From NCBI RefSeq assembly GCF_037126435.1, contig NZ_CP147020.1, positions 4,477,001-4,541,000 of the forward strand: a DNA stretch of 64,000 nt, in the 5' to 3' direction. The number at the start of each line of letters is the position of its first letter. Within the stretch, counting starts at the first letter, position 1. The position numbers and the translations under genes are program-made. The stretch comes from Bernardetia sp. ABR2-2B. Its GTDB lineage: Bacteria; Bacteroidota; Bacteroidia; Cytophagales; Bernardetiaceae. Positions 1 to 64,000 of this stretch are shown here, in pieces. A model generated the notes under the pieces. That model ran no database searches. It had not been told where the DNA came from and saw only the letters and a list, made by a program, of their open reading frames with translations.

Positions 1-1182
1 ATTGATAAAAAAAATCAAAATACTTTATTTGAGTTTTCTTCTTTAGGAGTTTCTACAAATAGAGATGAATGGGTTTATGATTTTGATGAGAAAAGTTTAA
101 AGGATAAAATGAAGTATTTTGTAAAAGAATACAATAATCTTTTGAAGAAAAATGATAAATCTTGGAAAGGTACGATTAAGTGGAGCAGAGATTTAAAGAA
201 AAAATTTGAACGAAAACAAATACTAGAATTGCAAAATGATTTACTAGTAGAAAGTAACTATAGACCATTTATAAAAAAGAAATGGTATGCAGAAAAGGTA
301 TTGAATGATGTTTTTACACAAAACCATTATGATATTTTTGGAGAAGATTTACGACAAGAGAACAGATTGATAACTGTGTATAGTTTAGCATCATCTCACT
401 TACTTTCTTGTTTGTCTACGAATCTCAATTTTGATTTAGCTTTCTTAAAACAAGGTAATGGAGGTGTTTTTTGCCTCCCCCTCTACCGTTACACAAAAGA
501 AGGCAAAAGAATAGATAATATCACGCAATGGGCATTGAATGAATTTCGTAGTCATTATTCCGTAGGTTCGCAGCGTAGTGCGTCCGATGATTCCGTAGAT
601 TCGCACCGTCGTACGTATCAAAACACAGAGCCACACGACGGTATGGCTGTACGGGAATTGGAGCGTGAAGATATTTTTCATTATGTGTATGGCGTTCTGC
701 ACAATCCAGCGTACCGTAAAAAATATGAATTGAATCTAAAAAGGGAGTTTCCACGCATTCCATTTTATGAAGATTTTTGGTTTTGGGCAGAAAAAGGAAA
801 GGAATTAATGGAATTGCATCTTGATTATGAAAATATAGAAAAATATGAGTTAGAGCGAGAAGAAAAACCTCTCAAAAGTGGCAGTCTCAATAAAGCAAAA
901 CTCAAAGCCGACAAGATAAAAAATGAAATTGTTTTGGATAATCTGACCACGCTAAAAAATATCCCTGCTGTGGCTTGGGACTACAAATTGGGCAATAGAA
1001 GTGCGCTAGAGTGGATTCTTGACCAGTACAAAGAAAAGAAACCAAGAGATACAACGATTAGAGAAAAATTCAATACCTACAAATTTGAAGATTATAAAGA
1101 AGAAGTAATTGAATTGTTGCAGCGTGTTTGTACGGTAAGTGTAAAGACGATGAAGATTGTTGAGGAAATGGAATCCAAATAA
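1..1182 (+). CDS. Type ISP-like restriction-modification enzyme, C-terminal part (5' truncated by window edge)
   Basis: The frame is open from base 1, before the first ATG at 109, so this is the 3' end of a longer gene. The visible part carries the block NRDEWVYDFD followed by a YN-rich region, then PLYRYTKEGK, DIFHYVYGVLHNPAYR and RIPFYEDFWFWAEKGKELM. I recognise these as the target-recognition/C-terminal domain of type ISP and related single-chain helicase-methyltransferase restriction enzymes. The family cuts DNA after methylation-sensitive translocation; the nuclease, helicase and methylase domains would lie upstream of the window. Between the PLYRYTKEGK block and the DIFHYVYG block there is an in-frame insertion (about 558-654) made of the palindromic repeat also found beside and inside the neighbouring transposase gene. 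The insert adds a serine- and histidine-rich stretch without breaking the frame. Whether the enzyme still works is unknown. Confidence 0.72.
   Translation: MDKKNQNTLFEFSSLGVSTNRDEWVYDFDEKSLKDKMKYFVKEYNNLLKKNDKSWKGTIKWSRDLKKKFERKQILELQNDLLVESNYRPFIKKKWYAEKVLNDVFTQNHYDIFGEDLRQENRLITVYSLASSHLLSCLSTNLNFDLAFLKQGNGGVFCLPLYRYTKEGKRIDNITQWALNEFRSHYSVGSQRSASDDSVDSHRRTYQNTEPHDGMAVRELEREDIFHYVYGVLHNPAYRKKYELNLKREFPRIPFYEDFWFWAEKGKELMELHLDYENIEKYELEREEKPLKSGSLNKAKLKADKIKNEIVLDNLTTLKNIPAVAWDYKLGNRSALEWILDQYKEKKPRDTTIREKFNTYKFEDYKEEVIELLQRVCTVSVKTMKIVEEMESK
558..654 (+). repeat. RAYT-linked palindromic element inserted in frame in a coding region
   Basis: Two units starting TTCCGTAG lie 33 nt apart (558 and 591). 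The second, GTAGATTCGCACCGTCGTAC at 595, continues with TATCAAAACACAGAG and a right arm with CACGACGGT, ending CTGTACGG at 654. This matches the intergenic copy at 1208-1266 almost base for base over its left arm and loop. The 33-nt offset keeps the reading frame. Confidence 0.8.
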
Positions 1183-1207
1183 ATACGCACCCGTATAAAT
1201 GTATAAC

Positions 1208-1266
1208 GTAGATTCGCACCGTCGTGCGTATCAAAACACAGAGACGCACGACGGTGCGTCTGTACG
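1208..1266 (+). repeat. REP-like stem-loop next to the RAYT gene
   Basis: The arms CGCACCGTCGTGCGT (1215-1229) and ACGCACGACGGTGCG (1244-1258) are perfect 15-nt reverse complements around a 14-nt loop. GTAGATT on the left and TCTGTACG on the right extend the element. It lies in the short gap before the transposase gene and is the cleanest copy of the family in the window. Confidence 0.88.
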
Positions 1267-1290
1267 AATGAAATTAATTTTTAAGTGATT

Positions 1291-2109
1291 ATGGCAAAAT
1301 ATAAAGGAAAATATCGTTCAGAATCGCATCGTTTGAAAGGGTGGGATTATAGCAGTGAAGCAATTTATTTTATTACATTTTGTGTGCAAGATTTCGAATG
1401 TTTATTTGGCGATGTTATCGTAGATTCGCACCATCGTGCGAATCTTGAAAATAATGCGAATCCTAAAAATAATGAAATTCAGAATAATGAGATTCGGGAT
1501 AATGAGACGCACGACGGTGCGTCTGTACGGATATATGATGAATCTGCAAGAATGAATTTGAATCCGTTTGGGAAAATTGTAGAAGAAGAAATTCTAAAAT
1601 CAATAGAAATACGAAATAATTGGATATTTCACGAATGGGTAGTGATGCCCAATCATGTGCATATGCTGATAGAAATTGAATTTAATGATAATAATACCGT
1701 ACAGACGCACCGTGGTAAGTCTCAAAATAAAAATAATACAATTCACAACAATACGATTCATGACGATACGATTCACGACAATACAATTCACGACGGTGCG
1801 ATTCACGACGGTGCGATTCACGACGGTGCGATTCACGACGGTGCGATTCACGACGGTGAATCGCTACTACATCGCCAACCCAATTCTATTTCTTCATTTA
1901 TCGGAATCTTCAAAACCGTCGTAACAAAACAAATAAACGAATTACGTAATACAAAAGGTGAAAGAATATGGCAACGCAACTATCACGACCACATCGTTAG
2001 AAATTATCGTTCTTTTCAAAAAATAGCCAACTACGTTGACCAAAACCCTCAACGTTGGTATGAAGACCGATTTAATCCTACTAAAAAAGACAATAATAAA
2101 GGAAACTAA
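1291..2109 (+). CDS. REP-associated tyrosine transposase (RAYT, Y1/HUH transposase) with internal repeat expansions
   Basis: A single-strand DNA transposase of the IS200/RAYT type. The family core is readable: an N-terminal YRSESHRLKGWDYSSEAIYF block with ITFCVQ, then the HUH-type motif in MPNHVHMLIEI, and near the C-terminus ERIWQRNYHDHIVRNYRSF, which should hold the catalytic tyrosine, and YVDQNPQRW. RAYTs are usually shorter than this 272-residue protein. The excess comes from two stretches that are translated copies of the palindromic repeat: one between FGDV and the NPFGK block (DNA 1420-1530) and one after the HUH motif (DNA 1699-1868) ending in eight IHDGA-like pentapeptides. I chose ATG 1291; a GTG two codons upstream is also possible. 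RAYTs are normally domesticated and mobilise or maintain REP palindromes rather than themselves. Confidence 0.85.
   Translation: MAKYKGKYRSESHRLKGWDYSSEAIYFITFCVQDFECLFGDVIVDSHHRANLENNANPKNNEIQNNEIRDNETHDGASVRIYDESARMNLNPFGKIVEEEILKSIEIRNNWIFHEWVVMPNHVHMLIEIEFNDNNTVQTHRGKSQNKNNTIHNNTIHDDTIHDNTIHDGAIHDGAIHDGAIHDGAIHDGESLLHRQPNSISSFIGIFKTVVTKQINELRNTKGERIWQRNYHDHIVRNYRSFQKIANYVDQNPQRWYEDRFNPTKKDNNKGN
1420..1530 (+). repeat. Expanded copy of the RAYT palindrome inside the RAYT gene
   Basis: It starts GTAGATTCGCACCATCGTGC and ends with the right arm GACGCACGACGGTGCGTCTG then TACGG. The normal 14-nt loop is replaced by a run of AATAATGAGATTC-like units that encode repeats of the type NNEI. The reading frame is kept. 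Confidence 0.8.
1699..1868 (-). repeat. Inverted copy of the RAYT palindrome with 8 tandem 15-nt units inside the RAYT gene
   Basis: The left edge GTACAGACGCACCGT is the reverse complement of the right edge of the other copies, and the right end GGTGAATCGCTAC resembles the reverse complement of GTAGATTCGCACC. The interior from 1741 to 1860 is eight consecutive 15-nt units of ATTCACGACGGTGCG. Units 4-7 are identical; units 1-3 and 8 are diverged. Each unit encodes IHDGA or a variant. Confidence 0.85.
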
Positions 2110-2220
2110 GGCTGAAAATATCTTTTTTGAGCTTGTTGTGTTAAATAAAAATACAGTTTCATTGTAGCAAAGACGTAAATCTTTTTTACTTTGATTAGTA
2201 TTTTAATGACACCAAAAAAG

Positions 2221-2739
2221 TTACTTTTTTACCTTCTCAAAAAAATAATTTAGTTCTTCATCAAAAATATCAAACGGAATCTGATGAGCTAAATCATTTC
2301 GAAGATGAATAGATAGAGGTTCATTTTCATTCATATCACTCATCAAAATTGGTAATGTATCAAAAGGATTAATCGTATCATCGTGTCTTCCCAAAATCAC
2401 ACGTAAATATTCTTTTCTAGGATTTTTTTCATTATTTACCATCGTTGGTAGCGCAGGTAATTCTTGAATAATACTTCTGTAAGGCAGTGCAGGATTGAAA
2501 GCCAAACACGGAATTTGCCAAAACCAAGATAGATAATAAGCTGTCAGTCCACCCATACTACTACCAATGACAAGTTCTATTTTTTGATTCTGATAACGCT
2601 TTAATAAAGTCTGAATCGTATAAGGGTCTTTGCGATAATCTATTGAAGGAGCAATCAAGTTATCAGTATATTTTTCTAAAATAACTCGTTTTTCATCAGA
2701 TAAGAAACTGTCTAAGCCATGTAAATAAAGTGTTTTCAT
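2221..2739 (-). CDS. YqiA/YcfP-like alpha/beta-hydrolase (esterase)
   Basis: A 172-residue alpha/beta-hydrolase. It starts MKTLYLHGLDS (oxyanion-side HG motif) and has the nucleophile elbow GSSMGG, then AFNPALP, the acid-residue segment VILGRHDDTINP, and a late AHQIPF with the probable catalytic histidine. Size and motif order match the small YqiA/UPF0227 esterases, which hydrolyse short acyl esters in the cytoplasm. There is no signal peptide. It lies convergent to the RAYT gene and divergent from the DUF4350 gene. The true substrate is unknown. Confidence 0.75.
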   Translation of the reverse strand: MKTLYLHGLDSFLSDEKRVILEKYTDNLIAPSIDYRKDPYTIQTLLKRYQNQKIELVIGSSMGGLTAYYLSWFWQIPCLAFNPALPYRSIIQELPALPTMVNNEKNPRKEYLRVILGRHDDTINPFDTLPILMSDMNENEPLSIHLRNDLAHQIPFDIFDEELNYFFEKVKK

Positions 2740-2932
2740 TATTTTTTAAGAAAAAAAGAAGTGTTTTTATATCAAAAATTTATAAAGAGTTGTGTAAAGG
2801 TAAGGCAATATCGAATTAATTACATTATTTTTAGTAAATTTAGTTTTCGACCTAAGAGAATAAAGACAAAACAAAGACAAGGTTAAATATAGTTTTATAA
2901 GATTTCTATTCAGAAAGCAAAAAAATAGATTC

Positions 2933-4333
2933 ATGGAAAAAAGAACATTCACAAATATTCTAGTTACGTTAGCTGTTTTGGCTTTGATTCCGATTGGTTT
3001 TTGGTTGTTTGCTTACCTACAAAATCAACATATAGATTGGAGTGAAACTTATTTTACAGAAAGCAAAGAGCCATATAATAACTACATGGTCTTTAACCTA
3101 TTGAAGAGTTATAAAACAGAGAAAGAATTTGTTTTTGTAGATAATTTATTGACTGAAAAATTAGCAGAAGAAGAAATAAAAGAAGCAACAACTCCAATAT
3201 CCTATATTTTTTTAGGACAATATCCTTATTTGTTAGATAATGAAATAGACTCTCTTATGGGTTTTGTAGAAAAAGGAAATACTGCCTTTTTTGCAGCTAA
3301 CACTATTCCTGATACTTTATTTACGTTATTGGATTTATATCAAGGATATGATTATGCCTACGACTCACTAATTTCTACTAACTTCACAAATACTGCTCTT
3401 GCAGAAGAAGAAAACTTTGTCTTTAATTATACAATAAGAAACGAATCAGTAGCCAAGTCTTGGAACTATTTCAATGATTATGCTTTGGATAATAAGGATA
3501 ATACGAAAGCATTAGGTTTTCTCCATAAAGAGACAAAAATGAGCAAAAGCCATGTATATCAAGGAAAAAATTATAATTCTGATAACAATCAAGAAGAAGA
3601 ATATACTCAGAGTGATGAAGAAAATTATGATGGGGAATACACAGAAGATGATGTAATGGAAGAAGAAATTCAAAATTATACTAATTTCATTCGTGTAAAA
3701 TATGGAAAAGGTTATTTCTATTTTCATAAAAACCCAATTCTTTTCACTAATTATTATCTTATTCAAGAAAATGGAAAAAAATATGTAGAAAGAGCTTTTT
3801 CGTATCTTCCAGAAGGAAATATTTTGTGGGACGAGCGTTCACATTATCTCAAACAAGGAATACCAGAATATCAAAAACAAGATAGAGGACCTAGTCCATT
3901 GAGTTATATTCTTTCTCAACCTTCACTAGCTTGGGGATATTATACATTGCTCATTAGTGCGCTTTTATTTGTCATTTTCAGAGGAAAAAGAATGCAACGT
4001 ATTATTCCAATTCTAAGAAAAGAGGAAAATACATCTTTAGAATTTACCAAAACAGTAGGGCAACTTTATTATTTGCAAAAAGACCACAAACGCCTTTCTC
4101 AACTCAAAATCCGTCTCTTTTTCGATTATGTACGTACTCATTATCACATGAACACACAACATATAGATGACGATTTTAGAAAGAAACTATCTGAACGTTC
4201 GGGTATAGATAGAGGACTTATAGATTTGCTTTTAGCTGATATTCAGAAAGTAAACGGACAGCATGAAGTTTCAGAGTGGCTTCTACGACAAATACATACT
4301 CAAATACAAGAATTTTATACAAATTCTAAATAA
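2933..4333 (+). CDS. DUF4350 domain membrane protein
   Basis: A 466-residue protein with an N-terminal membrane segment (about residues 10-30, NILVTLAVLALIPIGFWLFAY) and a second one near residue 340 (SLAWGYYTLLISALLFVIF), with an extracytoplasmic region between them. The start YNNYMVFNLLKSY and the later FGK-rich GKGYFYFHKNPILFTNYYL match DUF4350 proteins, which sit beside MoxR ATPases in Bacteroidota and are thought to work with them in an uncharacterised membrane-associated chaperone or assembly system. A strongly acidic insertion (about residues 215-250) is rich in Asn, Asp and Glu. The MoxR gene begins 47 nt downstream on the same strand, so the two are probably co-transcribed. Confidence 0.75.
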   Translation: MEKRTFTNILVTLAVLALIPIGFWLFAYLQNQHIDWSETYFTESKEPYNNYMVFNLLKSYKTEKEFVFVDNLLTEKLAEEEIKEATTPISYIFLGQYPYLLDNEIDSLMGFVEKGNTAFFAANTIPDTLFTLLDLYQGYDYAYDSLISTNFTNTALAEEENFVFNYTIRNESVAKSWNYFNDYALDNKDNTKALGFLHKETKMSKSHVYQGKNYNSDNNQEEEYTQSDEENYDGEYTEDDVMEEEIQNYTNFIRVKYGKGYFYFHKNPILFTNYYLIQENGKKYVERAFSYLPEGNILWDERSHYLKQGIPEYQKQDRGPSPLSYILSQPSLAWGYYTLLISALLFVIFRGKRMQRIIPILRKEENTSLEFTKTVGQLYYLQKDHKRLSQLKIRLFFDYVRTHYHMNTQHIDDDFRKKLSERSGIDRGLIDLLLADIQKVNGQHEVSEWLLRQIHTQIQEFYTNSK

Positions 4334-4380
4334 AATAAAAATTTAGAATTAAAAAACTATTAATCACATTTAGCTAATTT

Positions 4381-5445
4381 ATGCAAGATAACACATCGGA
4401 AAACTCATCAGAAAATCAGTTTGGAGATACAGGTTTTCAATCTGAAGAAACTACTCATGATTCATCTCAAGAGTCTAGTTTTACGTCTTCTTCCAATCAG
4501 CAGTTAGATTTTATTTATCAATCTGTTTCGAAAGTAAAAACCGAAATTCATAAAATAATAATTGGTCAAGATGAAATGATTGATTTGCTTTTAGTAAGTC
4601 TGTTTGCTGACGGACACGTACTTTTAGAGGGTGTTCCGGGGGTTGCCAAAACGATTACAGCAAAACTTTTAGCTCGTACACTTTCTATTGATTTTTCAAG
4701 GATTCAGTTTACACCTGATATGATGCCGACTGATATTTTGGGTACGACCATATACAGCCTTCAAGAAGCAGAGTTTAATTTTACACCGGGCCCTGTTTTT
4801 TCTCAAATTGTTTTGATTGATGAGATAAACCGTGCACCAGCCAAAACACAGGCAGCACTCTTTGAAGTAATGGAAGAGCGTCAAGTAACTATTGACGGAA
4901 CAACTCACAAAATGAAAGCTCCGTTTTTTGTTATTGCTACTCAAAATCCTATCGAACAAGAAGGAACATACCGTTTGCCAGAGGCGCAACTAGACCGTTT
5001 CTTATTTCGTATTAGCTTGGACTACCCTAGTCTTGATGAAGAAAAACAGATTTTGTACCGTTTCAAAAACCAATTGCGAAATGATATTTCTGATGTAAAT
5101 GCTGTCTTGAAAGGTGAAGATATTTTGGCGTGTCGTAAGATTGTAGAAGAGGTGCATATCAAAGACGAACTCCTAGATTATATTGCCGAAATTACGTATC
5201 AAACAAGGAATCATGGCTCACTTTATTTGGGTGCTTCTCCTCGTGCTTCACTAGCTATTATGCGTGCGTCGAAGGCGATGGCAGTTTTGCGTGGTCGTAT
5301 GTTCGTAACACCAGAAGATATTCAAGAAGTAGCTTATCCAGTCTTAGGACACCGTATTATGATAACACCAGAGCGAGAAATGGAAGGACTGACAGGCGAA
5401 GATTTGGTAAAAGAAATGATACAAAAATTAGATGTACCTAGATAA
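4381..5445 (+). CDS. MoxR family AAA+ ATPase
   Basis: A 354-residue MoxR-type AAA+ ATPase. The N-terminal 45 residues are Ser/Gln/Glu-rich and probably disordered. Then come IIGQDEMIDLLLV, Walker A GVPGVAKT, the segment FSRIQFTPDMMPTDILGT, Walker B VLIDEINRAPAKTQ, sensor 1 FFVIATQNPIEQEGTY and the lid with GASPRAS. All are typical of the family. MoxR ATPases act as chaperone-like partners of von Willebrand factor A or DUF58 proteins. Here the upstream neighbour is DUF4350, but no DUF58 or VWA gene follows; a terminator at 5493 closes the unit. Confidence 0.88.
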   Translation: MQDNTSENSSENQFGDTGFQSEETTHDSSQESSFTSSSNQQLDFIYQSVSKVKTEIHKIIIGQDEMIDLLLVSLFADGHVLLEGVPGVAKTITAKLLARTLSIDFSRIQFTPDMMPTDILGTTIYSLQEAEFNFTPGPVFSQIVLIDEINRAPAKTQAALFEVMEERQVTIDGTTHKMKAPFFVIATQNPIEQEGTYRLPEAQLDRFLFRISLDYPSLDEEKQILYRFKNQLRNDISDVNAVLKGEDILACRKIVEEVHIKDELLDYIAEITYQTRNHGSLYLGASPRASLAIMRASKAMAVLRGRMFVTPEDIQEVAYPVLGHRIMITPEREMEGLTGEDLVKEMIQKLDVPR

Positions 5446-5492
5446 AACTGGTTTTGGAATGTTATTTCAAGACGAAATACTATAACCTTTTA

Positions 5493-5530
5493 AAAAAGAC
5501 ACTTCAATTTTTTTGGAGTGTCTTTTTTTT
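5493..5530 (+). terminator. Rho-independent terminator after the MoxR gene
   Basis: The arms AAAAAGACACT (5493-5503) and AGTGTCTTTTT (5517-5527) form a perfect 11-bp stem followed by a T run. Confidence 0.85.
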
Positions 5531-5612
5531 GGTTTTCGTTCTCAATGAGATTTTCAAAGATAAAAAATCATCTGATTTTATGTATTTTTGATAATGTTAG
5601 AAACACATAATA

Positions 5613-5693
5613 TAGGTCAGTCTCGTAGAGCAGACCGTTTGTAGTCATTTTCTCTCAGTTTTATCAAACGATCTGCCCTTTGGGACTGACCTA
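5613..5693. repeat. Long imperfect inverted repeat upstream of miaB
   Basis: Two 29-nt arms, TAGGTCAGTC...GCAGACCGTTTG (5613-5641) and CAAACGATCTGC...GACTGACCTA (5665-5693), pair with a central mismatched block and a few other mismatches around a 23-nt loop. It lies between the MoxR terminator and the miaB -7 box, has no T tract, and reads as a REP/MITE-like element. The rest of the 5446-5821 gap shows no gene. Confidence 0.7.
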
Positions 5694-5744
5694 CTTGTTT
5701 GAAAAAAGCCAAAAATTTTATCCAAAAAATAAGAACTAATTTAG

Positions 5745-5752
5745 TAACTTTG
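5745..5752 (+). promoter_or_regulatory. Candidate -7 box for miaB
   Basis: TAACTTTG fits the Bacteroidota -7 consensus TAnnTTTG and lies 70 nt before the miaB ATG. No good TTG -33 element stands 19-20 nt upstream, so only the -7 half is supported. Confidence 0.4.
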
Positions 5753-5821
5753 TAAGTTGATAAAACCGACATCCATTTTTTAAATAAACGAATTTGGATA
5801 AATACATAAAAAACATTCAAA

Positions 5822-7309
5822 ATGAATAAATTAATTGCTGATATAGACATCGTAGATAAAGCAAGTGAAGCTATACACGAACCTTGCGAAACGGTAGCCA
5901 AAACAGCCAATACTGCAAAGGAAGGAGAGCGAAAACTCTACATCGAAAGTTACGGTTGCCAGATGAATTTTGCTGATAGCGAAATTGTAGCTTCTGTAAT
6001 GCAAGAACACGGTTTTGGAACGACTGACACAGCCGAAGACGCTGATTTGATTTTCCTAAATACTTGTTCTATTCGTGAAAAAGCAGAACAAACGGTTCGC
6101 AAACGCTTAGTTCACATCAACGGACTCAAAAAACGTAAACCTGAAATGATGGTAGGTGTTTTGGGTTGTATGGCAGAGCGTTTGAAACACAAATTTTTGG
6201 AAGAAGAAAAAATTGTAGATTTAGTAGCAGGCCCTGATGCGTATCGTGATTTACCAAAACTTGTAGGCGCAGTAGATGATGGACAAAAAGCTGTCAATGT
6301 TTTGCTTTCAAGAGAAGAAACGTATGCTGATATTTCGCCTATTCGTCTAAACTCAAATGGTATTTCTGCCTTTGTTTCGATTATGCGTGGCTGTGATAAT
6401 GTATGTAGTTTTTGTGTTGTTCCGTTTACTCGTGGAAGAGAACGCAGCCGTCCAGCAGATTCTATTGTACAAGAAATTAAGGATTTGGTAGCTCAAGGCT
6501 ACAAAGAAGTTACTTTGCTTGGTCAGAATGTAGATTCGTACAAATGGACAAACGTACCGAGAACCATAAAAGCAGAAAATTTTGAAGCCGAAACAGGACA
6601 AAAAATAAGAAAAGAAAACTTTGCAACTCTTTTGGAAATGGTGGCTCAAATAGACCCAAATCTAAGAGTACGTTTTACGACTTCACATCCAAAAGATATG
6701 ACAGATGATGTGTTGCACGTAATGGCAAAATATGAAAACATTTGTAAGTACATTCACTTGCCTGTTCAGAGTGGAAATAGCAGAGTATTAAAACTAATGA
6801 ATCGTACGTATTCAAGAGAGTGGTATATTGATAGAGTTGATGCCATTCGCAGGATTTTGGGAGAAGACTGTGCGATTAGTTCGGATATGATTGCAGGTTT
6901 TTGTACTGAAACAGAAGAAGAACATCAAGAAACATTGACGTTGATGGAATACGTAAATTACGATTATTCGTATATGTTTTTCTATTCTGAACGCCCTGGA
7001 ACACTCGCAGCTAAGAAATATTTAGATGATATTCCGATGGACGTAAAGAAAAAACGCTTGAGTGAAATTATTCAGCTTCAATCAAAGCATTCTTTGGCTC
7101 GTAATCAGAGATTAATTGGTAAAACACACAAGGTTTTGGTAGAAGGAGAATCCAAACGCTCTGATAAAGATTTGCAAGGCAGAACGACAGACAATAAAGT
7201 AATTGTTTTCCCTAGAGAGAATTATGAAAAAGGACAGTATGTAAATGTAGCTGTTCATGACTGTACTTCGGCTACGCTATTTGGAAAAGCTGTGAACTTG
7301 GCGAATTAA
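5822..7309 (+). CDS. miaB: tRNA-2-methylthio-N6-dimethylallyladenosine synthase MiaB
   Basis: A radical-SAM methylthiotransferase that converts i6A37 to ms2i6A37 in tRNAs reading UNN codons. The N-terminal MTTase domain has three cluster cysteines in [11 protein letters not shown] (C46), [10 protein letters not shown] (C82) and LGCMAERL (C116). The radical-SAM CX3CX2C motif follows as [10 protein letters not shown] (C191, C195, C198). The C-terminal region after about residue 420 ([11 protein letters not shown]...NKVIVFP) is a TRAM domain. Length of 495 residues is slightly long because of a 35-residue N-terminal extension. The gene stands alone, with a terminator shared with the convergent lipoprotein gene downstream. 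Confidence 0.95.
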
Positions 7310-7326
7310 TTTTTTACTTCATTTGA

Positions 7327-7340
7327 GTCTCAACGACGGT
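7327..7340 (+). repeat. Copy of the CTCAACGACGGTTG dispersed repeat
   Basis: CTCAACGACGGTTG just after miaB is identical to 14 nt within the hairpin repeat at 28517-28552, in a different gene context. Confidence 0.5.
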
Positions 7341-7354
7341 TGATTAGCATCAAA

Positions 7355-7402
7355 AATAAAACCCTAAAAATCAGATTAAATTTTGACTTTTAGGGTTTTT
7401 GC
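7355..7402. terminator. Bidirectional terminator between miaB and the convergent lipoprotein gene
   Basis: AAAACCCTAAAA and TTTTAGGGTTTT form a hairpin with A-rich sequence on one side and a T run on the other, so it can serve both convergent genes. Confidence 0.75.
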
Positions 7403-7433
7403 TTTTATAAATTTGATTGAAAATAAGAAAATG

Positions 7434-8759
7434 TTATTTCACAAATTCCCAAGCAAAACTTTGCCCTTTGTGTTCGACAGCAATTTTATTTACAGCACCA
7501 GACGAATAATCAACTGCTCCTTCATATTTATTTTTATCTTTTTGATTGAGCAAAACAGAATTAACTTTTAATCCATTTGTGATGTGTTTTTCAATGCGAT
7601 AATGAAGCGTTGTAGAAAGTGAAGTAGAGGTGTTTTCAGGATACCAACCACGAATTACATCAACAAAGGCAACCAAACTTTCTCCTTGTTCTGTTTTGGT
7701 AGCAAGTCGAACAAAATTATTGATAATTTCTGAACTTTCTACTTCTAGTTCTATCTCCAAATCATTCTCTAAAAAACGATGAGCTAATAGCTTTTTGTTT
7801 GTTTCATTTAAGTTTGGAAACTGTACTCCTGATTGCTCGGCGTAAGTAATAGCTGTTTCATTTCCATTTTCCAAAAGCATTTTTCCTTCATAACTATTCT
7901 GTTCTGATTTCTCAAAACGCACTTTCTCTATTGTTTTGACACCATATTTTTTCTTCATTACGTATTCAAAATAGCTTGAAACAGTTTCTTTGTCATGCTT
8001 CGGAAAAACACCTTTTTTGGGATCAAGAGTTAAAAGAATTTCGCTTCCAGTATCCGTAGTAACAAGAGCATCAAAAGTATTTCCAACAGTTGGAGTGAGT
8101 TTTACTTCTTCTGTTGGAATCCCCATGGATTTGATTAGGTAACGTTTTGTACTTGATTCTAAAATTTCTTTCCAAATAGGTTTCAGAATGCCCGACTTGT
8201 CTCTTCCTGCTCTTACAAAAATAGTGGCAGTAGGTAATGAAGTATCTTCAAAGGTGGTTTGGGCTAAATAAACCCATTCGTCATCTGTGATAGAAGGAGT
8301 TCTTTCTAAATGAATAGTCTCTTTAATGTCTCCCCAATGCTCTTTTTCAAGAGTAAGTTTAGTTACTTTCTGCTCAAAGGCTTTTTCTATTTCAGGCTGT
8401 AAAAAAACTTCTATCTGTTCTTGGTCTGATTTTGCTTTGTCTTTCGGAATAAATTTCTGAATTATGTTATCTTTTGTCAAAATAAGTGTGTCTCCTTTAA
8501 AATCAAATTGATAACTATCAGAAATTCCAAGAGCCATTACTTTTAATGTGTTTTCATTGATTTCGAATTCTTTTTCTGTAATATTATCAAAAATTATCTT
8601 TTCATCTGTAACTTTGAGCGTACTTTTATAATCCGAACGCACCCATTGTCCTTCTAACTGGGAAGAGTCAGAACAACTACTCAAAAAAATAAACCCTAAG
8701 AAACTTCCTATATAAAATAGTTTTGAAAGAGAGTTAGAATATGTATGTTTGAATTTCAT
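7434..8759 (-). CDS. Lipoprotein of unknown function
   Basis: A 441-residue protein with a lipoprotein signal: positively charged start, hydrophobic segment, and lipobox LSSC with C29 as the acylated residue. A Ser/Asp rule residue follows (CSDSS), and export to the outer membrane is plausible. After the signal comes QLEGQWVRSDYKSTLKVTDEKIIF, which looks like a lipocalin-type 'cost of substitution' start seen in many Bacteroidota lipoproteins. The remainder is made of lysine- and glutamate-rich beta-like segments with no motif I recognise. It is alone between miaB and lspA, with a minus-strand -7-like box at 8822-8829 (TACTTTTG on the coding strand). Function unknown. Confidence 0.7.
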   Translation of the reverse strand: MKFKHTYSNSLSKLFYIGSFLGFIFLSSCSDSSQLEGQWVRSDYKSTLKVTDEKIIFDNITEKEFEINENTLKVMALGISDSYQFDFKGDTLILTKDNIIQKFIPKDKAKSDQEQIEVFLQPEIEKAFEQKVTKLTLEKEHWGDIKETIHLERTPSITDDEWVYLAQTTFEDTSLPTATIFVRAGRDKSGILKPIWKEILESSTKRYLIKSMGIPTEEVKLTPTVGNTFDALVTTDTGSEILLTLDPKKGVFPKHDKETVSSYFEYVMKKKYGVKTIEKVRFEKSEQNSYEGKMLLENGNETAITYAEQSGVQFPNLNETNKKLLAHRFLENDLEIELEVESSEIINNFVRLATKTEQGESLVAFVDVIRGWYPENTSTSLSTTLHYRIEKHITNGLKVNSVLLNQKDKNKYEGAVDYSSGAVNKIAVEHKGQSFAWEFVK

Positions 8760-9078
8760 AATAAATTATTTTTGAATAAACTATTTTTATTTAGCATACA
8801 AATCGTATAGCTATAAGGCTGCAAAAGTAAGCAAATTTTGACTTTTTAGATAGACTAGATATTTTAAAATGCTGTAAAAAATCTCATTTAAGATGTTTTT
8901 TTTGAGTTTAGTTGTCTTTTTTATGTTTTTTGTAAGAATTTAATAACTCTAGTCGCTAAAACTTGTTAAGTCTTACTAATTAAACGCTTCATTTTTAATA
9001 AATTTGTAGCTACGTTTTCAAATCTAAATTTATTTAGATTTCAATGCGCTAAATTATTTTTGAATTTCTAAAAAAACA
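8760..9078. other. Intergenic region with divergent -7 boxes
   Basis: 319 nt between two divergent genes. TACTTTTG on the minus strand (8822-8829) faces the lipoprotein gene; TAAATTTG on the plus strand (8999-9006) lies 73 nt before lspA. Neither has a well-spaced -33 TTG. No other gene or RNA is visible. Confidence 0.4.
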
Positions 9079-9840
9079 ATGAAATATCTACCTTATTTTC
9101 TCATTGCGCTAGGCGTAATTCTTATTGACCAAGCTCTCAAATTATATATTCATTCTATACTTTCTTTGGGTGAAGATATTCACGTTTTTGGAGATTGGTT
9201 TAAGCTTCATTACACACTCAACCCTGGAATGGCGTTTGGCATTACGTTAGGTTCTGACTATGGAAAGCTTATCTTGACAGTTTTTAGAATTTTTGCAGGA
9301 ATAGGAATTGCTTTCGTAATGGCTCGTGCTGCGTTGCGTGATGCTCCAAAAGGATTTGTTTTTAGTATGGCTCTTATTTTAGGTGGAGCGTTTGGAAATA
9401 TTGTAGATTCTACTTTTTATGGCGTTTTTATAGAAGGAAATGCTGTTCCGATGTATGGAAATGAACCTAGTTTTTATCCTTGGTTTCACGGACAGGTAAT
9501 TGATATGTTCTATTTTGATATTGCTTCAGGCTATTTTCCAGATAATTTACCTTTTATTGGTGGCGACCATTATTCTTTCTTTCCTATTTTTAATATTGCT
9601 GATGCAGCTATTTTTATTGGAGTTTGTATTATCTTAATTTGGCAAAAGCGTTTCTTTCCAAGAGAAGAAATTGTAGAAACAGAAATTGAAAAAGCTTTAG
9701 AAGACGAACTCAGAGAAGAGAATACAGGAGAGAATACAGAAGAAAATATAGAAACAAAAGAAGTGAAGTCTAATGGAGATACAAACGTATTTTTAGCAGG
9801 AGAAAGTGATATAAGCAAAGATGAAATAAAAGGAAATTAG
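9079..9840 (+). CDS. lspA: Lipoprotein signal peptidase (signal peptidase II)
   Basis: An inner-membrane aspartic protease that removes signal peptides from diacylated prolipoproteins; the window contains several likely substrates. Four transmembrane segments are visible. The catalytic aspartates are in GGAFGNIVDS (D110) and FNIADAAIF (D175). The periplasmic loop between them is long (about 45 residues), as in Bacteroidota homologues. At 253 residues it is longer than the 160-210 usual for the family because of an acidic, Glu/Asn-rich cytoplasmic tail (about residues 200-253) of unknown role. The gene is followed at once by a strong terminator. Confidence 0.95.
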   Translation: MKYLPYFLIALGVILIDQALKLYIHSILSLGEDIHVFGDWFKLHYTLNPGMAFGITLGSDYGKLILTVFRIFAGIGIAFVMARAALRDAPKGFVFSMALILGGAFGNIVDSTFYGVFIEGNAVPMYGNEPSFYPWFHGQVIDMFYFDIASGYFPDNLPFIGGDHYSFFPIFNIADAAIFIGVCIILIWQKRFFPREEIVETEIEKALEDELREENTGENTEENIETKEVKSNGDTNVFLAGESDISKDEIKGN

Positions 9841-9865
9841 TTCTTTCAAATCTATATCTAAGAAA

Positions 9866-9905
9866 AAATCCTGTAAAACTTAAATGGTTTTACAGGATTT
9901 TTAGT
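9866..9905 (+). terminator. Terminator after lspA
   Basis: AAATCCTGTAAAAC (9866-9879) and GTTTTACAGGATTT (9887-9900) form a perfect 14-bp stem, followed by TTTAGTTTTT. Confidence 0.9.
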
Positions 9906-9941
9906 TTTTGGTTACTGATGTTAAGCAGCTAGAAAGCTAAA

Positions 9942-10001
9942 CCCATAACTTTAGTTATGGGAAATTAAGACGTGTTATTTTCCCACGATTAAAATCGTGG
10001 G
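9942..10001. repeat. Paired REP-like palindromes with TTTA/TAAA cores
   Basis: Two 20-nt hairpins in tandem: CCCATAACTTTAGTTATGGG (9942-9961) and CCCACGATTAAAATCGTGGG (9982-10001). Each has an 8-bp perfect stem, and the cores TTTA and TAAA are complements, so the pair is arranged head to head. A similar pair is at 34763-34811. Confidence 0.8.
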
Positions 10002-10058
10002 TTTTGTTTGTTCGTACAAAAAAATACAGACATTTTATTGTTACGTAATATCAGCTAG

Positions 10059-11450
10059 TTACTTCTTTTCTCGCTTTAGTTCCTCTTCTTTAATAGTCAG
10101 TGAATACAAGTCTTTGCCATCTTTATCTTTATAAGTAATTGTCAGAACACGCTCTTTTCGTTTTCCTTCAATTTCAATAACTGCATAATTGTGAGTTTTG
10201 CCAATAAATGATTCTTTAATGGCTGTCGGGTTTTCATCTCCATAAGGAGAAGCTGCACCTGCTGTAAGTGATGAAGAAGTAAAATCATACAAAGGATAAT
10301 CATTTTCACGTTCCATTTTAGTAACTACGCTATGATGACGGTCGCCTGTAAGGAAAATTACACCTTCGATATTCTGTTCTTGAATAGCATCTAAAAGTTT
10401 TTTGCGCTCCTCTGGATAGGTAGAGTAGTTCTCAAAAATGGCACTCTCATTCAAAACCTGCGCCCCCATCACTACAAACTTAAAAGCTGCTTTACTAGAA
10501 ACTAATGATTCGATAAGCCATTGTACTTGTTTTTCTCCCAAATAGTCTTTGTTTTCTGCTTCATAATCCTGCGATTGTCTGAACGTACGATTATCTAACA
10601 TAAAAAACTGAGCATCTCCCCAAGAAAAAACACTTGCAATATCGTTTCCACCATCAATATTATTTGTGTTCTGACTGTGCCAAAAAAGACGGAAAGCTTC
10701 TGTAGTAATATCTTTATTCCAAAATGTATAATCAGAATCGTTAGGACCAAAATCGTGGTCGTCCCAAGTAGAATAATTATGAACAGTAGCCAAAAGTGGT
10801 TGCATTTCTGGAAGCGAACGAGTGTGTGTATAACGGTGCATAATGCCTGAACGGCTGCCCCAGTCTGGCTCACGTAAATAGGTATTATCTCCTCCCCATA
10901 CCATAAAGTCGACGTTTTCTTTATAAATAGAAGTGAAAATTTCGTATTCACTTCCATATCCTTTTCCAGGTCTGTCATTTTTTTCTTCATTGACATAAAC
11001 ACAAGAACCAAACGCAAATTTTATTTTTGGTGGGTCGGTTCTGTATTGCCAAAGAAGTTGAGTTTGGCATTTCAAATCATAATCAAAAAGAATTTCTTTA
11101 CCATCAATGATGACTTTGTATTCATACTTTGTAGAATGTTCAAGGTTTTTCAAAACTGGCTTGGCTACAAAAGCTGTCAGAGAATTGGTTTGGATAGCTT
11201 CTGTAAGTTGAAAAGGAGTATCTGAAATAGCTTTTTCTGTCGCAATATCTAATTTCGGACGGTATGCAATCTGTACTTTTGCTGATTTTTTGGTTTGTAC
11301 CCAAAGACCGATTTCGCTCATTTCAGAATATCCAACCATAGGACCTGATTGAAGAAGTTCTTCTTTAATCTCTTGTTGAGCAAAAGAAAAAGAGAGAGTT
11401 AAAAATAAAAAACAAATAAACAGACTTAGCTTTTTTGTGTGAGTAATCAT
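10059..11450 (-). CDS. PhoD-like alkaline phosphatase (metallophosphatase), secreted
   Basis: A 463-residue protein with a Sec signal peptide (LSLFICFLFLTLSFSFAQ). After an N-terminal Fn3-like domain (about 30-130) it has the metallophosphatase blocks FAFGSCVY, FMVWGGDNTYL, STWDDHDFGPND, FFMLDNRTFR and FLTGDRHHSV. These carry the expected metal ligands (Asp in GGDN, DDHD, HH in GDRHH). The PhoD family hydrolyses phosphodiesters and monoesters in the periplasm or outside the cell, using calcium and iron in characterised members. It is transcribed alone toward lspA. Exact substrate not predictable. Confidence 0.85.
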   Translation of the reverse strand: MITHTKKLSLFICFLFLTLSFSFAQQEIKEELLQSGPMVGYSEMSEIGLWVQTKKSAKVQIAYRPKLDIATEKAISDTPFQLTEAIQTNSLTAFVAKPVLKNLEHSTKYEYKVIIDGKEILFDYDLKCQTQLLWQYRTDPPKIKFAFGSCVYVNEEKNDRPGKGYGSEYEIFTSIYKENVDFMVWGGDNTYLREPDWGSRSGIMHRYTHTRSLPEMQPLLATVHNYSTWDDHDFGPNDSDYTFWNKDITTEAFRLFWHSQNTNNIDGGNDIASVFSWGDAQFFMLDNRTFRQSQDYEAENKDYLGEKQVQWLIESLVSSKAAFKFVVMGAQVLNESAIFENYSTYPEERKKLLDAIQEQNIEGVIFLTGDRHHSVVTKMERENDYPLYDFTSSSLTAGAASPYGDENPTAIKESFIGKTHNYAVIEIEGKRKERVLTITYKDKDGKDLYSLTIKEEELKREKK

Positions 11451-11551
11451 TTTTGAAAATTTTGTAGTTGAATTAAATTAATCATTCGTAAAATTACGCA
11501 TCTTTTCAAGAAAGAGTACAAATTTAGAGTTACTTTATCGATATTGTTTTT

Positions 11552-12994
11552 TTAATATTCATTTGTGGCATCTACGATTTTATGAATAATTTCATCAAGT
11601 AATTTCACTTCATATTGTAGGTAATTTAGATACGATAATACATACTCGTGACTTTCTTCCATTTTTATCAAATTTATCAATCCTAAAATTGTAGCAACAG
11701 GTCTTCTTACTTCATGAGATTGCTGCCAAGCGATTTCTTTCAAGCGTTCGTTTTGTTTTTGTATCCTAATTTCTTTTTGCTTTTGGTTTGTAATATCTGT
11801 TACTGCCAATACAAAAGTTTCTATTTGCTCATTTTTGTTTTTTATAGGAGATACTTTTGTCAAAAACACCTGTTCTTTGTAATCTACTTCATACGAAACC
11901 GTAAGACCTCTCCAAATTTGGGGAATAACTTCTTGTAATTTACGGTATAAGTTGGGAATAAGCATTTCACTAACATGTTTGCCAAAAAAACGGGTTGGTT
12001 CGATATTATATATTTTATAGCCTTGCCCACCAGTATATAAGACTTTCATATTTTTATCTATTAAAGAAATAGAACCATCAGGAAAATTTTGTGCAAGAAT
12101 ATCCAAGTTATTTTTGAGGTCTTTAGCCTTTTTGGTCATATTCTTCTGTTGAGTGATGTTTTCCAAACTATGTGCTATACCAATAATAGTTGAGCTTTTA
12201 TCATAAACAGGCATCATTCTAAATTTCCACCAATTCTCGCCTTCAATTTTTTCTGTCTCAATACTTTCTCCAGCCAATACTTTTTTATAGAGTTCCTTAA
12301 ACTCTGATTGATAGATAGGCAGGATAAAATCTAGTAATAAATCTCCTTTTTGGGGTTCTCTTCCAAAAATTACTTTGCATATATCTTTAGTAACTTGATT
12401 TGTATGAATAATTCTCAAATCTTTACCAATAAAACTTTTTGAATAATTACTGCTTTCATAAAGAGCTTCCATCATATCAAGTGTATGTTCTTGTGTTTGT
12501 ATAGCTTTTTTAGCTAAAAAATGATGTTCAAGCTGCTCAATTGCTAAACCTGCTAAAGATTTGAGAGTTTCTTTTTCTTTTTCAGTAAGTACACGAGGCT
12601 TTTTATCCAAAATGCAAAGTGTACCCAAATTATATTTACCTTCAACTTTCAGAGGCACAGAAGCATAAAAACGCAGTCCAAGTTCTTTACAAATTGAAGC
12701 ATTTTGTGAGTTGGTAGGCTGCTTTGAAATATCTTGTATTTCGAAAATATCATCTGAAAGAATAACAGAACCACAAAATCCTTTTTCTTTTGGTATTTCT
12801 GTTAGGTCTAATCCTTCTACCGATTTAAACCAAACTCTATCTTCATCTACCAAAGAAATAAGAGAAATAGGAGCATTGAATAATTGGGTAGCAAATTTAG
12901 TGATTTTATCAAATGCACTATCGGAGGGGGTATCTATTATTTGATATTTTTTTAGAATATTCAGACGTTCTTTTTCAGAATAGGTGTCGAACAT
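11552..12994 (-). CDS. GAF-PAS-PAS sensor protein with HisKA domain but no HATPase domain
   Basis: A 480-residue cytoplasmic sensor. GAF domain about 20-160 (APISLISLVDEDRVWFKS, GFCGSVI, FYASVPLKV, LGTLCILD), PAS about 175-285 with PAC-like NITQQ, a second PAS about 300-410 (GGQGYKIYNIEPTRFFGK, VTDITNQKQKE), then a HisKA-like helical hairpin with the H-box WQQSHEVRRPVATILGLINL. The protein stops about 50 residues later (LLDEIIHKIVDATNEY), with no N, G1 or G2 boxes of a kinase ATPase domain. The H-box histidine is present, so it could be a phosphotransfer or dimerisation module. No response regulator is adjacent. The stop is a clean TAA and no HATPase sequence follows in another frame downstream. 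Confidence 0.8.
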   Translation of the reverse strand: MFDTYSEKERLNILKKYQIIDTPSDSAFDKITKFATQLFNAPISLISLVDEDRVWFKSVEGLDLTEIPKEKGFCGSVILSDDIFEIQDISKQPTNSQNASICKELGLRFYASVPLKVEGKYNLGTLCILDKKPRVLTEKEKETLKSLAGLAIEQLEHHFLAKKAIQTQEHTLDMMEALYESSNYSKSFIGKDLRIIHTNQVTKDICKVIFGREPQKGDLLLDFILPIYQSEFKELYKKVLAGESIETEKIEGENWWKFRMMPVYDKSSTIIGIAHSLENITQQKNMTKKAKDLKNNLDILAQNFPDGSISLIDKNMKVLYTGGQGYKIYNIEPTRFFGKHVSEMLIPNLYRKLQEVIPQIWRGLTVSYEVDYKEQVFLTKVSPIKNKNEQIETFVLAVTDITNQKQKEIRIQKQNERLKEIAWQQSHEVRRPVATILGLINLIKMEESHEYVLSYLNYLQYEVKLLDEIIHKIVDATNEY

Positions 12995-13586
12995 AAGAAT
13001 AATAATATTTTTGGAGGTAATGGTATTTTCATGAGTTTCAATTTAAAACGGATAGGATTATTTTTTGTTTTGTGTTTCTATATGATTTACTATTTATGTT
13101 TGTTCTATATAAGATTTTCAAACTATAAAATACTATCATTATGAATCATTTTACTATTGTTCTTAAGAAAGTTTTATCGTAGATATATAAAGTTAAATCA
13201 CACTTAATTTGCTGTTTGTCGTTGAGGCAATATAAGATTAAGTATAGAAAATATAATTTACTGATTGTAAGTGATTTATGATTTAAAAATAGTCTTTCGA
13301 TTAATTTCTATTCATTGGTTATAAGACTTTCTTTAAAATTGCAAATTCCCTTTCAGATTCGTAACTTTGTATGTTATTACAAATCAATAGGCTCTGCCAT
13401 TTTGTCGGTTTCACTTCTATCAATCCTTCTTTTTTATTCATTTTAAATAAATTTTGAGCAAAAAAACGTCTTTGCTTAATTTTTGACTTACAGATAAACT
13501 AGAAAAAGATTGATCAAAATCTTCAAAATCAAAAAAGTAAAAGGTAGCTATTTAACAAGCAATCAATACGAACTATATAAAATATT
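12995..13586. other. 592-nt intergenic region before secA
   Basis: Very AT-rich, between the divergent sensor gene and secA. I see no ORF with coding character, no RNA gene and no strong hairpin. The only supported element is the secA promoter candidate at 13339-13369. Confidence 0.5.
13339..13369 (+). promoter_or_regulatory. Candidate secA promoter
   Basis: TTG (13339-13341), 20-nt spacer, TAACTTTG (13362-13369): a good fit to the Bacteroidota housekeeping promoter. It predicts a leader of about 210 nt before the secA ATG at 13587. Confidence 0.55.
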
Positions 13587-16500
13587 ATGTTTAATTCAAT
13601 AACAAACGTGGTCGCTAAAGTATTCGGTACAAAATCGGAACGAGATCGCAAAAAACTTGTTCCTTATGTAGAGCAAGTAAATTCAGAATATAAGAAACTT
13701 CACGGCTTAACTGATGACCAGTTGAGAGAAAAAACTCGTGATGTAAGAGATGAAATAAATCAACATGTTGCTCAAATAGACACAAGTATTGCAGACTACA
13801 AAAAGCAAATTGCAGATGAGCCAGAAATGGACATCAATGCAAAAGAAAAAATATTTGTACAGATAGATAAGCTAGAAAAAGATAGAAATATAAAGCTAGA
13901 TGAAGTATTAGACAGAGTATTGCCACTTGTTTTTGCTATTGTAAAAGATACAGCCAGACGTTTTACACAAAACAAAAAAATTACGGTAAAAGCAACTGAC
14001 CATGACCGTAGAATTATTCAGAAAAGACAACAAGAAGGACGCTATAACAACGAAATTGAAATTGTAGGTGAAGGAGATAATGCTCAAGCAATATGGCACA
14101 ACAAATGGACAGCCATGGGGCAAGAAATGGAGTGGAACATGATTCATTACGACGTTCAGATTATGGGTGGCGTAGTGCTTTATGAAGGTAAAATTTCGGA
14201 AATGGCAACAGGAGAAGGTAAAACATTAGTAGCTACTCTTCCTGCATTTTTACGTGCTTTGTCTGGAAAAGGAGTTCATGTGATTACAGTTAATGATTAT
14301 CTTGCAAAACGAGATTCGGAGTGGGTCGCACCTATTTTTGAGTTTCATGAAATGAATGTAGATTGTATTGATAAGCATCAGCCAAACACAGAAGCAAGAA
14401 GAAAAGCTTACGCAGCAGATATTACTTACGGAACAAATAACGAATTTGGTTTTGATTATTTGCGTGATAATATGTCTCGTGAAACCGAAGAGCTTGTTCA
14501 ACGTGGACATTATTTTGCCATGATTGATGAGGTAGATTCAGTTTTGATTGATGATGCTCGTACACCTCTTATTATTTCGGGTCCTGTTCAAGATGCAGGA
14601 ACACAAGAATACGATATTTTTAAGCCTCGTATAGAAAAACTCGTCGCTCTTCAACGCAAACTAGCACAGGATTTCTTACAAGAAGCCAAACAAAAGATAA
14701 AAGCTGGAAACGAGAGTGAAGGTGGTCTATCACTTTTCAGAGCCTTTAGAGGATTGCCAGAATATAAGCCTTTGATTAAGTTTTTGAGTGAGCCAGGTAT
14801 GAAGGCGTTGCTTCAAAAAACAGAGAATGAATATTTGGCAGATAATGCTCGTCGTATGCCAGAAGCAGATGAGCCTTTGTATTTCTTTATAGAGAAAAAA
14901 CAAAATAAAGTTCAGCTTACAGAAAAAGGAACAGCAGCCATCACTAAAGATGGAGAAGACCCACGCTTTTTTATTCTCCCAGATGTAGCAACACAAATTG
15001 CTCGTATAGATAACGACAAAGACTTTACAGACAAGCAGAAATTAGAAACAAAGGAAAAACTTCTGACAGATTATTCTATCAAAACATCACGTATTCATAC
15101 TGTAACGCAGCTTTTGAAGGCTTATACGCTTTTTGAAAAAGATACAGATTATGTAGTGATGGAAGATAAGGTAAAAATTGTAGATGAAAAAACAGGGCGT
15201 ATTATGGATGGTCGCCGTTATTCTGATGGTCTGCACCAAGCCTTAGAAGCAAAAGAAAGCGTAGAAATTGAAGATGCAACTCAAACCTATGCAACAGTTA
15301 CTCTTCAAAATTATTTCCGTATGTACTACCGTCTTTCTGGTATGACAGGTACAGCAGAAACAGAAGCAACAGAGTTTTGGGAAATCTATAAACTTGATGT
15401 TGTCATTATTCCTACTAATCGTCCGATTCAAAGAGATGATAGACAAGACAAAATTTTCCGTTCTGTTCGTGAGAAGTACAATGCAGTAGCTGATGAAATT
15501 CAACATTCTGTAAAAGAAGGAAGACCTGTTCTTGTAGGTACAACCACAGTAGAAAATTCAGAGATTTTGAGTAGAATGCTACAAATGCGTAAGATTCCAC
15601 ACGAGGTGTTGAATGCAAAGCAGCATCAAAAAGAATCTGAAATTGTAGCAAAAGCAGGTGTTTCTGGAAGCGTTACGATTGCAACTAACATGGCAGGACG
15701 TGGAACAGATATTAAACTTTCCCCTGAATCTAAAAAAGCAGGTGGACTTGCAATTATCGGAACAGAACGACATGATTCTCGCCGTGTTGATAGACAGCTT
15801 CGTGGTCGTGCTGGTCGTCAGGGAGATGTGGGTATTTCACAATTCTTTGTTTCTTTAGAAGATCCATTGATGCGTATGTTTGGTTCGGACAGAATTGCTA
15901 AAATTATGGATAGATTGGGGTTAGAAGAAGGCGAAGTAATTCAGCATTCTATGATTACAAAATCTATCGAAAATGCACAACGTAAGGTAGAAGAAAACCA
16001 TTTTGGTTCTCGTAAAAACCTTCTTGAGTATGATGATGTAATGAATCAGCAGAGAGAAGTTATCTACAAACGTCGTCGTAATGCACTTTTTGGAGAGCGT
16101 TTGGAGTTGGATATTATGCTTATTTTTGCAAAAGTATCAGACCAGTTAGTACAGATTTATAAAGGAGATTTTGAGTCTTTCCATTTAGAAGTATTTTCTC
16201 TTTTAGGAATCCAAACAGACATTACTAAATCTGAATTCCAATCACTTGGCGACCAAACTATTTCTCAACGTCTTTATGAAGAAGCTTACAACGCTTATCG
16301 TCAGAAAAATAAAGATATTGCAGCAAAGGTAGTTCCGACTTTAGAAAACATTCATGCAGAACGTGGTAATAATGCAAGAGAAATCATTATTCCAATTACT
16401 GACCAGCGTAGAATGGTTCAGATGCCAGTCAATATTGTAGAGACGATAGAGAAAAAAGGAGCGAATTTAGTTTCGACTTTAGAGCAAACAATGGTACTTT

Positions 16501-17003
16501 CTATCATCGATAATCTTTGGAAAGAGCATTTAAGAAATATGGATGATTTGAGACAGCAAGTACAGATGGCTCGTTTCGAACAAAAAGATCCATTAGTCAT
16601 CTATAAAATGGAAGCATTTCAGTTATTTAGGTCTCTTTTAGATGAGATTAATCAAGAAATTACTTCTTTCCTTTCTCGTGCAAAACTTCACGAACCTGAC
16701 CCAGAAGAATTAGAAGCTCTTCAAAATGCACAACGTCGTCAGCTTGAGGCTCAAATGCGTAGAGAACAACAGGCTAAACAGCAAATGGAAGTAAATCGTG
16801 CAGAAGATGTTGATACTACAAGTGATAATCAAAGAGCAAACGGAACGCAGCAAAATGTCTCTCCAACTGCTCCAAGAACGGTTTCACAAGAACCTGGGAG
16901 AAATGATGTTGTTACGGTTCGTTATAAGAATGGACAAGTAAAACAAGGAAAATACAAAAGTGTAATGAGTGATGTACGAAAAGGAGAATGCGTAGTAATC
17001 TAA
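13587..17003 (+). CDS. secA: Preprotein translocase ATPase SecA
   Basis: The motor of the Sec pathway that pushes preproteins through SecYEG. At 1138 residues it is long compared with about 900 in E. coli, as in other Bacteroidota. Walker A lies in MATGEGKTLVATLPAFLRAL (about 206-213) with HVITVNDYLAKRD after it, the DEAD-like box MIDEVDSVLIDDARTPLIISG near 313, and helicase domain II motifs in VGTTTVENSE, TNMAGRGTDIKL and DRQLRGRAGRQGD. The C-terminus ends GRNDVVTVRYKNGQVKQGKY...GECVVI; the usual zinc-binding tail (CxCxSGxxxxxCH or H) is absent. Convergent terminator follows. Confidence 0.96.
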   Translation: MFNSITNVVAKVFGTKSERDRKKLVPYVEQVNSEYKKLHGLTDDQLREKTRDVRDEINQHVAQIDTSIADYKKQIADEPEMDINAKEKIFVQIDKLEKDRNIKLDEVLDRVLPLVFAIVKDTARRFTQNKKITVKATDHDRRIIQKRQQEGRYNNEIEIVGEGDNAQAIWHNKWTAMGQEMEWNMIHYDVQIMGGVVLYEGKISEMATGEGKTLVATLPAFLRALSGKGVHVITVNDYLAKRDSEWVAPIFEFHEMNVDCIDKHQPNTEARRKAYAADITYGTNNEFGFDYLRDNMSRETEELVQRGHYFAMIDEVDSVLIDDARTPLIISGPVQDAGTQEYDIFKPRIEKLVALQRKLAQDFLQEAKQKIKAGNESEGGLSLFRAFRGLPEYKPLIKFLSEPGMKALLQKTENEYLADNARRMPEADEPLYFFIEKKQNKVQLTEKGTAAITKDGEDPRFFILPDVATQIARIDNDKDFTDKQKLETKEKLLTDYSIKTSRIHTVTQLLKAYTLFEKDTDYVVMEDKVKIVDEKTGRIMDGRRYSDGLHQALEAKESVEIEDATQTYATVTLQNYFRMYYRLSGMTGTAETEATEFWEIYKLDVVIIPTNRPIQRDDRQDKIFRSVREKYNAVADEIQHSVKEGRPVLVGTTTVENSEILSRMLQMRKIPHEVLNAKQHQKESEIVAKAGVSGSVTIATNMAGRGTDIKLSPESKKAGGLAIIGTERHDSRRVDRQLRGRAGRQGDVGISQFFVSLEDPLMRMFGSDRIAKIMDRLGLEEGEVIQHSMITKSIENAQRKVEENHFGSRKNLLEYDDVMNQQREVIYKRRRNALFGERLELDIMLIFAKVSDQLVQIYKGDFESFHLEVFSLLGIQTDITKSEFQSLGDQTISQRLYEEAYNAYRQKNKDIAAKVVPTLENIHAERGNNAREIIIPITDQRRMVQMPVNIVETIEKKGANLVSTLEQTMVLSIIDNLWKEHLRNMDDLRQQVQMARFEQKDPLVIYKMEAFQLFRSLLDEINQEITSFLSRAKLHEPDPEELEALQNAQRRQLEAQMRREQQAKQQMEVNRAEDVDTTSDNQRANGTQQNVSPTAPRTVSQEPGRNDVVTVRYKNGQVKQGKYKSVMSDVRKGECVVI

Positions 17004-17053
17004 TTACTTTCAATTTCAGAATATTCATATAGCACATATTTACCTTTAAAATC

Positions 17054-17088
17054 AAAAGCAACTTCGATAAAACGAAGTTGCTTTTTTT
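17054..17088. terminator. Bidirectional terminator between secA and the DUF6607 gene
   Basis: AAAAGCAACTTCG (17054-17066) and CGAAGTTGCTTTT (17073-17085) form a perfect 13-bp stem with A and T flanks, between convergent genes. Confidence 0.9.
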
Positions 17089-17105
17089 ATGACTTTTTCA
17101 AATTA

Positions 17106-18026
17106 CTATTCTTCCACAAACTCAGTAATAATAGGCTTTATTTTATCAGTCTCTGTAGTTTCTAGTGGGAAAAGATGCATAAACAAAGGTTTTTTAGCCA
17201 CTACCTTTTTAAGTTTCAAATCCTTATTTCTTGCAAAAATAGAATTCCATTCTGCTCTGGCTACTGCCCAAAAATCGGCATTTTGTTTCCACCAACTGTG
17301 AGCTGATTTACAACGAGAATCATCTACCTTTTTATAGATATTCATTCCTTTTTCACTAGCTAACTTCAAGTCTGTCTTATTATCTTGGCGCAAGACTTTA
17401 TCATTGTCTTGTTCATGTGTCCACCCTCCTTCTATAATTTCGTGATGATTCGTACGGACTGTTACGTTATAATCTTTACGTTTTGAGTATTCTCTTCGTG
17501 GAAGTGGTGCATCCGTAGTATTTTCCCAAAAATGACGATCATCTACATGTATCCAACTTGCAGAACCCTCATAACGTGGACTATCATCTACCTGAAATAC
17601 TTTTTGTGTCCATTGTCCAGCTACTTCTGACTTTGACTTTTGCACAAATTTCCAATTTTTGTCTTTATCAAAAATATAAAAATCAGTGTTTTCATAGCTC
17701 CAATCTTGTCGCCAGTGTTTGATAATCATGGTATCATTAGCAATCAAAAGATGCTGCATCGAAACAAAAGTAGGCGTTTCTTCCACTAGCTCAACCCACT
17801 CTAAAGCACTTGCCGTATAATTTTCATGAAACTGATAATTTGTATCTACTGCAAAAGTTTCGGCAAAATCAAAACTTACCTCATAACATCCACACATAGA
17901 TTTAATAGCTTGTTTGTCTTTCGGATTTGGGTCATTATCCGAAGGAGAAATAAAAGCAACACTCAAAATTGTACTAGAAAATAAGCATAAAAATAGAACC
18001 GTCGAAAAGAGGAATTTCTTTTTCAT
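17106..18026 (-). CDS. DUF6607 family secreted protein, probable haem/iron-uptake partner
   Basis: A 306-residue protein with an N-terminal signal segment (KKFLFSTVLFLCLFSSTILSVAF). The mature part has MCGCYEVSFDFAETF, HWRQDWSYENTDFYIFDKDKNWKFV, GQWTQKVFQVDDSPRYEG and NHHEIIEGGWTHEQDN. I recognise this as the DUF6607 family, which is found beside HmuY-type haem lipoproteins and TonB receptors in Bacteroidota. It is transcribed divergently from the TonB receptor gene here, and a palindrome at 18116 overlies its promoter region. The biochemical role is not known. Family assignment is from memory of sequence and context. Confidence 0.65.
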   Translation of the reverse strand: MKKKFLFSTVLFLCLFSSTILSVAFISPSDNDPNPKDKQAIKSMCGCYEVSFDFAETFAVDTNYQFHENYTASALEWVELVEETPTFVSMQHLLIANDTMIIKHWRQDWSYENTDFYIFDKDKNWKFVQKSKSEVAGQWTQKVFQVDDSPRYEGSASWIHVDDRHFWENTTDAPLPRREYSKRKDYNVTVRTNHHEIIEGGWTHEQDNDKVLRQDNKTDLKLASEKGMNIYKKVDDSRCKSAHSWWKQNADFWAVARAEWNSIFARNKDLKLKKVVAKKPLFMHLFPLETTETDKIKPIITEFVEE

Positions 18027-18104
18027 AAAAGTGTTTTTTTTAAATAAAATAAATAAAAATGATTAAGTACACAAACAAAACCTATTAGTTGCTGTTTGAT
18101 GATG

Positions 18105-18132
18105 CAAATTTATTCTTATTTAGATTAAATAA
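18105..18132 (-). promoter_or_regulatory. Candidate promoter and operator of the DUF6607 gene
   Basis: On the minus strand TAAATTTG (18105-18112) fits a -7 box. Directly upstream of it lies the 17-nt palindrome TTATTTAGATTAAATAA (18116-18132; arms TTATTTA/TAAATAA). The palindrome shares TTATTTAGAyTAA with the second site at 18160-18182 on the opposite strand. It may be a Fur-type site, by inference only. Confidence 0.45.
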
Positions 18133-18159
18133 AAATTATTTTGCTAAAATTATCAATAT

Positions 18160-18193
18160 TTATTTGGAATTAGTCTAAATAAACTTACTTTTG
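18160..18193 (+). promoter_or_regulatory. TonB receptor promoter with overlapping palindromic operator (Fur-like)
   Basis: TTTG (18163-18166), 19-nt spacer, TACTTTTG (18186-18193): a near-ideal Bacteroidota promoter about 150 nt before the receptor start. A 23-nt imperfect palindrome, left half TTATTTGGAAT and right half AGTCTAAATAA around a central T (18160-18182), covers the -33 box and the spacer. Position and ATTTAGAnT-type half sites suggest an iron-responsive repressor site. Confidence 0.55.
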
Positions 18194-18342
18194 TGTTATC
18201 AAAAGCAGTGAAAATGACTTTAAAAAGCATTTAAAGTTTTACAAATCAAACGATTAGCATATTTTGATTAGATTTTTTTAGAAAAATGAATCTTGCTAAT
18301 TTTTTCACAACCATCAATGACTACCAACATTTTTCAATAGCC

Positions 18343-20496
18343 ATGAAAAAAAATACTCTTTCTATTACTTTTTATTTAGTTATTTTAATTTTTTTAAGTT
18401 ATAATTTGTATGCTCAAAAAAATAATAAAAGTCAGTTAAAAACAGAGACAGATACTTTAGAAAACATAAAAATGAAAGACTTGGAGCAAGTTGTTATAAC
18501 GGCTACTCGTGGTGAAAAACTGCTTTCAGAAGTTCCAATTCCCATGACAATTATTGACAAAGAACAAATTGAACAAATGGGAAGTTTGCGTTTGAGTGAT
18601 ATTTTGCAGGAACAAACAGGACTTACGCTCATTGAAGAACATGGGCAAGGAGTTCAGATGCAAGGTTTTGACTCAGATTATACACTTATTTTGATTGATG
18701 GCGAACCAATTATTGGACGAACAGCAGGAACATTAGAACTCTCACGCATTGCAGTTGGAAATATTGAGCGTATTGAGATTATAAAAGGAGCAAGTTCTAG
18801 TTTGTACGGTTCGGAAGCCTTGGCAGGAGTCATTAATATTATTACCAAAAATCCGAAAGGAACAAAAGGAGATATTTCAGCACGTTATGGAACAAATCAA
18901 ACAAGCGATTTAGTTCTTTCCTTTCAGACTAAAAAAGACAAATTAGCCATTACAGCTTTTGCTAATCGCTATGGAAGTAATGGGTATGATTTTACACCAA
19001 ATAATTATGGAAAAACAGTTGAACCATTTCATAATTATACTTTTCAAAGTAAAATTTCTTATCGTTTTACAGATAAAATAAATCTAACTGTTTCGGGAAG
19101 GTATTTTGAAGAAAATCAAATTAGTCGTTTTAATTTAGGAACTGAAGAGCAATCAGACAAAGTTTTAGGAGGTGGAAAAATAAGTGATTATAATATTACG
19201 ACAAATTTAGATTGGCGAATTACTCAAAAATGGCGTACTTATTTTAGATTATATTATTCACAGTATAAAACAGATTCAAAACTTCTTTATAAGAATGATA
19301 ATTCTGTGTATGAGGAAACATTTTTTGACCAAACTTTTTTCCGTCCAGAATTTCAAAGTGTGTATTCTTTCAATGAAAAGCATTTTCTAACAGCAGGGAT
19401 TGGAAGCGTCAATGAATCGGTAAGTTCGACTCGTTACACAGACAAAAAATACCTTCAAACCAACTATATTTTTGCCCAACATGAGTTTTTTATTAATGAC
19501 AAGGCTAATATTACGTTGGGAGCTAGGTTTGATTCGCATTCCATTTATGGCAATCAATTAAGTCCAAAAATAGCGTCTTATTATCAAATTTCGCCTAAAA
19601 TACGCCTGACAGCTTCAGCAGGAATGGGTTTCAAAACACCTGATTTTAGACAACTTTATCTCAATTTCACTAATAATGTAGTAGGATATTCAGTTTTTGG
19701 TACAGAAGAAATAAAACAAGGCGTTGCAGATTTACAACAAGCTGGACAAATAGCTGAAATTGTTTTAAACCCTAATGATATTCAAGAAATCAAGGCTGAA
19801 AGTTCTATTTCTTATAATGTTGGAATAAAATATACCCCAACAACAAAGTTACTTTTGAAAGCGAATTTTTTTAGAAATGATGTCGGTAATTTGATAGAAA
19901 CACAAGTTGTGGCTCGTAAAACAAATGGACAGAATTTATTTAGCTACACAAATCTAAACAGCATTTTTACACAAGGAATGGAAACAGAACTAAATTATTC
20001 AATTCTTTCTCCTTCTTCAAATTCTAATTCTTCGCTTACTTTTTCGGCAGGTTATCAATACTTAGAAGCCAAAGACAAAACTGTTTTGGAGGAAATAAAA
20101 GACGGAAATTATTTTGCTAGAAATTCAGAAACACTAGAAACAAGACGACTAACAAAGGCTGATTATGGAGGATTGATGGGACGAAGTAATCACATGGCAA
20201 ATGCAAAATTATTTTATCAAAACTCAAAACATGGTTTTTCGGCAAATATCAGAGCAATTTACAGAAGCAAATACGGTTTTGGCGACCAAAATGGAAATTT
20301 GATTTTAGATGCGCCAAATGAATATGTCGACGGCTATACAACAGTTAATATTTCAACAGGAAAACAATTTTTAAAACAAAAACTCAATCTGCAAATCGGA
20401 GCAGATAATCTATTTAATTATAAAAACGAAAGTTTTATTCCAACACTTGCAGGGCGTTTGTTGTGGGTAAGAATGCAGTTTTTAATTCAAAAATAA
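18343..20496 (+). CDS. TonB-dependent outer-membrane receptor, HmuR-like haem receptor
   Basis: A 717-residue TonB-dependent receptor. I chose ATG 18343 because it gives a clean signal peptide (KKNTLSITFYLVILIFLSYNLYAQ); an in-frame ATG 57 nt upstream adds non-signal sequence. The TonB box region is near LEQVVITATRGEK. The plug domain (about 50-170) has VPIPMTIIDKEQIEQMG, GFDSDYTLILIDGEPIIG, RIEIIKGASSSLYGSEALAG and VINIITKNP. The C-terminal barrel ends in the usual aromatic residue region (GRLLWVRMQFLIQK). The downstream HmuY gene and barrel segments such as YLNFTNNVVGYSVFG point to haem as the ligand, though a siderophore cannot be excluded. Probable operon with the DoxX and HmuY genes. Confidence 0.85.
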   Translation: MKKNTLSITFYLVILIFLSYNLYAQKNNKSQLKTETDTLENIKMKDLEQVVITATRGEKLLSEVPIPMTIIDKEQIEQMGSLRLSDILQEQTGLTLIEEHGQGVQMQGFDSDYTLILIDGEPIIGRTAGTLELSRIAVGNIERIEIIKGASSSLYGSEALAGVINIITKNPKGTKGDISARYGTNQTSDLVLSFQTKKDKLAITAFANRYGSNGYDFTPNNYGKTVEPFHNYTFQSKISYRFTDKINLTVSGRYFEENQISRFNLGTEEQSDKVLGGGKISDYNITTNLDWRITQKWRTYFRLYYSQYKTDSKLLYKNDNSVYEETFFDQTFFRPEFQSVYSFNEKHFLTAGIGSVNESVSSTRYTDKKYLQTNYIFAQHEFFINDKANITLGARFDSHSIYGNQLSPKIASYYQISPKIRLTASAGMGFKTPDFRQLYLNFTNNVVGYSVFGTEEIKQGVADLQQAGQIAEIVLNPNDIQEIKAESSISYNVGIKYTPTTKLLLKANFFRNDVGNLIETQVVARKTNGQNLFSYTNLNSIFTQGMETELNYSILSPSSNSNSSLTFSAGYQYLEAKDKTVLEEIKDGNYFARNSETLETRRLTKADYGGLMGRSNHMANAKLFYQNSKHGFSANIRAIYRSKYGFGDQNGNLILDAPNEYVDGYTTVNISTGKQFLKQKLNLQIGADNLFNYKNESFIPTLAGRLLWVRMQFLIQK

Positions 20497-20505
20497 ATAT
20501 TATAT

Positions 20506-20521
20506 CAAGCGTCGACGCTTG
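20506..20521. repeat. 16-nt perfect palindrome
   Basis: CAAGCGTCGACGCTTG is fully self-complementary and sits between the receptor stop codon and the DoxX start. It is notably GC-rich for this genome. It could be a REP remnant or an mRNA processing or stability hairpin within the operon. Confidence 0.6.
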
Positions 20522-20545
20522 AACTATCAAACAACTAAAAAAACA

Positions 20546-21007
20546 ATGAACTCAAAAACTATCAAAAATATCTTTTTCATAACTATTCGTCTGATTTTGG
20601 GAGGAATAATGCTTTATGGAGGCTATCAAAAATTTGCAAAACCATTGCCTGAACCTACTCAAATGATTACGCAAATTGAAACCGAAGGCAGTCAAAAACT
20701 TAGAGAAAAACCAAATATACTTATTATCAAAAACTACATTTTTGGAATGAAACAAACAGGTTATTTTTGGCAACTTTTAGGAATTTGTGAAATCGTTTTT
20801 GGCTTGATGATTCTGAGCCAATATTTGAGCTTTGTCGGTGCGCTGATGCTTATTCCAATCACACTACATATTTTTTTATTCCATCTTTTTCTTGAACCCA
20901 ACGACATCGCAGAACTCTTTCAAACAGGTGGTTTTTTGGCAATCAATATTATTCTAATTGCTAAAGAACACAAAAAATTCAAACCTCTTTTGTGGATAAA
21001 ACCTTAG
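20546..21007 (+). CDS. DoxX family membrane protein
   Basis: A 153-residue integral membrane protein with four predicted segments: FFITIRLILGGIMLYGGYQKFAKP, a second after GYFWQLLGICEIVFGLMIL, a third SFVGALMLIPITLHIFLFHLF, and a fourth FLAINIILIA. This is the DoxX/SURF4-like layout. ATG 20546 is preferred over the TTG at 20519, which lies inside the palindrome. DoxX proteins have been linked to redox and thiol stress systems, and the family also appears beside haem-uptake genes. Here it sits between the receptor and HmuY genes, so a role in haem or iron handling at the inner membrane is possible but not shown. Confidence 0.75.
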   Translation: MNSKTIKNIFFITIRLILGGIMLYGGYQKFAKPLPEPTQMITQIETEGSQKLREKPNILIIKNYIFGMKQTGYFWQLLGICEIVFGLMILSQYLSFVGALMLIPITLHIFLFHLFLEPNDIAELFQTGGFLAINIILIAKEHKKFKPLLWIKP

Positions 21008-21013
21008 CATTCT

Positions 21014-21087
21014 TGTACCACAGACATCCCTGTCTGTGAAAAATAAATAAATTTCAAATTCAAACAGACAGAGATGTCTGTCTTACA
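21014..21087. repeat. BIME-like double palindrome
   Basis: Two hairpins, ACAGACATCCCTGTCTGT (21019-21036 region) and ACAGACAGAGATGTCTGT (21064-21081 region), are also near reverse complements of each other. The outer ends TGTA and TACA complete a larger inverted repeat with 24-nt arms and three mismatches. It is placed between the DoxX and HmuY genes of the same transcription unit. A shorter relative is at 57842-57860. Confidence 0.8.
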
Positions 21088-21118
21088 TTAATTCAACCAA
21101 CTCAAATTTTAACCAGCC

Positions 21119-21763
21119 ATGAAAAACCTTTCTTTAAACGTAATCTTACTTTTAACAACTTGTCTTTTTATTTTTTCTTCTTGTAAAGATGATGATAATG
21201 AAGACCCAACTCCAGAACCTTTGACACTAGAAACAGCAAGTAATATTGTTGCAGATCCAATTCAGATTGACCCAACAACAGGAATGCCAATGGGAACAAC
21301 TGGAAAATTTACGCTTTTTAGTTTGCGTGAAAATAAAATTATTGCCAACACAGATAGTGCTTCTACAAAATGGGATATTGGTTTTAGAGGTTCGACAATT
21401 ATTGTAAACGGTGGCGCAATCCGAACAGGACAAGGTGGCGCATTTATTTTTGACGGTCTTTTCGAAGAACTCCAAGAAATTCCTGAAAACCAAACATTCA
21501 AACAAGATAATTCTGAAACGGATTTGGCAATCACAACAGGTTCTGGAAAAGGTTGGTACAACTACGACCCAACTACTCATGTAATTAGTCCGATTGCAGG
21601 AAAAATATTGGTTATCCGTACTGCTGACGAAAAATATGCAAAAGTAGAAATTGTAAGTTATTACAAAGATGCTCCTGCTGACCCAACTACTGCACCTATG
21701 GAAGATTCAAGACATTATACATTGCGTTTTGTAGTGCAAAAAGACGGTTCTAAAAAATTCTAA
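21119..21763 (+). CDS. hmuY: HmuY family haem-binding lipoprotein
   Basis: A 214-residue lipoprotein; lipobox FSSC with C22, followed by a Lys/Asp-rich linker (KDDDNEDPTPEP). The mature domain has FTLFSLRENKII, STKWDIGFRGSTIIVNGG, GGAFIFDGLFEEL, GKGWYNYD and GKILVIRTADEKYAKVEIVSYYKD, the pattern of HmuY proteins. These are surface lipoproteins that take haem from host or environmental haemoproteins and pass it to the TonB receptor HmuR. The location downstream of a TonB receptor supports this. Which residues bind haem here cannot be told from sequence alone. Confidence 0.82.
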   Translation: MKNLSLNVILLLTTCLFIFSSCKDDDNEDPTPEPLTLETASNIVADPIQIDPTTGMPMGTTGKFTLFSLRENKIIANTDSASTKWDIGFRGSTIIVNGGAIRTGQGGAFIFDGLFEELQEIPENQTFKQDNSETDLAITTGSGKGWYNYDPTTHVISPIAGKILVIRTADEKYAKVEIVSYYKDAPADPTTAPMEDSRHYTLRFVVQKDGSKKF

Positions 21764-21817
21764 GCAAATGTAAATCTTTAAAAATCAAATCTTGATTTTT
21801 TCATTTTGAATATAGAC

Positions 21818-21850
21818 AAAACCTATTTCTAGTAGAGATAGGTTTTTTTT
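21818..21850 (+). terminator. Terminator after hmuY
   Basis: AAAACCTATTTCT (21818-21830) and AGAGATAGGTTTT (21834-21846) pair with one wobble, followed by a T tract. It separates the haem locus from the ATPase-HNH module. Confidence 0.85.
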
Positions 21851-21900
21851 GTATCTTGTTTTCTATTCCTAAAATGCTACTTCTTACTCAAAAAACTACT

Positions 21901-23676
21901 ATGGAACTCCTCTACCTTTGGATTGAAGATTATAAAAATATTTACCGACAAGGATTTAATTTTAGTCCTTTGTATGATTTTGAATTTAAACCAACAAAAG
22001 AAGTCGACGGAAAAGTCATTGAGGGAACTTTGACAGATAAAATGAATCCCACCGAACGAGAAACTAAGGAGAAATTTTATAAGGATTTTTTCAAAGATGA
22101 AACAACAAAAAATACAGATTATGGAATAAGTAATGTTACGGCTATTGTTGGAGAAAATGGGGCTGGGAAGAGTTCAGTTTTGCATGAAATATTGAATAAA
22201 ATAAGTGAACCTAGTAATATTAATAGATATGAAATCAAATATGTCTATCTCTTTATAGACAAAGAAAATAAATTATGTCTGTTTCGTGATTCGGAAGAAA
22301 GGATAAGAACAAACTTTAATGTAAGGAGAGAGGAAAATAATCCTCTTAAACCATACTACTTTTCTAATGGTTTTACTCCTAACGATTATACCCCTTATTG
22401 GGAAAAATCTTATTTTAATAATATACACAAAGCACATGACATCTCACTAAACAATCAGTCTAGGAAGATATTTAAAAATTTAAATAAAATAACAATACCT
22501 GACTATTTTTTCCTTTGTGAATCAGAGATTTTTAAGAATGAACTATTTTTTATTAGCCATATTTTACAAAATAAAATAGAAATACCACTTGCAATACCTC
22601 AGAAGTCATTAATAGAAATCATAGCACACCAAAAAAGTGAAAATATAAAGAAACTTGAAAAAGATATTGAAAAAATAGTTTATAAGAATTATCAAAATAT
22701 CTATAAAGACAAGTTTATAAACTTCTTAAAAAAACAGATATTCATTATACTATTAACAGATATTGATGATTCTTCACTGGATAAGTTAAAAGTTTTTCTA
22801 TCCACTTATGAAAGTTTTGAACCTTTTGTATCATATTTTTTTGAAGGAGGAGGTTTTTCCAGTAATGAGAAAAGACCAGATGAAAATATTTTAAATCATA
22901 TAAAAGATATTGAGAAAATTCCTGATGAAAATTTTACACAAGATGGTTTGCTCCTAGAAACTGAGAATAAAGATTTATTAAAAGATTTTCTTGAAAGTTA
23001 CTACCATACTTTGAAAAGGCTTTACCATTTCAAATGGATAACCTCTGATTATAAAATATTGACTTTAAGTAGTGGAGAAAAGTCGCTACTATTCTTATTA
23101 TCATCTTTATTTGTTCCAGTTGATACTAATTATATATTTTTTCTCATAGATGAAGGTGAGTTTGGTTTACATCCACAATGGCAAAAGCAGTATTTGAAAA
23201 TCTTGCTTGAAACTCTACCAAAGATATTCCCAGACAAACAAATCCAACTTATTCTTACTTCTCATTCTCCTTTTTTGGTTTCTGATTTGCCGAAAGAGAA
23301 TGTTATTTTTTTACGTAAAGGTAGAAAGGAAATTGATGGAGAAGAAAAAGAAGGAAAATCTATTGTAGATGATACTTTTAAAGAACAAACTTTTGGACAG
23401 AATATTCATACTCTTTTTGCTGATTCGTTTTTCTTGGAAAATAATGGTGGCTTGATGGGAGAATTTGCAAAAGAAAAAATTTATGAAATAGTTGCAAAAA
23501 TAGATGAAGGCAATCCTACTGAAAAAGAGAAAATTAGATATAGCATTGATATAATAGGAGAACCTTTAATTAGACAAAAACTATTTGAGTTATACACAGA
23601 ACAATTTACAGATGAGAAAGAAAAATTACAAAATCAGATACAAGAATTACAAAACAGATTAAATAAACTACCATGA
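21901..23676 (+). CDS. AAA/ABC-type ATPase of a two-gene defence-like module (PtuA-like)
   Basis: A 591-residue ATPase of the SMC/ABC-like (AAA_15/OLD-related) class. Walker A is GENGAGKSS (residues 84-92, counted from ATG 21901), signature-like LSSGEKS about 390, Walker B FFLIDEGEFGLHP about 414, and the switch histidine in LTSHSPFLVSDL about 453. The middle is a lysine-rich, probably alpha-helical insertion, and the C-terminus is a coiled coil (EKLQNQIQELQNRLNKL). The start MELLYLWIEDYKNI reads as the conserved N-terminus; an ATG at 21874 is an alternative. It overlaps the HNH nuclease gene by ATGA, the hallmark of a tight two-protein system. In Septu (PtuA-PtuB) such an ATPase forms a complex with an HNH nuclease and restricts phage. 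Assignment to Septu is inference. Confidence 0.8.
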   Translation: MELLYLWIEDYKNIYRQGFNFSPLYDFEFKPTKEVDGKVIEGTLTDKMNPTERETKEKFYKDFFKDETTKNTDYGISNVTAIVGENGAGKSSVLHEILNKISEPSNINRYEIKYVYLFIDKENKLCLFRDSEERIRTNFNVRREENNPLKPYYFSNGFTPNDYTPYWEKSYFNNIHKAHDISLNNQSRKIFKNLNKITIPDYFFLCESEIFKNELFFISHILQNKIEIPLAIPQKSLIEIIAHQKSENIKKLEKDIEKIVYKNYQNIYKDKFINFLKKQIFIILLTDIDDSSLDKLKVFLSTYESFEPFVSYFFEGGGFSSNEKRPDENILNHIKDIEKIPDENFTQDGLLLETENKDLLKDFLESYYHTLKRLYHFKWITSDYKILTLSSGEKSLLFLLSSLFVPVDTNYIFFLIDEGEFGLHPQWQKQYLKILLETLPKIFPDKQIQLILTSHSPFLVSDLPKENVIFLRKGRKEIDGEEKEGKSIVDDTFKEQTFGQNIHTLFADSFFLENNGGLMGEFAKEKIYEIVAKIDEGNPTEKEKIRYSIDIIGEPLIRQKLFELYTEQFTDEKEKLQNQIQELQNRLNKLP

Positions 23677-24797
23677 TAAAATTAAATTATTCACAAGCAA
23701 CATTAGATGAGTATTTTGCACGCTTAACTAAAGAAGTTACATCTAAAAATAGTGGTATAGAAATTAATATCTTAGATTTAGACAATGAGGGCAAAATAAA
23801 AAGATACTATAAAAAATCTATTTTAGGTCGTTTGAAAACAGCCTCAGAAATTAACAACAAAAAGTCTAAAGAAATAGTAAAATTTTATAAGTATTTAATA
23901 GAATTTGACATAAACTCAAAAAGCTATCTTAATCTAAAAACTCTATTAGTTGGAACGCCTTCTGAATTAAAAAAAGCTGTTAAATTTATTTTAAAAAATT
24001 TTAATACTATAAAATTCAAATCGGTTTCGAACAACAAAAAATTAGATGATAATGAACGAATACTTGAGATTTTTAATTACGAAAATATACGAAAATATCA
24101 TGGTGTTTTTTTATTAAAACAATTAAATATTAAAGTATGTCCTTATTGTGGTGCAAATAATATTCTGATTATTGAAAGAGAGAATAACAAATTAAAGGCT
24201 TTGTGTCAATTTGATCATTTTTTAAGTCAATCAGAATATCCGTATTTAAGTGCTTCAATTCATAATTTAGTACCTTCTTGTTCTTCCTGTAACCATACTA
24301 AACTGGATAATCCAAGAAAAATAGTTAATCCTTATGAAAATAGTTTACATGACAGTTTCATATTCAAAGTTGATACAAAAAGTGAATTAGATTTTATATT
24401 GAGTGGATATAAAAAAGATAATTTATTAGAAATTCAAATGACTCCTAAGATAAATAATGACACATCACAAGAAGGAATAATAACAAATCATGATGCAGTA
24501 TTTGGAACTAAATCTCTTTATCAACATCACACAGATATAGTAGCAGAGCTATATTGGAAAGCTCATGTTTATAGCAAGAAATATCGTACTGAACTTAAAA
24601 CACTAACTAATAATTTAGAAAAAAAACATACTCTCAAATTAGGAAAGTATATTGATGAGTTGCAACATTTGAATTTAACAGATAAAGAAATCAAACGTTT
24701 TATAATAGGAAACTATATAGAAGAAAAAGATTTTCTAAAACGCCCCCTCTCCAAACTTACCCACGACATCGCCAAAGAATTAGGTTTGTTGGATTAG
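23673..24797 (+). CDS. HNH endonuclease of a two-gene defence-like module (PtuB-like)
   Basis: A 374-residue protein with a zinc-stabilised HNH nuclease core: C156-P-Y-C159, then D181-H182 in CQFDHFLSQSEYPYL, N198 in IHNLVPS, and C203-SS-C206-N-H. The core is flanked by about 150 residues on each side with no motif I recognise, so it is longer than the compact PtuB proteins known from Septu. The start codon overlaps the stop of the ATPase (ATGA at 23673), so translation is probably coupled. It presumably cuts nucleic acid when the ATPase partner is activated. The last 50 nt (from about 24740) are visibly richer in C and G than the rest of the gene. Related alternatives are other ATPase-HNH pairs such as those linked to retrons. 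Confidence 0.8.
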   Translation: MIKLNYSQATLDEYFARLTKEVTSKNSGIEINILDLDNEGKIKRYYKKSILGRLKTASEINNKKSKEIVKFYKYLIEFDINSKSYLNLKTLLVGTPSELKKAVKFILKNFNTIKFKSVSNNKKLDDNERILEIFNYENIRKYHGVFLLKQLNIKVCPYCGANNILIIERENNKLKALCQFDHFLSQSEYPYLSASIHNLVPSCSSCNHTKLDNPRKIVNPYENSLHDSFIFKVDTKSELDFILSGYKKDNLLEIQMTPKINNDTSQEGIITNHDAVFGTKSLYQHHTDIVAELYWKAHVYSKKYRTELKTLTNNLEKKHTLKLGKYIDELQHLNLTDKEIKRFIIGNYIEEKDFLKRPLSKLTHDIAKELGLLD

Positions 24798-24810
24798 TTT
24801 CTACCAATTT

Positions 24811-24843
24811 ACCGAACGGTTCGCTTTGAGCGAACCGTTCGGT
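24811..24843. repeat. 15-bp perfect stem-loop after the HNH gene
   Basis: ACCGAACGGTTCGCT (24811-24825), loop TTG, AGCGAACCGTTCGGT (24829-24843). It has no T run, so it is not a standard terminator; it lies 14 nt after the HNH stop and marks the edge of the module. It may be a REP-like element or transcript-end stabiliser. Confidence 0.75.
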
Positions 24844-24888
24844 GATACCACACGAATATAAATCAATTTACCGTAGTTAAAACGAATA

Positions 24889-24918
24889 AACCTACTCTAA
24901 AAAAGAGCAGGTTTTTTT
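24889..24918 (+). terminator. Terminator of the ATPase-HNH module
   Basis: AACCTACTCT and AGAGCAGGTT form a 10-bp stem with one mismatch, followed by seven T residues. Confidence 0.8.
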
Positions 24919-24998
24919 ATGAAAAAAAAATTAACACACTTTCACACCAAAAACCTAAACTTAATAAATTATGAAACGTTAGTAACTCTGAAAACGTA

Positions 24999-25035
24999 GG
25001 AAACTTTGAAAATTAATTTAGTTTCCTTAGTTTTG
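24999..25035 (+). promoter_or_regulatory. tetR-efflux operon promoter with overlapping operator
   Basis: TTTG (25005-25008), 19-nt spacer, TAGTTTTG (25028-25035). GGAAACT (24999-25005) and AGTTTCC (25020-25026) form an inverted repeat spanning the -33 box and most of the spacer, a fitting place for autorepression by the TetR protein encoded 50 nt downstream. A partial direct repeat (GTAACTCTGAAAAC upstream versus GGAAACTTTGAAAAT) adds a possible second site. Confidence 0.6.
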
Positions 25036-25085
25036 TAAATATAAATAGTATAACATCAAAATAAAATAAGGAGTGAACTCATAAA

Positions 25086-25799
25086 ATGGAAATATCTAAT
25101 CCACATAATGAATCTAATCAAACTCATTCAGAACAAAATACTGAAAGTCAAGAAGTACAAGAAAAAGAACTGAAAGAATTTGAAACTGTTAAGAAAACAA
25201 TAGTAGAAGGAGCGCAAGAACTTTTTTGGACATATGGATTGCGTAGCGTTACGATGGATGATATAGCCAGTAAACTTGCTATATCTAAAAAAACATTGTA
25301 TCAGTACATTCAAGATAAAGCAGAACTCGTTTACCTCTGTGCCGAATATCAGCTTGAAAATGAGCATTGCAATATGGAAGAGGCTTCTGAAAAAGCTAAA
25401 AATGCGATTGATCAAGTGTTGAAAATTATGGAGTACAATAGACAGTTTTTTCTCAATTTTCATCCTTCACTGATTTTGGATTTGCAGCGAAGCTACCCAA
25501 AAGCATGGAAAATGTTTTTAAGGCACAAAGAAGAAAAAATTATTAAGGGAATAAAAGCAAATATGGAAAGAGGCAAAGAAGAGGGATTATACAGAAAGGA
25601 TATTGAACCAGAAGTAATCGCAAGAATGCGAATGGCACAAGTCGAATCTATCTTTAATCCTCAAGTTTTTTCTCCAAAATCTCATCATATTGGCGAGGTA
25701 CAGTTCCAAATTTTCAAACATTTTTTATACGGACTTGTAACTCTGGAAGGACATCAAACACTAACAAAGGCACTAGAAAGCGTAGAGTTTTTTAATTAA
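25086..25799 (+). CDS. TetR/AcrR family transcriptional regulator of the efflux operon
   Basis: A 237-residue regulator. After a 35-residue polar N-terminal extension rich in Gln and Glu it has a TetR helix-turn-helix: IVEGAQELFWTYGLRSVTMDD, IASKLAISKKTLYQYI and QDKAELV. The C-terminal half is the ligand and dimer domain without recognisable specificity. It is first in a four-gene cluster with TolC, an RND adaptor and an RND pump, the standard arrangement for a local repressor of such pumps in Bacteroidota. An AAGGAG stands 12 nt before ATG 25086, one of the few Shine-Dalgarno-like sequences in the window. Confidence 0.88.
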   Translation: MEISNPHNESNQTHSEQNTESQEVQEKELKEFETVKKTIVEGAQELFWTYGLRSVTMDDIASKLAISKKTLYQYIQDKAELVYLCAEYQLENEHCNMEEASEKAKNAIDQVLKIMEYNRQFFLNFHPSLILDLQRSYPKAWKMFLRHKEEKIIKGIKANMERGKEEGLYRKDIEPEVIARMRMAQVESIFNPQVFSPKSHHIGEVQFQIFKHFLYGLVTLEGHQTLTKALESVEFFN

Positions 25800-25857
25800 A
25801 AAAAAACATATTTCAACCAACTATTTTCTCATTTCAATTAATCAATTACTCAATATA

Positions 25858-27249
25858 ATGTATCGATTTTTAACTTTATTTTCTGTCTTGTTTTTATCAT
25901 TTCTCTCAGTAAATGAACTAAAAGCACAAGAAAATACAACTTCTACCAAAGATTTGGAAAACTATACACTAGAACAATGTATAGAATATGCCATTGAGAA
26001 TCGTGTAGAAATAAAAAATGCTCAATTAGATAATCAGATTGCAAAAGCTAGAGTAGGAGAAGTTCGTGCAACAGGATTGCCACAAGTAAATGCTTCTCTA
26101 AATCTAATCAACAACTACAAAGTTCCTGTAAACTTCTTACCTGCACAGTTTGTAAATCCACAAGCTCCAGAGGGAGAGTTTATAGGTGTAGAGTTTCAAC
26201 CTCAATATGTCGGACAAGCGCAAATTCAGCTTGAACAACTTGTTTTTAGTGGTTCTTATATTTTGGGATTGAGAGCAGCTTCTACTTATACTCAGCTTTC
26301 AGAAAAGCAAGTTACACAGTCTAAAATTGAAGTAGCAGAAGCAGTAAGTAAAGCCTATTATTCGCTTCTTATTAATAGAGAACGTATTGAGCTTTTGAAG
26401 CAAAATTACAACCGACTAGATACGGTTTATCAGCAGACAAAGGCATTGTATGAAAATGGTTTTGCTGAAAGAATTGATGCAGATAGATTAAAGGTTTCAG
26501 CAAACAATCTCAAAATGGAAATCCAAAACTTTGAGCGTCTGATAGAACTTAGCCAAATGCTTCTCAAATTCCAGATGGGATTAGAGCAAGAAGACAAACT
26601 AACCGTTAGTGGTTCGTTGGAAGAGTTGGAAATAAATGAATCTGATGCTTTAGTTGCTCAAATTAATCCAGAACAGCGTATTGAGTTTTCATTATTACAG
26701 ACACAAAAAGAACTCAATCTACTTCAAATTAAAGAATACAAAGCTCGTTATCTACCAACATTAGGTTTTTTCTTGAATTATGGCTCAAATATGGGTTCTT
26801 CAGAAACAAAAGATTTAGTTCCTTTTGCTAGTGATAGATGGGTGGGAAACGGAGCTTTCGGAATTAGCTTGAATATTCCTGTCTTTGATTCTTTCCAAAA
26901 ACATCATTTGATACAACAAGAGAAATTCAATCTGATGAAAACAGAAAATCAGATGCGTGATTTTTCAAGAGCAGTAAATCTACAAGTTGCGCAATCGCAG
27001 ATTACACTCAAAAACAGCATTGATAAGCTCAAGTTTCAAGAGGAAAATATGGAATTAGCAAAAGAAATTTTTAGAGTAACCAAAATCAAATACGAAGAAG
27101 GCGTAGGCTCAAACTTAGAAGTTGTGGAAGCAGAAACAGCTTACAAAGAAGCTCAAACCAATTATTACTCAGCTTTGTATGATGCGATGGTTGCCAAAAT
27201 TGATATACAAAAGGCACAAGGAACGCTTTATACAGTTACCAGTGAATAG
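25858..27249 (+). CDS. TolC family outer-membrane efflux protein
   Basis: A 463-residue TolC-type protein with a signal peptide (MYRFLTLFSVLFLSFLSVNELKAQ). The two internal repeats are visible: LENYTLEQCIEYAIENRVEIKNAQLDNQIAKARVGEVRA near the start and a second helical half around 300-450, with EVVEAETAYKEAQTNYYSALYDAMVAKIDIQKAQG at the end. These form the long alpha-helical barrel that spans the periplasm. It is the exit duct for the RND pump encoded downstream, 58 nt after the regulator gene. Confidence 0.9.
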   Translation: MYRFLTLFSVLFLSFLSVNELKAQENTTSTKDLENYTLEQCIEYAIENRVEIKNAQLDNQIAKARVGEVRATGLPQVNASLNLINNYKVPVNFLPAQFVNPQAPEGEFIGVEFQPQYVGQAQIQLEQLVFSGSYILGLRAASTYTQLSEKQVTQSKIEVAEAVSKAYYSLLINRERIELLKQNYNRLDTVYQQTKALYENGFAERIDADRLKVSANNLKMEIQNFERLIELSQMLLKFQMGLEQEDKLTVSGSLEELEINESDALVAQINPEQRIEFSLLQTQKELNLLQIKEYKARYLPTLGFFLNYGSNMGSSETKDLVPFASDRWVGNGAFGISLNIPVFDSFQKHHLIQQEKFNLMKTENQMRDFSRAVNLQVAQSQITLKNSIDKLKFQEENMELAKEIFRVTKIKYEEGVGSNLEVVEAETAYKEAQTNYYSALYDAMVAKIDIQKAQGTLYTVTSE

Positions 27250-27260
27250 TAATCAGTTTC

Positions 27261-27291
27261 CTAAACGACGGCTTTACGCCTCGTTTACGGT
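27261..27291. repeat. Hairpin after the tolC gene
   Basis: TAAACGACGGC and GCCTCGTTTA form an imperfect stem with one bulge. The CGACGG core links it to the CAACGACGG family seen at 7327 and 28517. Confidence 0.5.
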
Positions 27292-27308
27292 TAAAAATCA
27301 AAAAACAT

Positions 27309-27332
27309 ATTCGTAATTTTTAATTCGTAATT
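27309..27332 (+). repeat. CGTAATT leader repeat before the RND adaptor gene
   Basis: ATTCGTAATTTTTAATTCGT followed by AATT, two CGTAATT units, ends 9 nt before the start codon at 27342. The same motif precedes prfA, the PfkB kinase gene and atpD. Confidence 0.55.
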
Positions 27333-27341
27333 AAACAAACA

Positions 27342-28502
27342 ATGAAAATACATTTTAATAAAATCAGTTACTTTTTTCTTGTAGCTATTTTTTCTGTTAC
27401 TCTTCTCTCTTCTTGTGGCGAAAAAGAACCCAAAACACCAGAAGAAAAAAAGGCTGCTTTAGAAAAAAAACGTAGTGAACTTATGGAACTTCAAGGCGAA
27501 ATTGCTCAACTTGAAGATGATTTAGGCGAAGCTGCAAAGAAAGAAAACCCTTCAAAACTGGTAGAAACAATGCCAGTAAAGTCAGAAACTTTCAATCATT
27601 ATATTGAAGTACAAGGGACGGTAGAATCAGACAAAAACGTAACTATCTTGCCAGAAATGCCAGCAATGATTGTTTCTCTTAAAGTAAAAGAAGGGCAGAG
27701 AGTTTCGGCAGGTCAAGTAATTGCAACACTTGATGCAGGGACTTTTACAAAGCAGGTAGCTGAACTTCAAACACAACTTGCTCTTGCTACAACTGTTTAT
27801 GAGAAAAGAAAGCGTCTTTGGGAGCAAAAGATTGGTTCTGAAATAGAGTACCTACAATCTCAAACGCAAAAAGAATCTTTAGAAAATAGCATAGCTACTC
27901 TAAAAGAGCAGATGCGTAAAGCAGTTGTTACTTCTCCAATTTCGGGAACTATTGATGAGGTATATGCAAAACAAGGCGAACAAGCAAACCCTGCTATGCC
28001 GATTGCTCGTGTAGTGAACGTTTCTGATGTTCAGCTTGTGGCTGATGTTTCTGAAAACTACCTTTCTTCTGTCAGAAAAGGAGATAATGTAAAAATATTC
28101 TTTAGTGCTTTGGGTACAGAAATGGAACAAAAAGTTTCTTTTGTAGGACAAACAATAAATACAGCAAACCGTACTTTCAAAGTTCAGATTGATTTACCAA
28201 ATAAAGATGGGAAAATAAAACCAAACCTTGTTGGAACAGTAAAAATAAATGATTTTCAGAAAGAAAATGCTATTACAGTTCCTACAAACCTAATTCAACT
28301 CGGAACAGATGGAGGTAAATTTCTTTATGTTGTAAAAGAAGAAGGTGGTAAAAAAGTAGCTAAAAAAGTAACAGTAAAAACTGGAATGTCTTACGAAGGT
28401 GCAACGATTGTGGAAGAAGGACTTTCTGCAACTGACCAAGTAATAAGCAAAGGATACAATGAAGTAGTAGATGGAGAAAATATCCGTTTTGCTAAATCAT
28501 AA
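27342..28502 (+). CDS. RND efflux periplasmic adaptor lipoprotein
   Basis: A 386-residue membrane-fusion protein. Lipobox LSSC with C25 anchors it to a membrane; a coiled coil (EKKAALEKKRSELMELQGEIAQLEDDLGEA) follows. The biotinyl-lipoyl halves are YIEVQGTVESDKNVTILPEMPAMIVSLKVKEGQRVSAGQVIATLD and VTSPISGTIDEVYAKQGEQANP, separated by a helical hairpin. A beta-barrel domain (VADVSENYLSSVRKGDNVKIFF) and membrane-proximal domain complete it. It couples the RND pump to TolC. Upstream and downstream repeats lie in the short gaps within this operon. Confidence 0.9.
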   Translation: MKIHFNKISYFFLVAIFSVTLLSSCGEKEPKTPEEKKAALEKKRSELMELQGEIAQLEDDLGEAAKKENPSKLVETMPVKSETFNHYIEVQGTVESDKNVTILPEMPAMIVSLKVKEGQRVSAGQVIATLDAGTFTKQVAELQTQLALATTVYEKRKRLWEQKIGSEIEYLQSQTQKESLENSIATLKEQMRKAVVTSPISGTIDEVYAKQGEQANPAMPIARVVNVSDVQLVADVSENYLSSVRKGDNVKIFFSALGTEMEQKVSFVGQTINTANRTFKVQIDLPNKDGKIKPNLVGTVKINDFQKENAITVPTNLIQLGTDGGKFLYVVKEEGGKKVAKKVTVKTGMSYEGATIVEEGLSATDQVISKGYNEVVDGENIRFAKS

Positions 28503-28516
28503 AAAATATTTAAAAA

Positions 28517-28552
28517 TCCTCGTTGACGGTTTCAAAACCTCAACGACGGTTG
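28517..28552. repeat. CAACGACGGTTG hairpin repeat between adaptor and pump genes
   Basis: CCTCGTTGACGGTTTC and AAACCTCAACGACGGTTG carry inverted CGTTGACGG/CAACGACGG-like arms and direct GACGGTT repeats. CTCAACGACGGTTG recurs after miaB at 7327. Confidence 0.6.
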
Positions 28553-28581
28553 TCTTAACCTCATTCAAACCATAAAAAAAG

Positions 28582-31500
28582 ATGAGCGAAACCAAACCAG
28601 ACCTAAATAAAGGTTCGCAAGAACCTCCTAAAGATGAGAAATTTGAGATTTTTGGGTTATCCAATTTTTCTCTAAAAAACTCTACAAGTGTATTCATTAT
28701 CATGTTTATTTTTGTAGCAGCAGGGCTTTTCTCTTATAAAATAATGCCTAAGGAACAGTTTCCAGAAATTGTTATGCCGACAGTATATGTCCAAACAGTT
28801 TACCCAGGTAACTCTCCTATTGATATTGAAAATCTTATTACTCGTCCGATAGAGAAAGAATTAAAATCTCTCAAAGGCGTTAAGAAAATTTCTTCTACTT
28901 CGGTACAAGATGCTTCAGCTGTCATCATCGAATTTAATGAAGATGTTGATGTTGGAGAAGCTGTTATTGATGTAAAAGATGCCGTTGATAAAGCAAAAAA
29001 AGACCTTCCTAGAGATTTAGACCAAGACCCGAATGTCATGGAAGTTGATTTCTCTGAAATTCCAATTATGGAAATAAACCTTTCGGGAGATTTCGAAATT
29101 GCCAAACTCAAAGAATACGCTGAATATTTGCAAGACGAACTAGAAGAACTCACGCAAGTTTCGGAAGCTGTCATTACTGGCGATCGTGATAGAGAAATTC
29201 AAATCAATGCAGATATTTATAAAATGGCTGCTCGTAAGGTGTCTTTCCAAGATATAGAAAACGCCATTCTATCAGAAAACTTAACGGCTTCTGGTGGTGA
29301 TGTTTTGACAGATGGCTATCGTCGTTCGCTTCGTGTAGTGGGAGAGTTTCAAAACGTAAATCAACTAAAAGGTATCATTGTAAAATCTGAAAATAATCAG
29401 CCTATTTATTTGAATGAAGTGGCAGAAGTTACAGATTCGTATGTTGAGCGTTCTAGTTATGCACGTCTTGCAACAGGAAACGAATTCGAAACAAAGGGAA
29501 GTCTTCCAGTAATTTCTTTAAAAGTAAAAAAACGTAGTGGAGAAAACTTAATTGAAGCTGCCGAAGAGATTAAAAAGATTTTGACTCAAGCAAAAGAAAA
29601 TCAATTTCCATCTACATTAGATATTACGATTGTAAATGACCAGTCGGAAAATATGGAAATGCAGATTGCCAACCTTATCAATAACATTATTTCAGGTGTT
29701 ATTTTGGTGGTTTTGGTATTGCTTTTCTTTATGGGACTTCGTAACGCACTTTTAGTAGGTGTAGCTATTCCATTATCAATGCTTATTTCTTTTATGATTC
29801 TGAATTTATTGGGAATCAGTATCAATATTGTTGTGTTGTTCGCTCTTATTTTGGCTCTTGGTATGCTTGTAGATAATGCGATTGTGGTTATTGAAAACAC
29901 CTATCGTTTTATGGAAGAAGGCTATTCTGCCAAGAAAGCCGCCGTAATGGGTGTGAGTGAAGTGGCTTGGCCAATCATCAGTTCAACAGCAACAACACTG
30001 GCAGCCTTTGTTCCTCTTGCTTTTTGGGGTGGAATATTGGGAGAGTTTATGAAGTATATGCCGATTACATTAATCGTCGTTTTGTCTTCTTCACTTTTTG
30101 TAGGTTTGGTTATTAATCCTGTTTTGTCTGCTTATTTTATGAAAGTAGAAGGAGTAAGCAAAAAAGGTATCAAATATTGGTTAATTGGAGCAATAGCAAT
30201 GCTTGTGGTAGCTGGTTTATTATACGGTTATGTTGGCTTTACAAGTGCAAATGATTATACTATTCCTAACCTTTTAGTTACTTTCGGTCTGGTTGTTATC
30301 ACAAATGTTTACTTTCTAACACCTGCTTCAAACTGGTTTCAAGACAAACTCCTTACACGTCTGGAAGATTGGTATATGCGTATATTGCGTTATCTTTTAA
30401 AAGGCGCACGTCCGTATATTCTGACAGTAGGAATGTTTTTCCTCTTAGTTTTTAGTTTTGTTTTGGTAGGTGTAGCAGGGCTTCAAACAAGTCTTTTTCC
30501 TGAAAATGACCCACTTTTTGTTTATATGTACGTAGAAGCTCCTTTAGGAACTGACATCAAAACAACAAATGAGTTTGCTGAAAAGATAGAAGAAAAAGTA
30601 TATAAAGTGTTAGCTCCTTATGATGAAATTATCAAATCTATTGGTGTAAATGTAGGGGAAGAATCTGGTGACCCTAATGATAGTTTTGGTAGAAGTGGCG
30701 CAACACCTCATAAGGCTCGTATTTCAGTTGCTTTTTATGAGTTTCAGTATAGAAAAGGATTGAGCACTTCGGAGATAATGAAGGAACTTTCTACTGAAAT
30801 GAAAACTATACCGGGAGTGAAAATCAAGACAGATAAAAACAAAGATGGACCTCCAGTAGGAAAGCCTGTAAATATTGAAATTACAGGAGATGAGTATGAT
30901 GTTTTGGTAAAAGAAGCCGAAAAAGTAAAACAAATGATTCAAGATGCAGGTGTTCAAGGTCTTGATAATTTGGTTGTCGATGCTGAAACAGGTAAACCTG
31001 AATTAATTTTGACGATTGATAGAGAAAAAGCTCGTTTATTCGGACTTTCTACAAGTCAAGTAGCGATGACACTTCGTACAGCTATTTTTGGAAAAGAAAT
31101 CTCTAAGTATAAAGATGGAGATGATGATTATCCGATTCAGCTTCGTCTGCAAGACAAATACCGTTACAATCTTTCTGCCTTGATGAATCAAGTGATTACT
31201 TTTAGAGATAATCGTGGTCAGTATCATCAAGTTCCAATTTCAGCGATTGCAAAGATTGATTATAGTTCTTCGTATGGCTCGGTCAAAAGAAAAGACCTTG
31301 ACCGTATGGTTTCTGTAAGCTCTGGGATTGTGGAAGGATACAATGCCAATGAAGTAGTGGCACAAATTAGATTGCTTCTCAAAAGTCATAAATTCCCAGA
31401 TGGTTATGGTGCAAAACTGACAGGAGAGCAGGAAGAGCAAAAAAAATCTGAAGAGTTCTTGAAGAAGGCAATGCTGATTGCTCTCTCTGCCATTACGCTT

Positions 31501-32097
31501 ATCTTAGTATCACAGTTCAACTCTATCATCAAACCATTTATTATTATGGGTTCTGTACTCTTTAGTATGACTGGTGTAATGCTTGGTTTAGTAATTTTCC
31601 AAATGGATTTTATTATCATTATGACAGGTATTGGTATTATCTCTTTGGCTGGTGTTGTTGTAAATAATGCTATTGTGTTGATTGATTATACCGACCAAGT
31701 TAGGGCAAGACGAAAAGAAGAACTAGGATTAGATGAGGAACAACATCTGCCAGCTTCTGAATTTTTGGAAGTGGTTGTAAAAGCAGGTTATACTCGTCTT
31801 CGTCCTGTACTCTTGACAGCTATTACAACGGTTTTAGGACTTATTCCACTGGCAACAGGAATGAATATAGATTTTGTAACACTGTATTCTAGCTTTGATC
31901 CTCAATTTTATATGGGAGGCGATAATGCAGGGTTCTGGGGACCAATGGCGTGGGCTGTAATCTTCGGATTAGTGTTCGCTACTTTCCTTACGTTAGTAGT
32001 TGTACCAGCGATGTACTTAATAGCTGACCAGTTCTCTGAATGGATTAATCCAAGTGCAAAATCTACTGTTATTGCAGAGCGAAAAGACAATAAATAA
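28582..32097 (+). CDS. RND family efflux pump permease (AcrB/MMPL-type)
   Basis: An 1171-residue inner-membrane RND transporter, proton-driven. The first TM segment (STSVFIIMFIFVAAGLFSY) is followed by IMPKEQFPEIVMPTVYVQTVYPG, a typical HAE-1-like start, then the porter domain and TM2-6 with LALGMLVDNAIVVIENTYRFMEEG, whose acidic residues form the proton relay in this family. The second half has TM8-12 with GIISLAGVVVNNAIVLIDYTDQVR and TRLRPVLLTAITTVLGLIPLA. It is longer than AcrB (about 1050) owing to an extra hydrophobic stretch (about residues 530-600) between the halves. Substrate unknown. Last gene of the operon, with a terminator just after. Confidence 0.93.
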   Translation: MSETKPDLNKGSQEPPKDEKFEIFGLSNFSLKNSTSVFIIMFIFVAAGLFSYKIMPKEQFPEIVMPTVYVQTVYPGNSPIDIENLITRPIEKELKSLKGVKKISSTSVQDASAVIIEFNEDVDVGEAVIDVKDAVDKAKKDLPRDLDQDPNVMEVDFSEIPIMEINLSGDFEIAKLKEYAEYLQDELEELTQVSEAVITGDRDREIQINADIYKMAARKVSFQDIENAILSENLTASGGDVLTDGYRRSLRVVGEFQNVNQLKGIIVKSENNQPIYLNEVAEVTDSYVERSSYARLATGNEFETKGSLPVISLKVKKRSGENLIEAAEEIKKILTQAKENQFPSTLDITIVNDQSENMEMQIANLINNIISGVILVVLVLLFFMGLRNALLVGVAIPLSMLISFMILNLLGISINIVVLFALILALGMLVDNAIVVIENTYRFMEEGYSAKKAAVMGVSEVAWPIISSTATTLAAFVPLAFWGGILGEFMKYMPITLIVVLSSSLFVGLVINPVLSAYFMKVEGVSKKGIKYWLIGAIAMLVVAGLLYGYVGFTSANDYTIPNLLVTFGLVVITNVYFLTPASNWFQDKLLTRLEDWYMRILRYLLKGARPYILTVGMFFLLVFSFVLVGVAGLQTSLFPENDPLFVYMYVEAPLGTDIKTTNEFAEKIEEKVYKVLAPYDEIIKSIGVNVGEESGDPNDSFGRSGATPHKARISVAFYEFQYRKGLSTSEIMKELSTEMKTIPGVKIKTDKNKDGPPVGKPVNIEITGDEYDVLVKEAEKVKQMIQDAGVQGLDNLVVDAETGKPELILTIDREKARLFGLSTSQVAMTLRTAIFGKEISKYKDGDDDYPIQLRLQDKYRYNLSALMNQVITFRDNRGQYHQVPISAIAKIDYSSSYGSVKRKDLDRMVSVSSGIVEGYNANEVVAQIRLLLKSHKFPDGYGAKLTGEQEEQKKSEEFLKKAMLIALSAITLILVSQFNSIIKPFIIMGSVLFSMTGVMLGLVIFQMDFIIIMTGIGIISLAGVVVNNAIVLIDYTDQVRARRKEELGLDEEQHLPASEFLEVVVKAGYTRLRPVLLTAITTVLGLIPLATGMNIDFVTLYSSFDPQFYMGGDNAGFWGPMAWAVIFGLVFATFLTLVVVPAMYLIADQFSEWINPSAKSTVIAERKDNK

Positions 32098-32119
32098 TCG
32101 TTGATTTTTTATAAAATTT

Positions 32120-32158
32120 AAAAGCCTATTTATCTTTTTTAGATGAATAGGCTTTTTT
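32120..32158 (+). terminator. Terminator after the RND operon
   Basis: AAAAGCCTATT (32120-32130) and AATAGGCTTTT (32146-32156) make an 11-bp stem, with ATC/GAT continuing it inward, and a T run. It may also serve the convergent gene that ends at 32172. Confidence 0.85.
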
Positions 32159-32171
32159 GTTTGAAATACTA

Positions 32172-32708
32172 TCAATTTAATCTATTGCGTAATTCCTTCC
32201 ATTCCCTCCAAAAAGTCAGATAACCATCTTTTTCAAAGTCATCTTTTGGGAGAGTTTTAGGTTCACTCTTTAGATAGAATACTTCAACTTCATCAGCAAA
32301 ATCAAAAACTATTTTTCTATATTCTTCAAACTCTATAATAGCTTCTGTTCCTTTTTCTGAAATATGCTTTATCTTATTGTCTGTTGTATGAATTATTTTC
32401 CAATCAATTCCATAAGGACAGCCAGTAATAACAACAAAGTCAATTCCTTTTTCTGCTTGAAACATAAAATGTCCACAACAAGGAAGTAATTGATTTCCAT
32501 ATCCATTTTTCTCACAATCATAATCTGAATATAGAGAACGTAATAGATATAAAGCTGTTGAACTTAGAGTTAGCTTAAAAGTATCTTTATTAGCAATTAT
32601 TTCATTTCCTATTCTGACAAATACTCTTCCGTGGGCGCAAAGGTCTTTCTCTTGGTCAGTATCTGAAATCCAATGTAGTTCTAAGATTTTTAATTCAAAA
32701 GTATTCAT
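32172..32708 (-). CDS. Hypothetical cytoplasmic protein
   Basis: A 178-residue protein I do not recognise. ATG 32708 is preferred over a TTG two codons upstream. It has no signal or membrane segment. Features: LEILELHWISD-like acidic start, LTLSSTALYLLRSLYSDYDC, the Cys-rich LLPCCGHFMF, VITGCPYGIDWKIIHTTDN, and a charged end LTFWREWKELRNRLN. Its size, acidity and solitary position resemble immunity-type or SMI1-like proteins, but no such motif can be claimed. It lies between two operons on the opposite strand and the same-strand aspS. Confidence 0.6.
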   Translation of the reverse strand: MNTFELKILELHWISDTDQEKDLCAHGRVFVRIGNEIIANKDTFKLTLSSTALYLLRSLYSDYDCEKNGYGNQLLPCCGHFMFQAEKGIDFVVITGCPYGIDWKIIHTTDNKIKHISEKGTEAIIEFEEYRKIVFDFADEVEVFYLKSEPKTLPKDDFEKDGYLTFWREWKELRNRLN

Positions 32709-32904
32709 AATCAAAAAATATTTTCAGTAAAGCTTTAAAATAAATCTCCACCAAAAATAATTTCTTTTTGACGCTCAGAAGCATAATTTCAGTCTATTTT
32801 TGAGGAAGCTAATCTTCGTAGCTATCTGCAATTTTGAATAATTCTAACTTTTATTGGTGCTTCCTTCATGATATTCTATATTTTATTTTTTATCAAAAAA
32901 TAAA

Positions 32905-32940
32905 AAAACTGTTCAATAATAAAAATTATCAAACAGTCTT
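32905..32940 (-). terminator. Terminator after aspS
   Basis: ACTGTTCAATAAT (32908-32920) and ATTATCAAACAGT (32925-32937) form a hairpin with an A run on the plus-strand left side, i.e. a T run in the aspS transcript. Confidence 0.75.
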
Positions 32941-32950
32941 TCATTAATCA

Positions 32951-34720
32951 CTATTTCGCTTTCAAATCAACTTTGATTTCTAACTCTTCAAGTTGTTTCT
33001 CATCAATTTTAGAAGGTGCATCTATCATCAAATCTTTTCCTGCATTGTTTTTAGGGAAAGCAATAAAATCCCTGATACTTTGCTCTCCACCAAACAAGGC
33101 ACAAAGACGGTCAAAACCAAGTGCAATTCCACCATGAGGAGGTGCGCCATACTCAAAGGCGTCCATCAAGAAACCAAACTGTGCTTTTGCTTCCTCATCT
33201 GAAAAACCTAAGAAAGAAAGCATTTTTTCCTGTAATGGTCTGTCATAAATACGAATAGAACCTCCACCAATCTCAACGCCATTCAGAACCAAATCATAGG
33301 CATCAGCACGAACATCAGCAGGATTAGAATTTAGTTTTTCTAAATCTTGTTTCTTTGGAGAAGTAAAAGGGTGGTGCATTGCAAACCAACGGTTTTCTTC
33401 TTCGCCCCACTCTAAAAGAGGAAAATCCACAACCCAAAGAGGTTTGAATTCATCATCTTTTCTAAGCCCAAGCTGATTACCCATTTCTAGGCGTAGCTCA
33501 CTCATCGCTTTTCTAGTTTTGTTTGCTTCTCCAGCCAAAACCAAAATCAAATCTCCTGCTTTTGCATCACAAAGGTCTGCCCATTTCTTCAAATCTTCTT
33601 CATTGAAGAATTTATCTACCGAAGATTTGAACGTTCCATCATCATTACATTTTAAATAAATAAGTCCTGTTGCTCCAATTTGTGGCTTTTTGACAAATTT
33701 AGTGAGTGCGTCTAGTTGCTTACGAGAATACGAAGCACAATTTTCTGCTTTTATTCCCAAAACAAGTTCGGCATCATCAAAAACTTTAAAGTCTTTGCCT
33801 TTCGTTACTTCATTCATTTCTTTAAATGTCATTTCGAAACGAATATCTGGTTTATCATTACCATAATTTTTCATTGCTTCGTCATACGTCATTCTAGGAA
33901 AATCATCTTTCATAGTAATGCCTTTGAGTTCTTTGAAAAGATATTTCAAAAGCCCTTCAAAGTTATTCAAAATATCTTCTTGCGAAACAAATGACATTTC
34001 ACAGTCAATTTGAGTAAATTCTGGCTGACGGTCTGCTCTCAAATCTTCATCTCTAAAACAACGAACAATCTGAAAATATTTGTCATAACCAGCTACCATC
34101 AAAATCTGCTTAAAAGTCTGTGGACTTTGTGGCAACGCATAAAATTCGCCTGCGTGCATACGACTAGGAACTACAAAATCTCGTGCGCCCTCTGGAGTAG
34201 ATTTAATAAGAAATGGCGTTTCGATTTCCATAAAATCTTTTCCATCTAAATATCTACGCATTGCTTGTGCCATTTTGTGGCGAAGCATCATATTCTTTTG
34301 AAGCTTCGAACGACGTAAATCCAAATAACGGTATTTCATACGAAGCTCATCGCCTCCATCTGTATCATCTTCTACCAAAAAAGGAGGCGTTTTAGATTCA
34401 TTCAAAATTTCTAAGTTAGAAACTTTGAGTTCTATATCTCCTGTTGGAATATCTGGATTCTTAGATGTACGCTCAATGAGTTTTCCTGTTGCTTTGATGA
34501 CACATTCTCTACCCATTTTTTCTCTAACAAGTTCTAAAAGTTTTGGGTCTGTGCTGTCTTCTTCTAAGAAAAGCTGCGTAATTCCGTATCTATCACGAAG
34601 GTCAATCCAAAGTAATTTTCCTTTATCACGAATACGACGTACCCAACCACAAAGAATAATTTCCTCATTTTTTTCTACGTCCGAAAGGCGAAGTTCTCCA
34701 CAAGTATGCGTTCTTAACAT
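32951..34720 (-). CDS. aspS: Aspartyl-tRNA synthetase
   Basis: A class II aminoacyl-tRNA synthetase of 589 residues, the bacterial AspRS size. It starts [11 protein letters not shown] at ATG 34720; a further in-frame ATG 108 nt upstream would add a basic, unrelated extension and is rejected. Blocks in order: anticodon-binding OB fold ([22 protein letters not shown]), motif 1 region ([20 protein letters not shown]), [11 protein letters not shown], motif 2 ([23 protein letters not shown]), the GAD insertion (about 280-410), and motif 3 ([16 protein letters not shown]). It charges tRNA-Asp. Single gene; candidate minus-strand -7 box TACCTTTG at 34828-34835. Confidence 0.96.
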
Positions 34721-34762
34721 AAATCTATTTTTAAAGGCTTTTAATTTTATATCTTTTTTTCG

Positions 34763-34811
34763 TACCTTAAAAGGTACGATACAGAATACTCGCACACTAA
34801 AGTGTGTGCTA
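34763..34811. repeat. Paired REP-like palindromes in the aspS leader
   Basis: CGTACCTTAAAAGGTACG (34763-34780, perfect 8-bp stem) and GCACACTAAAGTGTGTGC (34794-34811, with slip in the stem) stand 13 nt apart, the same two-hairpin layout as at 9942-10001, with TTAA and TAAA centres. They fall inside the predicted aspS 5' leader. Confidence 0.7.
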
Positions 34812-34844
34812 CAATATATATTCTGCAAAGGTAAAGTTTTTTTA

Positions 34845-35258
34845 TTACTTCATGTATTTTTTAATTTCTATTTCAGAATCTGTGACATTTATTTTAATAG
34901 GTTCATCAGTTCCATTAAATAAAATAACTTGCCAAGCATTTTGAGATAAATCCAATTCAAAAGCTTCATTTTTAGAGTTTTGGAATTTTAAATTACCTTC
35001 TGCTATTGTGTCTAAAACAGGAATTTGTAAGGAATCTAAGTATCCTCTAGTCAAACCTAAATAGTACATATTGTCATCTAACACTATACTATATGCTTTC
35101 TCATCAGCTTTTTGTAAGCTATCTATTACTTTTTGTGTAGGCATGATAAAAATAGCATAAGGTGTATTAATAACCTCATCTTGAGAAGTGTTCTGTTCTG
35201 AAATACAAGAAGAGATAAAAAGATTGATAAGAAATAGAGTGCAAATTATTTTTTTCAT
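34845..35258 (-). CDS. Small lipoprotein of unknown function
   Basis: A 137-residue protein with lipobox FISSC (C18) and a polar mature part. It contains [45 protein letters not shown] and a short C-terminal beta-like region. I do not recognise the family. It lies upstream of aspS on the same strand, and its last bases overlap the region of the aspS -7 box. A divergent small gene starts 84 nt on. Confidence 0.65.
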
Positions 35259-35341
35259 ATAACTTAAACGTTATTAGTATTTTTACTTATTTTTAGAAAA
35301 TAAATGTATGAGATTTTAGCAACATACTTTGAAGTAAAAAC

Positions 35342-35689
35342 ATGAATTTACCTTCTTACAAAGATATTAAAAAACTAGATTTTTGGGTACCTCCTCAACC
35401 TTGTAGTTTGATGTTGACTCTATATGATAAAGAGAACAAAGAAATAAAAGTTGATATGCTTCCTACCGACGAAGGTATAGAAGTATTTAATGAAGAAGAA
35501 TATACACCACCTCCACACCCAAAAGTGTCTAGAAGACTTTATATCAATGAAGAATTGGTTGAATTTAATCTTTCATTAGAAAAAGAAGTTATCGATATTT
35601 TATCAAATTTGATAAGAGATAATCGCTTAGGGCATCCTAAGGGACTTACTGTTATAATGGCTCAAGAAATGATTGATTATTTTAAGTAA
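35342..35689 (+). CDS. Hypothetical 115-residue protein
   Basis: A small protein without signal or membrane segment. It has FWVPPQPCSLMLTLYDKE, an acidic middle with EEYTPPPHPKVSRRLY, and a C-terminal helix DILSNLIRDNRLGHPKG. No family recognised. The ORF is convincing in codon use, begins with ATG in a clean position, and is the only gene between the lipoprotein and prfA. Possibly a partner of a larger protein, but nothing nearby shows which. Confidence 0.6.
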   Translation: MNLPSYKDIKKLDFWVPPQPCSLMLTLYDKENKEIKVDMLPTDEGIEVFNEEEYTPPPHPKVSRRLYINEELVEFNLSLEKEVIDILSNLIRDNRLGHPKGLTVIMAQEMIDYFK

Positions 35690-35791
35690 TAAAATACTCA
35701 AATTATTATTGTATATTTGTACTCTATTTTTAAAAAAAATAATTTTTATTAGAAAAATATTTTTGGATTATAAATTCTTTATAACTTAACA

Positions 35792-35850
35792 GAATTACAT
35801 TCGTAATTGGCTTCGCCTCTTTGGCAGGTCGTAATCTTTAATTCGTAATT
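35792..35850 (+). repeat. CGTAATT leader repeat before prfA
   Basis: ATTCGTAATTGGCTTCGCC, a 16-nt variable part, GTCGTAATC and AATTCGTAATT end 6 nt before ATG 35857. It shares CGTAATT and a GCTTCGC centre with the copy before atpD. Confidence 0.6.
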
Positions 35851-35856
35851 GTTCCT

Positions 35857-36933
35857 ATGGTAGATAAATTAGAAGAAATCAAAAAACGCTTTCATGCCGT
35901 TCGTGAGGAAATGATGAATCCTGACTTGATGAACGATATGGATAATTATGCAAAATTAAGTAAGGAATACAAAGACTTAGAAAAAATTGATTTAAAATAT
36001 GAAGAGTACAAAAAAATATTAAGTAATATTGAAGGAGCAAAATCTGTTTTGAAAGAAGAAAAAGATGAAGATTTTAGAGAAATGGCAAAACAGGAATTAG
36101 AGGAATTAGAACCAAAACAAGAGAAGGTAGAAAACGAAATCAAAACACTACTTATTCCGAAAGACCCAGATGATGATAAAAATGCAATTCTTGAAATCCG
36201 TGCAGGTGCAGGAGGTGATGAGGCTGGTATTTTTGCAGGCGATTTGTACAGAATGTATCAGCGTTTTGCAGAGGTTCAGAAATGGACATGGGATATAATT
36301 TCGTTTAGTGAAGCCACAGCAGGAGGGTACAAAGAAATTGTAGTTTCTGTAACAGGGAATGAAGCTTACGGAAAGCTCAAGTATGAATCAGGTGTACATC
36401 GTGTTCAGCGTGTGCCAGATACAGAAAGTCAAGGGCGTGTTCATACTTCGGCTGCATCGGTCGCTGTTTTGCCAGAAACAGATGCCGTAGAAATTAACCT
36501 TGATATGGGAGACATCAAAAAAGATACGTTTAGAGCATCAGGAGCAGGTGGGCAGCACGTAAATAAGACAGAATCAGCTATTCGTTTGACTCACCTTCCA
36601 TCAGGATTAGTAGTTGAATGTCAAGATGGACGTTCACAGCTTCAAAATTATGAACAAGCTTTGAAAGTATTGAAAGCTCGTTTGTATGACCAAGAATTAC
36701 AAAAAAAGCAAGATGAAACTTCAGAAGTGCGTCGTTCGATGGTAGGACGTGGCGACCGTTCGGATAAAATTAGAACGTACAATTATTCACAAGGGCGTGT
36801 TACAGACCATAGAATAAATTTTAGTGTCTTTAATTTGCCTAATGTAATGGATGGAGATATTGGCTCATTTATCGAAGAGTTAAAACTTGCTGAAAATGCA
36901 GAACGTTTGGCAGCAGCAGCTGGAGGAGAGTAA
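35857..36933 (+). CDS. prfA: Peptide chain release factor 1
   Basis: A 358-residue class I release factor. The catalytic GGQ is at 231-233 in [12 protein letters not shown]. The tripeptide that reads the stop codon is PDT (187-189), in [15 protein letters not shown]; Px T marks RF1 (UAA/UAG), not the SPF of RF2. [18 protein letters not shown] and GRVTDHR are also RF1-like. N-terminal residues 1-100 form the usual coiled-coil domain. No programmed frameshift is needed. It is followed by a long convergent terminator shared with icd. Confidence 0.95.
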
Positions 36934-36965
36934 ATAAAGTTAGAAGTCAGATTTTAGAAAATAGA
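36933..36965 (+). repeat. TTAGAAGTCAGA dispersed repeat after prfA
   Basis: TAAATAAAGTTAGAAGTCAG and following TTTTAGAAAATAGAAGT resemble the sequence just after atpD (59632-59665), which also starts TAAATAAA and contains TTAGAAGTCAGA. Confidence 0.5.
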
Positions 36966-36972
36966 AGTAAAT

Positions 36973-37023
36973 AGACATAAAAAAAAGGAATTTGAACTTA
37001 ATCAAACTCCTTTTTTTATGTCT
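36973..37023. terminator. Bidirectional terminator between prfA and icd
   Basis: AGACATAAAAAAAAGGA (36973 on) pairs with TCCTTTTTTTATGTCT (to 37023); TTTGA and TCAAA continue the stem inward around ACTTAA. Convergent genes on both sides. Confidence 0.85.
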
Positions 37024-37039
37024 GTATTATTTTGATAGA

Positions 37040-38575
37040 TTATTGTCCTTGTCCTAAAGAATAAGAACGAACGCCATCAAATGTACAAAGGTTTTCTGTT
37101 TTGATAATATCAAATCCTTCTTGATTTAATTTACTCATTAATTTTAAGACTTCTTTGTAGTCAATAGCATTTTCATTTTGAGTTTGGAAACGACAACGCC
37201 AGTGGTCTGTACAGAATGTTTCAGGGAAACCGTTTGGATAAACTTTTACACCTCTGTTCGTAATCATTTGAAGCTCTAAGTTTGAATCACTATCTAGTGC
37301 AGCTTTAGAAAGAGCATCTCCAATTTTGTTTGCATCACGTTTTTTACCTGTTGCATCTGCTGGGTCATTCCAATGCAAGAAAATATCTACTCCTACAAGC
37401 TCTTTTTTAGCTATTTTGGTAGGTTCAACGTTGATATTTATTGATTTTCCTTTTCCATACTCAACTGATTTTAAAGTAGTTGGTTTCTGTCCTAATCTTT
37501 CGATAACAGCTTCTCCAAATTCTTTTGTTCCTACTTTCTTTGTGCTAATTTCTTCGTTATAAATATCGCCAGTATGAATGCCGTCTTCAATTGTTTTGAG
37601 CCACGCATTTTGTACTTTTTCAGCAATATCACCCTGTCCGATATAAACTAACATCTGAACAGCTCCTAATAAAAGACCAGAAGGATTTGCAATTCCTTTT
37701 CCTGCAATATCAGGTGCAGAACCGTGAATAGCTTCAAACATCGCAAAGTCATCTCCAATGTTAGCAGAACCTGCCAAGCCCACCGAACCTGTAATTTCGG
37801 CAGCTACATCAGAAAGAATATCGCCATACAAATTAGGCATCACAATTACATCAAACTGCTCTGGTTTTGTTGCTAGTTTTGCAGCTCCTATATCAACAAT
37901 CCAATGCTCTTTTTCTATTTCTGGATATTCTTCGCCTATTCTATCAAATGTTTTATGAAAAAGACCGTCCGTAATTTTCATTATATTATCCTTCGAAAAA
38001 CACGTAACTTTCTTACGGTTATATACCTTTGCATATTCGAAAGCATAACGAATAATTTTTTCTGTTCCTACGCTAGTAATAAGTTTCAAACATTGCGTTA
38101 CTTCGTCAGTCTGCTGATGTTCAATTCCTGCGTATAAATCTTCTTCATTTTCTCTTATAATTACGGTATCCATTTTTGGATGTTTCGTCTGTACATACGG
38201 ATTGTATGAAACACAAGGACGAACATTTGAATAAAGTCCTAATGTTTTACGTATCGTAACATTCAAGCTTTTAAAACCTCCACCTTGAGGAGTTGTGATA
38301 GGAGCTTTCAAAAACACCTTTGTCTTGCGCAAAGATTCCCATGTTTCAGGAGTGATTCCAGCTGAAAAGCCACTTTTATATACTTTTTCTCCAATTTCTA
38401 CTTCTTCAAAATCTATTCTTGCTTCGGCAGCTTCCAAAATAGAGAGCGTGGCATTCATAATTTCCTCGCCTATTCCGTCGCCTTTAGCAACAGTAACTAA
38501 TGTTTTTTTATTCACAGGTTTTTGTTTAAATGTTGTGTCTTGTGTGTCTGTGTAATTTCCGTCGGATACTAGCAT
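37040..38575 (-). CDS. icd: NADP-dependent isocitrate dehydrogenase
   Basis: A 511-residue isocitrate dehydrogenase of the beta-decarboxylating dehydrogenase family; converts isocitrate to 2-oxoglutarate in the TCA cycle. It has VTVAKGDGIGEEIM, SLNVTIRKTLGLYSNVRPC (substrate phosphate region), IIRENEEDLYAGIEH, the metal-binding Asp motif VIVMPNLYGDILSDVAAEITGS and the cofactor loop EAIHGSAPDIAGKGIANPSG. The family core ends near residue 350; a C-terminal extension of about 150 residues is typical of the long Thermus-like enzymes. NADP preference is inferred. The first 20 residues are a polar extension before KKTLVTVAKGDG. Confidence 0.9.
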   Translation of the reverse strand: MLVSDGNYTDTQDTTFKQKPVNKKTLVTVAKGDGIGEEIMNATLSILEAAEARIDFEEVEIGEKVYKSGFSAGITPETWESLRKTKVFLKAPITTPQGGGFKSLNVTIRKTLGLYSNVRPCVSYNPYVQTKHPKMDTVIIRENEEDLYAGIEHQQTDEVTQCLKLITSVGTEKIIRYAFEYAKVYNRKKVTCFSKDNIMKITDGLFHKTFDRIGEEYPEIEKEHWIVDIGAAKLATKPEQFDVIVMPNLYGDILSDVAAEITGSVGLAGSANIGDDFAMFEAIHGSAPDIAGKGIANPSGLLLGAVQMLVYIGQGDIAEKVQNAWLKTIEDGIHTGDIYNEEISTKKVGTKEFGEAVIERLGQKPTTLKSVEYGKGKSININVEPTKIAKKELVGVDIFLHWNDPADATGKKRDANKIGDALSKAALDSDSNLELQMITNRGVKVYPNGFPETFCTDHWRCRFQTQNENAIDYKEVLKLMSKLNQEGFDIIKTENLCTFDGVRSYSLGQGQ

Positions 38576-38715
38576 AATAGATTTTTTAATAACGTAAAAG
38601 AGAAAAATAATTGTTTATTGGTATTGGTTGCTTGAAATAACTTCAAGAACTTAATCAAGTAAAATAGTAATTACTTAATCAAATTAATCAATGTTGATAG
38701 TTTTACTAACTAACA

Positions 38716-38746
38716 CAAAAGTAATATAATTGTTTTGGTTTAACAA
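38716..38746 (-). promoter_or_regulatory. Candidate icd promoter
   Basis: On the minus strand TTG (38744-38746), 20-nt spacer, TACTTTTG (38716-38723), leading to a 140-nt leader before the icd ATG at 38575. The rest of the 38576-38925 gap shows nothing else. Confidence 0.55.
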
Positions 38747-38925
38747 GCTTTTGTAAAGGTTTAAGGTCTAATGAAATACAACGCTATAATGATAGTTTTG
38801 TTTATAATAATCATTTATAAAAACTTGTTCTGAACATAATAATTGTTAATAAAATAGATTATATATAACTATAATATCGCATTTTTCGTACTAAGATAAT
38901 ATATTTTAAACTAAAATAAAAGACG

Positions 38926-39456
38926 ATGAGTCCATTTTTTAAACTATTTAGTTTTGTGTGTTTTTGTGCAGTGTTCTTTTTCAATTTTTCTCTCAAAGTC
39001 TTTGCCCAAACAAATTACGATAAGAACTCAAAAAACGTAATCTACATAGAAGGTGCTGGAGCTGGTGGGTATGGTTCTATCAATTACGAACGACTTTGTT
39101 TTTCTTCCTCAAAAACAGCATTTGCTTTTAGATTGGGAGTAAGTACATATTATTTGAATGACTATACAGATACATTTAATCCTGAAATTATACTGCCTGT
39201 TGCATTGCATTTTTTGTATGGAAAAAATCACAAATTAGAGGTTGGAGCAGGACAAACAATCACTTCTTTTGTAAGAGCGAGTCGACAAGACTTTCAACCA
39301 AAGCGAGATGTTCGTAATCATACTCATTTTATGTTGGGTTATCGTTATCAAAAAAATAAAGGTGGTTTTATGGTTAGAGTTGCTTATACGCCTATACTTG
39401 AATTTAATACAGATTATCAACATTGGGGAGGTCTTGCTGTTGGTTATTCATTTTAA
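38926..39456 (+). CDS. Small outer-membrane beta-barrel protein, unknown function
   Basis: A 176-residue protein with a signal peptide (FKLFSFVCFCAVFFFNFSLKVFAQ). The mature part alternates hydrophobic and polar residues in short strands separated by turns: VIYIEGAGAGGYGSINYERL, AFAFRLGVSTYYLN, ILPVALHFLYGKNHKLEVGAG, FMLGYRYQKNKGGFMVRVAY, and it ends in GLAVGYSF with a terminal aromatic. This is the picture of an 8-strand outer-membrane barrel common in Bacteroidota. The GDPD lipoprotein gene starts 40 nt downstream. Confidence 0.75.
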   Translation: MSPFFKLFSFVCFCAVFFFNFSLKVFAQTNYDKNSKNVIYIEGAGAGGYGSINYERLCFSSSKTAFAFRLGVSTYYLNDYTDTFNPEIILPVALHFLYGKNHKLEVGAGQTITSFVRASRQDFQPKRDVRNHTHFMLGYRYQKNKGGFMVRVAYTPILEFNTDYQHWGGLAVGYSF

Positions 39457-39496
39457 CAGTATTATTTACTCATTTTTTAAACTCTTATTTTTATAC

Positions 39497-40360
39497 ATGA
39501 AAAAATTATTACTCATACAACGAATCATTTTTATTTTCCTTTTTTCTCTATTCTTTAGTATTGCTTTTACTTCTTGTAACTCAGAGGAAGTGGATATTGA
39601 TTTATCTGAAAGAAATATAAAAGTAATCGGACATGGTGGAATGGGAATCGGACAAGTTTATCCTATGAATAGTTATGAATCAATTATGTATGCTTTGAGC
39701 TTGGGAAGTGATGGAGTAGAAATTGATGTTCAGATGACAAAAGATGGTGTTTTGGTAGCTTTTCATGATGAAGAGTTAGAAACCAAAACAAATAAAACAG
39801 GTAAAATTTATGAACAAACGTGGGAACAAATAAAAGGTGCTGAGTATACAAGCTCTGCACCTTATACGAAATATAGAGTTGTTCGCTTAGAAGATATTTT
39901 TGAACATGTTCCTAATCTTGAAAAGTATATTTTAGCTTTAGATATAAAAAGTTTTAATCCTTCTACTTCGGTAGATTACTCTAGTCAATTAAATGCTTCA
40001 CTTATTTCTTTACTAGAAAAATACAAGCAAAAACGTAATCTCAACTTAAATAACATATATATAGAATTTAAGAGAACAGATTTAATAGAGTCTTTGCAAA
40101 ATGAACGTCCTAATTATCAAATCTTTGTTTATGAAACTTTTGAAATAGCGTTAGAAAAAGCTAGAAGGTATAACCTAAAAGGAATTACAGTTCAGAACGA
40201 TGATTTGACGAAAGAAAATGTAGAACAGGCACATAACGAAGGTTTTTTGGTTGCTACTCTCAATACCCATTCGAAAGCTAGAAATATAGAAGCTATTAAT
40301 AAAGGTGTAGATTATATCCAAACAGATAAAGTAAAACATTTGCTCAAAATCTTGAAATAG
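39497..40360 (+). CDS. Glycerophosphodiester phosphodiesterase lipoprotein
   Basis: A 287-residue GDPD enzyme with a lipoprotein signal (lipobox FTSC, C27). ATG 39497 is chosen because it gives the signal peptide; the open frame runs further upstream inside the preceding gene. Catalytic motifs: VIGHGGMG (H46), GVEIDVQMTKDG (E75, D77) and AFHDEEL (H90). The C-terminal part has FVYETFEIALEKARRYNLKGITVQ and VDYIQTDK. The family releases glycerol-3-phosphate from lipid-derived diesters; here it would act in the periplasm or on the cell surface. The start HGG replaces the usual HRG, noted as unusual. Confidence 0.85.
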   Translation: MKKLLLIQRIIFIFLFSLFFSIAFTSCNSEEVDIDLSERNIKVIGHGGMGIGQVYPMNSYESIMYALSLGSDGVEIDVQMTKDGVLVAFHDEELETKTNKTGKIYEQTWEQIKGAEYTSSAPYTKYRVVRLEDIFEHVPNLEKYILALDIKSFNPSTSVDYSSQLNASLISLLEKYKQKRNLNLNNIYIEFKRTDLIESLQNERPNYQIFVYETFEIALEKARRYNLKGITVQNDDLTKENVEQAHNEGFLVATLNTHSKARNIEAINKGVDYIQTDKVKHLLKILK

Positions 40361-40473
40361 AAAAAGAATCAAATTTTTAGTTAAAAATAATTCAAAGTAG
40401 TAAAGAATATAAAAAAAATCATTAAAATTGATTTATTGAATCAACAATTATTAATCAAGCCAATCACTGAAAT

Positions 40474-41181
40474 ATGCTTTCTCTACAAAACATCCATAAA
40501 TCTTATCATACCACAGCACAAAGTATGCACGTCTTGAAGGGAATTGATATGACTATCAATGAGGGCGAACTAGTTTCAATAATGGGTTCTTCGGGCTCTG
40601 GAAAGTCTACATTACTTAATATCTTGGGAATGTTAGACAATTATGATAAAGGAGAATATTGGTTAGATAAAGTATTGATAAAAAACCTTTCTGAAAAACA
40701 AGCAGCTATTTATCGCAACAAATTTTTAGGTTTTGTCTTTCAATCTTTCAATTTACTTTCCTTCAAAACAGCAGCTGAAAATGTAGCTCTTCCCCTCTAT
40801 TATCAAAAAGTAGGGCGCAAAGAAAGACAGATTTTAGCAGAAGAATATTTAGAGCGTGTTGGACTTCGCCAATGGGCGCATCATTTACCTTCAGAGCTAT
40901 CAGGTGGACAAAAACAGCGTGTTGCTGTCGCTAGGGCATTGATTACAGACCCAAAAGTGATTTTAGCTGATGAGCCAACAGGAGCATTAGATACAACGAC
41001 TTCTTATGAAGTAATGGAACTCTTCAAACAAGTTCATCAAAGTGGCAAAACTATCGTTATCGTAACTCACGAAGATGATATTGCTGCAAAAACAGAACGG
41101 GTTATTCGTTTGAGAGACGGAAATATTGAAACGCAAGGAGAAAGAAAAGAGAAACAAAATATTAATCTGAATAAGTCTTAA
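40474..41181 (+). CDS. ABC transporter ATP-binding protein, MacB/LolD type
   Basis: A 235-residue ABC ATPase. Walker [11 protein letters not shown]-loop VFQSFNLL, signature [15 protein letters not shown], Walker [13 protein letters not shown] and H-loop IVTHEDD are all intact. The [16 protein letters not shown] segment and absence of extra domains fit the FtsE/LolD/MacB group, which pairs with FtsX-type permeases. No permease is adjacent; the only FtsX-like permease in the window is at 52654, about 11 kb away. Substrate cannot be inferred. Confidence 0.88.
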
Positions 41182-41384
41182 ATAAGCAATAAGTTACAGT
41201 TAGTAAAAGAAATTCCAAAAGACTAAAAAAAGAGATAATGATCTTTTAAAACCTTGAATTATTTATTTTATTGAATAATTCTATTATTAACTTGTCTTTT
41301 TAATAGTACTATTAGCAAAAAAAGGTTGTATTTAATTTTTTCTCTATTTTATAGTAGGTTTTCTATTATTCTGTCTTAGAAGTA

Positions 41385-41398
41385 GGCACACTTATTGC
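41385..41398 (+). promoter_or_regulatory. Candidate sigma-54 promoter
   Basis: AGGCACACTTATTGCAA carries GG (41385-41386), exactly 10 nt, GC (41397-41398), within GGCAC-N5-TTGCA, close to the -24/-12 consensus TGGCAC-N5-TTGC. It lies 150 nt before the propeller gene. The 367-nt gap 41182-41548 holds no other feature I can support. Confidence 0.45.
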
Positions 41399-41548
41399 AA
41401 AATTGGTAAATAAGTGCGAATACGAACAATGATTGACTGTTTTGCAAGATTTTATCTTAGCTTTCAAATACTATCATAATAAAAGTATAACTACAAAATC
41501 GCCTTTATCATTTGCCTTTAACTTTTAATAAAAATATAGCCTTAGCAT

Positions 41549-42820
41549 ATGAAAATTTTAACTTTCTGTATTGCAGCAGCCTTGTCTATCAGTTCTACTG
41601 TTTCATTTTCTGCTCCTTTTTTAAATTCTACAAAGAATACTGATACTTCTATTACTAACAAATTAGAAACGGAAGCATACAAAACAAACAAACTTGCCTA
41701 CAAATCAGTAGGAGATAAAGGTTTTGATGCCGCTAATACTATTATTAAATGTGAGGATGGAAATTTTATACTTTTAGGGCGTACAGATTCGTATGGTGCT
41801 GGTGATATGAATATGAGTGCAATAAAAGTAGATGCAAGTGGAAATATTCTTTGGAATAAGAATTATGGTGCAGAAGAAAGCGAAGAAGGATATGCAGGAA
41901 TACAAACAGCTGATGGAGGTTTTGTTTTTGCAGGTTATTCAGATTCTTATGGTGCTGGTTCGGATATAAAAGATGGTTGGGTAGTTCGTACAGATGCAAA
42001 AGGAATTCGTATTTGGGACAAGACATTTGGGTCTAATCAAAGTATAGATGAAATTTATAGTATTGTTGCTACCGACGAAGGAAACTATGTGATTTTGATG
42101 AACAGTATTCCTATCTCAACAGGAAAAAGTGATATTATGCTCTTAGAAATAAATGATAAAGGAGAAACAATTTGGAAAAAAAGTTTTGGTGGAAAGAGTA
42201 GCGAACAAGGACACTCTTTGGCTAAAACTGAAAATGGATATTTGATTGCAGGGCATGTAGAAGGCGAAATGATGACAAAATGGGATATGCTCTTGATACA
42301 AGTAGATAAAGAAGGTAATAAAAAATGGGAAAAAACGTATGGTGGTGGAGACAACGAAATGGCAAATGTAGTCAAAGTAATGCCTTCTGGTAATATCCTA
42401 ATTGCTGGTTATTCTTATACGTACGCAGAAGGAAGCCATGATGCATGGATAGTTTGTACAGACAAAAACGGAAAGAAAGTGTGGGATAAAAATTTTGGTG
42501 GGTTAAGTACAGATGAAGCCTTTGATATTTTAGTTACTGATAACTCTGAAATTATCTTGATAGGTTATACTGATATTTACAAGGCTGATGAATATGGAAA
42601 TAATGTAAGTGTTCTTTCTAATGAGATTATGATTAATAAATTAGACTCTAAAGGAAAAGAAATTTGGACAAGAACATTAGGAGGAGAGAAAGACCAAGTA
42701 GCTAAAGCTGGAGCAATTGCTAATGACGGAAGTTTTGTCTTGGCTGGTTATACCAACGAAAATATGGATGAAAGAAATGTAGATATGCTTATTTTGAAAG
42801 TATCTGCTGACGGAAAATAA
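41549..42820 (+). CDS. Secreted seven-repeat beta-propeller-like protein
   Basis: A 423-residue protein with a signal peptide (ILTFCIAAALSISSTVSFSAPF). After about residue 45 it has seven repeats of 50-60 residues with a shared pattern: W or Y near the start as in ILWNKNYG, RIWDKTFG, TIWKKSFGG, KKWEKTYGG, KVWDKNFGG and EIWTRTLGG; then GG/DGxFVLAGYT-like; and ending in D.W/I..K.D.KG. The first repeat (AYKSVGDKGFDAANTII) is partial. Seven such units would close one propeller. Similar delta-60/PQQ-like repeats occur in exported Bacteroidota proteins with no enzyme activity assigned. No T9SS C-terminal sorting domain is visible. A terminator follows at 42866. Confidence 0.78.
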   Translation: MKILTFCIAAALSISSTVSFSAPFLNSTKNTDTSITNKLETEAYKTNKLAYKSVGDKGFDAANTIIKCEDGNFILLGRTDSYGAGDMNMSAIKVDASGNILWNKNYGAEESEEGYAGIQTADGGFVFAGYSDSYGAGSDIKDGWVVRTDAKGIRIWDKTFGSNQSIDEIYSIVATDEGNYVILMNSIPISTGKSDIMLLEINDKGETIWKKSFGGKSSEQGHSLAKTENGYLIAGHVEGEMMTKWDMLLIQVDKEGNKKWEKTYGGGDNEMANVVKVMPSGNILIAGYSYTYAEGSHDAWIVCTDKNGKKVWDKNFGGLSTDEAFDILVTDNSEIILIGYTDIYKADEYGNNVSVLSNEIMINKLDSKGKEIWTRTLGGEKDQVAKAGAIANDGSFVLAGYTNENMDERNVDMLILKVSADGK

Positions 42821-42865
42821 TAACTTAAAATAGAAGTTATTCTACCGTCAAAAAAAATAGATTAG

Positions 42866-42907
42866 CCGAATTTTTCATTTTATTAGTAATGAGAGGTTCG
42901 GTTTTTG
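42866..42907 (+). terminator. Terminator after the propeller gene
   Basis: CCGAA with TCATT inside pairs with AATGA and TTCGG, followed by TTTTTG. Confidence 0.7.
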
Positions 42908-43042
42908 TTTGTTTTTCATAAATTGCTGACTTTCCTCAATAATAAAATGAATTTTAAGCATAATTTAAGTATAAATAGACAGAGTATTTTTGAGAAACAA
43001 TTATAATTATTTAGTCCTACAAATTAGAATACAGAAGCAGAG

Positions 43043-44353
43043 ATGAGAATACAAGGAATAAAACATACTACAAGTTCTTTTTTTTTATTTATAAGCAAAA
43101 ACAAGTTTTCGATTTTTGTCTTCTCTATAATTATGATGCTTGTCTTTTTCATAAAAAATAACTCTTTTGCTCAAGATTTTGAATCTCCTTTAGCTATAAA
43201 CACCAATACCCTTGCTCCTACTTCAACTATCGTCAAGGGAAAGTTATTTGCATACCACTATAAAGATACAGAAAAAGAAAAGCTAGAAGTAAATTTGAGG
43301 GTCAAAAATGTTCGTACACAAGAAAAACAATTGAGAGTATTTTCGCCTGATACTGTTACAGGAAACTATTTTATGTTCTTGCTTCCTGATGAACGTTATG
43401 AAATTAGTATTCAAGTAAAAGGGTTTCGTCCTTATGTAATCGTTGTTTTTATTCCTCCCCAAACATTTATCTACCAGCTCAATCGTGAGATTGTTTTTGA
43501 ACCTATTTTACTTTTAGATAAACACATCGGACAACACAATTTTTTTGAAACTCACTCTCAAAAACTACTTAATTATTATGATTCTGCTGCCTTTCATAAT
43601 TATGATACTGATAGATTTGAAGTTTTGAAAGAATTGGTAGATTATACCATGAACAAAGGAAGTATAGAAGCTCTTGATAGTTTAGAGAAAATCACAGTAA
43701 ATGAATCTAAACCAGTTATTCCCACTGAGTATGTTTCTTCAAAGTTAAATCCAACAGATAAGTTCAAGCCTATTTTTGATAAAATAGAAGAAAGTTTTTC
43801 TCACGGTTCTTGGGAATATATTGATAAACTTTATGCAAAACAAAGTACAGGAAATACTTATTATGCACAAGCAAATAGTATTTCAACAGCTCAAAAAGAA
43901 AATCAAAAAACAATTGTAACCCATTTTGTTCTTTTTGATGGAAAAAATGCCAAAAAATTAACAAGAGAACAAAAAACTAAGTTGAAGCAAGTTGCTTCAT
44001 TCCTTAATAATGACCCAAGTTTGATAATCGAAATCTTTGGAAGAACATACTCAAGAGCTAAAAAAGAAAATCTAAATGCAGAATATAGTTCGGATGATGA
44101 GGCACAAAAACGACTTCGTATGTCAGCAAAACGTACAAAACAAGTTTTTAAATACCTAAAAAGACGAGTAGATGATAAAAGTAAGTTTCATTATATTGTT
44201 TATGGAATGAGCGAAAAACTTGATGATGCTGTTTTGAAAGAATCCATAAAAGTAAATGAGAGCGATAATAATAACGAGAACAGAGAAAATTTGATTCTAA
44301 CACAGTTACCTCCAAAGTCGCCAAGAGTAGAACTTGTTATTAGCGTGGAATAA
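43043..44353 (+). CDS. Secreted protein with degenerate OmpA-like C-terminal domain
   Basis: A 436-residue protein; N-terminal hydrophobic segment (FSIFVFSIIMMLVFFIKNNSFAQ) ends in an AQ cleavage site. Residues about 50-150 resemble a carboxypeptidase-regulatory-like beta sandwich (VKGKLFAYHYKDTEKEKLEVNLRV, YFMFLLPDERYEISIQVKGF). The C-terminal region from about 300 (VLFDGKNAKKLTREQKTKLKQVASFL, IIEIFGRTYSRAKKEN, RLRMSAKRTKQVFKYLKRR, YGMSE, RVELVIS) follows the order of an OmpA/Pal peptidoglycan-binding domain with helix-strand pattern, but the diagnostic D and R positions are only partly recognisable. It may tether a surface complex to the cell wall. Confidence 0.65.
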   Translation: MRIQGIKHTTSSFFLFISKNKFSIFVFSIIMMLVFFIKNNSFAQDFESPLAINTNTLAPTSTIVKGKLFAYHYKDTEKEKLEVNLRVKNVRTQEKQLRVFSPDTVTGNYFMFLLPDERYEISIQVKGFRPYVIVVFIPPQTFIYQLNREIVFEPILLLDKHIGQHNFFETHSQKLLNYYDSAAFHNYDTDRFEVLKELVDYTMNKGSIEALDSLEKITVNESKPVIPTEYVSSKLNPTDKFKPIFDKIEESFSHGSWEYIDKLYAKQSTGNTYYAQANSISTAQKENQKTIVTHFVLFDGKNAKKLTREQKTKLKQVASFLNNDPSLIIEIFGRTYSRAKKENLNAEYSSDDEAQKRLRMSAKRTKQVFKYLKRRVDDKSKFHYIVYGMSEKLDDAVLKESIKVNESDNNNENRENLILTQLPPKSPRVELVISVE

Positions 44354-44393
44354 TAATAATATATATTCCTGCTTAGTCAAAAAGAGGAATCTA

Positions 44394-44401
44394 TAACTTT
44401 G
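44394..44401 (+). promoter_or_regulatory. Isolated -7-like box ahead of a non-coding stretch
   Basis: TAACTTTG stands 40 nt after the OmpA-like gene and starts a 130-nt non-coding stretch ending in a strong hairpin. No TTG is present 19-20 nt upstream. Confidence 0.25.
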
Positions 44402-44413
44402 CAAAAAAACGCA

Positions 44414-44461
44414 TTTCTTGTAATGCTGTTGTTATTATTTTGACATAGCGACAACTACAAG
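44414..44461. repeat. GTTGTTGGTGT-family element, diverged copy
   Basis: CTTGTAATGCTGTTGT and GCGACAACTACAAG form an imperfect hairpin; GCTGTTGTT...TAGCGACAAC aligns with the copy at 57711-57747. Confidence 0.45.
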
Positions 44462-44531
44462 ATAGTTTCTAAAAAACTCTAACTAAATAAAAAGGGTCTA
44501 GTTATTTCTCAAGTCAGTAATTACTACTAAC

Positions 44532-44576
44532 AAAATTAGCCTTCTTAGAAAATTTTCTAGGAGGCTAATTTTTTTA
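44532..44576. terminator. Strong bidirectional hairpin terminator
   Basis: AAAATTAGCCT (44532-44542) pairs with AGGCTAATTTT (44562-44572); the centre TAGAAAATTTTCTA is itself palindromic. A T run follows. It separates the convergent OmpA-like and SiaC genes. Confidence 0.85.
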
Positions 44577-44626
44577 TTTAAAGAAAAATCTCTAAGTAAA
44601 ACGAATAAGATTTTTGGAGTAATTAA

Positions 44627-45004
44627 TTAATACGCAATTAAGTTGAAACCTAAATCAACATCTTCTGCATATTCCTCTCCACTTTCAAGCATATCAACAT
44701 CATCTTTCTCATAGTACCAATTTACGGTAACATTGCCACCCTTAGACTTATTGTACTCTTCAAGTAAGTCAAAAATTTCTAAGAAACGGCGAGAAGAAGA
44801 AGTATTGAAATACGTCATTCTGAAATTGAATGTAAAGGTTCTTCCTTCTTGCTCTAAATAGTTATTAAGCCACTCAAAAATGGGCTGAAAAAATTCAATA
44901 GTGTATTCATGGTATGATTCACCAGAGATTTCTAAAACTCCTTCTTCAGGAGCAAAATTAACAGTAGGGATGTAGTTTTCACCTTCGATTTGGAAGTTTT
45001 CCAT
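44627..45004 (-). CDS. SiaC family (DUF1987) regulatory phosphoprotein
   Basis: A 125-residue protein with the DUF1987 layout: YIPTVNFAPEEGVLEISGESYHEY, FFQPIFEWLNNYL, FNFRMTYFNTSSSRRFLEIFDLLEEYN and VNWYYEKDDVDMLESGEEYAEDV. In Pseudomonas SiaC is phosphorylated by the kinase SiaB and, when dephosphorylated by SiaA, activates the diguanylate cyclase SiaD. The threonine/serine cluster YFNTSSSRR is the region that in known SiaC proteins contains the phosphosite. It is immediately downstream of the SiaB-like gene on the same strand (25 nt apart). SiaA and SiaD homologues are not in the window. Confidence 0.85.
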   Translation of the reverse strand: MENFQIEGENYIPTVNFAPEEGVLEISGESYHEYTIEFFQPIFEWLNNYLEQEGRTFTFNFRMTYFNTSSSRRFLEIFDLLEEYNKSKGGNVTVNWYYEKDDVDMLESGEEYAEDVDLGFNLIAY

Positions 45005-45028
45005 ACGAATTTATATTTTTTTAAAAGT

Positions 45029-45586
45029 TTATTTATCTAATCTTACGGTAATAGTTAAAAATGACTGGCTTGGATAATCAGGATGTGGATAAGCTTCTCC
45101 AATCAAAGGGTTGTTGGATTTGCGAACCATATCAATTAAACCAATATTAGCACCTGGTTTGTTTGCACGTTGAGGTGCACGACGTTGTTCTTTGTAATAT
45201 TTTTTTAGCTCATCGTCATCTAAAGAATTTATATACTGACAACGTTCCATGACGTGGTCTAATACAGAGTTTTCTATCAGATTTGAGGATGAAATCAAAA
45301 AATGGTCATCAGCTTCACTTACTAAAAGATAGCCTACACCAATAGGCTTGTCTTCCTTTATAGAATATGATTTTTCTATAGAATGAAGACTTACATTTTG
45401 AGAAAGCTCAATAAATATTGCAAATATCTTACGACCAATATTTGGATCTTCTTGAGAACTTTTGCGTTTCAAACTACTCGCCAAACGAGAGAGCAAATCT
45501 TGAGAAACTACTCCTTGAAAAGCCAGTAACGTTTGATGTTTACGCATTTGGTCGTAAAAATCATATATGACGAAATCGTTATCCAT
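45029..45586 (-). CDS. SiaB family (DUF6272) protein kinase
   Basis: A 185-residue protein matching the SiaB-like kinase family, related to GHKL-type ATPases: FVIYDFYDQMRKHQTLLAFQGVVSQDLLS, KIFAIFIELSQNVSLHS (N-box-like ELxQN), GVGYLLVSEADDHFLISSSNLIEN, and GANIGLIDMVRKSNNPL (G-rich ATP lid). I chose ATG 45586 (MDNDFVIYDF); an ATG 60 nt upstream adds a hydrophobic N-terminus not typical of the family. It would phosphorylate the SiaC-like protein encoded next to it. Confidence 0.82.
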   Translation of the reverse strand: MDNDFVIYDFYDQMRKHQTLLAFQGVVSQDLLSRLASSLKRKSSQEDPNIGRKIFAIFIELSQNVSLHSIEKSYSIKEDKPIGVGYLLVSEADDHFLISSSNLIENSVLDHVMERCQYINSLDDDELKKYYKEQRRAPQRANKPGANIGLIDMVRKSNNPLIGEAYPHPDYPSQSFLTITVRLDK

Positions 45587-46146
45587 ACGCCTAGAATCTA
45601 GAATTAAATATAATTTTTTCAAAAAAAACTGAAACTCAAAACTCAACTCAATATGAGTTTGTTTTAGTCTAATAATTTCAAATATACTTTAATGTAGTAT
45701 CAAATACCTTATCTTTTCTTAAAGAATCGTTACAAATTGGATAAGATTCATTGTTTTTTCGATAAAACACTACAATCAATCAGATAATATATCCTTATAA
45801 CATCTTTATTTAAGATAAAACTCTGCAAGTATTTATAATTAGAGTAAAGTCTCAATAGCGAAACTAAACAAAAATTAACAGAAATAAAATCAATCAATCA
45901 GATTTTTTTAAAATTACTCATTTTATTCAAAAGCTAATCACTTTCATTATTTCAACTGTTTGCTTAATAATTAGTTTTGAAAGTACGTATTTTTATTCAA
46001 AAGAAAAAGTAACTAGCTCGGTTATTTTTTATCTAATAGGAATTATCTTGAAAAAATAGAAGTTTTATAACACAAATTTGCTATTTTAGGGTTATTAGTC
46101 TAGTAAATCAATTTTATTCAATTTTTTAAACTTAAATTTTTTAATT
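45587..46146. other. 560-nt AT-rich intergenic region, no gene seen
   Basis: Divergent gap between the SiaB-like kinase and the metallopeptidase genes. TATATTTG on the minus strand (45679-45686) fits a -7 box for the siaB gene but without a -33 element. TTTTATTCAAAAG occurs twice (about 45920 and 45990). No ORF with coding character, RNA gene or hairpin stands out. Confidence 0.4.
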
Positions 46147-47046
46147 ATGCGTTGGAAAGGAAGACAAGGAAGTGGTAATGTAGAAGACCGTCGTGGAAGT
46201 AGCGGTGGTGGTGGTTTTGGGAGAATGGGTGGTGGAATGGGCAAAGCTGGTTTAGGCATTGGTGGTGTTATTATTGTCATTATTGTGATGCTTTTGGGAG
46301 GAGACCCCTCAGCTATTTTAGGAGGAGCTTCTACTGGAGGTTCTGTCCCTGTTCGGACTGAAAATAGAGCAAATACAACTAGCGAAACAGGACAACCCAC
46401 GGACGATATGGGAATGTTTACTTCTGTCGTTTTGAAAGACACAGAAGATGTTTGGAACAAAATCTTTAGAGAAGAACTCAATGCTGATTACCCAGAACCC
46501 AAACTAGTCCTTTTTAGTGGAGTAACAAGTACAGCTTGTGGACAAGGACAGTCTGCAACAGGCCCTTTTTATTGTCCAGCAGACCAAGATATTTATATTG
46601 ACCTTACCTTTTTCGACGAATTACAAAATCGTTTTGGTGCAGGAGGAGATTTTGCAGCAGCTTACGTAATTGCTCACGAAGTAGGTCATCATATCCAAAA
46701 ACAACTTAGAGCAAGTGATTATGTAAATAGCCAAAGAGGAAGGGTTTCGAAAGTAAAACAAAATGAACTTTCTGTTAGGCTAGAACTACAAGCTGACTTT
46801 TATGCAGGTGTTTGGGCGCATTATGCTGATAAGTGGAAAGGTGTTTTGGAAGAAGGCGACATAGAAGAAGCTCTAAATGCAGCAAATGCTATCGGAGATG
46901 ACCGTCTTCAAAAACAAGCTCAAGGCTACACTGTTCCAGAATCATTTACACATGGAACATCAGCACAGCGTAAAAAATGGTTTTTAAAAGGTTATCAGAC
47001 AGGAGATATTCGTCAAGGAGATACTTTCAAAACAAATGATTTGTAG
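46147..47046 (+). CDS. YpfJ-type neutral zinc metallopeptidase, membrane-anchored
   Basis: A 299-residue protein. The N-terminus is glycine- and arginine-rich (RWKGRQGSGNVEDRRGSSGGGG, split by family variation), followed by one membrane anchor (AGLGIGGVIIVIIVMLLGG, about 36-54). The catalytic domain has VLFSGVTSTACGQGQSATGPFYCPADQDIYIDL and the zinc motif AHEVGHH (H177, E178, H181), with LELQADFYAGVWAHY supplying the third ligand region. All match the YpfJ/zinc_peptidase family. The substrate is not known for any member as far as I recall. It lies alone after a long non-coding gap. Confidence 0.9.
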   Translation: MRWKGRQGSGNVEDRRGSSGGGGFGRMGGGMGKAGLGIGGVIIVIIVMLLGGDPSAILGGASTGGSVPVRTENRANTTSETGQPTDDMGMFTSVVLKDTEDVWNKIFREELNADYPEPKLVLFSGVTSTACGQGQSATGPFYCPADQDIYIDLTFFDELQNRFGAGGDFAAAYVIAHEVGHHIQKQLRASDYVNSQRGRVSKVKQNELSVRLELQADFYAGVWAHYADKWKGVLEEGDIEEALNAANAIGDDRLQKQAQGYTVPESFTHGTSAQRKKWFLKGYQTGDIRQGDTFKTNDL

Positions 47047-47400
47047 GCTCTAAAATTGTATTTTATTGTACATTTTTTCCATTCCTCGCTCAACTCAAGC
47101 CGAATTCTTTTCTGTTAGCTTTATGTATTCGCTTTATAGCTGTGATTTTTGTGTTTTAATTTGAATACTTTTCTGATTTTTGTTTCAAAAATTTAGATTC
47201 GTGCTAGTTTAGAAATACAAATACACGGCAGGATGCTAAATATATAGTAATCACTTGCTAGGAAGTAAGTGAGGGGATTTGTGAGGTATGTTTGTTGTTG
47301 GTCATCGTAACGGCAAGCCGAAACTAAAGACACAACAACGGCTTTCTTTTACTTATTTAAATGGGAACACCAACAAGAACGCAGAATATAGTTATAAACA
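47047..47400. other. 354-nt gap with a GTTGTTG-family repeat
   Basis: No gene is visible. It holds the palindrome at 47294-47339 and a segment (47230-47290) richer in G than its surroundings. It leads to an unrecognised gene, and the bases just after that gene (48034-48080) are also atypical, so the pair of flanks may mark an inserted cassette. Confidence 0.4.
47294..47339 (-). repeat. GTTGTTGGTGT-family element, reverse orientation
   Basis: GTTGTTGGTC (47294-47303) and GACACAACAAC (47329-47339) form a stem with one bulge; read on the minus strand it gives GCCGTTGTTGTGTCTTTAG, matching GCCGTTGTTGGTGTTTTAG at 57711. Confidence 0.65.
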
Positions 47401-48033
47401 ATGAGTAAAAGCATAATTAAATTTCCTCCACCTTATTACAATGTAGAGGTTAGTCTTAAGTACCCTAGTTCAGAAGAGACAGAAAAATTTATACAACATA
47501 TTTTTGCTTATTACATAAGGACAAAGATATTTGGTACAGATGACATTCTTGATAAAGTACATAGAATAACAAATATGTATAGCATAAAATGGATAAATGA
47601 TTGGACACTAAGAGTGGCAACAAGTAGCGATGATGACCTCTTTGTTAAAGTAGTTTGTTTCTTAATACCAAGTTGGATTTCAAATAGAATGTTCAATCAT
47701 CATATTATAACAGGTTACATAGTTAGACTGTCAAATAAGGATATAGATGAGTTGATGAGTTGTAACTTTGAAAAAATATTTTTTGAAATAACTCCTTATG
47801 TTGTAGATAATGAAATCTCAGAATTATCTTTTTTATGGAAAGAAATGTTAGATGACATATGCATAAAATATGAGGACGAGTTAAATTATGAGATAATATA
47901 TAAATCTAATGGTAAAAAATTGACTAATGATGAAAAATATGTTAAATACATGCACTTATTCTATGATGAAAAATATTATGATTCTATAATAAGAAAATTG
48001 ATAGAGGAAGGCATAGAAATAGCATATAATTAG
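47401..48033 (+). CDS. Hypothetical 210-residue protein
   Basis: A cytoplasmic protein of unknown family, with no signal, membrane segment or motif I can name. It is rich in Ile, Lys, Asn, Asp and Tyr: FIQHIFAYYIRTKIFGTDDIL, YSIKWINDWTLRVATSSDDDLFVKVV, HHIITGYIVRLSNKDID and YYDSIIRKLIEEGIEIAYN. Base composition is more AT-rich than flanking core genes, and the flanks (repeat upstream, unusual GC-rich CTGCTGCTGCTCGGCTGCC downstream) suggest acquired DNA. Possible accessory or immunity-type gene, but this is speculation. Confidence 0.6.
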   Translation: MSKSIIKFPPPYYNVEVSLKYPSSEETEKFIQHIFAYYIRTKIFGTDDILDKVHRITNMYSIKWINDWTLRVATSSDDDLFVKVVCFLIPSWISNRMFNHHIITGYIVRLSNKDIDELMSCNFEKIFFEITPYVVDNEISELSFLWKEMLDDICIKYEDELNYEIIYKSNGKKLTNDEKYVKYMHLFYDEKYYDSIIRKLIEEGIEIAYN

Positions 48034-48528
48034 AAAATCCCCTGCTGCTGCTCGGCTGCCCCGTTCGGCTGAGTCTTCCAAAGACTAAAAAATAAAAAAA
48101 TAAGTGTTGGGCGTAGTCTGCGACTACGACCTATCAGTATGGTAAATCTTCAGATTTGCGAGGGAAGTGATTGTATTTGTCATTAGTGAAGAAAGCTATT
48201 ATCATTATAGTAGTGCAAATCCATTATCGCCTTTAAAAATGAATGGAGAAGAGTAACATTAGCAACTAGCAGTTAATGTCAAGTTCATTTTTTCAAAGAT
48301 TTCTCTTATTGAAGCTGTTTTTGTCAAAATTTTGTCATTTTAAATTCTAAAAGTGGTTTTTAAAATTCCTCTATTAAAAAACTAAATTTATTTAGATTTG
48401 TAATTGGTATGCTTTTTTAAGAAATTTGTACTTTAATTTTTCAAAATAGAATTTAATTAAGAATACGAAGTAATTAGTAGTTATATCGTAATTCATAATT
48501 TGTAATTCGTAATTCTCAAAAAGTATAT
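48034..48528. other. 495-nt gap with paired hairpins and a leader repeat
   Basis: CTGCTGCTGCTCGGCTGCC at about 48043 is strikingly GC-rich. Two hairpins follow: CGTAGTCTGCGACTACG (48112-48128) and GTAAATCTTCAGATTTGC (48142-48159), another two-hairpin REP-like pair. TAGATTTG (48393-48400) fits a -7 box without a -33 partner. A CGTAATT leader repeat ends the gap. No gene is visible. Confidence 0.5.
48486..48514 (+). repeat. CGTAATT leader repeat before the PfkB kinase gene
   Basis: TCGTAATTCATAATTTGTAA followed by TTCGTAATT, ending 14 nt before ATG 48529. Same family as at 27309, 35792 and 58070. Confidence 0.55.
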
Positions 48529-49458
48529 ATGAGTTTATTAGTAGTCGGTTCGGTTGCCTTTGATGCCATCGAAACACCTTTCGGAAGTTCAAAAAAAATC
48601 ATTGGTGGAGCAGCCACTTATATTAGCCTTTGTGCTTCTTACTTTACCAAACCGATTAATTTGGTAGCCGTAGTGGGTGGCGATTTTCCAAAAGATAAAA
48701 TCAAAATGTTAGAGTCGCATGGTGTAAATACCGAAGGGCTACAAATAAAAGAAGATGAGAAATCATTTTTTTGGAAAGGAAAGTATAACAATGACATGAA
48801 TTCTAGAGATACTCTTATCACAGAATTGAATGTACTTGAAAATTTTGACCCAATTCTTCCAGAGTCATATCAAGATTGTGAATATTTAATGTTAGGAAAC
48901 CTTGCGCCACAAGTTCAGCGTACGGTTATCGAAAGATTGAAAAAACGTCCGAAACTTATCGTTATGGATACAATGAACTTTTGGATGGATGTAGCCCTAG
49001 AAGAATTAAAAAAGACATTAAAGCTTGTTGATGTTCTTTCTATTAATGATGAAGAAGCTAGACAATTATCAGGAGAGTATTCTCTTGTAAAGGCTGCTCG
49101 TAAGATTCATGCAATGGGGCCTAAATATGTTATTATCAAAAAAGGAGAGCATGGCGCACTTCTTTTCCAACTTGATGAAGGAGATGATAAAATTTACTAT
49201 GCTCCAGCACTTCCATTAGAAGAAGTATTTGACCCAACAGGTGCAGGAGACACTTTTGCTGCAGGTTTTATTGGGTATATGGCACAACAAGGAACTATTG
49301 ATTTCCAAACGATGTCAAAAGCAGTAGTTAAAGGCTCTGCCATGGCTTCTTTTTGTGTAGAGAAATTTGGAACAGAACGCCTAGAAAATCTTTCTCCAAA
49401 AGAAATTGCACAACGTGAACGTAAGTTTGCTGATTTGATAGGAACTGTATTTGTATAA
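48529..49458 (+). CDS. PfkB family carbohydrate kinase
   Basis: A 309-residue ribokinase-fold kinase. N-terminal GSVAFDAIETPFG and IIGGAATYISLCASYF, then LVAVVGGDFP, a lid region with FFWKGKYNN, SINDEEARQLSG, VIIKKGEHGALLF and the PfkB signature DPTGAGDTFAAGFIGYMAQQG with the catalytic Asp in GAGD. The protein phosphorylates a sugar or nucleoside hydroxyl; the exact substrate is not evident, and an adenosine-kinase-like or fructokinase role are both possible. Single gene. Confidence 0.88.
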   Translation: MSLLVVGSVAFDAIETPFGSSKKIIGGAATYISLCASYFTKPINLVAVVGGDFPKDKIKMLESHGVNTEGLQIKEDEKSFFWKGKYNNDMNSRDTLITELNVLENFDPILPESYQDCEYLMLGNLAPQVQRTVIERLKKRPKLIVMDTMNFWMDVALEELKKTLKLVDVLSINDEEARQLSGEYSLVKAARKIHAMGPKYVIIKKGEHGALLFQLDEGDDKIYYAPALPLEEVFDPTGAGDTFAAGFIGYMAQQGTIDFQTMSKAVVKGSAMASFCVEKFGTERLENLSPKEIAQRERKFADLIGTVFV

Positions 49459-49610
49459 CGATTTGTATTTTAGTAAATAAAATATTAGTTTGATAAATTA
49501 AGTTTCCTAAAGAATAAAGGAAATTTGATATATCATTTCTATGAAGTTGTTTAAGAATATAGATTTTCTTTAAAATTGGGTTTACAAAATCAATTTTAAA
49601 AAATAACATT

Positions 49611-49645
49611 GCCTTTGTTGGTTTTTAGCATAGCAGAACCAATAA
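49611..49645 (+). repeat. GTTGTTGGTGT-family element, diverged copy
   Basis: GCCTTTGTTGGTTTTTAGCA and TAGCAGAACCAATAA align with the 57711 copy but with mismatches in both arms. Confidence 0.5.
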
Positions 49646-49728
49646 ATACGTGTATAAAATCTATTCTTAAACGACTTCTATCCAAAAAATAGTCAGAATC
49701 AAATTAAAATATTTAAAAGTCAAGACTA

Positions 49729-50325
49729 GTGAAAAAAATTATAAAATATCGCTTTTTGCTTTTCTCAATTTCATTAGTTTATCTAATAAATTTGTCTAGT
49801 TGTGTAACAACACAACCATCTACTTCTTCGACAGCTTCTGTTTATAATGAAGATTTGGCAGCTTTCAGAGTAGCTCTTGCAACTTATGAAGCTCCCTCAA
49901 AAGAAATAACAAAAGTAGAGAATACAGAAACTAGTACATCACAAACAAACCAAACAAATGGAACTCCTCCCACTTCCGATGAAATGGCAGTAGATGCAAT
50001 GCTTTCTCGTTTGGCTGAAAAAAATTCTCAACTCAAATCTTTATCTGGTTATCGTATTCAACTCTATACAGGTTCGGATAGTGATAAAGCAAATGAAGTG
50101 AAAAATAAAGCAAGTTATACACTTTCTGTACATGGGTTAAGAGCAGAATCTGTTTATGAACAACCTTTATTCAAAATAAAAGCAGGTTATTTCGTTAGTC
50201 AGTTGGAAGCGCAAAGACAACTTGTTGCTATAATAGATGATTTTCCAGAAGCTATTTTAGTCCCTGAAAAAATTAATCTATCTATTTTAAGAGCAAGATA
50301 TCAGGGGGCAAAAGAGGAAGAATAG
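49729..50325 (+). CDS. SPOR-domain lipoprotein
   Basis: A 198-residue protein that starts with GTG (AAAAATTATAAA context). Lipobox LSSC with C25, then a Ser/Thr-rich linker to about 90. Residues about 105-190 form a SPOR domain: GYRIQLYTGSDSDKANEVKNKA, VYEQPLFKIKAGYFVSQLEAQRQL and DDFPEAILVPEKI. SPOR domains bind glycan strands denuded of stem peptides and localise proteins to division sites or the cell wall. The gene is alone. GTG is used because no ATG upstream gives a signal peptide. Confidence 0.82.
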   Translation: MKKIIKYRFLLFSISLVYLINLSSCVTTQPSTSSTASVYNEDLAAFRVALATYEAPSKEITKVENTETSTSQTNQTNGTPPTSDEMAVDAMLSRLAEKNSQLKSLSGYRIQLYTGSDSDKANEVKNKASYTLSVHGLRAESVYEQPLFKIKAGYFVSQLEAQRQLVAIIDDFPEAILVPEKINLSILRARYQGAKEEE

Positions 50326-50544
50326 GTTGAAATCGTATTAACAAAGCACAAACTTCGCTTTTTTTGAAAAAAAATGACTTAAAAGTTGCTATAAAATTGT
50401 AGTTTTTCTTACTTTTAAAGAAAAATAATGTAGTAGGCGTTTAGAACTCATTTTTTTAGTGAACCTCCTCAATTTTTTTCAACGTTACTTTTCAAGCTAA
50501 ACTATAAAAGCAGTACACCAAAAACGTACATTCAAGAAATTATT

Positions 50545-51984
50545 ATGGCAAAACTCACAAATATAATAAAGCAATTATCTGAAAAAGATTACCAAGCAAT
50601 ACATGATTCATTAATTGTCAGTAATGCTGATAAATCTGCTTTTTTACTTAAAGCCTTGCGAGAAAGAAGTTTAGCAGATGGAAAAGTAATGGAAGAGTTA
50701 GATGTAAATACAAATGCGTATTATACACTTCGCTCTCGTTTGAATCAAAAGATTGAAGAATATTTGCTTCAGCAAATGGAAAGTCCTCGTACTGACTTAC
50801 TCAAAAAAGTAGCTAATATCAACGAAGTTCTCTTTACTAAAAAGAAAACAATTTCTATTGCTACCATCAAGAAACTTGAAAAAGAATTATTAGATTATGA
50901 CCTTTCTAATGAACTTACTCTTGTTTATAAGGCACTCAAAAAACTTCACGTTCATACCCCAGAACACTACGAATATTCTCAACTCTATAATAAACATGTA
51001 GCCTATATGTTAGCTATTGATAGAGCAGAAGACATTTTATCAGATTATTTCAAAAAGTTTGGAGTTTATTCCATGACAGGTGATGAAGTAGAGCGTTTAG
51101 GACTTACACTTCTCAAAAATGAGATTGAAAATGTGGCTCGTCTTTATGAATCACATCGTTTATTCGTTTATCAAAGTTGTATTAATATCTTCCATAGATT
51201 ATTTGTCGAAGGCGATGAGGGAATAGATGACGATGAAGAGCCAATTGAGGATATTTTGATAAAAGTAAATAAAATATTTGCGACTTACGAAAAGGATACA
51301 ATTTATTATCACTTCCGTTTGTTATTCGAATTTTTACGTTTAGAATACTATAATTATTATAAAGTATATCGCAAAGCAGAAAAATATTATGAAGATGTAA
51401 ACGAAGCAATAGGTGATTTGCTAACTAATTATAGTTGGTACACGTATCCTTCACAGTTTTTGCATACTAAAATCGAGCGTTGTATTCGTGCTGGTGAACA
51501 AGCATATATGCACGTAGAAAATGAAATGTTATTTACTGATTATGAAGCAGACGAAGATGATATGCCAAAATATATTGAGTATATTACCTACCGTGCAATT
51601 TCTTGTCATTATGCTGATAATTATGAAGAAGCTTCTCGTTGGTTGAATAACCTTCTGAACAACGTAAATTTGAAAAAATACCCACATGCTCAATTAGAAA
51701 TAAAATCTATCTTAGCTTTGGAGTATGCAATTATGAAAGAGTATGATTTATTTAATCAACTTGTAAGTAGCATTCAGCGTCAAATTAGATTGATGGGCAA
51801 AGAAAACTGCGAACACATCATTAGTTTTGTGAAGATTTTGAAAACAGCTGTGAATGATACCAAACGCAACAAGCAGCATAAAATTCGTGCAATCTTTAAT
51901 AAAATGAAAGACCACGACAGAACGCATTTCTCGCCTACAAAATATATTTTGTTCGATGAAAAACTAATGGGAATGATTTGCTAA
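50545..51984 (+). CDS. Hypothetical helical-repeat protein
   Basis: A 479-residue cytoplasmic protein without recognised domains. It is predicted mostly alpha-helical, with repeated aromatic/acidic pairs of helices suggestive of TPR-like units (YHFRLLFEFLRLEYYNYYKVYRKAEKYYED, YITYRAISCHYADNYEEASRWLNNLL, LEIKSILALEYAIMKEYDLFNQLV). The N-terminal part resembles a helix-turn-helix (MEELDVNTNAYYTLRSRLNQKIEEYLL). I do not recognise the family. It may be a scaffold or regulator specific to this lineage. Confidence 0.7.
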   Translation: MAKLTNIIKQLSEKDYQAIHDSLIVSNADKSAFLLKALRERSLADGKVMEELDVNTNAYYTLRSRLNQKIEEYLLQQMESPRTDLLKKVANINEVLFTKKKTISIATIKKLEKELLDYDLSNELTLVYKALKKLHVHTPEHYEYSQLYNKHVAYMLAIDRAEDILSDYFKKFGVYSMTGDEVERLGLTLLKNEIENVARLYESHRLFVYQSCINIFHRLFVEGDEGIDDDEEPIEDILIKVNKIFATYEKDTIYYHFRLLFEFLRLEYYNYYKVYRKAEKYYEDVNEAIGDLLTNYSWYTYPSQFLHTKIERCIRAGEQAYMHVENEMLFTDYEADEDDMPKYIEYITYRAISCHYADNYEEASRWLNNLLNNVNLKKYPHAQLEIKSILALEYAIMKEYDLFNQLVSSIQRQIRLMGKENCEHIISFVKILKTAVNDTKRNKQHKIRAIFNKMKDHDRTHFSPTKYILFDEKLMGMIC

Positions 51985-52102
51985 ATTTGATTAATGAAAA
52001 GGCTATATTTTTTTCTATTTTAGAAAATGTCCTTTCGTTTTATAAAATTAGTTGTTATATTTCATATATTATTCTTTCCTACAAACACTAATTTTTATTC
52101 GT

Positions 52103-52501
52103 ATGGCAGGTTCTTATCAAGTAAATCATGTAGAAAATCCAAAAGGCAATTATATTCATGTAGAAATGAAAGGTTTTTTGGTATTAGAAAAGTATCAACC
52201 GTGTTGGTTAGAAGTATTAGATTTGATAGAAGAAAAGCAAACTAATAAACTCTTAGTAGATATGAGCCAAAGCAAAGTTATTGCTGAAGAGAACCGAGAT
52301 TGGCTCAAAGAAAACTATTTTCCGAAGGCTTATGAAGTTTCGAATGCTAAGTTTTTCAAAGTAGCTCGTATTGTAGCAGAAGATATTTATAATCAAATGT
52401 CTTTGAAGCAATTAGATACAATGAGAAATGAAGGAGATTACTCTGAAGAATCTAAGAATTTTAAGACAAAAGATGAAGCTCTAAATTGGTTACTTGCTTA
52501 A
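52103..52501 (+). CDS. STAS/SpoIIAA-like protein
   Basis: A 132-residue protein; ATG 52103 (MAGSYQVNHVEN) is preferred over an upstream ATG that would add a hydrophobic stretch. It fits the STAS/SEC14-like or SpoIIAA-like small domain: NYIHVEMKGFLVLEKYQPCWLEVLDLIEEKQTNKLLVDMSQSKVI, then LKENYFPKAYEVSNAKFFKVARIV. In this phylum such proteins are common in pairs with phosphoregulators. It may take part in a SiaB/SiaC-like or anti-sigma switch, but the motif is not strong. Confidence 0.6.
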   Translation: MAGSYQVNHVENPKGNYIHVEMKGFLVLEKYQPCWLEVLDLIEEKQTNKLLVDMSQSKVIAEENRDWLKENYFPKAYEVSNAKFFKVARIVAEDIYNQMSLKQLDTMRNEGDYSEESKNFKTKDEALNWLLA

Positions 52502-52536
52502 AAATAGATTTAATCGGGTAAACAAAACTTCTTTAC

Positions 52537-52586
52537 AAACCTTATAAAATTTCCTTATATGTATAAGATAATTTTATAAGGTTTTT
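52537..52586 (+). terminator. Terminator after the STAS-like gene
   Basis: AAACCTTATAAAAT (52537-52550) and ATTTTATAAGGTTT (52571-52584) form a perfect 14-bp stem; an inner CTTATA/TATAAG helix completes it, followed by T residues. Confidence 0.88.
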
Positions 52587-52653
52587 TAATTATGAAACGT
52601 GTGATGCTGATAAGTGCCACACAAAGAGGATTATTTTGATTGAAATAACTTTT

Positions 52654-53946
52654 ATGAATACAGCTTTTTTTATTGCTCGTCGTTATTTTTTTGCTAAGAA
52701 AAAACGAAATTTCATTAATCTCTTGACTTTTATGTCAATGATTGGTGTTGCTATCGGAACGGCAGCACTTATTATTGTGCTTTCAGTCTTCAATGGACTA
52801 GAAAATCTGACACGAAAACTTCATACAGCTTATAATGCTGAACTTAAAATTTCGGCTAAAGAAGGAAAATCATTTCTTTTGAATGATTCTTTGATACAAA
52901 CTGTCAAAAGTGTAGAAGGAGTAAAAGTAATTACAGAAGTAATTGAAGATAATGCGCTTATCCAATACAAAGGAACACGAATGGCAGTGCATTTGAAGGG
53001 AGTAAGTGATAATTTTTCAAAGCAATATCAACTCAAAGACCAAATTATTGATGGACAATTCAAAATAAAAGAAGGAAATTTAGATTTTGCACTTTTGGGA
53101 TATGGTGTCTATACGATGCTTTCTGTTGCTATGAATGATGAAGTTACGCCTCTGCAAGTATGGTATCCCAAAAAAGGAGTAAAGAATATTTCGCCTACTA
53201 ACCCATTAAATGCCTTCAATCAAGAAGCTATAATGACAGGAGGGATTCTTTTTATCGAACAGCAATTTGACCAAAACCACGTCATTGTTCCTCTTTCTTT
53301 TGCTCAAAAACTAACTGATTATGGTAAGGAACGAACTTCTTTAGAAATCAAAGTGAAAGAAGGATTTTCAATAAAAAAAGTCCAGCGAGAACTCAAACGA
53401 GAATTAGAAGATAAATCTGGACTGTTAGTAAAAGATGCTCAAACAGAAACTGATGGGAAATTTAAAGGGAAGTTTTTGGTAGAAAATGCTGAAGAACAAC
53501 AAGCAAGTATTCTAAGGGCGTTCAAGATAGAACGTTTTTTTGCTTATATCGCCTTTTCATTTGTTCTTGCACTAGCTAGTTTTAATATCTTCTTTTCTTT
53601 GGCAATGTTGGCAGTAGAAAAACGATATGATATTTCGCTTTTATTTTCTATTGGAGCTTCCAAATCTATGATACGAAGACTTTTTTATTTTGAGGGTTCG
53701 ATAATCGCTTTGATAGGTGCAACAGTAGGAATTATTTTGAGCGTTTCAATGATTTTAGCACAGCAACAATGGGGTTTTGTGCCTTTAGGAAATGGCAATT
53801 CGATTGTAGAATCATATCCTGTTGAGTTGGAGTATTTAGATGTTTTGTGGGTCTGTATTACAGTTGTTTTGGTTACTATTTTGGCTTCTTTTGTACCTGC
53901 TCGTAATGCTTCTCGTACTTCTATTACAGCAAATTTATTGAAATAG
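52654..53946 (+). CDS. LolC/LolE-type FtsX-like ABC transporter permease
   Basis: A 430-residue permease with the lipoprotein-releasing LolC/E layout: N-terminal ARRYFFAKKKRNFINLLTFMSMIGVAIGTAALIIVLSVFNG (first TM), a large periplasmic MacB-PCD-like domain (about 60-290), and three C-terminal TM segments (FAYIAFSFVLALASFNIFFSLAMLAVEKRYDISLLFSIGAS, IIALIGATVGIILSVSMIL, VLWVCITVVLVTILASFVPA). LolCE moves lipoproteins out of the inner membrane. ATG 52654 is preferred over TTG 52636. No ATPase gene is adjacent; the LolD/MacB-type ATPase at 40474 is one candidate partner. Confidence 0.85.
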   Translation: MNTAFFIARRYFFAKKKRNFINLLTFMSMIGVAIGTAALIIVLSVFNGLENLTRKLHTAYNAELKISAKEGKSFLLNDSLIQTVKSVEGVKVITEVIEDNALIQYKGTRMAVHLKGVSDNFSKQYQLKDQIIDGQFKIKEGNLDFALLGYGVYTMLSVAMNDEVTPLQVWYPKKGVKNISPTNPLNAFNQEAIMTGGILFIEQQFDQNHVIVPLSFAQKLTDYGKERTSLEIKVKEGFSIKKVQRELKRELEDKSGLLVKDAQTETDGKFKGKFLVENAEEQQASILRAFKIERFFAYIAFSFVLALASFNIFFSLAMLAVEKRYDISLLFSIGASKSMIRRLFYFEGSIIALIGATVGIILSVSMILAQQQWGFVPLGNGNSIVESYPVELEYLDVLWVCITVVLVTILASFVPARNASRTSITANLLK

Positions 53947-53992
53947 AAGATAATTTTGTCTTTTATTTATGGAATTGAATACAATTTATCAT

Positions 53993-54036
53993 CTAAGGTA
54001 TAAAATCACAAAATTGGTTTTATGCCTTTTTTTGAT
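53993..54036 (+). terminator. Terminator after the permease gene
   Basis: AAGGTATAAAA and TTTTATGCCTT form an imperfect stem, followed by TTTTTGA. Confidence 0.65.
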
Positions 54037-54127
54037 TTTCTTGTTTTAGAAAAAACCTTGTTAATCTTTTAAAGACATCAATAACCATAAATATTTATAA
54101 GAAAACTTCAAATTAACTACTACTTTT

Positions 54128-55831
54128 ATGAAAACTTCAAAGTTATTCCTCTCTTTATTTTTAACTGTATCAATTTATTTTGTTGCCTTACAATCAAATT
54201 CTGTATTTTCTCAAAATCATAACTCTCAATCCATAACCAGTAAAATCGAATCTGTAACTGTTTTTAGAAGTAGAGCGCAAGTTACACGAACCACAAAAGC
54301 AAATCTAAAAGCAGGAAAAAACGAAATTATCTTTACAGGACTGTCTCCAAAGTTAGTCGAAAGTAGTTTTCAGCTTTTGGCTAATTCTAGTCAAGTAACT
54401 ATTTTTTCTGTTCAGCCAACTATAACGAGTCGTAGAAATCCACAGGCGTGGAAAATTTCTGAGAAAATTAGAGATTCACTTCAAGATGCAAGAATAAATC
54501 AAAAAGAACTTTCTGATGATTTACAAATCTTACAAAATGAAGAAGCTCTTTTAATAAGTAATCAAAAAATTAGTAGTCAAACACGTCCACTTACTCCGAC
54601 AGAATTAGCTGCAATGGCAGATTTTGTCAGAAAAAGAATCTCAACAGTTCGTAAAGAAATTAGAGAAGTAAATCAAGAACAAGCTGAAAATAATCTACTT
54701 ATCAATCGTTTGCAGCAAGATTTATCTCGTATGCTCAATAAAAGTACAAATTCAAGTTTTGATTTGGCAGTAGATATTCCTTCTGGGGAAGTAATTGTGA
54801 GCTTGGAAGCTAAATCTGCTGTGAGTGTAGAGTTTATGTTGCAGTATTTGGTTACAAATGTTTCTTGGAATCCTGTTTATGATTTGAGAGCAAAGGAAGT
54901 AGGCGAACCAATGGAAATTTCATACAGAGCACACGTAAGTCAGACCACAGGAATTGATTGGAAAGATATAAACCTAACTTTATCTACGGCTGACCCAACT
55001 CAAAGCACCGAAACGCCTGAGTTTTATGCTCAACATTTGAAAATTTATCAACCTGTTGCTGCATTTAAAAAGCAAAAAACACGATATGCAAGAGCAGAAA
55101 AAGCAGCAACAGTAGATGCAGCTTGGGGAGATGGTGGAGGTTATAATGATGATATCAAGGCAGAAGAATCAGCTTCTATTGCAGATTATACGACAGTAAA
55201 AGAATCAGCTTTATCAGCTGAGTTTGAAATTAGTTTGCCTTATACAATTCTTTCTGATGGAAGAAAGCAGCTTGTAGAAGTTTCGAAAATGGAAGTAGAA
55301 ACAGATTATCAATACACCGTTTTTGCAGGAAAAAACAAAGAAGGTTTCTTAATGGCAAATCTTTCAGACTGGCAACAATATCAACTCGTTTCAGGTAATG
55401 TAAATATTTATTTTGAGAATAAATTTGTAGGCAAAACCTATCTTGATACACAAAACTCAGGTGATACATTAGCCGTTTCGTTAGGAAAAGATAGCCGAAT
55501 TGTAGCCGAAAGAATCACACTCAAAGACAAAAACAAACGTAAATTTATTGGTTCAAATATAAAGGAATCAAAATCTTTTGAAATTATTGTCAAAAATAAT
55601 TTGAGTCGCAAAGTAAATGTAAAAATTATTGACCAAATTCCTCTTTCTATGGATAGCCGAATTGAAGTAGAAACAGAAAATCTAAGTGGTGGAGATTTGA
55701 ATTCTAGAACAGGTCAAGTAATTTGGAATACAGAAATTTCTGCAAGTGATTCTAAGAAATTCAAATTAGAATATACCATCAAATATCCAAAAGGAAAGCA
55801 ACTAGATACTAATTTTGTGGAAACGAATTAA
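54128..55831 (+). CDS. DUF4139/DUF4140 protein (MuiA-like), first of tandem pair
   Basis: A 567-residue secreted protein with a signal peptide (SKLFLSLFLTVSIYFVALQSNSVFSQ). N-terminal DUF4140 segment (SKIESVTVFRSRAQVTRTTKANLKAG) and coiled-coil hinge, then the DUF4139 domain (SVSVEFMLQYLVTNVSWNPVYDLRAKEVGEP, YRAHVSQTTGIDWKDINLTLSTADP). It ends YTIKYPKGKQLDTNFVETN. The family includes mucoidy-inhibitor MuiA-like proteins with no biochemical role assigned as far as I know. A paralogue starts 135 nt later; they differ mainly in the signal peptide and in a Asp/Glu/Gly-rich linker near residue 310-340. Confidence 0.8.
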   Translation: MKTSKLFLSLFLTVSIYFVALQSNSVFSQNHNSQSITSKIESVTVFRSRAQVTRTTKANLKAGKNEIIFTGLSPKLVESSFQLLANSSQVTIFSVQPTITSRRNPQAWKISEKIRDSLQDARINQKELSDDLQILQNEEALLISNQKISSQTRPLTPTELAAMADFVRKRISTVRKEIREVNQEQAENNLLINRLQQDLSRMLNKSTNSSFDLAVDIPSGEVIVSLEAKSAVSVEFMLQYLVTNVSWNPVYDLRAKEVGEPMEISYRAHVSQTTGIDWKDINLTLSTADPTQSTETPEFYAQHLKIYQPVAAFKKQKTRYARAEKAATVDAAWGDGGGYNDDIKAEESASIADYTTVKESALSAEFEISLPYTILSDGRKQLVEVSKMEVETDYQYTVFAGKNKEGFLMANLSDWQQYQLVSGNVNIYFENKFVGKTYLDTQNSGDTLAVSLGKDSRIVAERITLKDKNKRKFIGSNIKESKSFEIIVKNNLSRKVNVKIIDQIPLSMDSRIEVETENLSGGDLNSRTGQVIWNTEISASDSKKFKLEYTIKYPKGKQLDTNFVETN

Positions 55832-55840
55832 TGTCTAAAC

Positions 55841-55865
55841 CTATAAGGTTTTCAAAACCTTATAG
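55841..55865. terminator. Hairpin between the two DUF4139 genes
   Basis: CTATAAGG (55841-55848) and CCTTATAG (55858-55865) pair across TTTTCAAAA, without a strong T run, so terminator strength is doubtful. Confidence 0.5.
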
Positions 55866-55966
55866 ATTTGATTTCAATCCATCTAAAAAAACATAAAATA
55901 GGCTAGTTGAGGCTATCTTACTAAATTTTTACAAAAACTACTTATTCATTTTTAAAAAATATAATT

Positions 55967-57673
55967 ATGAAAAACCGAAATCTACTTTCATTATTATCTC
56001 TAATTCTCTGCTATTTCTTTATTTCACAGCATAATGTTGCTTTTTCTCAAAATCATAACTCCCAACCTGTAACTAGCAAAGTTGAATCTGTAACTGTTTT
56101 TAGAAGTAGAGCGCAAGTTACACGCACTACAAAAGCAAATCTAAAAGCAGGAAAAAACGAAATTATCTTTACAGGACTTTCTCCAAAGTTAGTCGAAAGT
56201 AGTTTTCAGCTTTTGGCTAATTCAAGTCAAGTAACTATTTTTTCTGTTCAACCAACTGTTACAAGTCGAAGAAATCCACAAGCGTGGAAGGTTTCTCAAA
56301 AAGTAAGGGATTCGCTTCAAGAGGCAAGAATAGTACAAAAAGAACTCTCTGATGATTTAGAAATCTTACAAAATGAAGAAGCCTTATTGATAAGCAATCA
56401 AAAAATAAGTAGCCAAACTCGCCCACTTACACCAACAGAACTAGCTGCAATGGCTGATTTTGTGAGAAAAAGAATTTCAAAGGTTCGAAAAGAAATTAGA
56501 AATGTAGGTAAGGAACAAAAAGAAAACAGACAGCTTATCAATCGTTTGGGAAATGATTTGGCTCGTATGATGAAACAAAATACAAACTCAAGCTTTGAAT
56601 TAATGGTAGATGTTCCTTCTGGAGAAGTGATTGTAAGTTTGGAAGCCAAATCAGCTGTAAGTGTAGATTTTATGTTGCAATATTTAGTTACAAATGTTTC
56701 TTGGAATCCTGTTTATGACTTGAGGGCAAAGGAAGTAGGCGAACCAATGGAAATTTCATACAGAGCGCACGTAAGCCAGACCACAGGAATTGATTGGAAA
56801 GATATAAATCTGACTTTATCGACAGCTGACCCCACACAAAGCACAGAAACACCTGAGTTTTATGCCCAACATTTGAAAATATATCAGCCTGTGACAATGA
56901 CAGGTTATGCTGCTGGAGCGCAAAGAAAACAAAAAGAAAGTTATGCCGCTGATGATGCTTGGGGCGACGATGGAGGCGACTGGGGCGACCTAGAAGATTT
57001 AGAAGAAGAATCTGAATCTATTGCAGATTATACAACTGTCAAAGAAACAGCCTTGGCTGCTGAGTTTGAAATTAGTTTGCCTTATACTATCCTTTCTGAT
57101 GGAAGAAAACAGCTTGTAGAAGTTTCGAAAATGGAAGTAGAAACAGATTATCAATACACCGTTTTTGCAGGAAAAAATAAAGAAGGTTTCTTAATGGCAA
57201 ATCTTTCTGACTGGCAACAATATCAACTTGTTTCAGGAGATGTGAATATTTATTTTGAAAATAAATTTGTAGGCAAAACCTATCTTGATACACAAAATTC
57301 GGGCGATACTTTGGCTGTTTCATTAGGAAAAGATAGCCGAATCGTAGCTGAAAGAATTACACTCAAAGACAAAAACAAAAGAAAATTTATTGGCTCAAAT
57401 ATAAAAGAATCAAAAGTATTTGAAGTTATAATTAAAAATAATTTGAGTCGCAAAGTAAGTATAAAAGTTATTGACCAAATTCCTCTTTCTATGGATAGCC
57501 GTATTGAGGTAGAAACTGAAAATATAAGTGGTGGAGATTTGAATACAAGAACAGGTCAAGTAATTTGGAATACAGAAGTTTCTGCATCAGATTCTAAGAA
57601 ATTCAAATTAGAATACACCATAAAATATCCAAAGGGAAAACAATTAGATACTAGTTTTGTCGAAACGAATTAA
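55967..57673 (+). CDS. DUF4139/DUF4140 protein (MuiA-like), second of tandem pair
   Basis: A 568-residue protein, nearly identical over most of its length to the one encoded upstream. Signal peptide LLSLLSLILCYFFISQHNVAFSQ; after it the DUF4140 and DUF4139 segments have the same motif order. Differences cluster in the signal sequence, in the coiled-coil hinge, and in an acidic linker containing AAGAQRKQKESY and DDAWGDDGGDWGDLEDLEE. The last 200 residues of the two proteins differ at few positions. The two genes are probably a recent tandem duplication with one copy altered for a different surface or partner. Downstream, repeats lead to atpD. Confidence 0.8.
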   Translation: MKNRNLLSLLSLILCYFFISQHNVAFSQNHNSQPVTSKVESVTVFRSRAQVTRTTKANLKAGKNEIIFTGLSPKLVESSFQLLANSSQVTIFSVQPTVTSRRNPQAWKVSQKVRDSLQEARIVQKELSDDLEILQNEEALLISNQKISSQTRPLTPTELAAMADFVRKRISKVRKEIRNVGKEQKENRQLINRLGNDLARMMKQNTNSSFELMVDVPSGEVIVSLEAKSAVSVDFMLQYLVTNVSWNPVYDLRAKEVGEPMEISYRAHVSQTTGIDWKDINLTLSTADPTQSTETPEFYAQHLKIYQPVTMTGYAAGAQRKQKESYAADDAWGDDGGDWGDLEDLEEESESIADYTTVKETALAAEFEISLPYTILSDGRKQLVEVSKMEVETDYQYTVFAGKNKEGFLMANLSDWQQYQLVSGDVNIYFENKFVGKTYLDTQNSGDTLAVSLGKDSRIVAERITLKDKNKRKFIGSNIKESKVFEVIIKNNLSRKVSIKVIDQIPLSMDSRIEVETENISGGDLNTRTGQVIWNTEVSASDSKKFKLEYTIKYPKGKQLDTSFVETN

Positions 57674-57710
57674 GAAACTTCATTAATATCTAAAATCAGT
57701 ATTTTTCAAT

Positions 57711-57747
57711 GCCGTTGTTGGTGTTTTAGCGAAGCGACACCAACAAC
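57711..57747 (+). repeat. GTTGTTGGTGT-family palindrome, cleanest copy
   Basis: GTTGTTGGTGT (57714-57724) and ACACCAACAAC (57737-57747) form a perfect 11-bp stem around TTTAGCGAAGCG. Diverged copies are at 44414, 47294 and 49611. Confidence 0.8.
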
Positions 57748-57920
57748 ATCATGAGGTTGTTTAATAAATCTTACTCATGGTTATTTTTGTATGTCAGTCT
57801 TTCAGAATTACCATTGAGAGCAAAAGCTGTTTTTTTGTGTTCAGACAGGATGTCTAAACTACATAAAAGAAACTGTGATAGCGTTTAATATCTAAAATCA
57901 GTATTTTTTGTCAAAATCTT

Positions 57921-57950
57921 TTGAGATACGGATAATAAACATTACTTTTG
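57921..57950 (+). promoter_or_regulatory. Candidate atpD promoter
   Basis: TTTTG with TTG at 57921-57923, 19-nt spacer, TACTTTTG (57943-57950), the same element set as in the hmu promoter. Leader of about 170 nt. Confidence 0.6.
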
Positions 57951-58050
57951 CAGTTAAATTAAATACGCTTCTATATCTTTTCTTTATTGATAATAAGAAG
58001 CTATCAAGAAAAAACTAAAACGTTTAATTGATTTAATCATCATAACGAAA

Positions 58051-59630
<1,580 letters not shown>

Positions 59631-59631
59631 A

Positions 59632-59750
59632 TAAATTTAGAAGGTAGAATTTAGAAGTCAGAATAATCGCTTTAGTAATTAATTTGCCTTCTAAATTCTA
59701 GTTTTGTTTTAATTCTAAATTTTGAAATCTAACTTCTAAATTAGTATAAA
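59632..59750. repeat. AT-rich TTAGAAGT/TTCTAAATT repeat between atpD and atpC
   Basis: TTTAGAAGGTAGAATTTAGA, then TTAGAAGTCAGA, and later CTTCTAAATTCTAGTTTT and CTAACTTCTAAATTAG occur as short direct and inverted copies. The first part resembles the sequence after prfA (36933). A spacer this long and repetitive is unusual inside a two-gene operon. Confidence 0.5.
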
Positions 59751-59752
59751 TT

Positions 59753-60013
59753 ATGTTTTTGGAAATCATTACTCCAGACGATAAAACTTTTTCAGGACAA
59801 GCAACAAGTGTTTTAGTACCAGGTTCGGAAGCAAAAGGTTCTTTCGAAATTTTGGATAATCACTCTGCTCTTGTGAGTTCTTTGCAAGAAGGAAAAGTAA
59901 AAATACGCACCCAAGAAGGAAAAGAAGTTTTCTATACTATTAGTGGTGGTGTAATCGAAGTGCTTAATAACCATGTCATTATTTTAGCAGAATCTACTAG
60001 TTTAGATAATTAG
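59753..60013 (+). CDS. atpC: F1 ATP synthase epsilon subunit
   Basis: An 86-residue epsilon subunit: MFLEIITPDDKTFSGQATSVLVPGSEAKGSFEILDNHSALVSSLQ (beta-sandwich N-domain), then VFYTISGGVIEVLNNHVIILAE. The C-terminal two-helix domain that inhibits ATP hydrolysis in other phyla is absent, a shortening common in Bacteroidota. It binds the gamma subunit and links F1 to the c-ring. Downstream, a terminator separates it from a convergent gene. Confidence 0.9.
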   Translation: MFLEIITPDDKTFSGQATSVLVPGSEAKGSFEILDNHSALVSSLQEGKVKIRTQEGKEVFYTISGGVIEVLNNHVIILAESTSLDN

Positions 60014-60047
60014 TAAATGTGAAAAATAATTGATTAAGAAATTATAA

Positions 60048-60088
60048 AAAAAACCGTTTTATTCATTATTGAGTAAAACGGTTTTTTC
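60048..60088. terminator. Bidirectional terminator after atpC
   Basis: AAAAAACCGTTTTA and TAAAACGGTTTTTT form a 14-bp stem with TCA/TGA continuing it; it separates atpC from the convergent small gene. Confidence 0.9.
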
Positions 60089-60115
60089 TTTTATTAAATT
60101 AAAAAGGTAGCAGAT

Positions 60116-60319
60116 TTATTTTTTTGAAGCACTAGAAAGAGATTGTTTTTTTCTTTTGAAAATAATATATAAAATTAGTGAAATACTAACCATCAGATTG
60201 AGTAGAGAAACTTTGTTTTTATCTAAATCAGTTATTGGATCATAATTCATATTGAGAAGACTGAGCAGGATAAGAAGAGTGCTACAAATAATAGTAAAGA
60301 CGAAATTAAATTTTTTCAT
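60116..60319 (-). CDS. Small two-TM membrane protein
   Basis: A 67-residue protein: MKKFNFVFTIICSTLLILLSLLNM gives one hydrophobic segment, and LLNLMVSISLILYIIFKRKKQ gives another; a short polar loop lies between. Coding character is good and it starts and stops cleanly. No known family. It is flanked by a shared terminator and an empty gap of about 320 nt upstream in which I see nothing. Confidence 0.6.
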   Translation of the reverse strand: MKKFNFVFTIICSTLLILLSLLNMNYDPITDLDKNKVSLLNLMVSISLILYIIFKRKKQSLSSASKK

Positions 60320-60640
60320 GGCGTTTAATTTTATAGATAAATAATTTAAAATAATTTGATAGATTTTTTATAAAAAACAAGAATGACATTTGTTATAGTA
60401 TTGTAAGACTAATAACTATAAATCTATAATTACTCTAATTTTGAAACCAAAGATAGTAAAAAAACATTTCCTTAAAGTAAGTTATAGAGTTGAAGTAGTG
60501 TGTATAAATTAGTTATTTTTACGCTAACTATTCAATAGTATAATTCTAAGAAAAAGAAGAGTGCTTAAGTATATCTTGTTGAAAATTAACAAGTTATCAC
60601 GAATAGTATAACAACCAATAAACACACAAATAATTAAAAG

Positions 60641-61420
60641 ATGAAATTAGACAACTATCTACGTCGAATAGATTATCGGCAAAATCCACAAAACAATCTA
60701 CAAACGTTAAATGAACTTCACAAAAAACATGCTTTTGCTATTCCTTTTGAGGACTTAGACATATATCTAAAAAAACCTTTAGTTATTGATATAAATACTT
60801 TGTATCAAAAAATAGTTGTAGAAAAACGAGGTGGTTTTTGCTATGAACTCAATTTTTTGTTTTATAATCTTCTCAAACAACTAGGTTTTGATGTTCAAAT
60901 CATATCAGCAAGAATATATGAAAAAAATGAAAATTTAGGAGTAGAGTTTGATCATTTGGCTATAATTGTCCAGCTAAAAGAAAGATGGCTTGTTGATGTA
61001 GGATATGGTAATCTCTTTACAGAACCTATGAAAATTCCTTCAAAAATTGATAATTATGTTTATAAAGAAAGAGATTCTATTTATAAAATAAGCCAGTTGA
61101 GTGAATCTGACTACATCTTATCAGAGTCTAAGAAAGGCTATAAGTTTAAAAAGGTTTATGCTTTTGATACAACTCCTAGAAAAATTGAAGAGTTTCAAGA
61201 ACAAATACATTTTAAACAATATTCAGAAGAATCTTATTTTGTGAAAAACAGAATTTGTACTATTCCAACAGAGGAAGGACGAGTTACATTATTTAACAAC
61301 AAATTTATCAAAACTAAAGGTAAAGAGAAATACGAACATACAATCCAGAGTGAGGAAGAGTTTTATCAAATCTTGAAAGAAGAATTTGATATGAACATCC
61401 TAGAGGAAAAAACTTGTTAG
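60641..61420 (+). CDS. Arylamine N-acetyltransferase
   Basis: A 259-residue NAT-family enzyme that transfers acetyl groups from acetyl-CoA to arylamines and hydrazines. The catalytic triad is clear: C67 in EKRGGFCYELN, H105 in EFDHLAIIV and D119 in WLVDVGYGN. The N-terminal region YLRRIDYRQNPQNNLQTLNELHKKHAFAIPFEDLDIYL is typical. No neighbouring antibiotic or secondary-metabolite genes are seen. The gene stands alone with its own terminator. Confidence 0.9.
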   Translation: MKLDNYLRRIDYRQNPQNNLQTLNELHKKHAFAIPFEDLDIYLKKPLVIDINTLYQKIVVEKRGGFCYELNFLFYNLLKQLGFDVQIISARIYEKNENLGVEFDHLAIIVQLKERWLVDVGYGNLFTEPMKIPSKIDNYVYKERDSIYKISQLSESDYILSESKKGYKFKKVYAFDTTPRKIEEFQEQIHFKQYSEESYFVKNRICTIPTEEGRVTLFNNKFIKTKGKEKYEHTIQSEEEFYQILKEEFDMNILEEKTC

Positions 61421-61425
61421 GTTTC

Positions 61426-61462
61426 AAAAAGGAATTTTAAAATAATTTTAAAATTCCTTTTT
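61426..61462 (+). terminator. Terminator after the NAT gene
   Basis: AAAAAGGAATTTTAAA and TTTAAAATTCCTTTTT form a 16-bp stem with a 4-nt loop and T run. Confidence 0.9.
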
Positions 61463-61975
61463 TTATTTTTCGTATCATAAGCTTAGAAATAATTTTCAGA
61501 GTTGTTGATTTTAAAAAAAATACTCAAAAAAATCAACCCTTCAAAAAAATAAAATAGGTGTGGAAAGCAAATAAATGCTAGAAAAGTTATTTTCTTATCA
61601 CAAAAATAAAATTATTTCCTAGCTTAATAAAATTCTATCAAATCATAGAAATACCAATTAAAGTGAATGTTCAATAAGCTATTATATATGTATAAGAAAT
61701 GAAAAACAAAAAAAAGAAACGTTTAATTTTGTTTGAAAAACCTTTAAAGTCGAATTGATAATGAATTATTAATCTTACAAATTCTTGTTTTTTAAAATAA
61801 ATTTGCTAATTTTGCACCACTAAGAAAAAAAACAATTCATAACTCACTATGAATCAATAGAATAAATAAAAACAGCGATTTAAGCATTTTTAGTTTTTTC
61901 TAAGAAATTGATTTAGAATTTGTTAAATAGTTATAAAAATACTCTCAAGCCTTTTACATTAGTTTTTACTACCTT
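61463..61975. other. AT-rich gap upstream of typA
   Basis: No gene is seen. The only supported element is the typA promoter candidate at 61785-61814. Confidence 0.5.
61785..61814 (+). promoter_or_regulatory. Candidate typA promoter
   Basis: TTG (61785-61787), 19-nt spacer, TAATTTTG (61807-61814), followed by CACC. A second -7-like TAAATTTG overlaps just upstream (61798-61805). Leader about 160 nt. Confidence 0.6.
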
Positions 61976-63787
61976 ATGCAGTCTATTAGAAATATCGCTA
62001 TCATTGCTCACGTTGACCACGGCAAGACTACTCTTGTTGATAAAATGCTCGTTACTGGAAATTTGTTTAAAGAACACGAACGTCCAGGCGAACTTATCAT
62101 GGATAACAACGACATTGAGCGTGAACGTGGAATCACAATCTTAGCAAAAAACGTTTCTATTGACTACAAAGGAACAAAAATTAATATTATCGACACTCCT
62201 GGTCACGCCGATTTTGGTGGTGAAGTAGAGCGTGTTTTGAATATGGCTGATGGTGTGCTTTTGTTGGTAGATGCTTTTGAAGGTGCTATGCCTCAAACTC
62301 GTTTCGTACTTCAAAAAGCAATCAACTTAGGTTTAAAGCCTATCGTAGTTGTAAATAAAGTAGATAAACTTAACTGTAAGCCTAACGAAGTTCAAGACCA
62401 AGTTTTTGATTTGATGTTTTCATTAGGTGCGTCAGAAGACCAATTAGACTTCCCTACTATTTTTGGTTCTGCCAAAAATAATTGGATGAGTGATGATTGG
62501 GAAAAAGAAACAGATAGTATTGTTCCACTTTTGGATGCTATTATGGAAACGATTCCTGCTCCAGAAATTGAAGAAGGAACTACACAACTTCAAATTACGT
62601 CTTTAGATTACTCTACGTATATCGGTCGTATCGCTGTTGGTCGTTTGGTTCGTGGAACGCTGAAAGTAAATCAAACGGTTTCATTAATGAAACGTGATGA
62701 AACAATTAAAAAGAATAAAGTAAAAGAACTTTATGTTTTTGAAGGATTAGGAAAACGTAAGGTAGAAGAAATACAAGCAGGAGATATTTGTGCGATTGTA
62801 GGGTTAGAAGACTTCGAAATCGGAGATACAGTTGCAGATAGAGATGAGCCAGAAGCATTGCCTCCAATTTCTATTGATGAGCCTACCATGTCAATGGTAT
62901 TTACTATCAATAACTCTCCTTTTTATGGTAAAGAAGGTAAATTTGTTACTTCTCGCCATATTAGAGAGCGTCTGGAAAAAGAATTAGAAAAAAATCTTGC
63001 TCTTCGTGTTGAGCCAACTGAATCAGCAGATTCTTTCAATGTATTTGGTCGTGGTGTTCTTCACTTGTCAGTTCTTATCGAAACGATGCGCCGTGAAGGG
63101 TATGAATTGCAAGTAGGTCAGCCTCAAGTAATCATCAAACAAATTGATGGTAAAAAATGTGAGCCGATTGAAGAATTAACAATTGACCTTCCTGAAAATC
63201 TTTCTGGAAAAGCTATCGAACTTGTTACGCAGCGTAAAGGTGATTTATTAGAAATGAATCCGAAAGATGACCGTGTTATCTTGAAATTTGAAATGCCTTC
63301 TCGTGGAATTATTGGTCTTCGTAACCAACTTCTTACTGCAACAGCAGGAGAGGCAATTATGTACCACCGTTTCAAAGCATTTGAGCCGTTTAAAGGAGAA
63401 ATTAAAGGTCGTCAGAGTGGTTCGCTTATTTCTATGGAACTTGGAAATGCTATTCCTTATAGTATCAATAAATTGCAAGATAAAGGTATTTTCTTTGTTG
63501 ATCAGAATGAAGCAATCTATGAAGGTCAAGTTGTTGGTGAGCATACTCGTGGTACTGACCTTGTTGTGAATATCACAAAAACGAAACAATTGACAAACAT
63601 GCGTTCTTCGGGAACAGACAGTAAGAACAAGATAGCTCCTCCTGTAAAGTTCTCTTTAGAAGAGGCATTAGAATATATTCAAGCTGATGAGTATGTAGAA
63701 CTTACTCCAGAATCTCTTCGTATTCGTAAAATTTATTTGAACGAAGGTGAAAGAAAGCGTAATGCTAAAACATTTGTTACTGCTTAA
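61976..63787 (+). CDS. typA: Ribosome-associated GTPase TypA/BipA
   Basis: A 603-residue translational GTPase. G1 is AHVDHGKTT (11-18), switch region NNDIERERGITILAKN, G3 DTPGHADFGGEV, G4 VVVNKVDKL, then EF-G-like domains III and V and the TypA-specific C-terminal end NMRSSGTDSKNKIAPPVKFSLEEALEYIQADEYVELTPESLRIRK. It binds the ribosome and is linked to assembly and stress or low-temperature growth. A clear match over the whole length. It is well separated from the NAT gene and has its own promoter. Confidence 0.96.
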   Translation: MQSIRNIAIIAHVDHGKTTLVDKMLVTGNLFKEHERPGELIMDNNDIERERGITILAKNVSIDYKGTKINIIDTPGHADFGGEVERVLNMADGVLLLVDAFEGAMPQTRFVLQKAINLGLKPIVVVNKVDKLNCKPNEVQDQVFDLMFSLGASEDQLDFPTIFGSAKNNWMSDDWEKETDSIVPLLDAIMETIPAPEIEEGTTQLQITSLDYSTYIGRIAVGRLVRGTLKVNQTVSLMKRDETIKKNKVKELYVFEGLGKRKVEEIQAGDICAIVGLEDFEIGDTVADRDEPEALPPISIDEPTMSMVFTINNSPFYGKEGKFVTSRHIRERLEKELEKNLALRVEPTESADSFNVFGRGVLHLSVLIETMRREGYELQVGQPQVIIKQIDGKKCEPIEELTIDLPENLSGKAIELVTQRKGDLLEMNPKDDRVILKFEMPSRGIIGLRNQLLTATAGEAIMYHRFKAFEPFKGEIKGRQSGSLISMELGNAIPYSINKLQDKGIFFVDQNEAIYEGQVVGEHTRGTDLVVNITKTKQLTNMRSSGTDSKNKIAPPVKFSLEEALEYIQADEYVELTPESLRIRKIYLNEGERKRNAKTFVTA

Positions 63788-63944
63788 TGAAAATATTAAA
63801 CTATTTATGCATTATTATTGAAATAGTGATATAAATAAACCGTTTTTTAATAGGATAGCTACTTGTTTTTGATAAAATTTCTTCTTTTATATTTTCATTT
63901 TAATAAAGAAAATAGAAAAAGATTGAAAATATTGCAACAAATGG

Positions 63945-63968
63945 CTTCCTTCTTCCGTAAGAAGGAAG
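63945..63968. repeat. 10-bp hairpin near the window end
   Basis: CTTCCTTCTT (63945-63954) and AAGAAGGAAG (63959-63968) around CCGT. It has no immediate T run. It could be a terminator of an upstream unit or another REP-like element; the 63788-64000 stretch shows no gene. Confidence 0.45.
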
Positions 63969-64000
63969 ATTAAGTTTTATATCTGTAAAGGGGATATAGA

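Follow-up and report, generated by a model that had tools for sequence, protein, structure and literature searches.

The locus

The window, i.e. the whole 64,000-nucleotide stretch of the Bernardetia sp. ABR2-2B genome (G000) analysed here, opens with the 3' half of a type ISP restriction-modification gene that is split. This half, the specificity part (1..1182, + strand; Type_ISP_C, 245.1 bits), starts 5' of the window, at G000:C1:4476824, and the 5' half of the gene carries the ISP_coupler and methylase domains. On the same strand follows a RAYT (TnpA_REP) gene (1291..2109), read from the ATG at 1291 or the alternative GTG at 1285; translation gives a frame that is open over the whole ORF, of 272 or 274 aa respectively. 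The product is a Y1 (HuH) transposase. It scores 29.5 bits in a profile search with Pfam Y1_Tnp, above the cut-off of 23, and 62.1 bits with NCBIfam REP_Tyr_transpos (NF047646), under the cut-off of 80 and with the match split into two stretches. The E. coli TnpA_REP 4er8 is the sole PDB sequence matching it at E up to 0.01 (E 1.2e-4). The HuH motif, H122-V-H124, lies at 1654-1662 and the putative catalytic tyrosine, Y248, at 2032-2034, the latter placed from the columns of alignment A5. A first-pass annotation had called the transposase at 1291 a RAYT; the Y1_Tnp score, the 4er8 match and the NHVH and WQ motifs bear this out.

Several traits are those of RAYT subclass 2.4. Its motifs NH[IFV]H and WQ are present as NHVH and WQRNYHDH; the invariance of HuH and WQ in A5 (38 rows) is no test of this, since the rows were chosen by those motifs. 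The tyrosine motif, YIxNNP in the subclass, reads YVDQNP here and YIDQNP in the G001 and G004 orthologues: Y and NP are kept and the first N is changed to Q. REP-like hairpins lie in frame between HuH and Y (units 1699-1722 and 1844-1867). Judged from its sequence, the RAYT module probably belongs to subclass 2.4 (Bertels group 4): two 24-nt REP hairpins in inverted orientation, with the RAYT gene after them. In the REPtron sense of Nunvar et al., only an upstream pair is present at the RAYT locus. No REP unit was found 3' of the RAYT gene in the window, nor within 700 nt 3' of it in G000, G001 or G004; the next units are 740 nt (G001) and 749 nt (G004) away, both inside the ISP gene. A plasmid or phage carrier was considered and rejected: plasmids gave 2 weak matches (24.0% and 36.5% identity), phages none, and a scan of IMG/VR for close relatives none.

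REP pairs inside and beside the RAYT gene

Each 24-nt unit has a stem of 8 bp, closed by a loop of 4 nt, on a GTA[G/C] foot, and each palindrome is made of two such units with the feet outward, one GTAG and one GTAC. The upstream pair (58 nt, 1208..1265, + orientation) has its units at 1208-1231 (+, GTAG) and 1242-1265 (-, GTAC), separated by a spacer at 1232-1241. At internal site 1, between the FG and HuH motifs, a second pair in + orientation (1420..1528) has units at 1420-1443 (+, GTAG) and 1505-1528 (-, GTAC), with tandem units of 18 nt (1437-1474) and 15 nt (1468-1507) between them. The distance from FG to HuH is 78 aa here, as against 37 aa in 51 of the 66 RAYT ORFs surveyed below, eight of which reach at least 50 aa in this segment. 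At internal site 2, between HuH and WQ, the pair is inverted (1699..1867, - orientation), with units at 1699-1722 (+, GTAC) and 1844-1867 (-, GTAG) around an array of a 15-nt unit (1736-1858, peptide IHDGA). Motif spacing, the published model and the dN/dS values given below lead us to infer that both sites are in loops.

Repeat finding delimits the palindrome at 1207-1266, copies at 1416-1532 and an inverted copy with a 15-nt array at 1695-1871. Allowing up to 3 mismatches, the motif GTAGATTCGCACCGTCGTGCG occurs 6 times in the window for 0.00 expected; allowing up to 2, CACGACGGTGCG occurs 13 times for 0.36 expected. These counts, far over chance, and the repeat finding agree with the earlier claim that the palindromes inside the ORF are copies of the one beside the gene. 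It was likewise right that the copies keep the frame, the ORF being open throughout, and that the spacers are enlarged by short tandem units (18-nt and 15-nt arrays at site 1, a 15-nt array at site 2).

The same annotation had overlooked single units elsewhere in the genome, described below, and three in-frame units in the upstream ISP gene (562..652, + strand): 562-585 (+), 595-618 (+) and 629-652 (-). The segment 595-652 is a 90% copy of the 58-nt upstream pair, with an identical 10-nt spacer. The number of units at this ISP site is one in G004, two in G001 and three in G000; the unsplit ISP gene of G006 has no unit at the corresponding site. The feet of locus units are GTAG in 13 of 24 cases and GTAC in 11, and dispersed units also have GTAA. 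CGTC occurs as a loop, the feet of the units examined being mostly GTA[GCA].

In G000 the junction of the split ISP gene is occupied by a different gene (L102, 5755-6825, 5' of the window), with MPNHYH, which resembles a HuH motif, read by eye and no Pfam match. It is flanked by three 117-nt repeats with inverted arms and is a second, unrelated occupant of the site.

Orthologues in the genus

Among the 98 genomes searched, that of the window included, close RAYT orthologues occur only in G001 and G004, of the same genus (80-83% identity in matched segments, 83% over the alignment). Both orthologues have REP pairs at both internal sites, with shorter spacers; the window copy is the longest of the three, its spacers being longer by whole codons. 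In all three known copies the pairs at the two positions of the RAYT ORF have opposite orientations and consist of one GTAG and one GTAC unit. As all three carry pairs at both sites, these pairs were already in place when the RAYT copies diverged. Site 1 of the window, as we read it, holds a second right-hand unit beside the apparent remains of the older one. In G005 no RAYT orthologue was found in the 460-contig assembly, despite about 15 REP units.

Linker hairpins in a survey of RAYT genes

The survey comprised 66 distinct RAYT ORFs that passed a motif filter (loci L018-L094 and L137-L206, and the window); they were found by RAYT queries and are thus a non-random sample, from which ORFs failing the filter are left out. 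A hairpin with GT[AG]G feet is present in the linker from HuH to WQ in 37 of the 66. Codon shuffles gave a mean of 0.15 (maximum 1 in 20) and synonymous shuffles a mean of 2.4 (maximum 5). The other 29, including the G004 orthologue, have no linker hairpin under the strict criterion. The segment before HuH has a hairpin in 3 of the 66.

Tandem arrays were identified by TRF (score at least 40, best array per site). They were found at 26 sites: 22 at site 2, four at site 1 and none elsewhere in the ORFs. Their periods are divisible by 3 in 23 of the 26 cases; the exceptions (L040, L072 and L079) are weak arrays of about 2 copies, with L072 counted among the site 1 arrays. Both sites carry arrays in the window, in L026 (G007) and in L027 (G084); the last two RAYTs come from another genus and another family, and their arrays are large, those at site 1 measuring 18 nt x 8.6 and 39 nt x 9.5.

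The internal REP resembles a REP in its own 400-nt flanks (at least 0.70) in 17 of the 37 ORFs and falls below 0.70 in 20. Wrongly placed start codons may make this comparison overlook REPs that lie upstream (as in L054). The own flank scores better than the flanks of the 60 other loci compared in 11 of the 37, one of them at only 0.63. Insertion of the gene's own REP therefore lacks this support in the 20 below 0.70.

A general association of RAYT genes with type ISP genes was also considered and rejected: among the 66 loci a motif scan, in which many loci had short flanks, found it only for the window, L018 and L019.

Hairpin DNA or protein feature

We aligned 24 units from three species, gap-free. 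The units were begun by hand at GTA, which makes the invariance of GTA a matter of choice, and the alignment excludes the foot-less tandem units of the spacers and of the upstream arrays in G001 and G004. Stem cells are in standard pairs in 90.3% of cases over the 24 units, against 16-49% in slid controls. Cells changed on both sides number 31, against 8.2 in shuffles, and the covariation score is 0.528 against 0.168; as the units share ancestry, these covariation figures are descriptive and overstated. The 18 coding units alone give 88.9% pairing and 28 both-side changes against 8.2. On two of the five covariation measures the units do not stand out from the shuffles: the pairs with a both-side change (5 against 4.5, equalled or exceeded by 246 of 500 shuffles) and the further pair types (13 against 11.1, 65 of 500). 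Some units have lost pairs: the left unit of site 1 keeps 5 of 8 in G001 and G004, and the left unit of site 2 keeps 6, 7 and 6 of 8 in G000, G001 and G004.

For the RAYT core, dN is 0.042 and dS 0.896 in the comparison of G000 with G001 (dN/dS 0.047), and dN/dS is again 0.047 for G000-G004. For the inserts the G000-G001 comparison gives pN 0.244 and pS 0.219 over 53 codons, dN/dS being 1.14; the ratio is 1.37 for G000-G004 and 0.55 for G001-G004, the last from 7 changes only. The core of the RAYT is under strong purifying selection, and the inserts are much less so. The alignment shows most of the predicted 24-nt hairpins retaining their stems through paired substitutions while the encoded protein drifts. 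The inserts act mostly as DNA, and protein constraint falls outside them.

One could propose that the inserts are functional extensions of the protein, the palindromes being a by-product of amino-acid repeats. They are indeed translated with the frame intact in three species, and the ratio of 0.55 between G001 and G004 permits mild constraint. This explanation is nevertheless very improbable: synonymous shuffles keep the protein and lose most of the hairpins (mean 2.4 of 66 against 37), the two wider comparisons give ratios of 1.14 and 1.37, and the same DNA unit encodes different peptides in its two orientations.

Another explanation makes the internal hairpins functional, as sites of self-recognition or autoregulation by which the RAYT, or else a hairpin in the RAYT mRNA, would limit RAYT expression or mark the RAYT gene. 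The retention of stems through paired changes in three species favours it, as does the occurrence of hairpins in the same linker in 37 of 66 RAYT ORFs, 20 of these 37 without a similar REP (at least 0.70) in the 400-nt flanks. Silent divergence between G000 and G001 is also lower in the inserts (pS 0.219) than in the core (0.523). In the G001-G004 comparison, however, insert dS is not lower (0.070 against 0.054), and recent turnover fits the low divergence equally well. Several units (site 1 left, site 2 left) have lost stem pairs, the 29 ORFs without a linker hairpin by the strict criterion include the G004 orthologue, and the family also occurs in unrelated genes. We consider this explanation unlikely, though far less so than a protein extension.

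The REP family across the genome and the genus

BLAST with a 67-nt query found the family only at the RAYT locus, and BLAST over the genus gave the same impression. Confinement of the REPs to the locus was nevertheless overturned by a covariance model of the 24-nt unit, partly trained on the nine locus units, which gave seven further units. At E up to 0.011, G000 has at least 16 units, nine at the locus and seven elsewhere. We scored 150 of 458 candidates in G000, and 150 of 303 to 538 per genome, so that counts and absences are bounds. G005 C210 and C195, G003 C24, G004 C108:3524 and C109, and G000 candidates with E above 0.02 were excluded from classification; G005 C162 is doubtful, having a GAAG foot.

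Twelve of the 16 G000 units are in frame inside ORFs. Five of the seven dispersed units are so, in a MarR-like regulator, an ORF at 3036915, an epimerase-like ORF (two units) and the linker of MetRS; the other two are outside ORFs, at 3527855 and at 553960, the latter judged to be ahead of the valS start. These gene names (MarR-like, epimerase-like, MetRS, valS) are what we take the genes to be from reading their sequences by eye. All sense coding units of G000 (9 of 9) are read in the frame that has GTA as a codon, and a single phase is common to the three antisense units of the locus.

G005 has about 15 units at E below 0.02 among its 150 scored candidates; in G002 and G006 nothing better than E 4 was found among 150 scored of 402 and 398. 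The linker of MetRS (L233-L238) has a unit in G000 and G005, and is rich in E, K and Q in G001, G002, G003 and G004. The REP-bearing linker has a net gain of one codon relative to the REP-free orthologues; the REP seems there to have replaced DNA and not simply to have been added.

Some further placements were observed. A unit of the family lies just 5' of a tatD-like gene (named by eye) in three species of the genus (L223, L226, L227). In G005, units are read in a different frame (SKDTQSCVLS, SKDAQSCIS) in a PARP-like gene and two R-M-like genes (L218, L220, L222; names by eye). A type ISP gene of G005 (L215, G005:C105), with a 1001-aa frame, has eleven REP-like units, each of 27-30 nt, arrayed in frame in its C-terminal part, at about 2420-2740.

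The first-pass annotation had named two outcomes that would speak against its reading, namely homologues whose linkers are unlike the palindrome and a genome with no other copies. Neither was found: the orthologues have the same palindromes at the same sites, and seven further units exist at E up to 0.011.

Origin of the inserts

Copies could also arise with no transposition at all, by local duplication or exchange of hairpin-prone DNA through replication slippage and template switching, without the RAYT. Such a process fits the growth of the spacers by tandem units, the mosaic make-up of REP units at the ISP site, and the position of the near-full-length pair copies found by BLAST, all within 1.3 kb. 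It accounts poorly for single units at distant loci in the genus, which were not found among the scored candidates of G002 and G006, for pairs that keep the GTAG/GTAC build in both orientations, and for a linked RAYT that retains a constrained core. It seems to us somewhat less likely even than functional hairpins.

We favour, as the probable explanation, that the RAYT itself copied REP pairs, also into its own gene, and that insertions in loops survived and lengthened, so that the inserts are passengers and not a feature of the protein. The enzyme would act on single-stranded DNA, as does E. coli TnpA_REP, and copy REP pairs into DNA, its own gene among the targets. Insertions that fell in frame into two tolerant loops would have survived. 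The inserts would later have been lengthened by slippage among the repeats and by mosaic exchange among units, and would be kept as hairpins by turnover within the family. The first-pass annotation had proposed self-insertion with in-frame growth; its copies, its frame and the tandem growth of the spacers stand, and the process itself is a reconstruction from three species.

Did the module move?

In G001 and G004 the RAYT gene separates the 5' and 3' halves of the type ISP gene: TAG within the GTAG foot terminates the 5' half, and the stop codon of the RAYT overlaps the start codon (ATG) of the 3' half. In G000 the RAYT gene sits 3' of the end of the ISP gene. Between G001 and G004, the former compared with what is apparently a metagenome-assembled genome (bin), the RAYT has a dS of 0.057 (7 changes over 126.5 silent sites). 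For the ISP gene dS is 0.472 over the last 150 codons of the 5' half, and 0.45 over the first 60 and 0.788 over the last 120 of the 3' half; other genes give 0.576 (MetG), 0.489 (TatD), 0.544 (Tex) and 0.628 (histidine kinase). The module is thus about 8 to 14 times below the flanks and other genes (0.45-0.79), and the RAYT differs from its two adjacent flanks with Fisher p 3e-8 and 7e-5. The core dS of 0.896 between G000 and G001 indicates that slow change is not a general property of the RAYT. G001 and G004 differ in how many upstream tandem units they have, which speaks against simple contamination.

A fit with two breakpoints delimits the close block at 8692-9525 of L103 (within 3 lnL, 8690-8744 and 9418-9556), with its ends close to the REP foot (8697) and the RAYT stop (9516-9518). 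The successive segments of L103 have mismatch rates of 10.6%, 2.0% and 8.5%. With a longer right flank the right break fell at 9710, inside the diverged part that encodes specificity, and the shorter flank was used; the left break was 8692 both times.

The low divergence of the module points to recent movement, possibly as a discrete insertion or as a short-tract exchange. A broader proposal, which we hold tentatively and find rather doubtful, is that the REP pair and the RAYT form a mobile element that entered, or was exchanged at, the junction of ISP methylase and specificity parts in G001 and G004 long after the split of these species, and that has another position beside the ISP gene in G000. 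The REP foot would be its left end and the RAYT frame would run into target DNA at the right; the coding REPs would then be a family akin to Rickettsia palindromic elements (RPE), with a known enzyme.

Comparison with known systems

In REPINs, reportedly described by Bertels and Rainey in 2011, and in BIMEs, two inverted REPs form one unit. The inverted pair is likewise a unit here, made of two subtypes; unlike REPINs or BIMEs, the copies are few and mostly in coding DNA. Canonical REPs bear a hairpin with a GT[AG]G foot, whereas 11 of the 24 locus units have GTAC. Canonical REPs also have many copies, mainly extragenic, and here we count at least 16 units, 12 of 16 in ORFs. RPE are short palindromes that lie in frame inside many protein genes, and the present units resemble them in this respect. 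They differ from RPE, whose end is CGTC according to the available text of Di Nocera et al. 2013 (PMC3733652), in their GTAG, GTAC or GTAA feet and in being linked to a RAYT.

The same text describes intragenic GTAG and CGTC REPs, including some in DNA-repair and tRNA-synthetase genes, and names Bacteroidetes for the CGTC repeats and not for the GTAG repeats. As in those REPs, a GTAG foot gives a neighbouring ORF its TAG stop in G001 and G004; in contrast to them, as they are mostly intergenic, 12 of the 16 G000 units are in ORFs.

The first-pass annotation could not recall a description of self-insertion with in-frame growth. In-frame REPs within tnpAREP genes of subclass 2.4 are, however, already reported in the portions of Quentin et al. 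2018 (PMC6006769) that we could draw on. The likeness extends, in these portions, to NHVH and WQ, to the Y..xNP motif, and to in-frame REPs from HuH to Y with repeats that vary the length of the gene. Set against them, the present system differs by a second internal site, before HuH and with arrays, by the want of a close downstream REP and by GTAC-foot partners. The titles and opening lines of abstracts that were found make no mention of a second internal site or of discrete movement of a RAYT module; most subscription papers and supplements lay outside that scope. The finding is sound, though its kind is already known. It adds the second site, growth restricted to both REP sites, a family resident largely in coding DNA, and the apparent movement of a module.

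The locus offers a concrete system for asking whether RAYTs still move REPs and themselves. A mostly coding REP family beside its likely cognate enzyme bears on how coding palindromes like those of Rickettsia spread. Finally, in what is available of Quentin et al. 2018 (PMC6006769), class 2 RAYTs are considered domesticated, with no evidence of gene mobility; the sharp break in divergence at the REP foot contrasts with this view.
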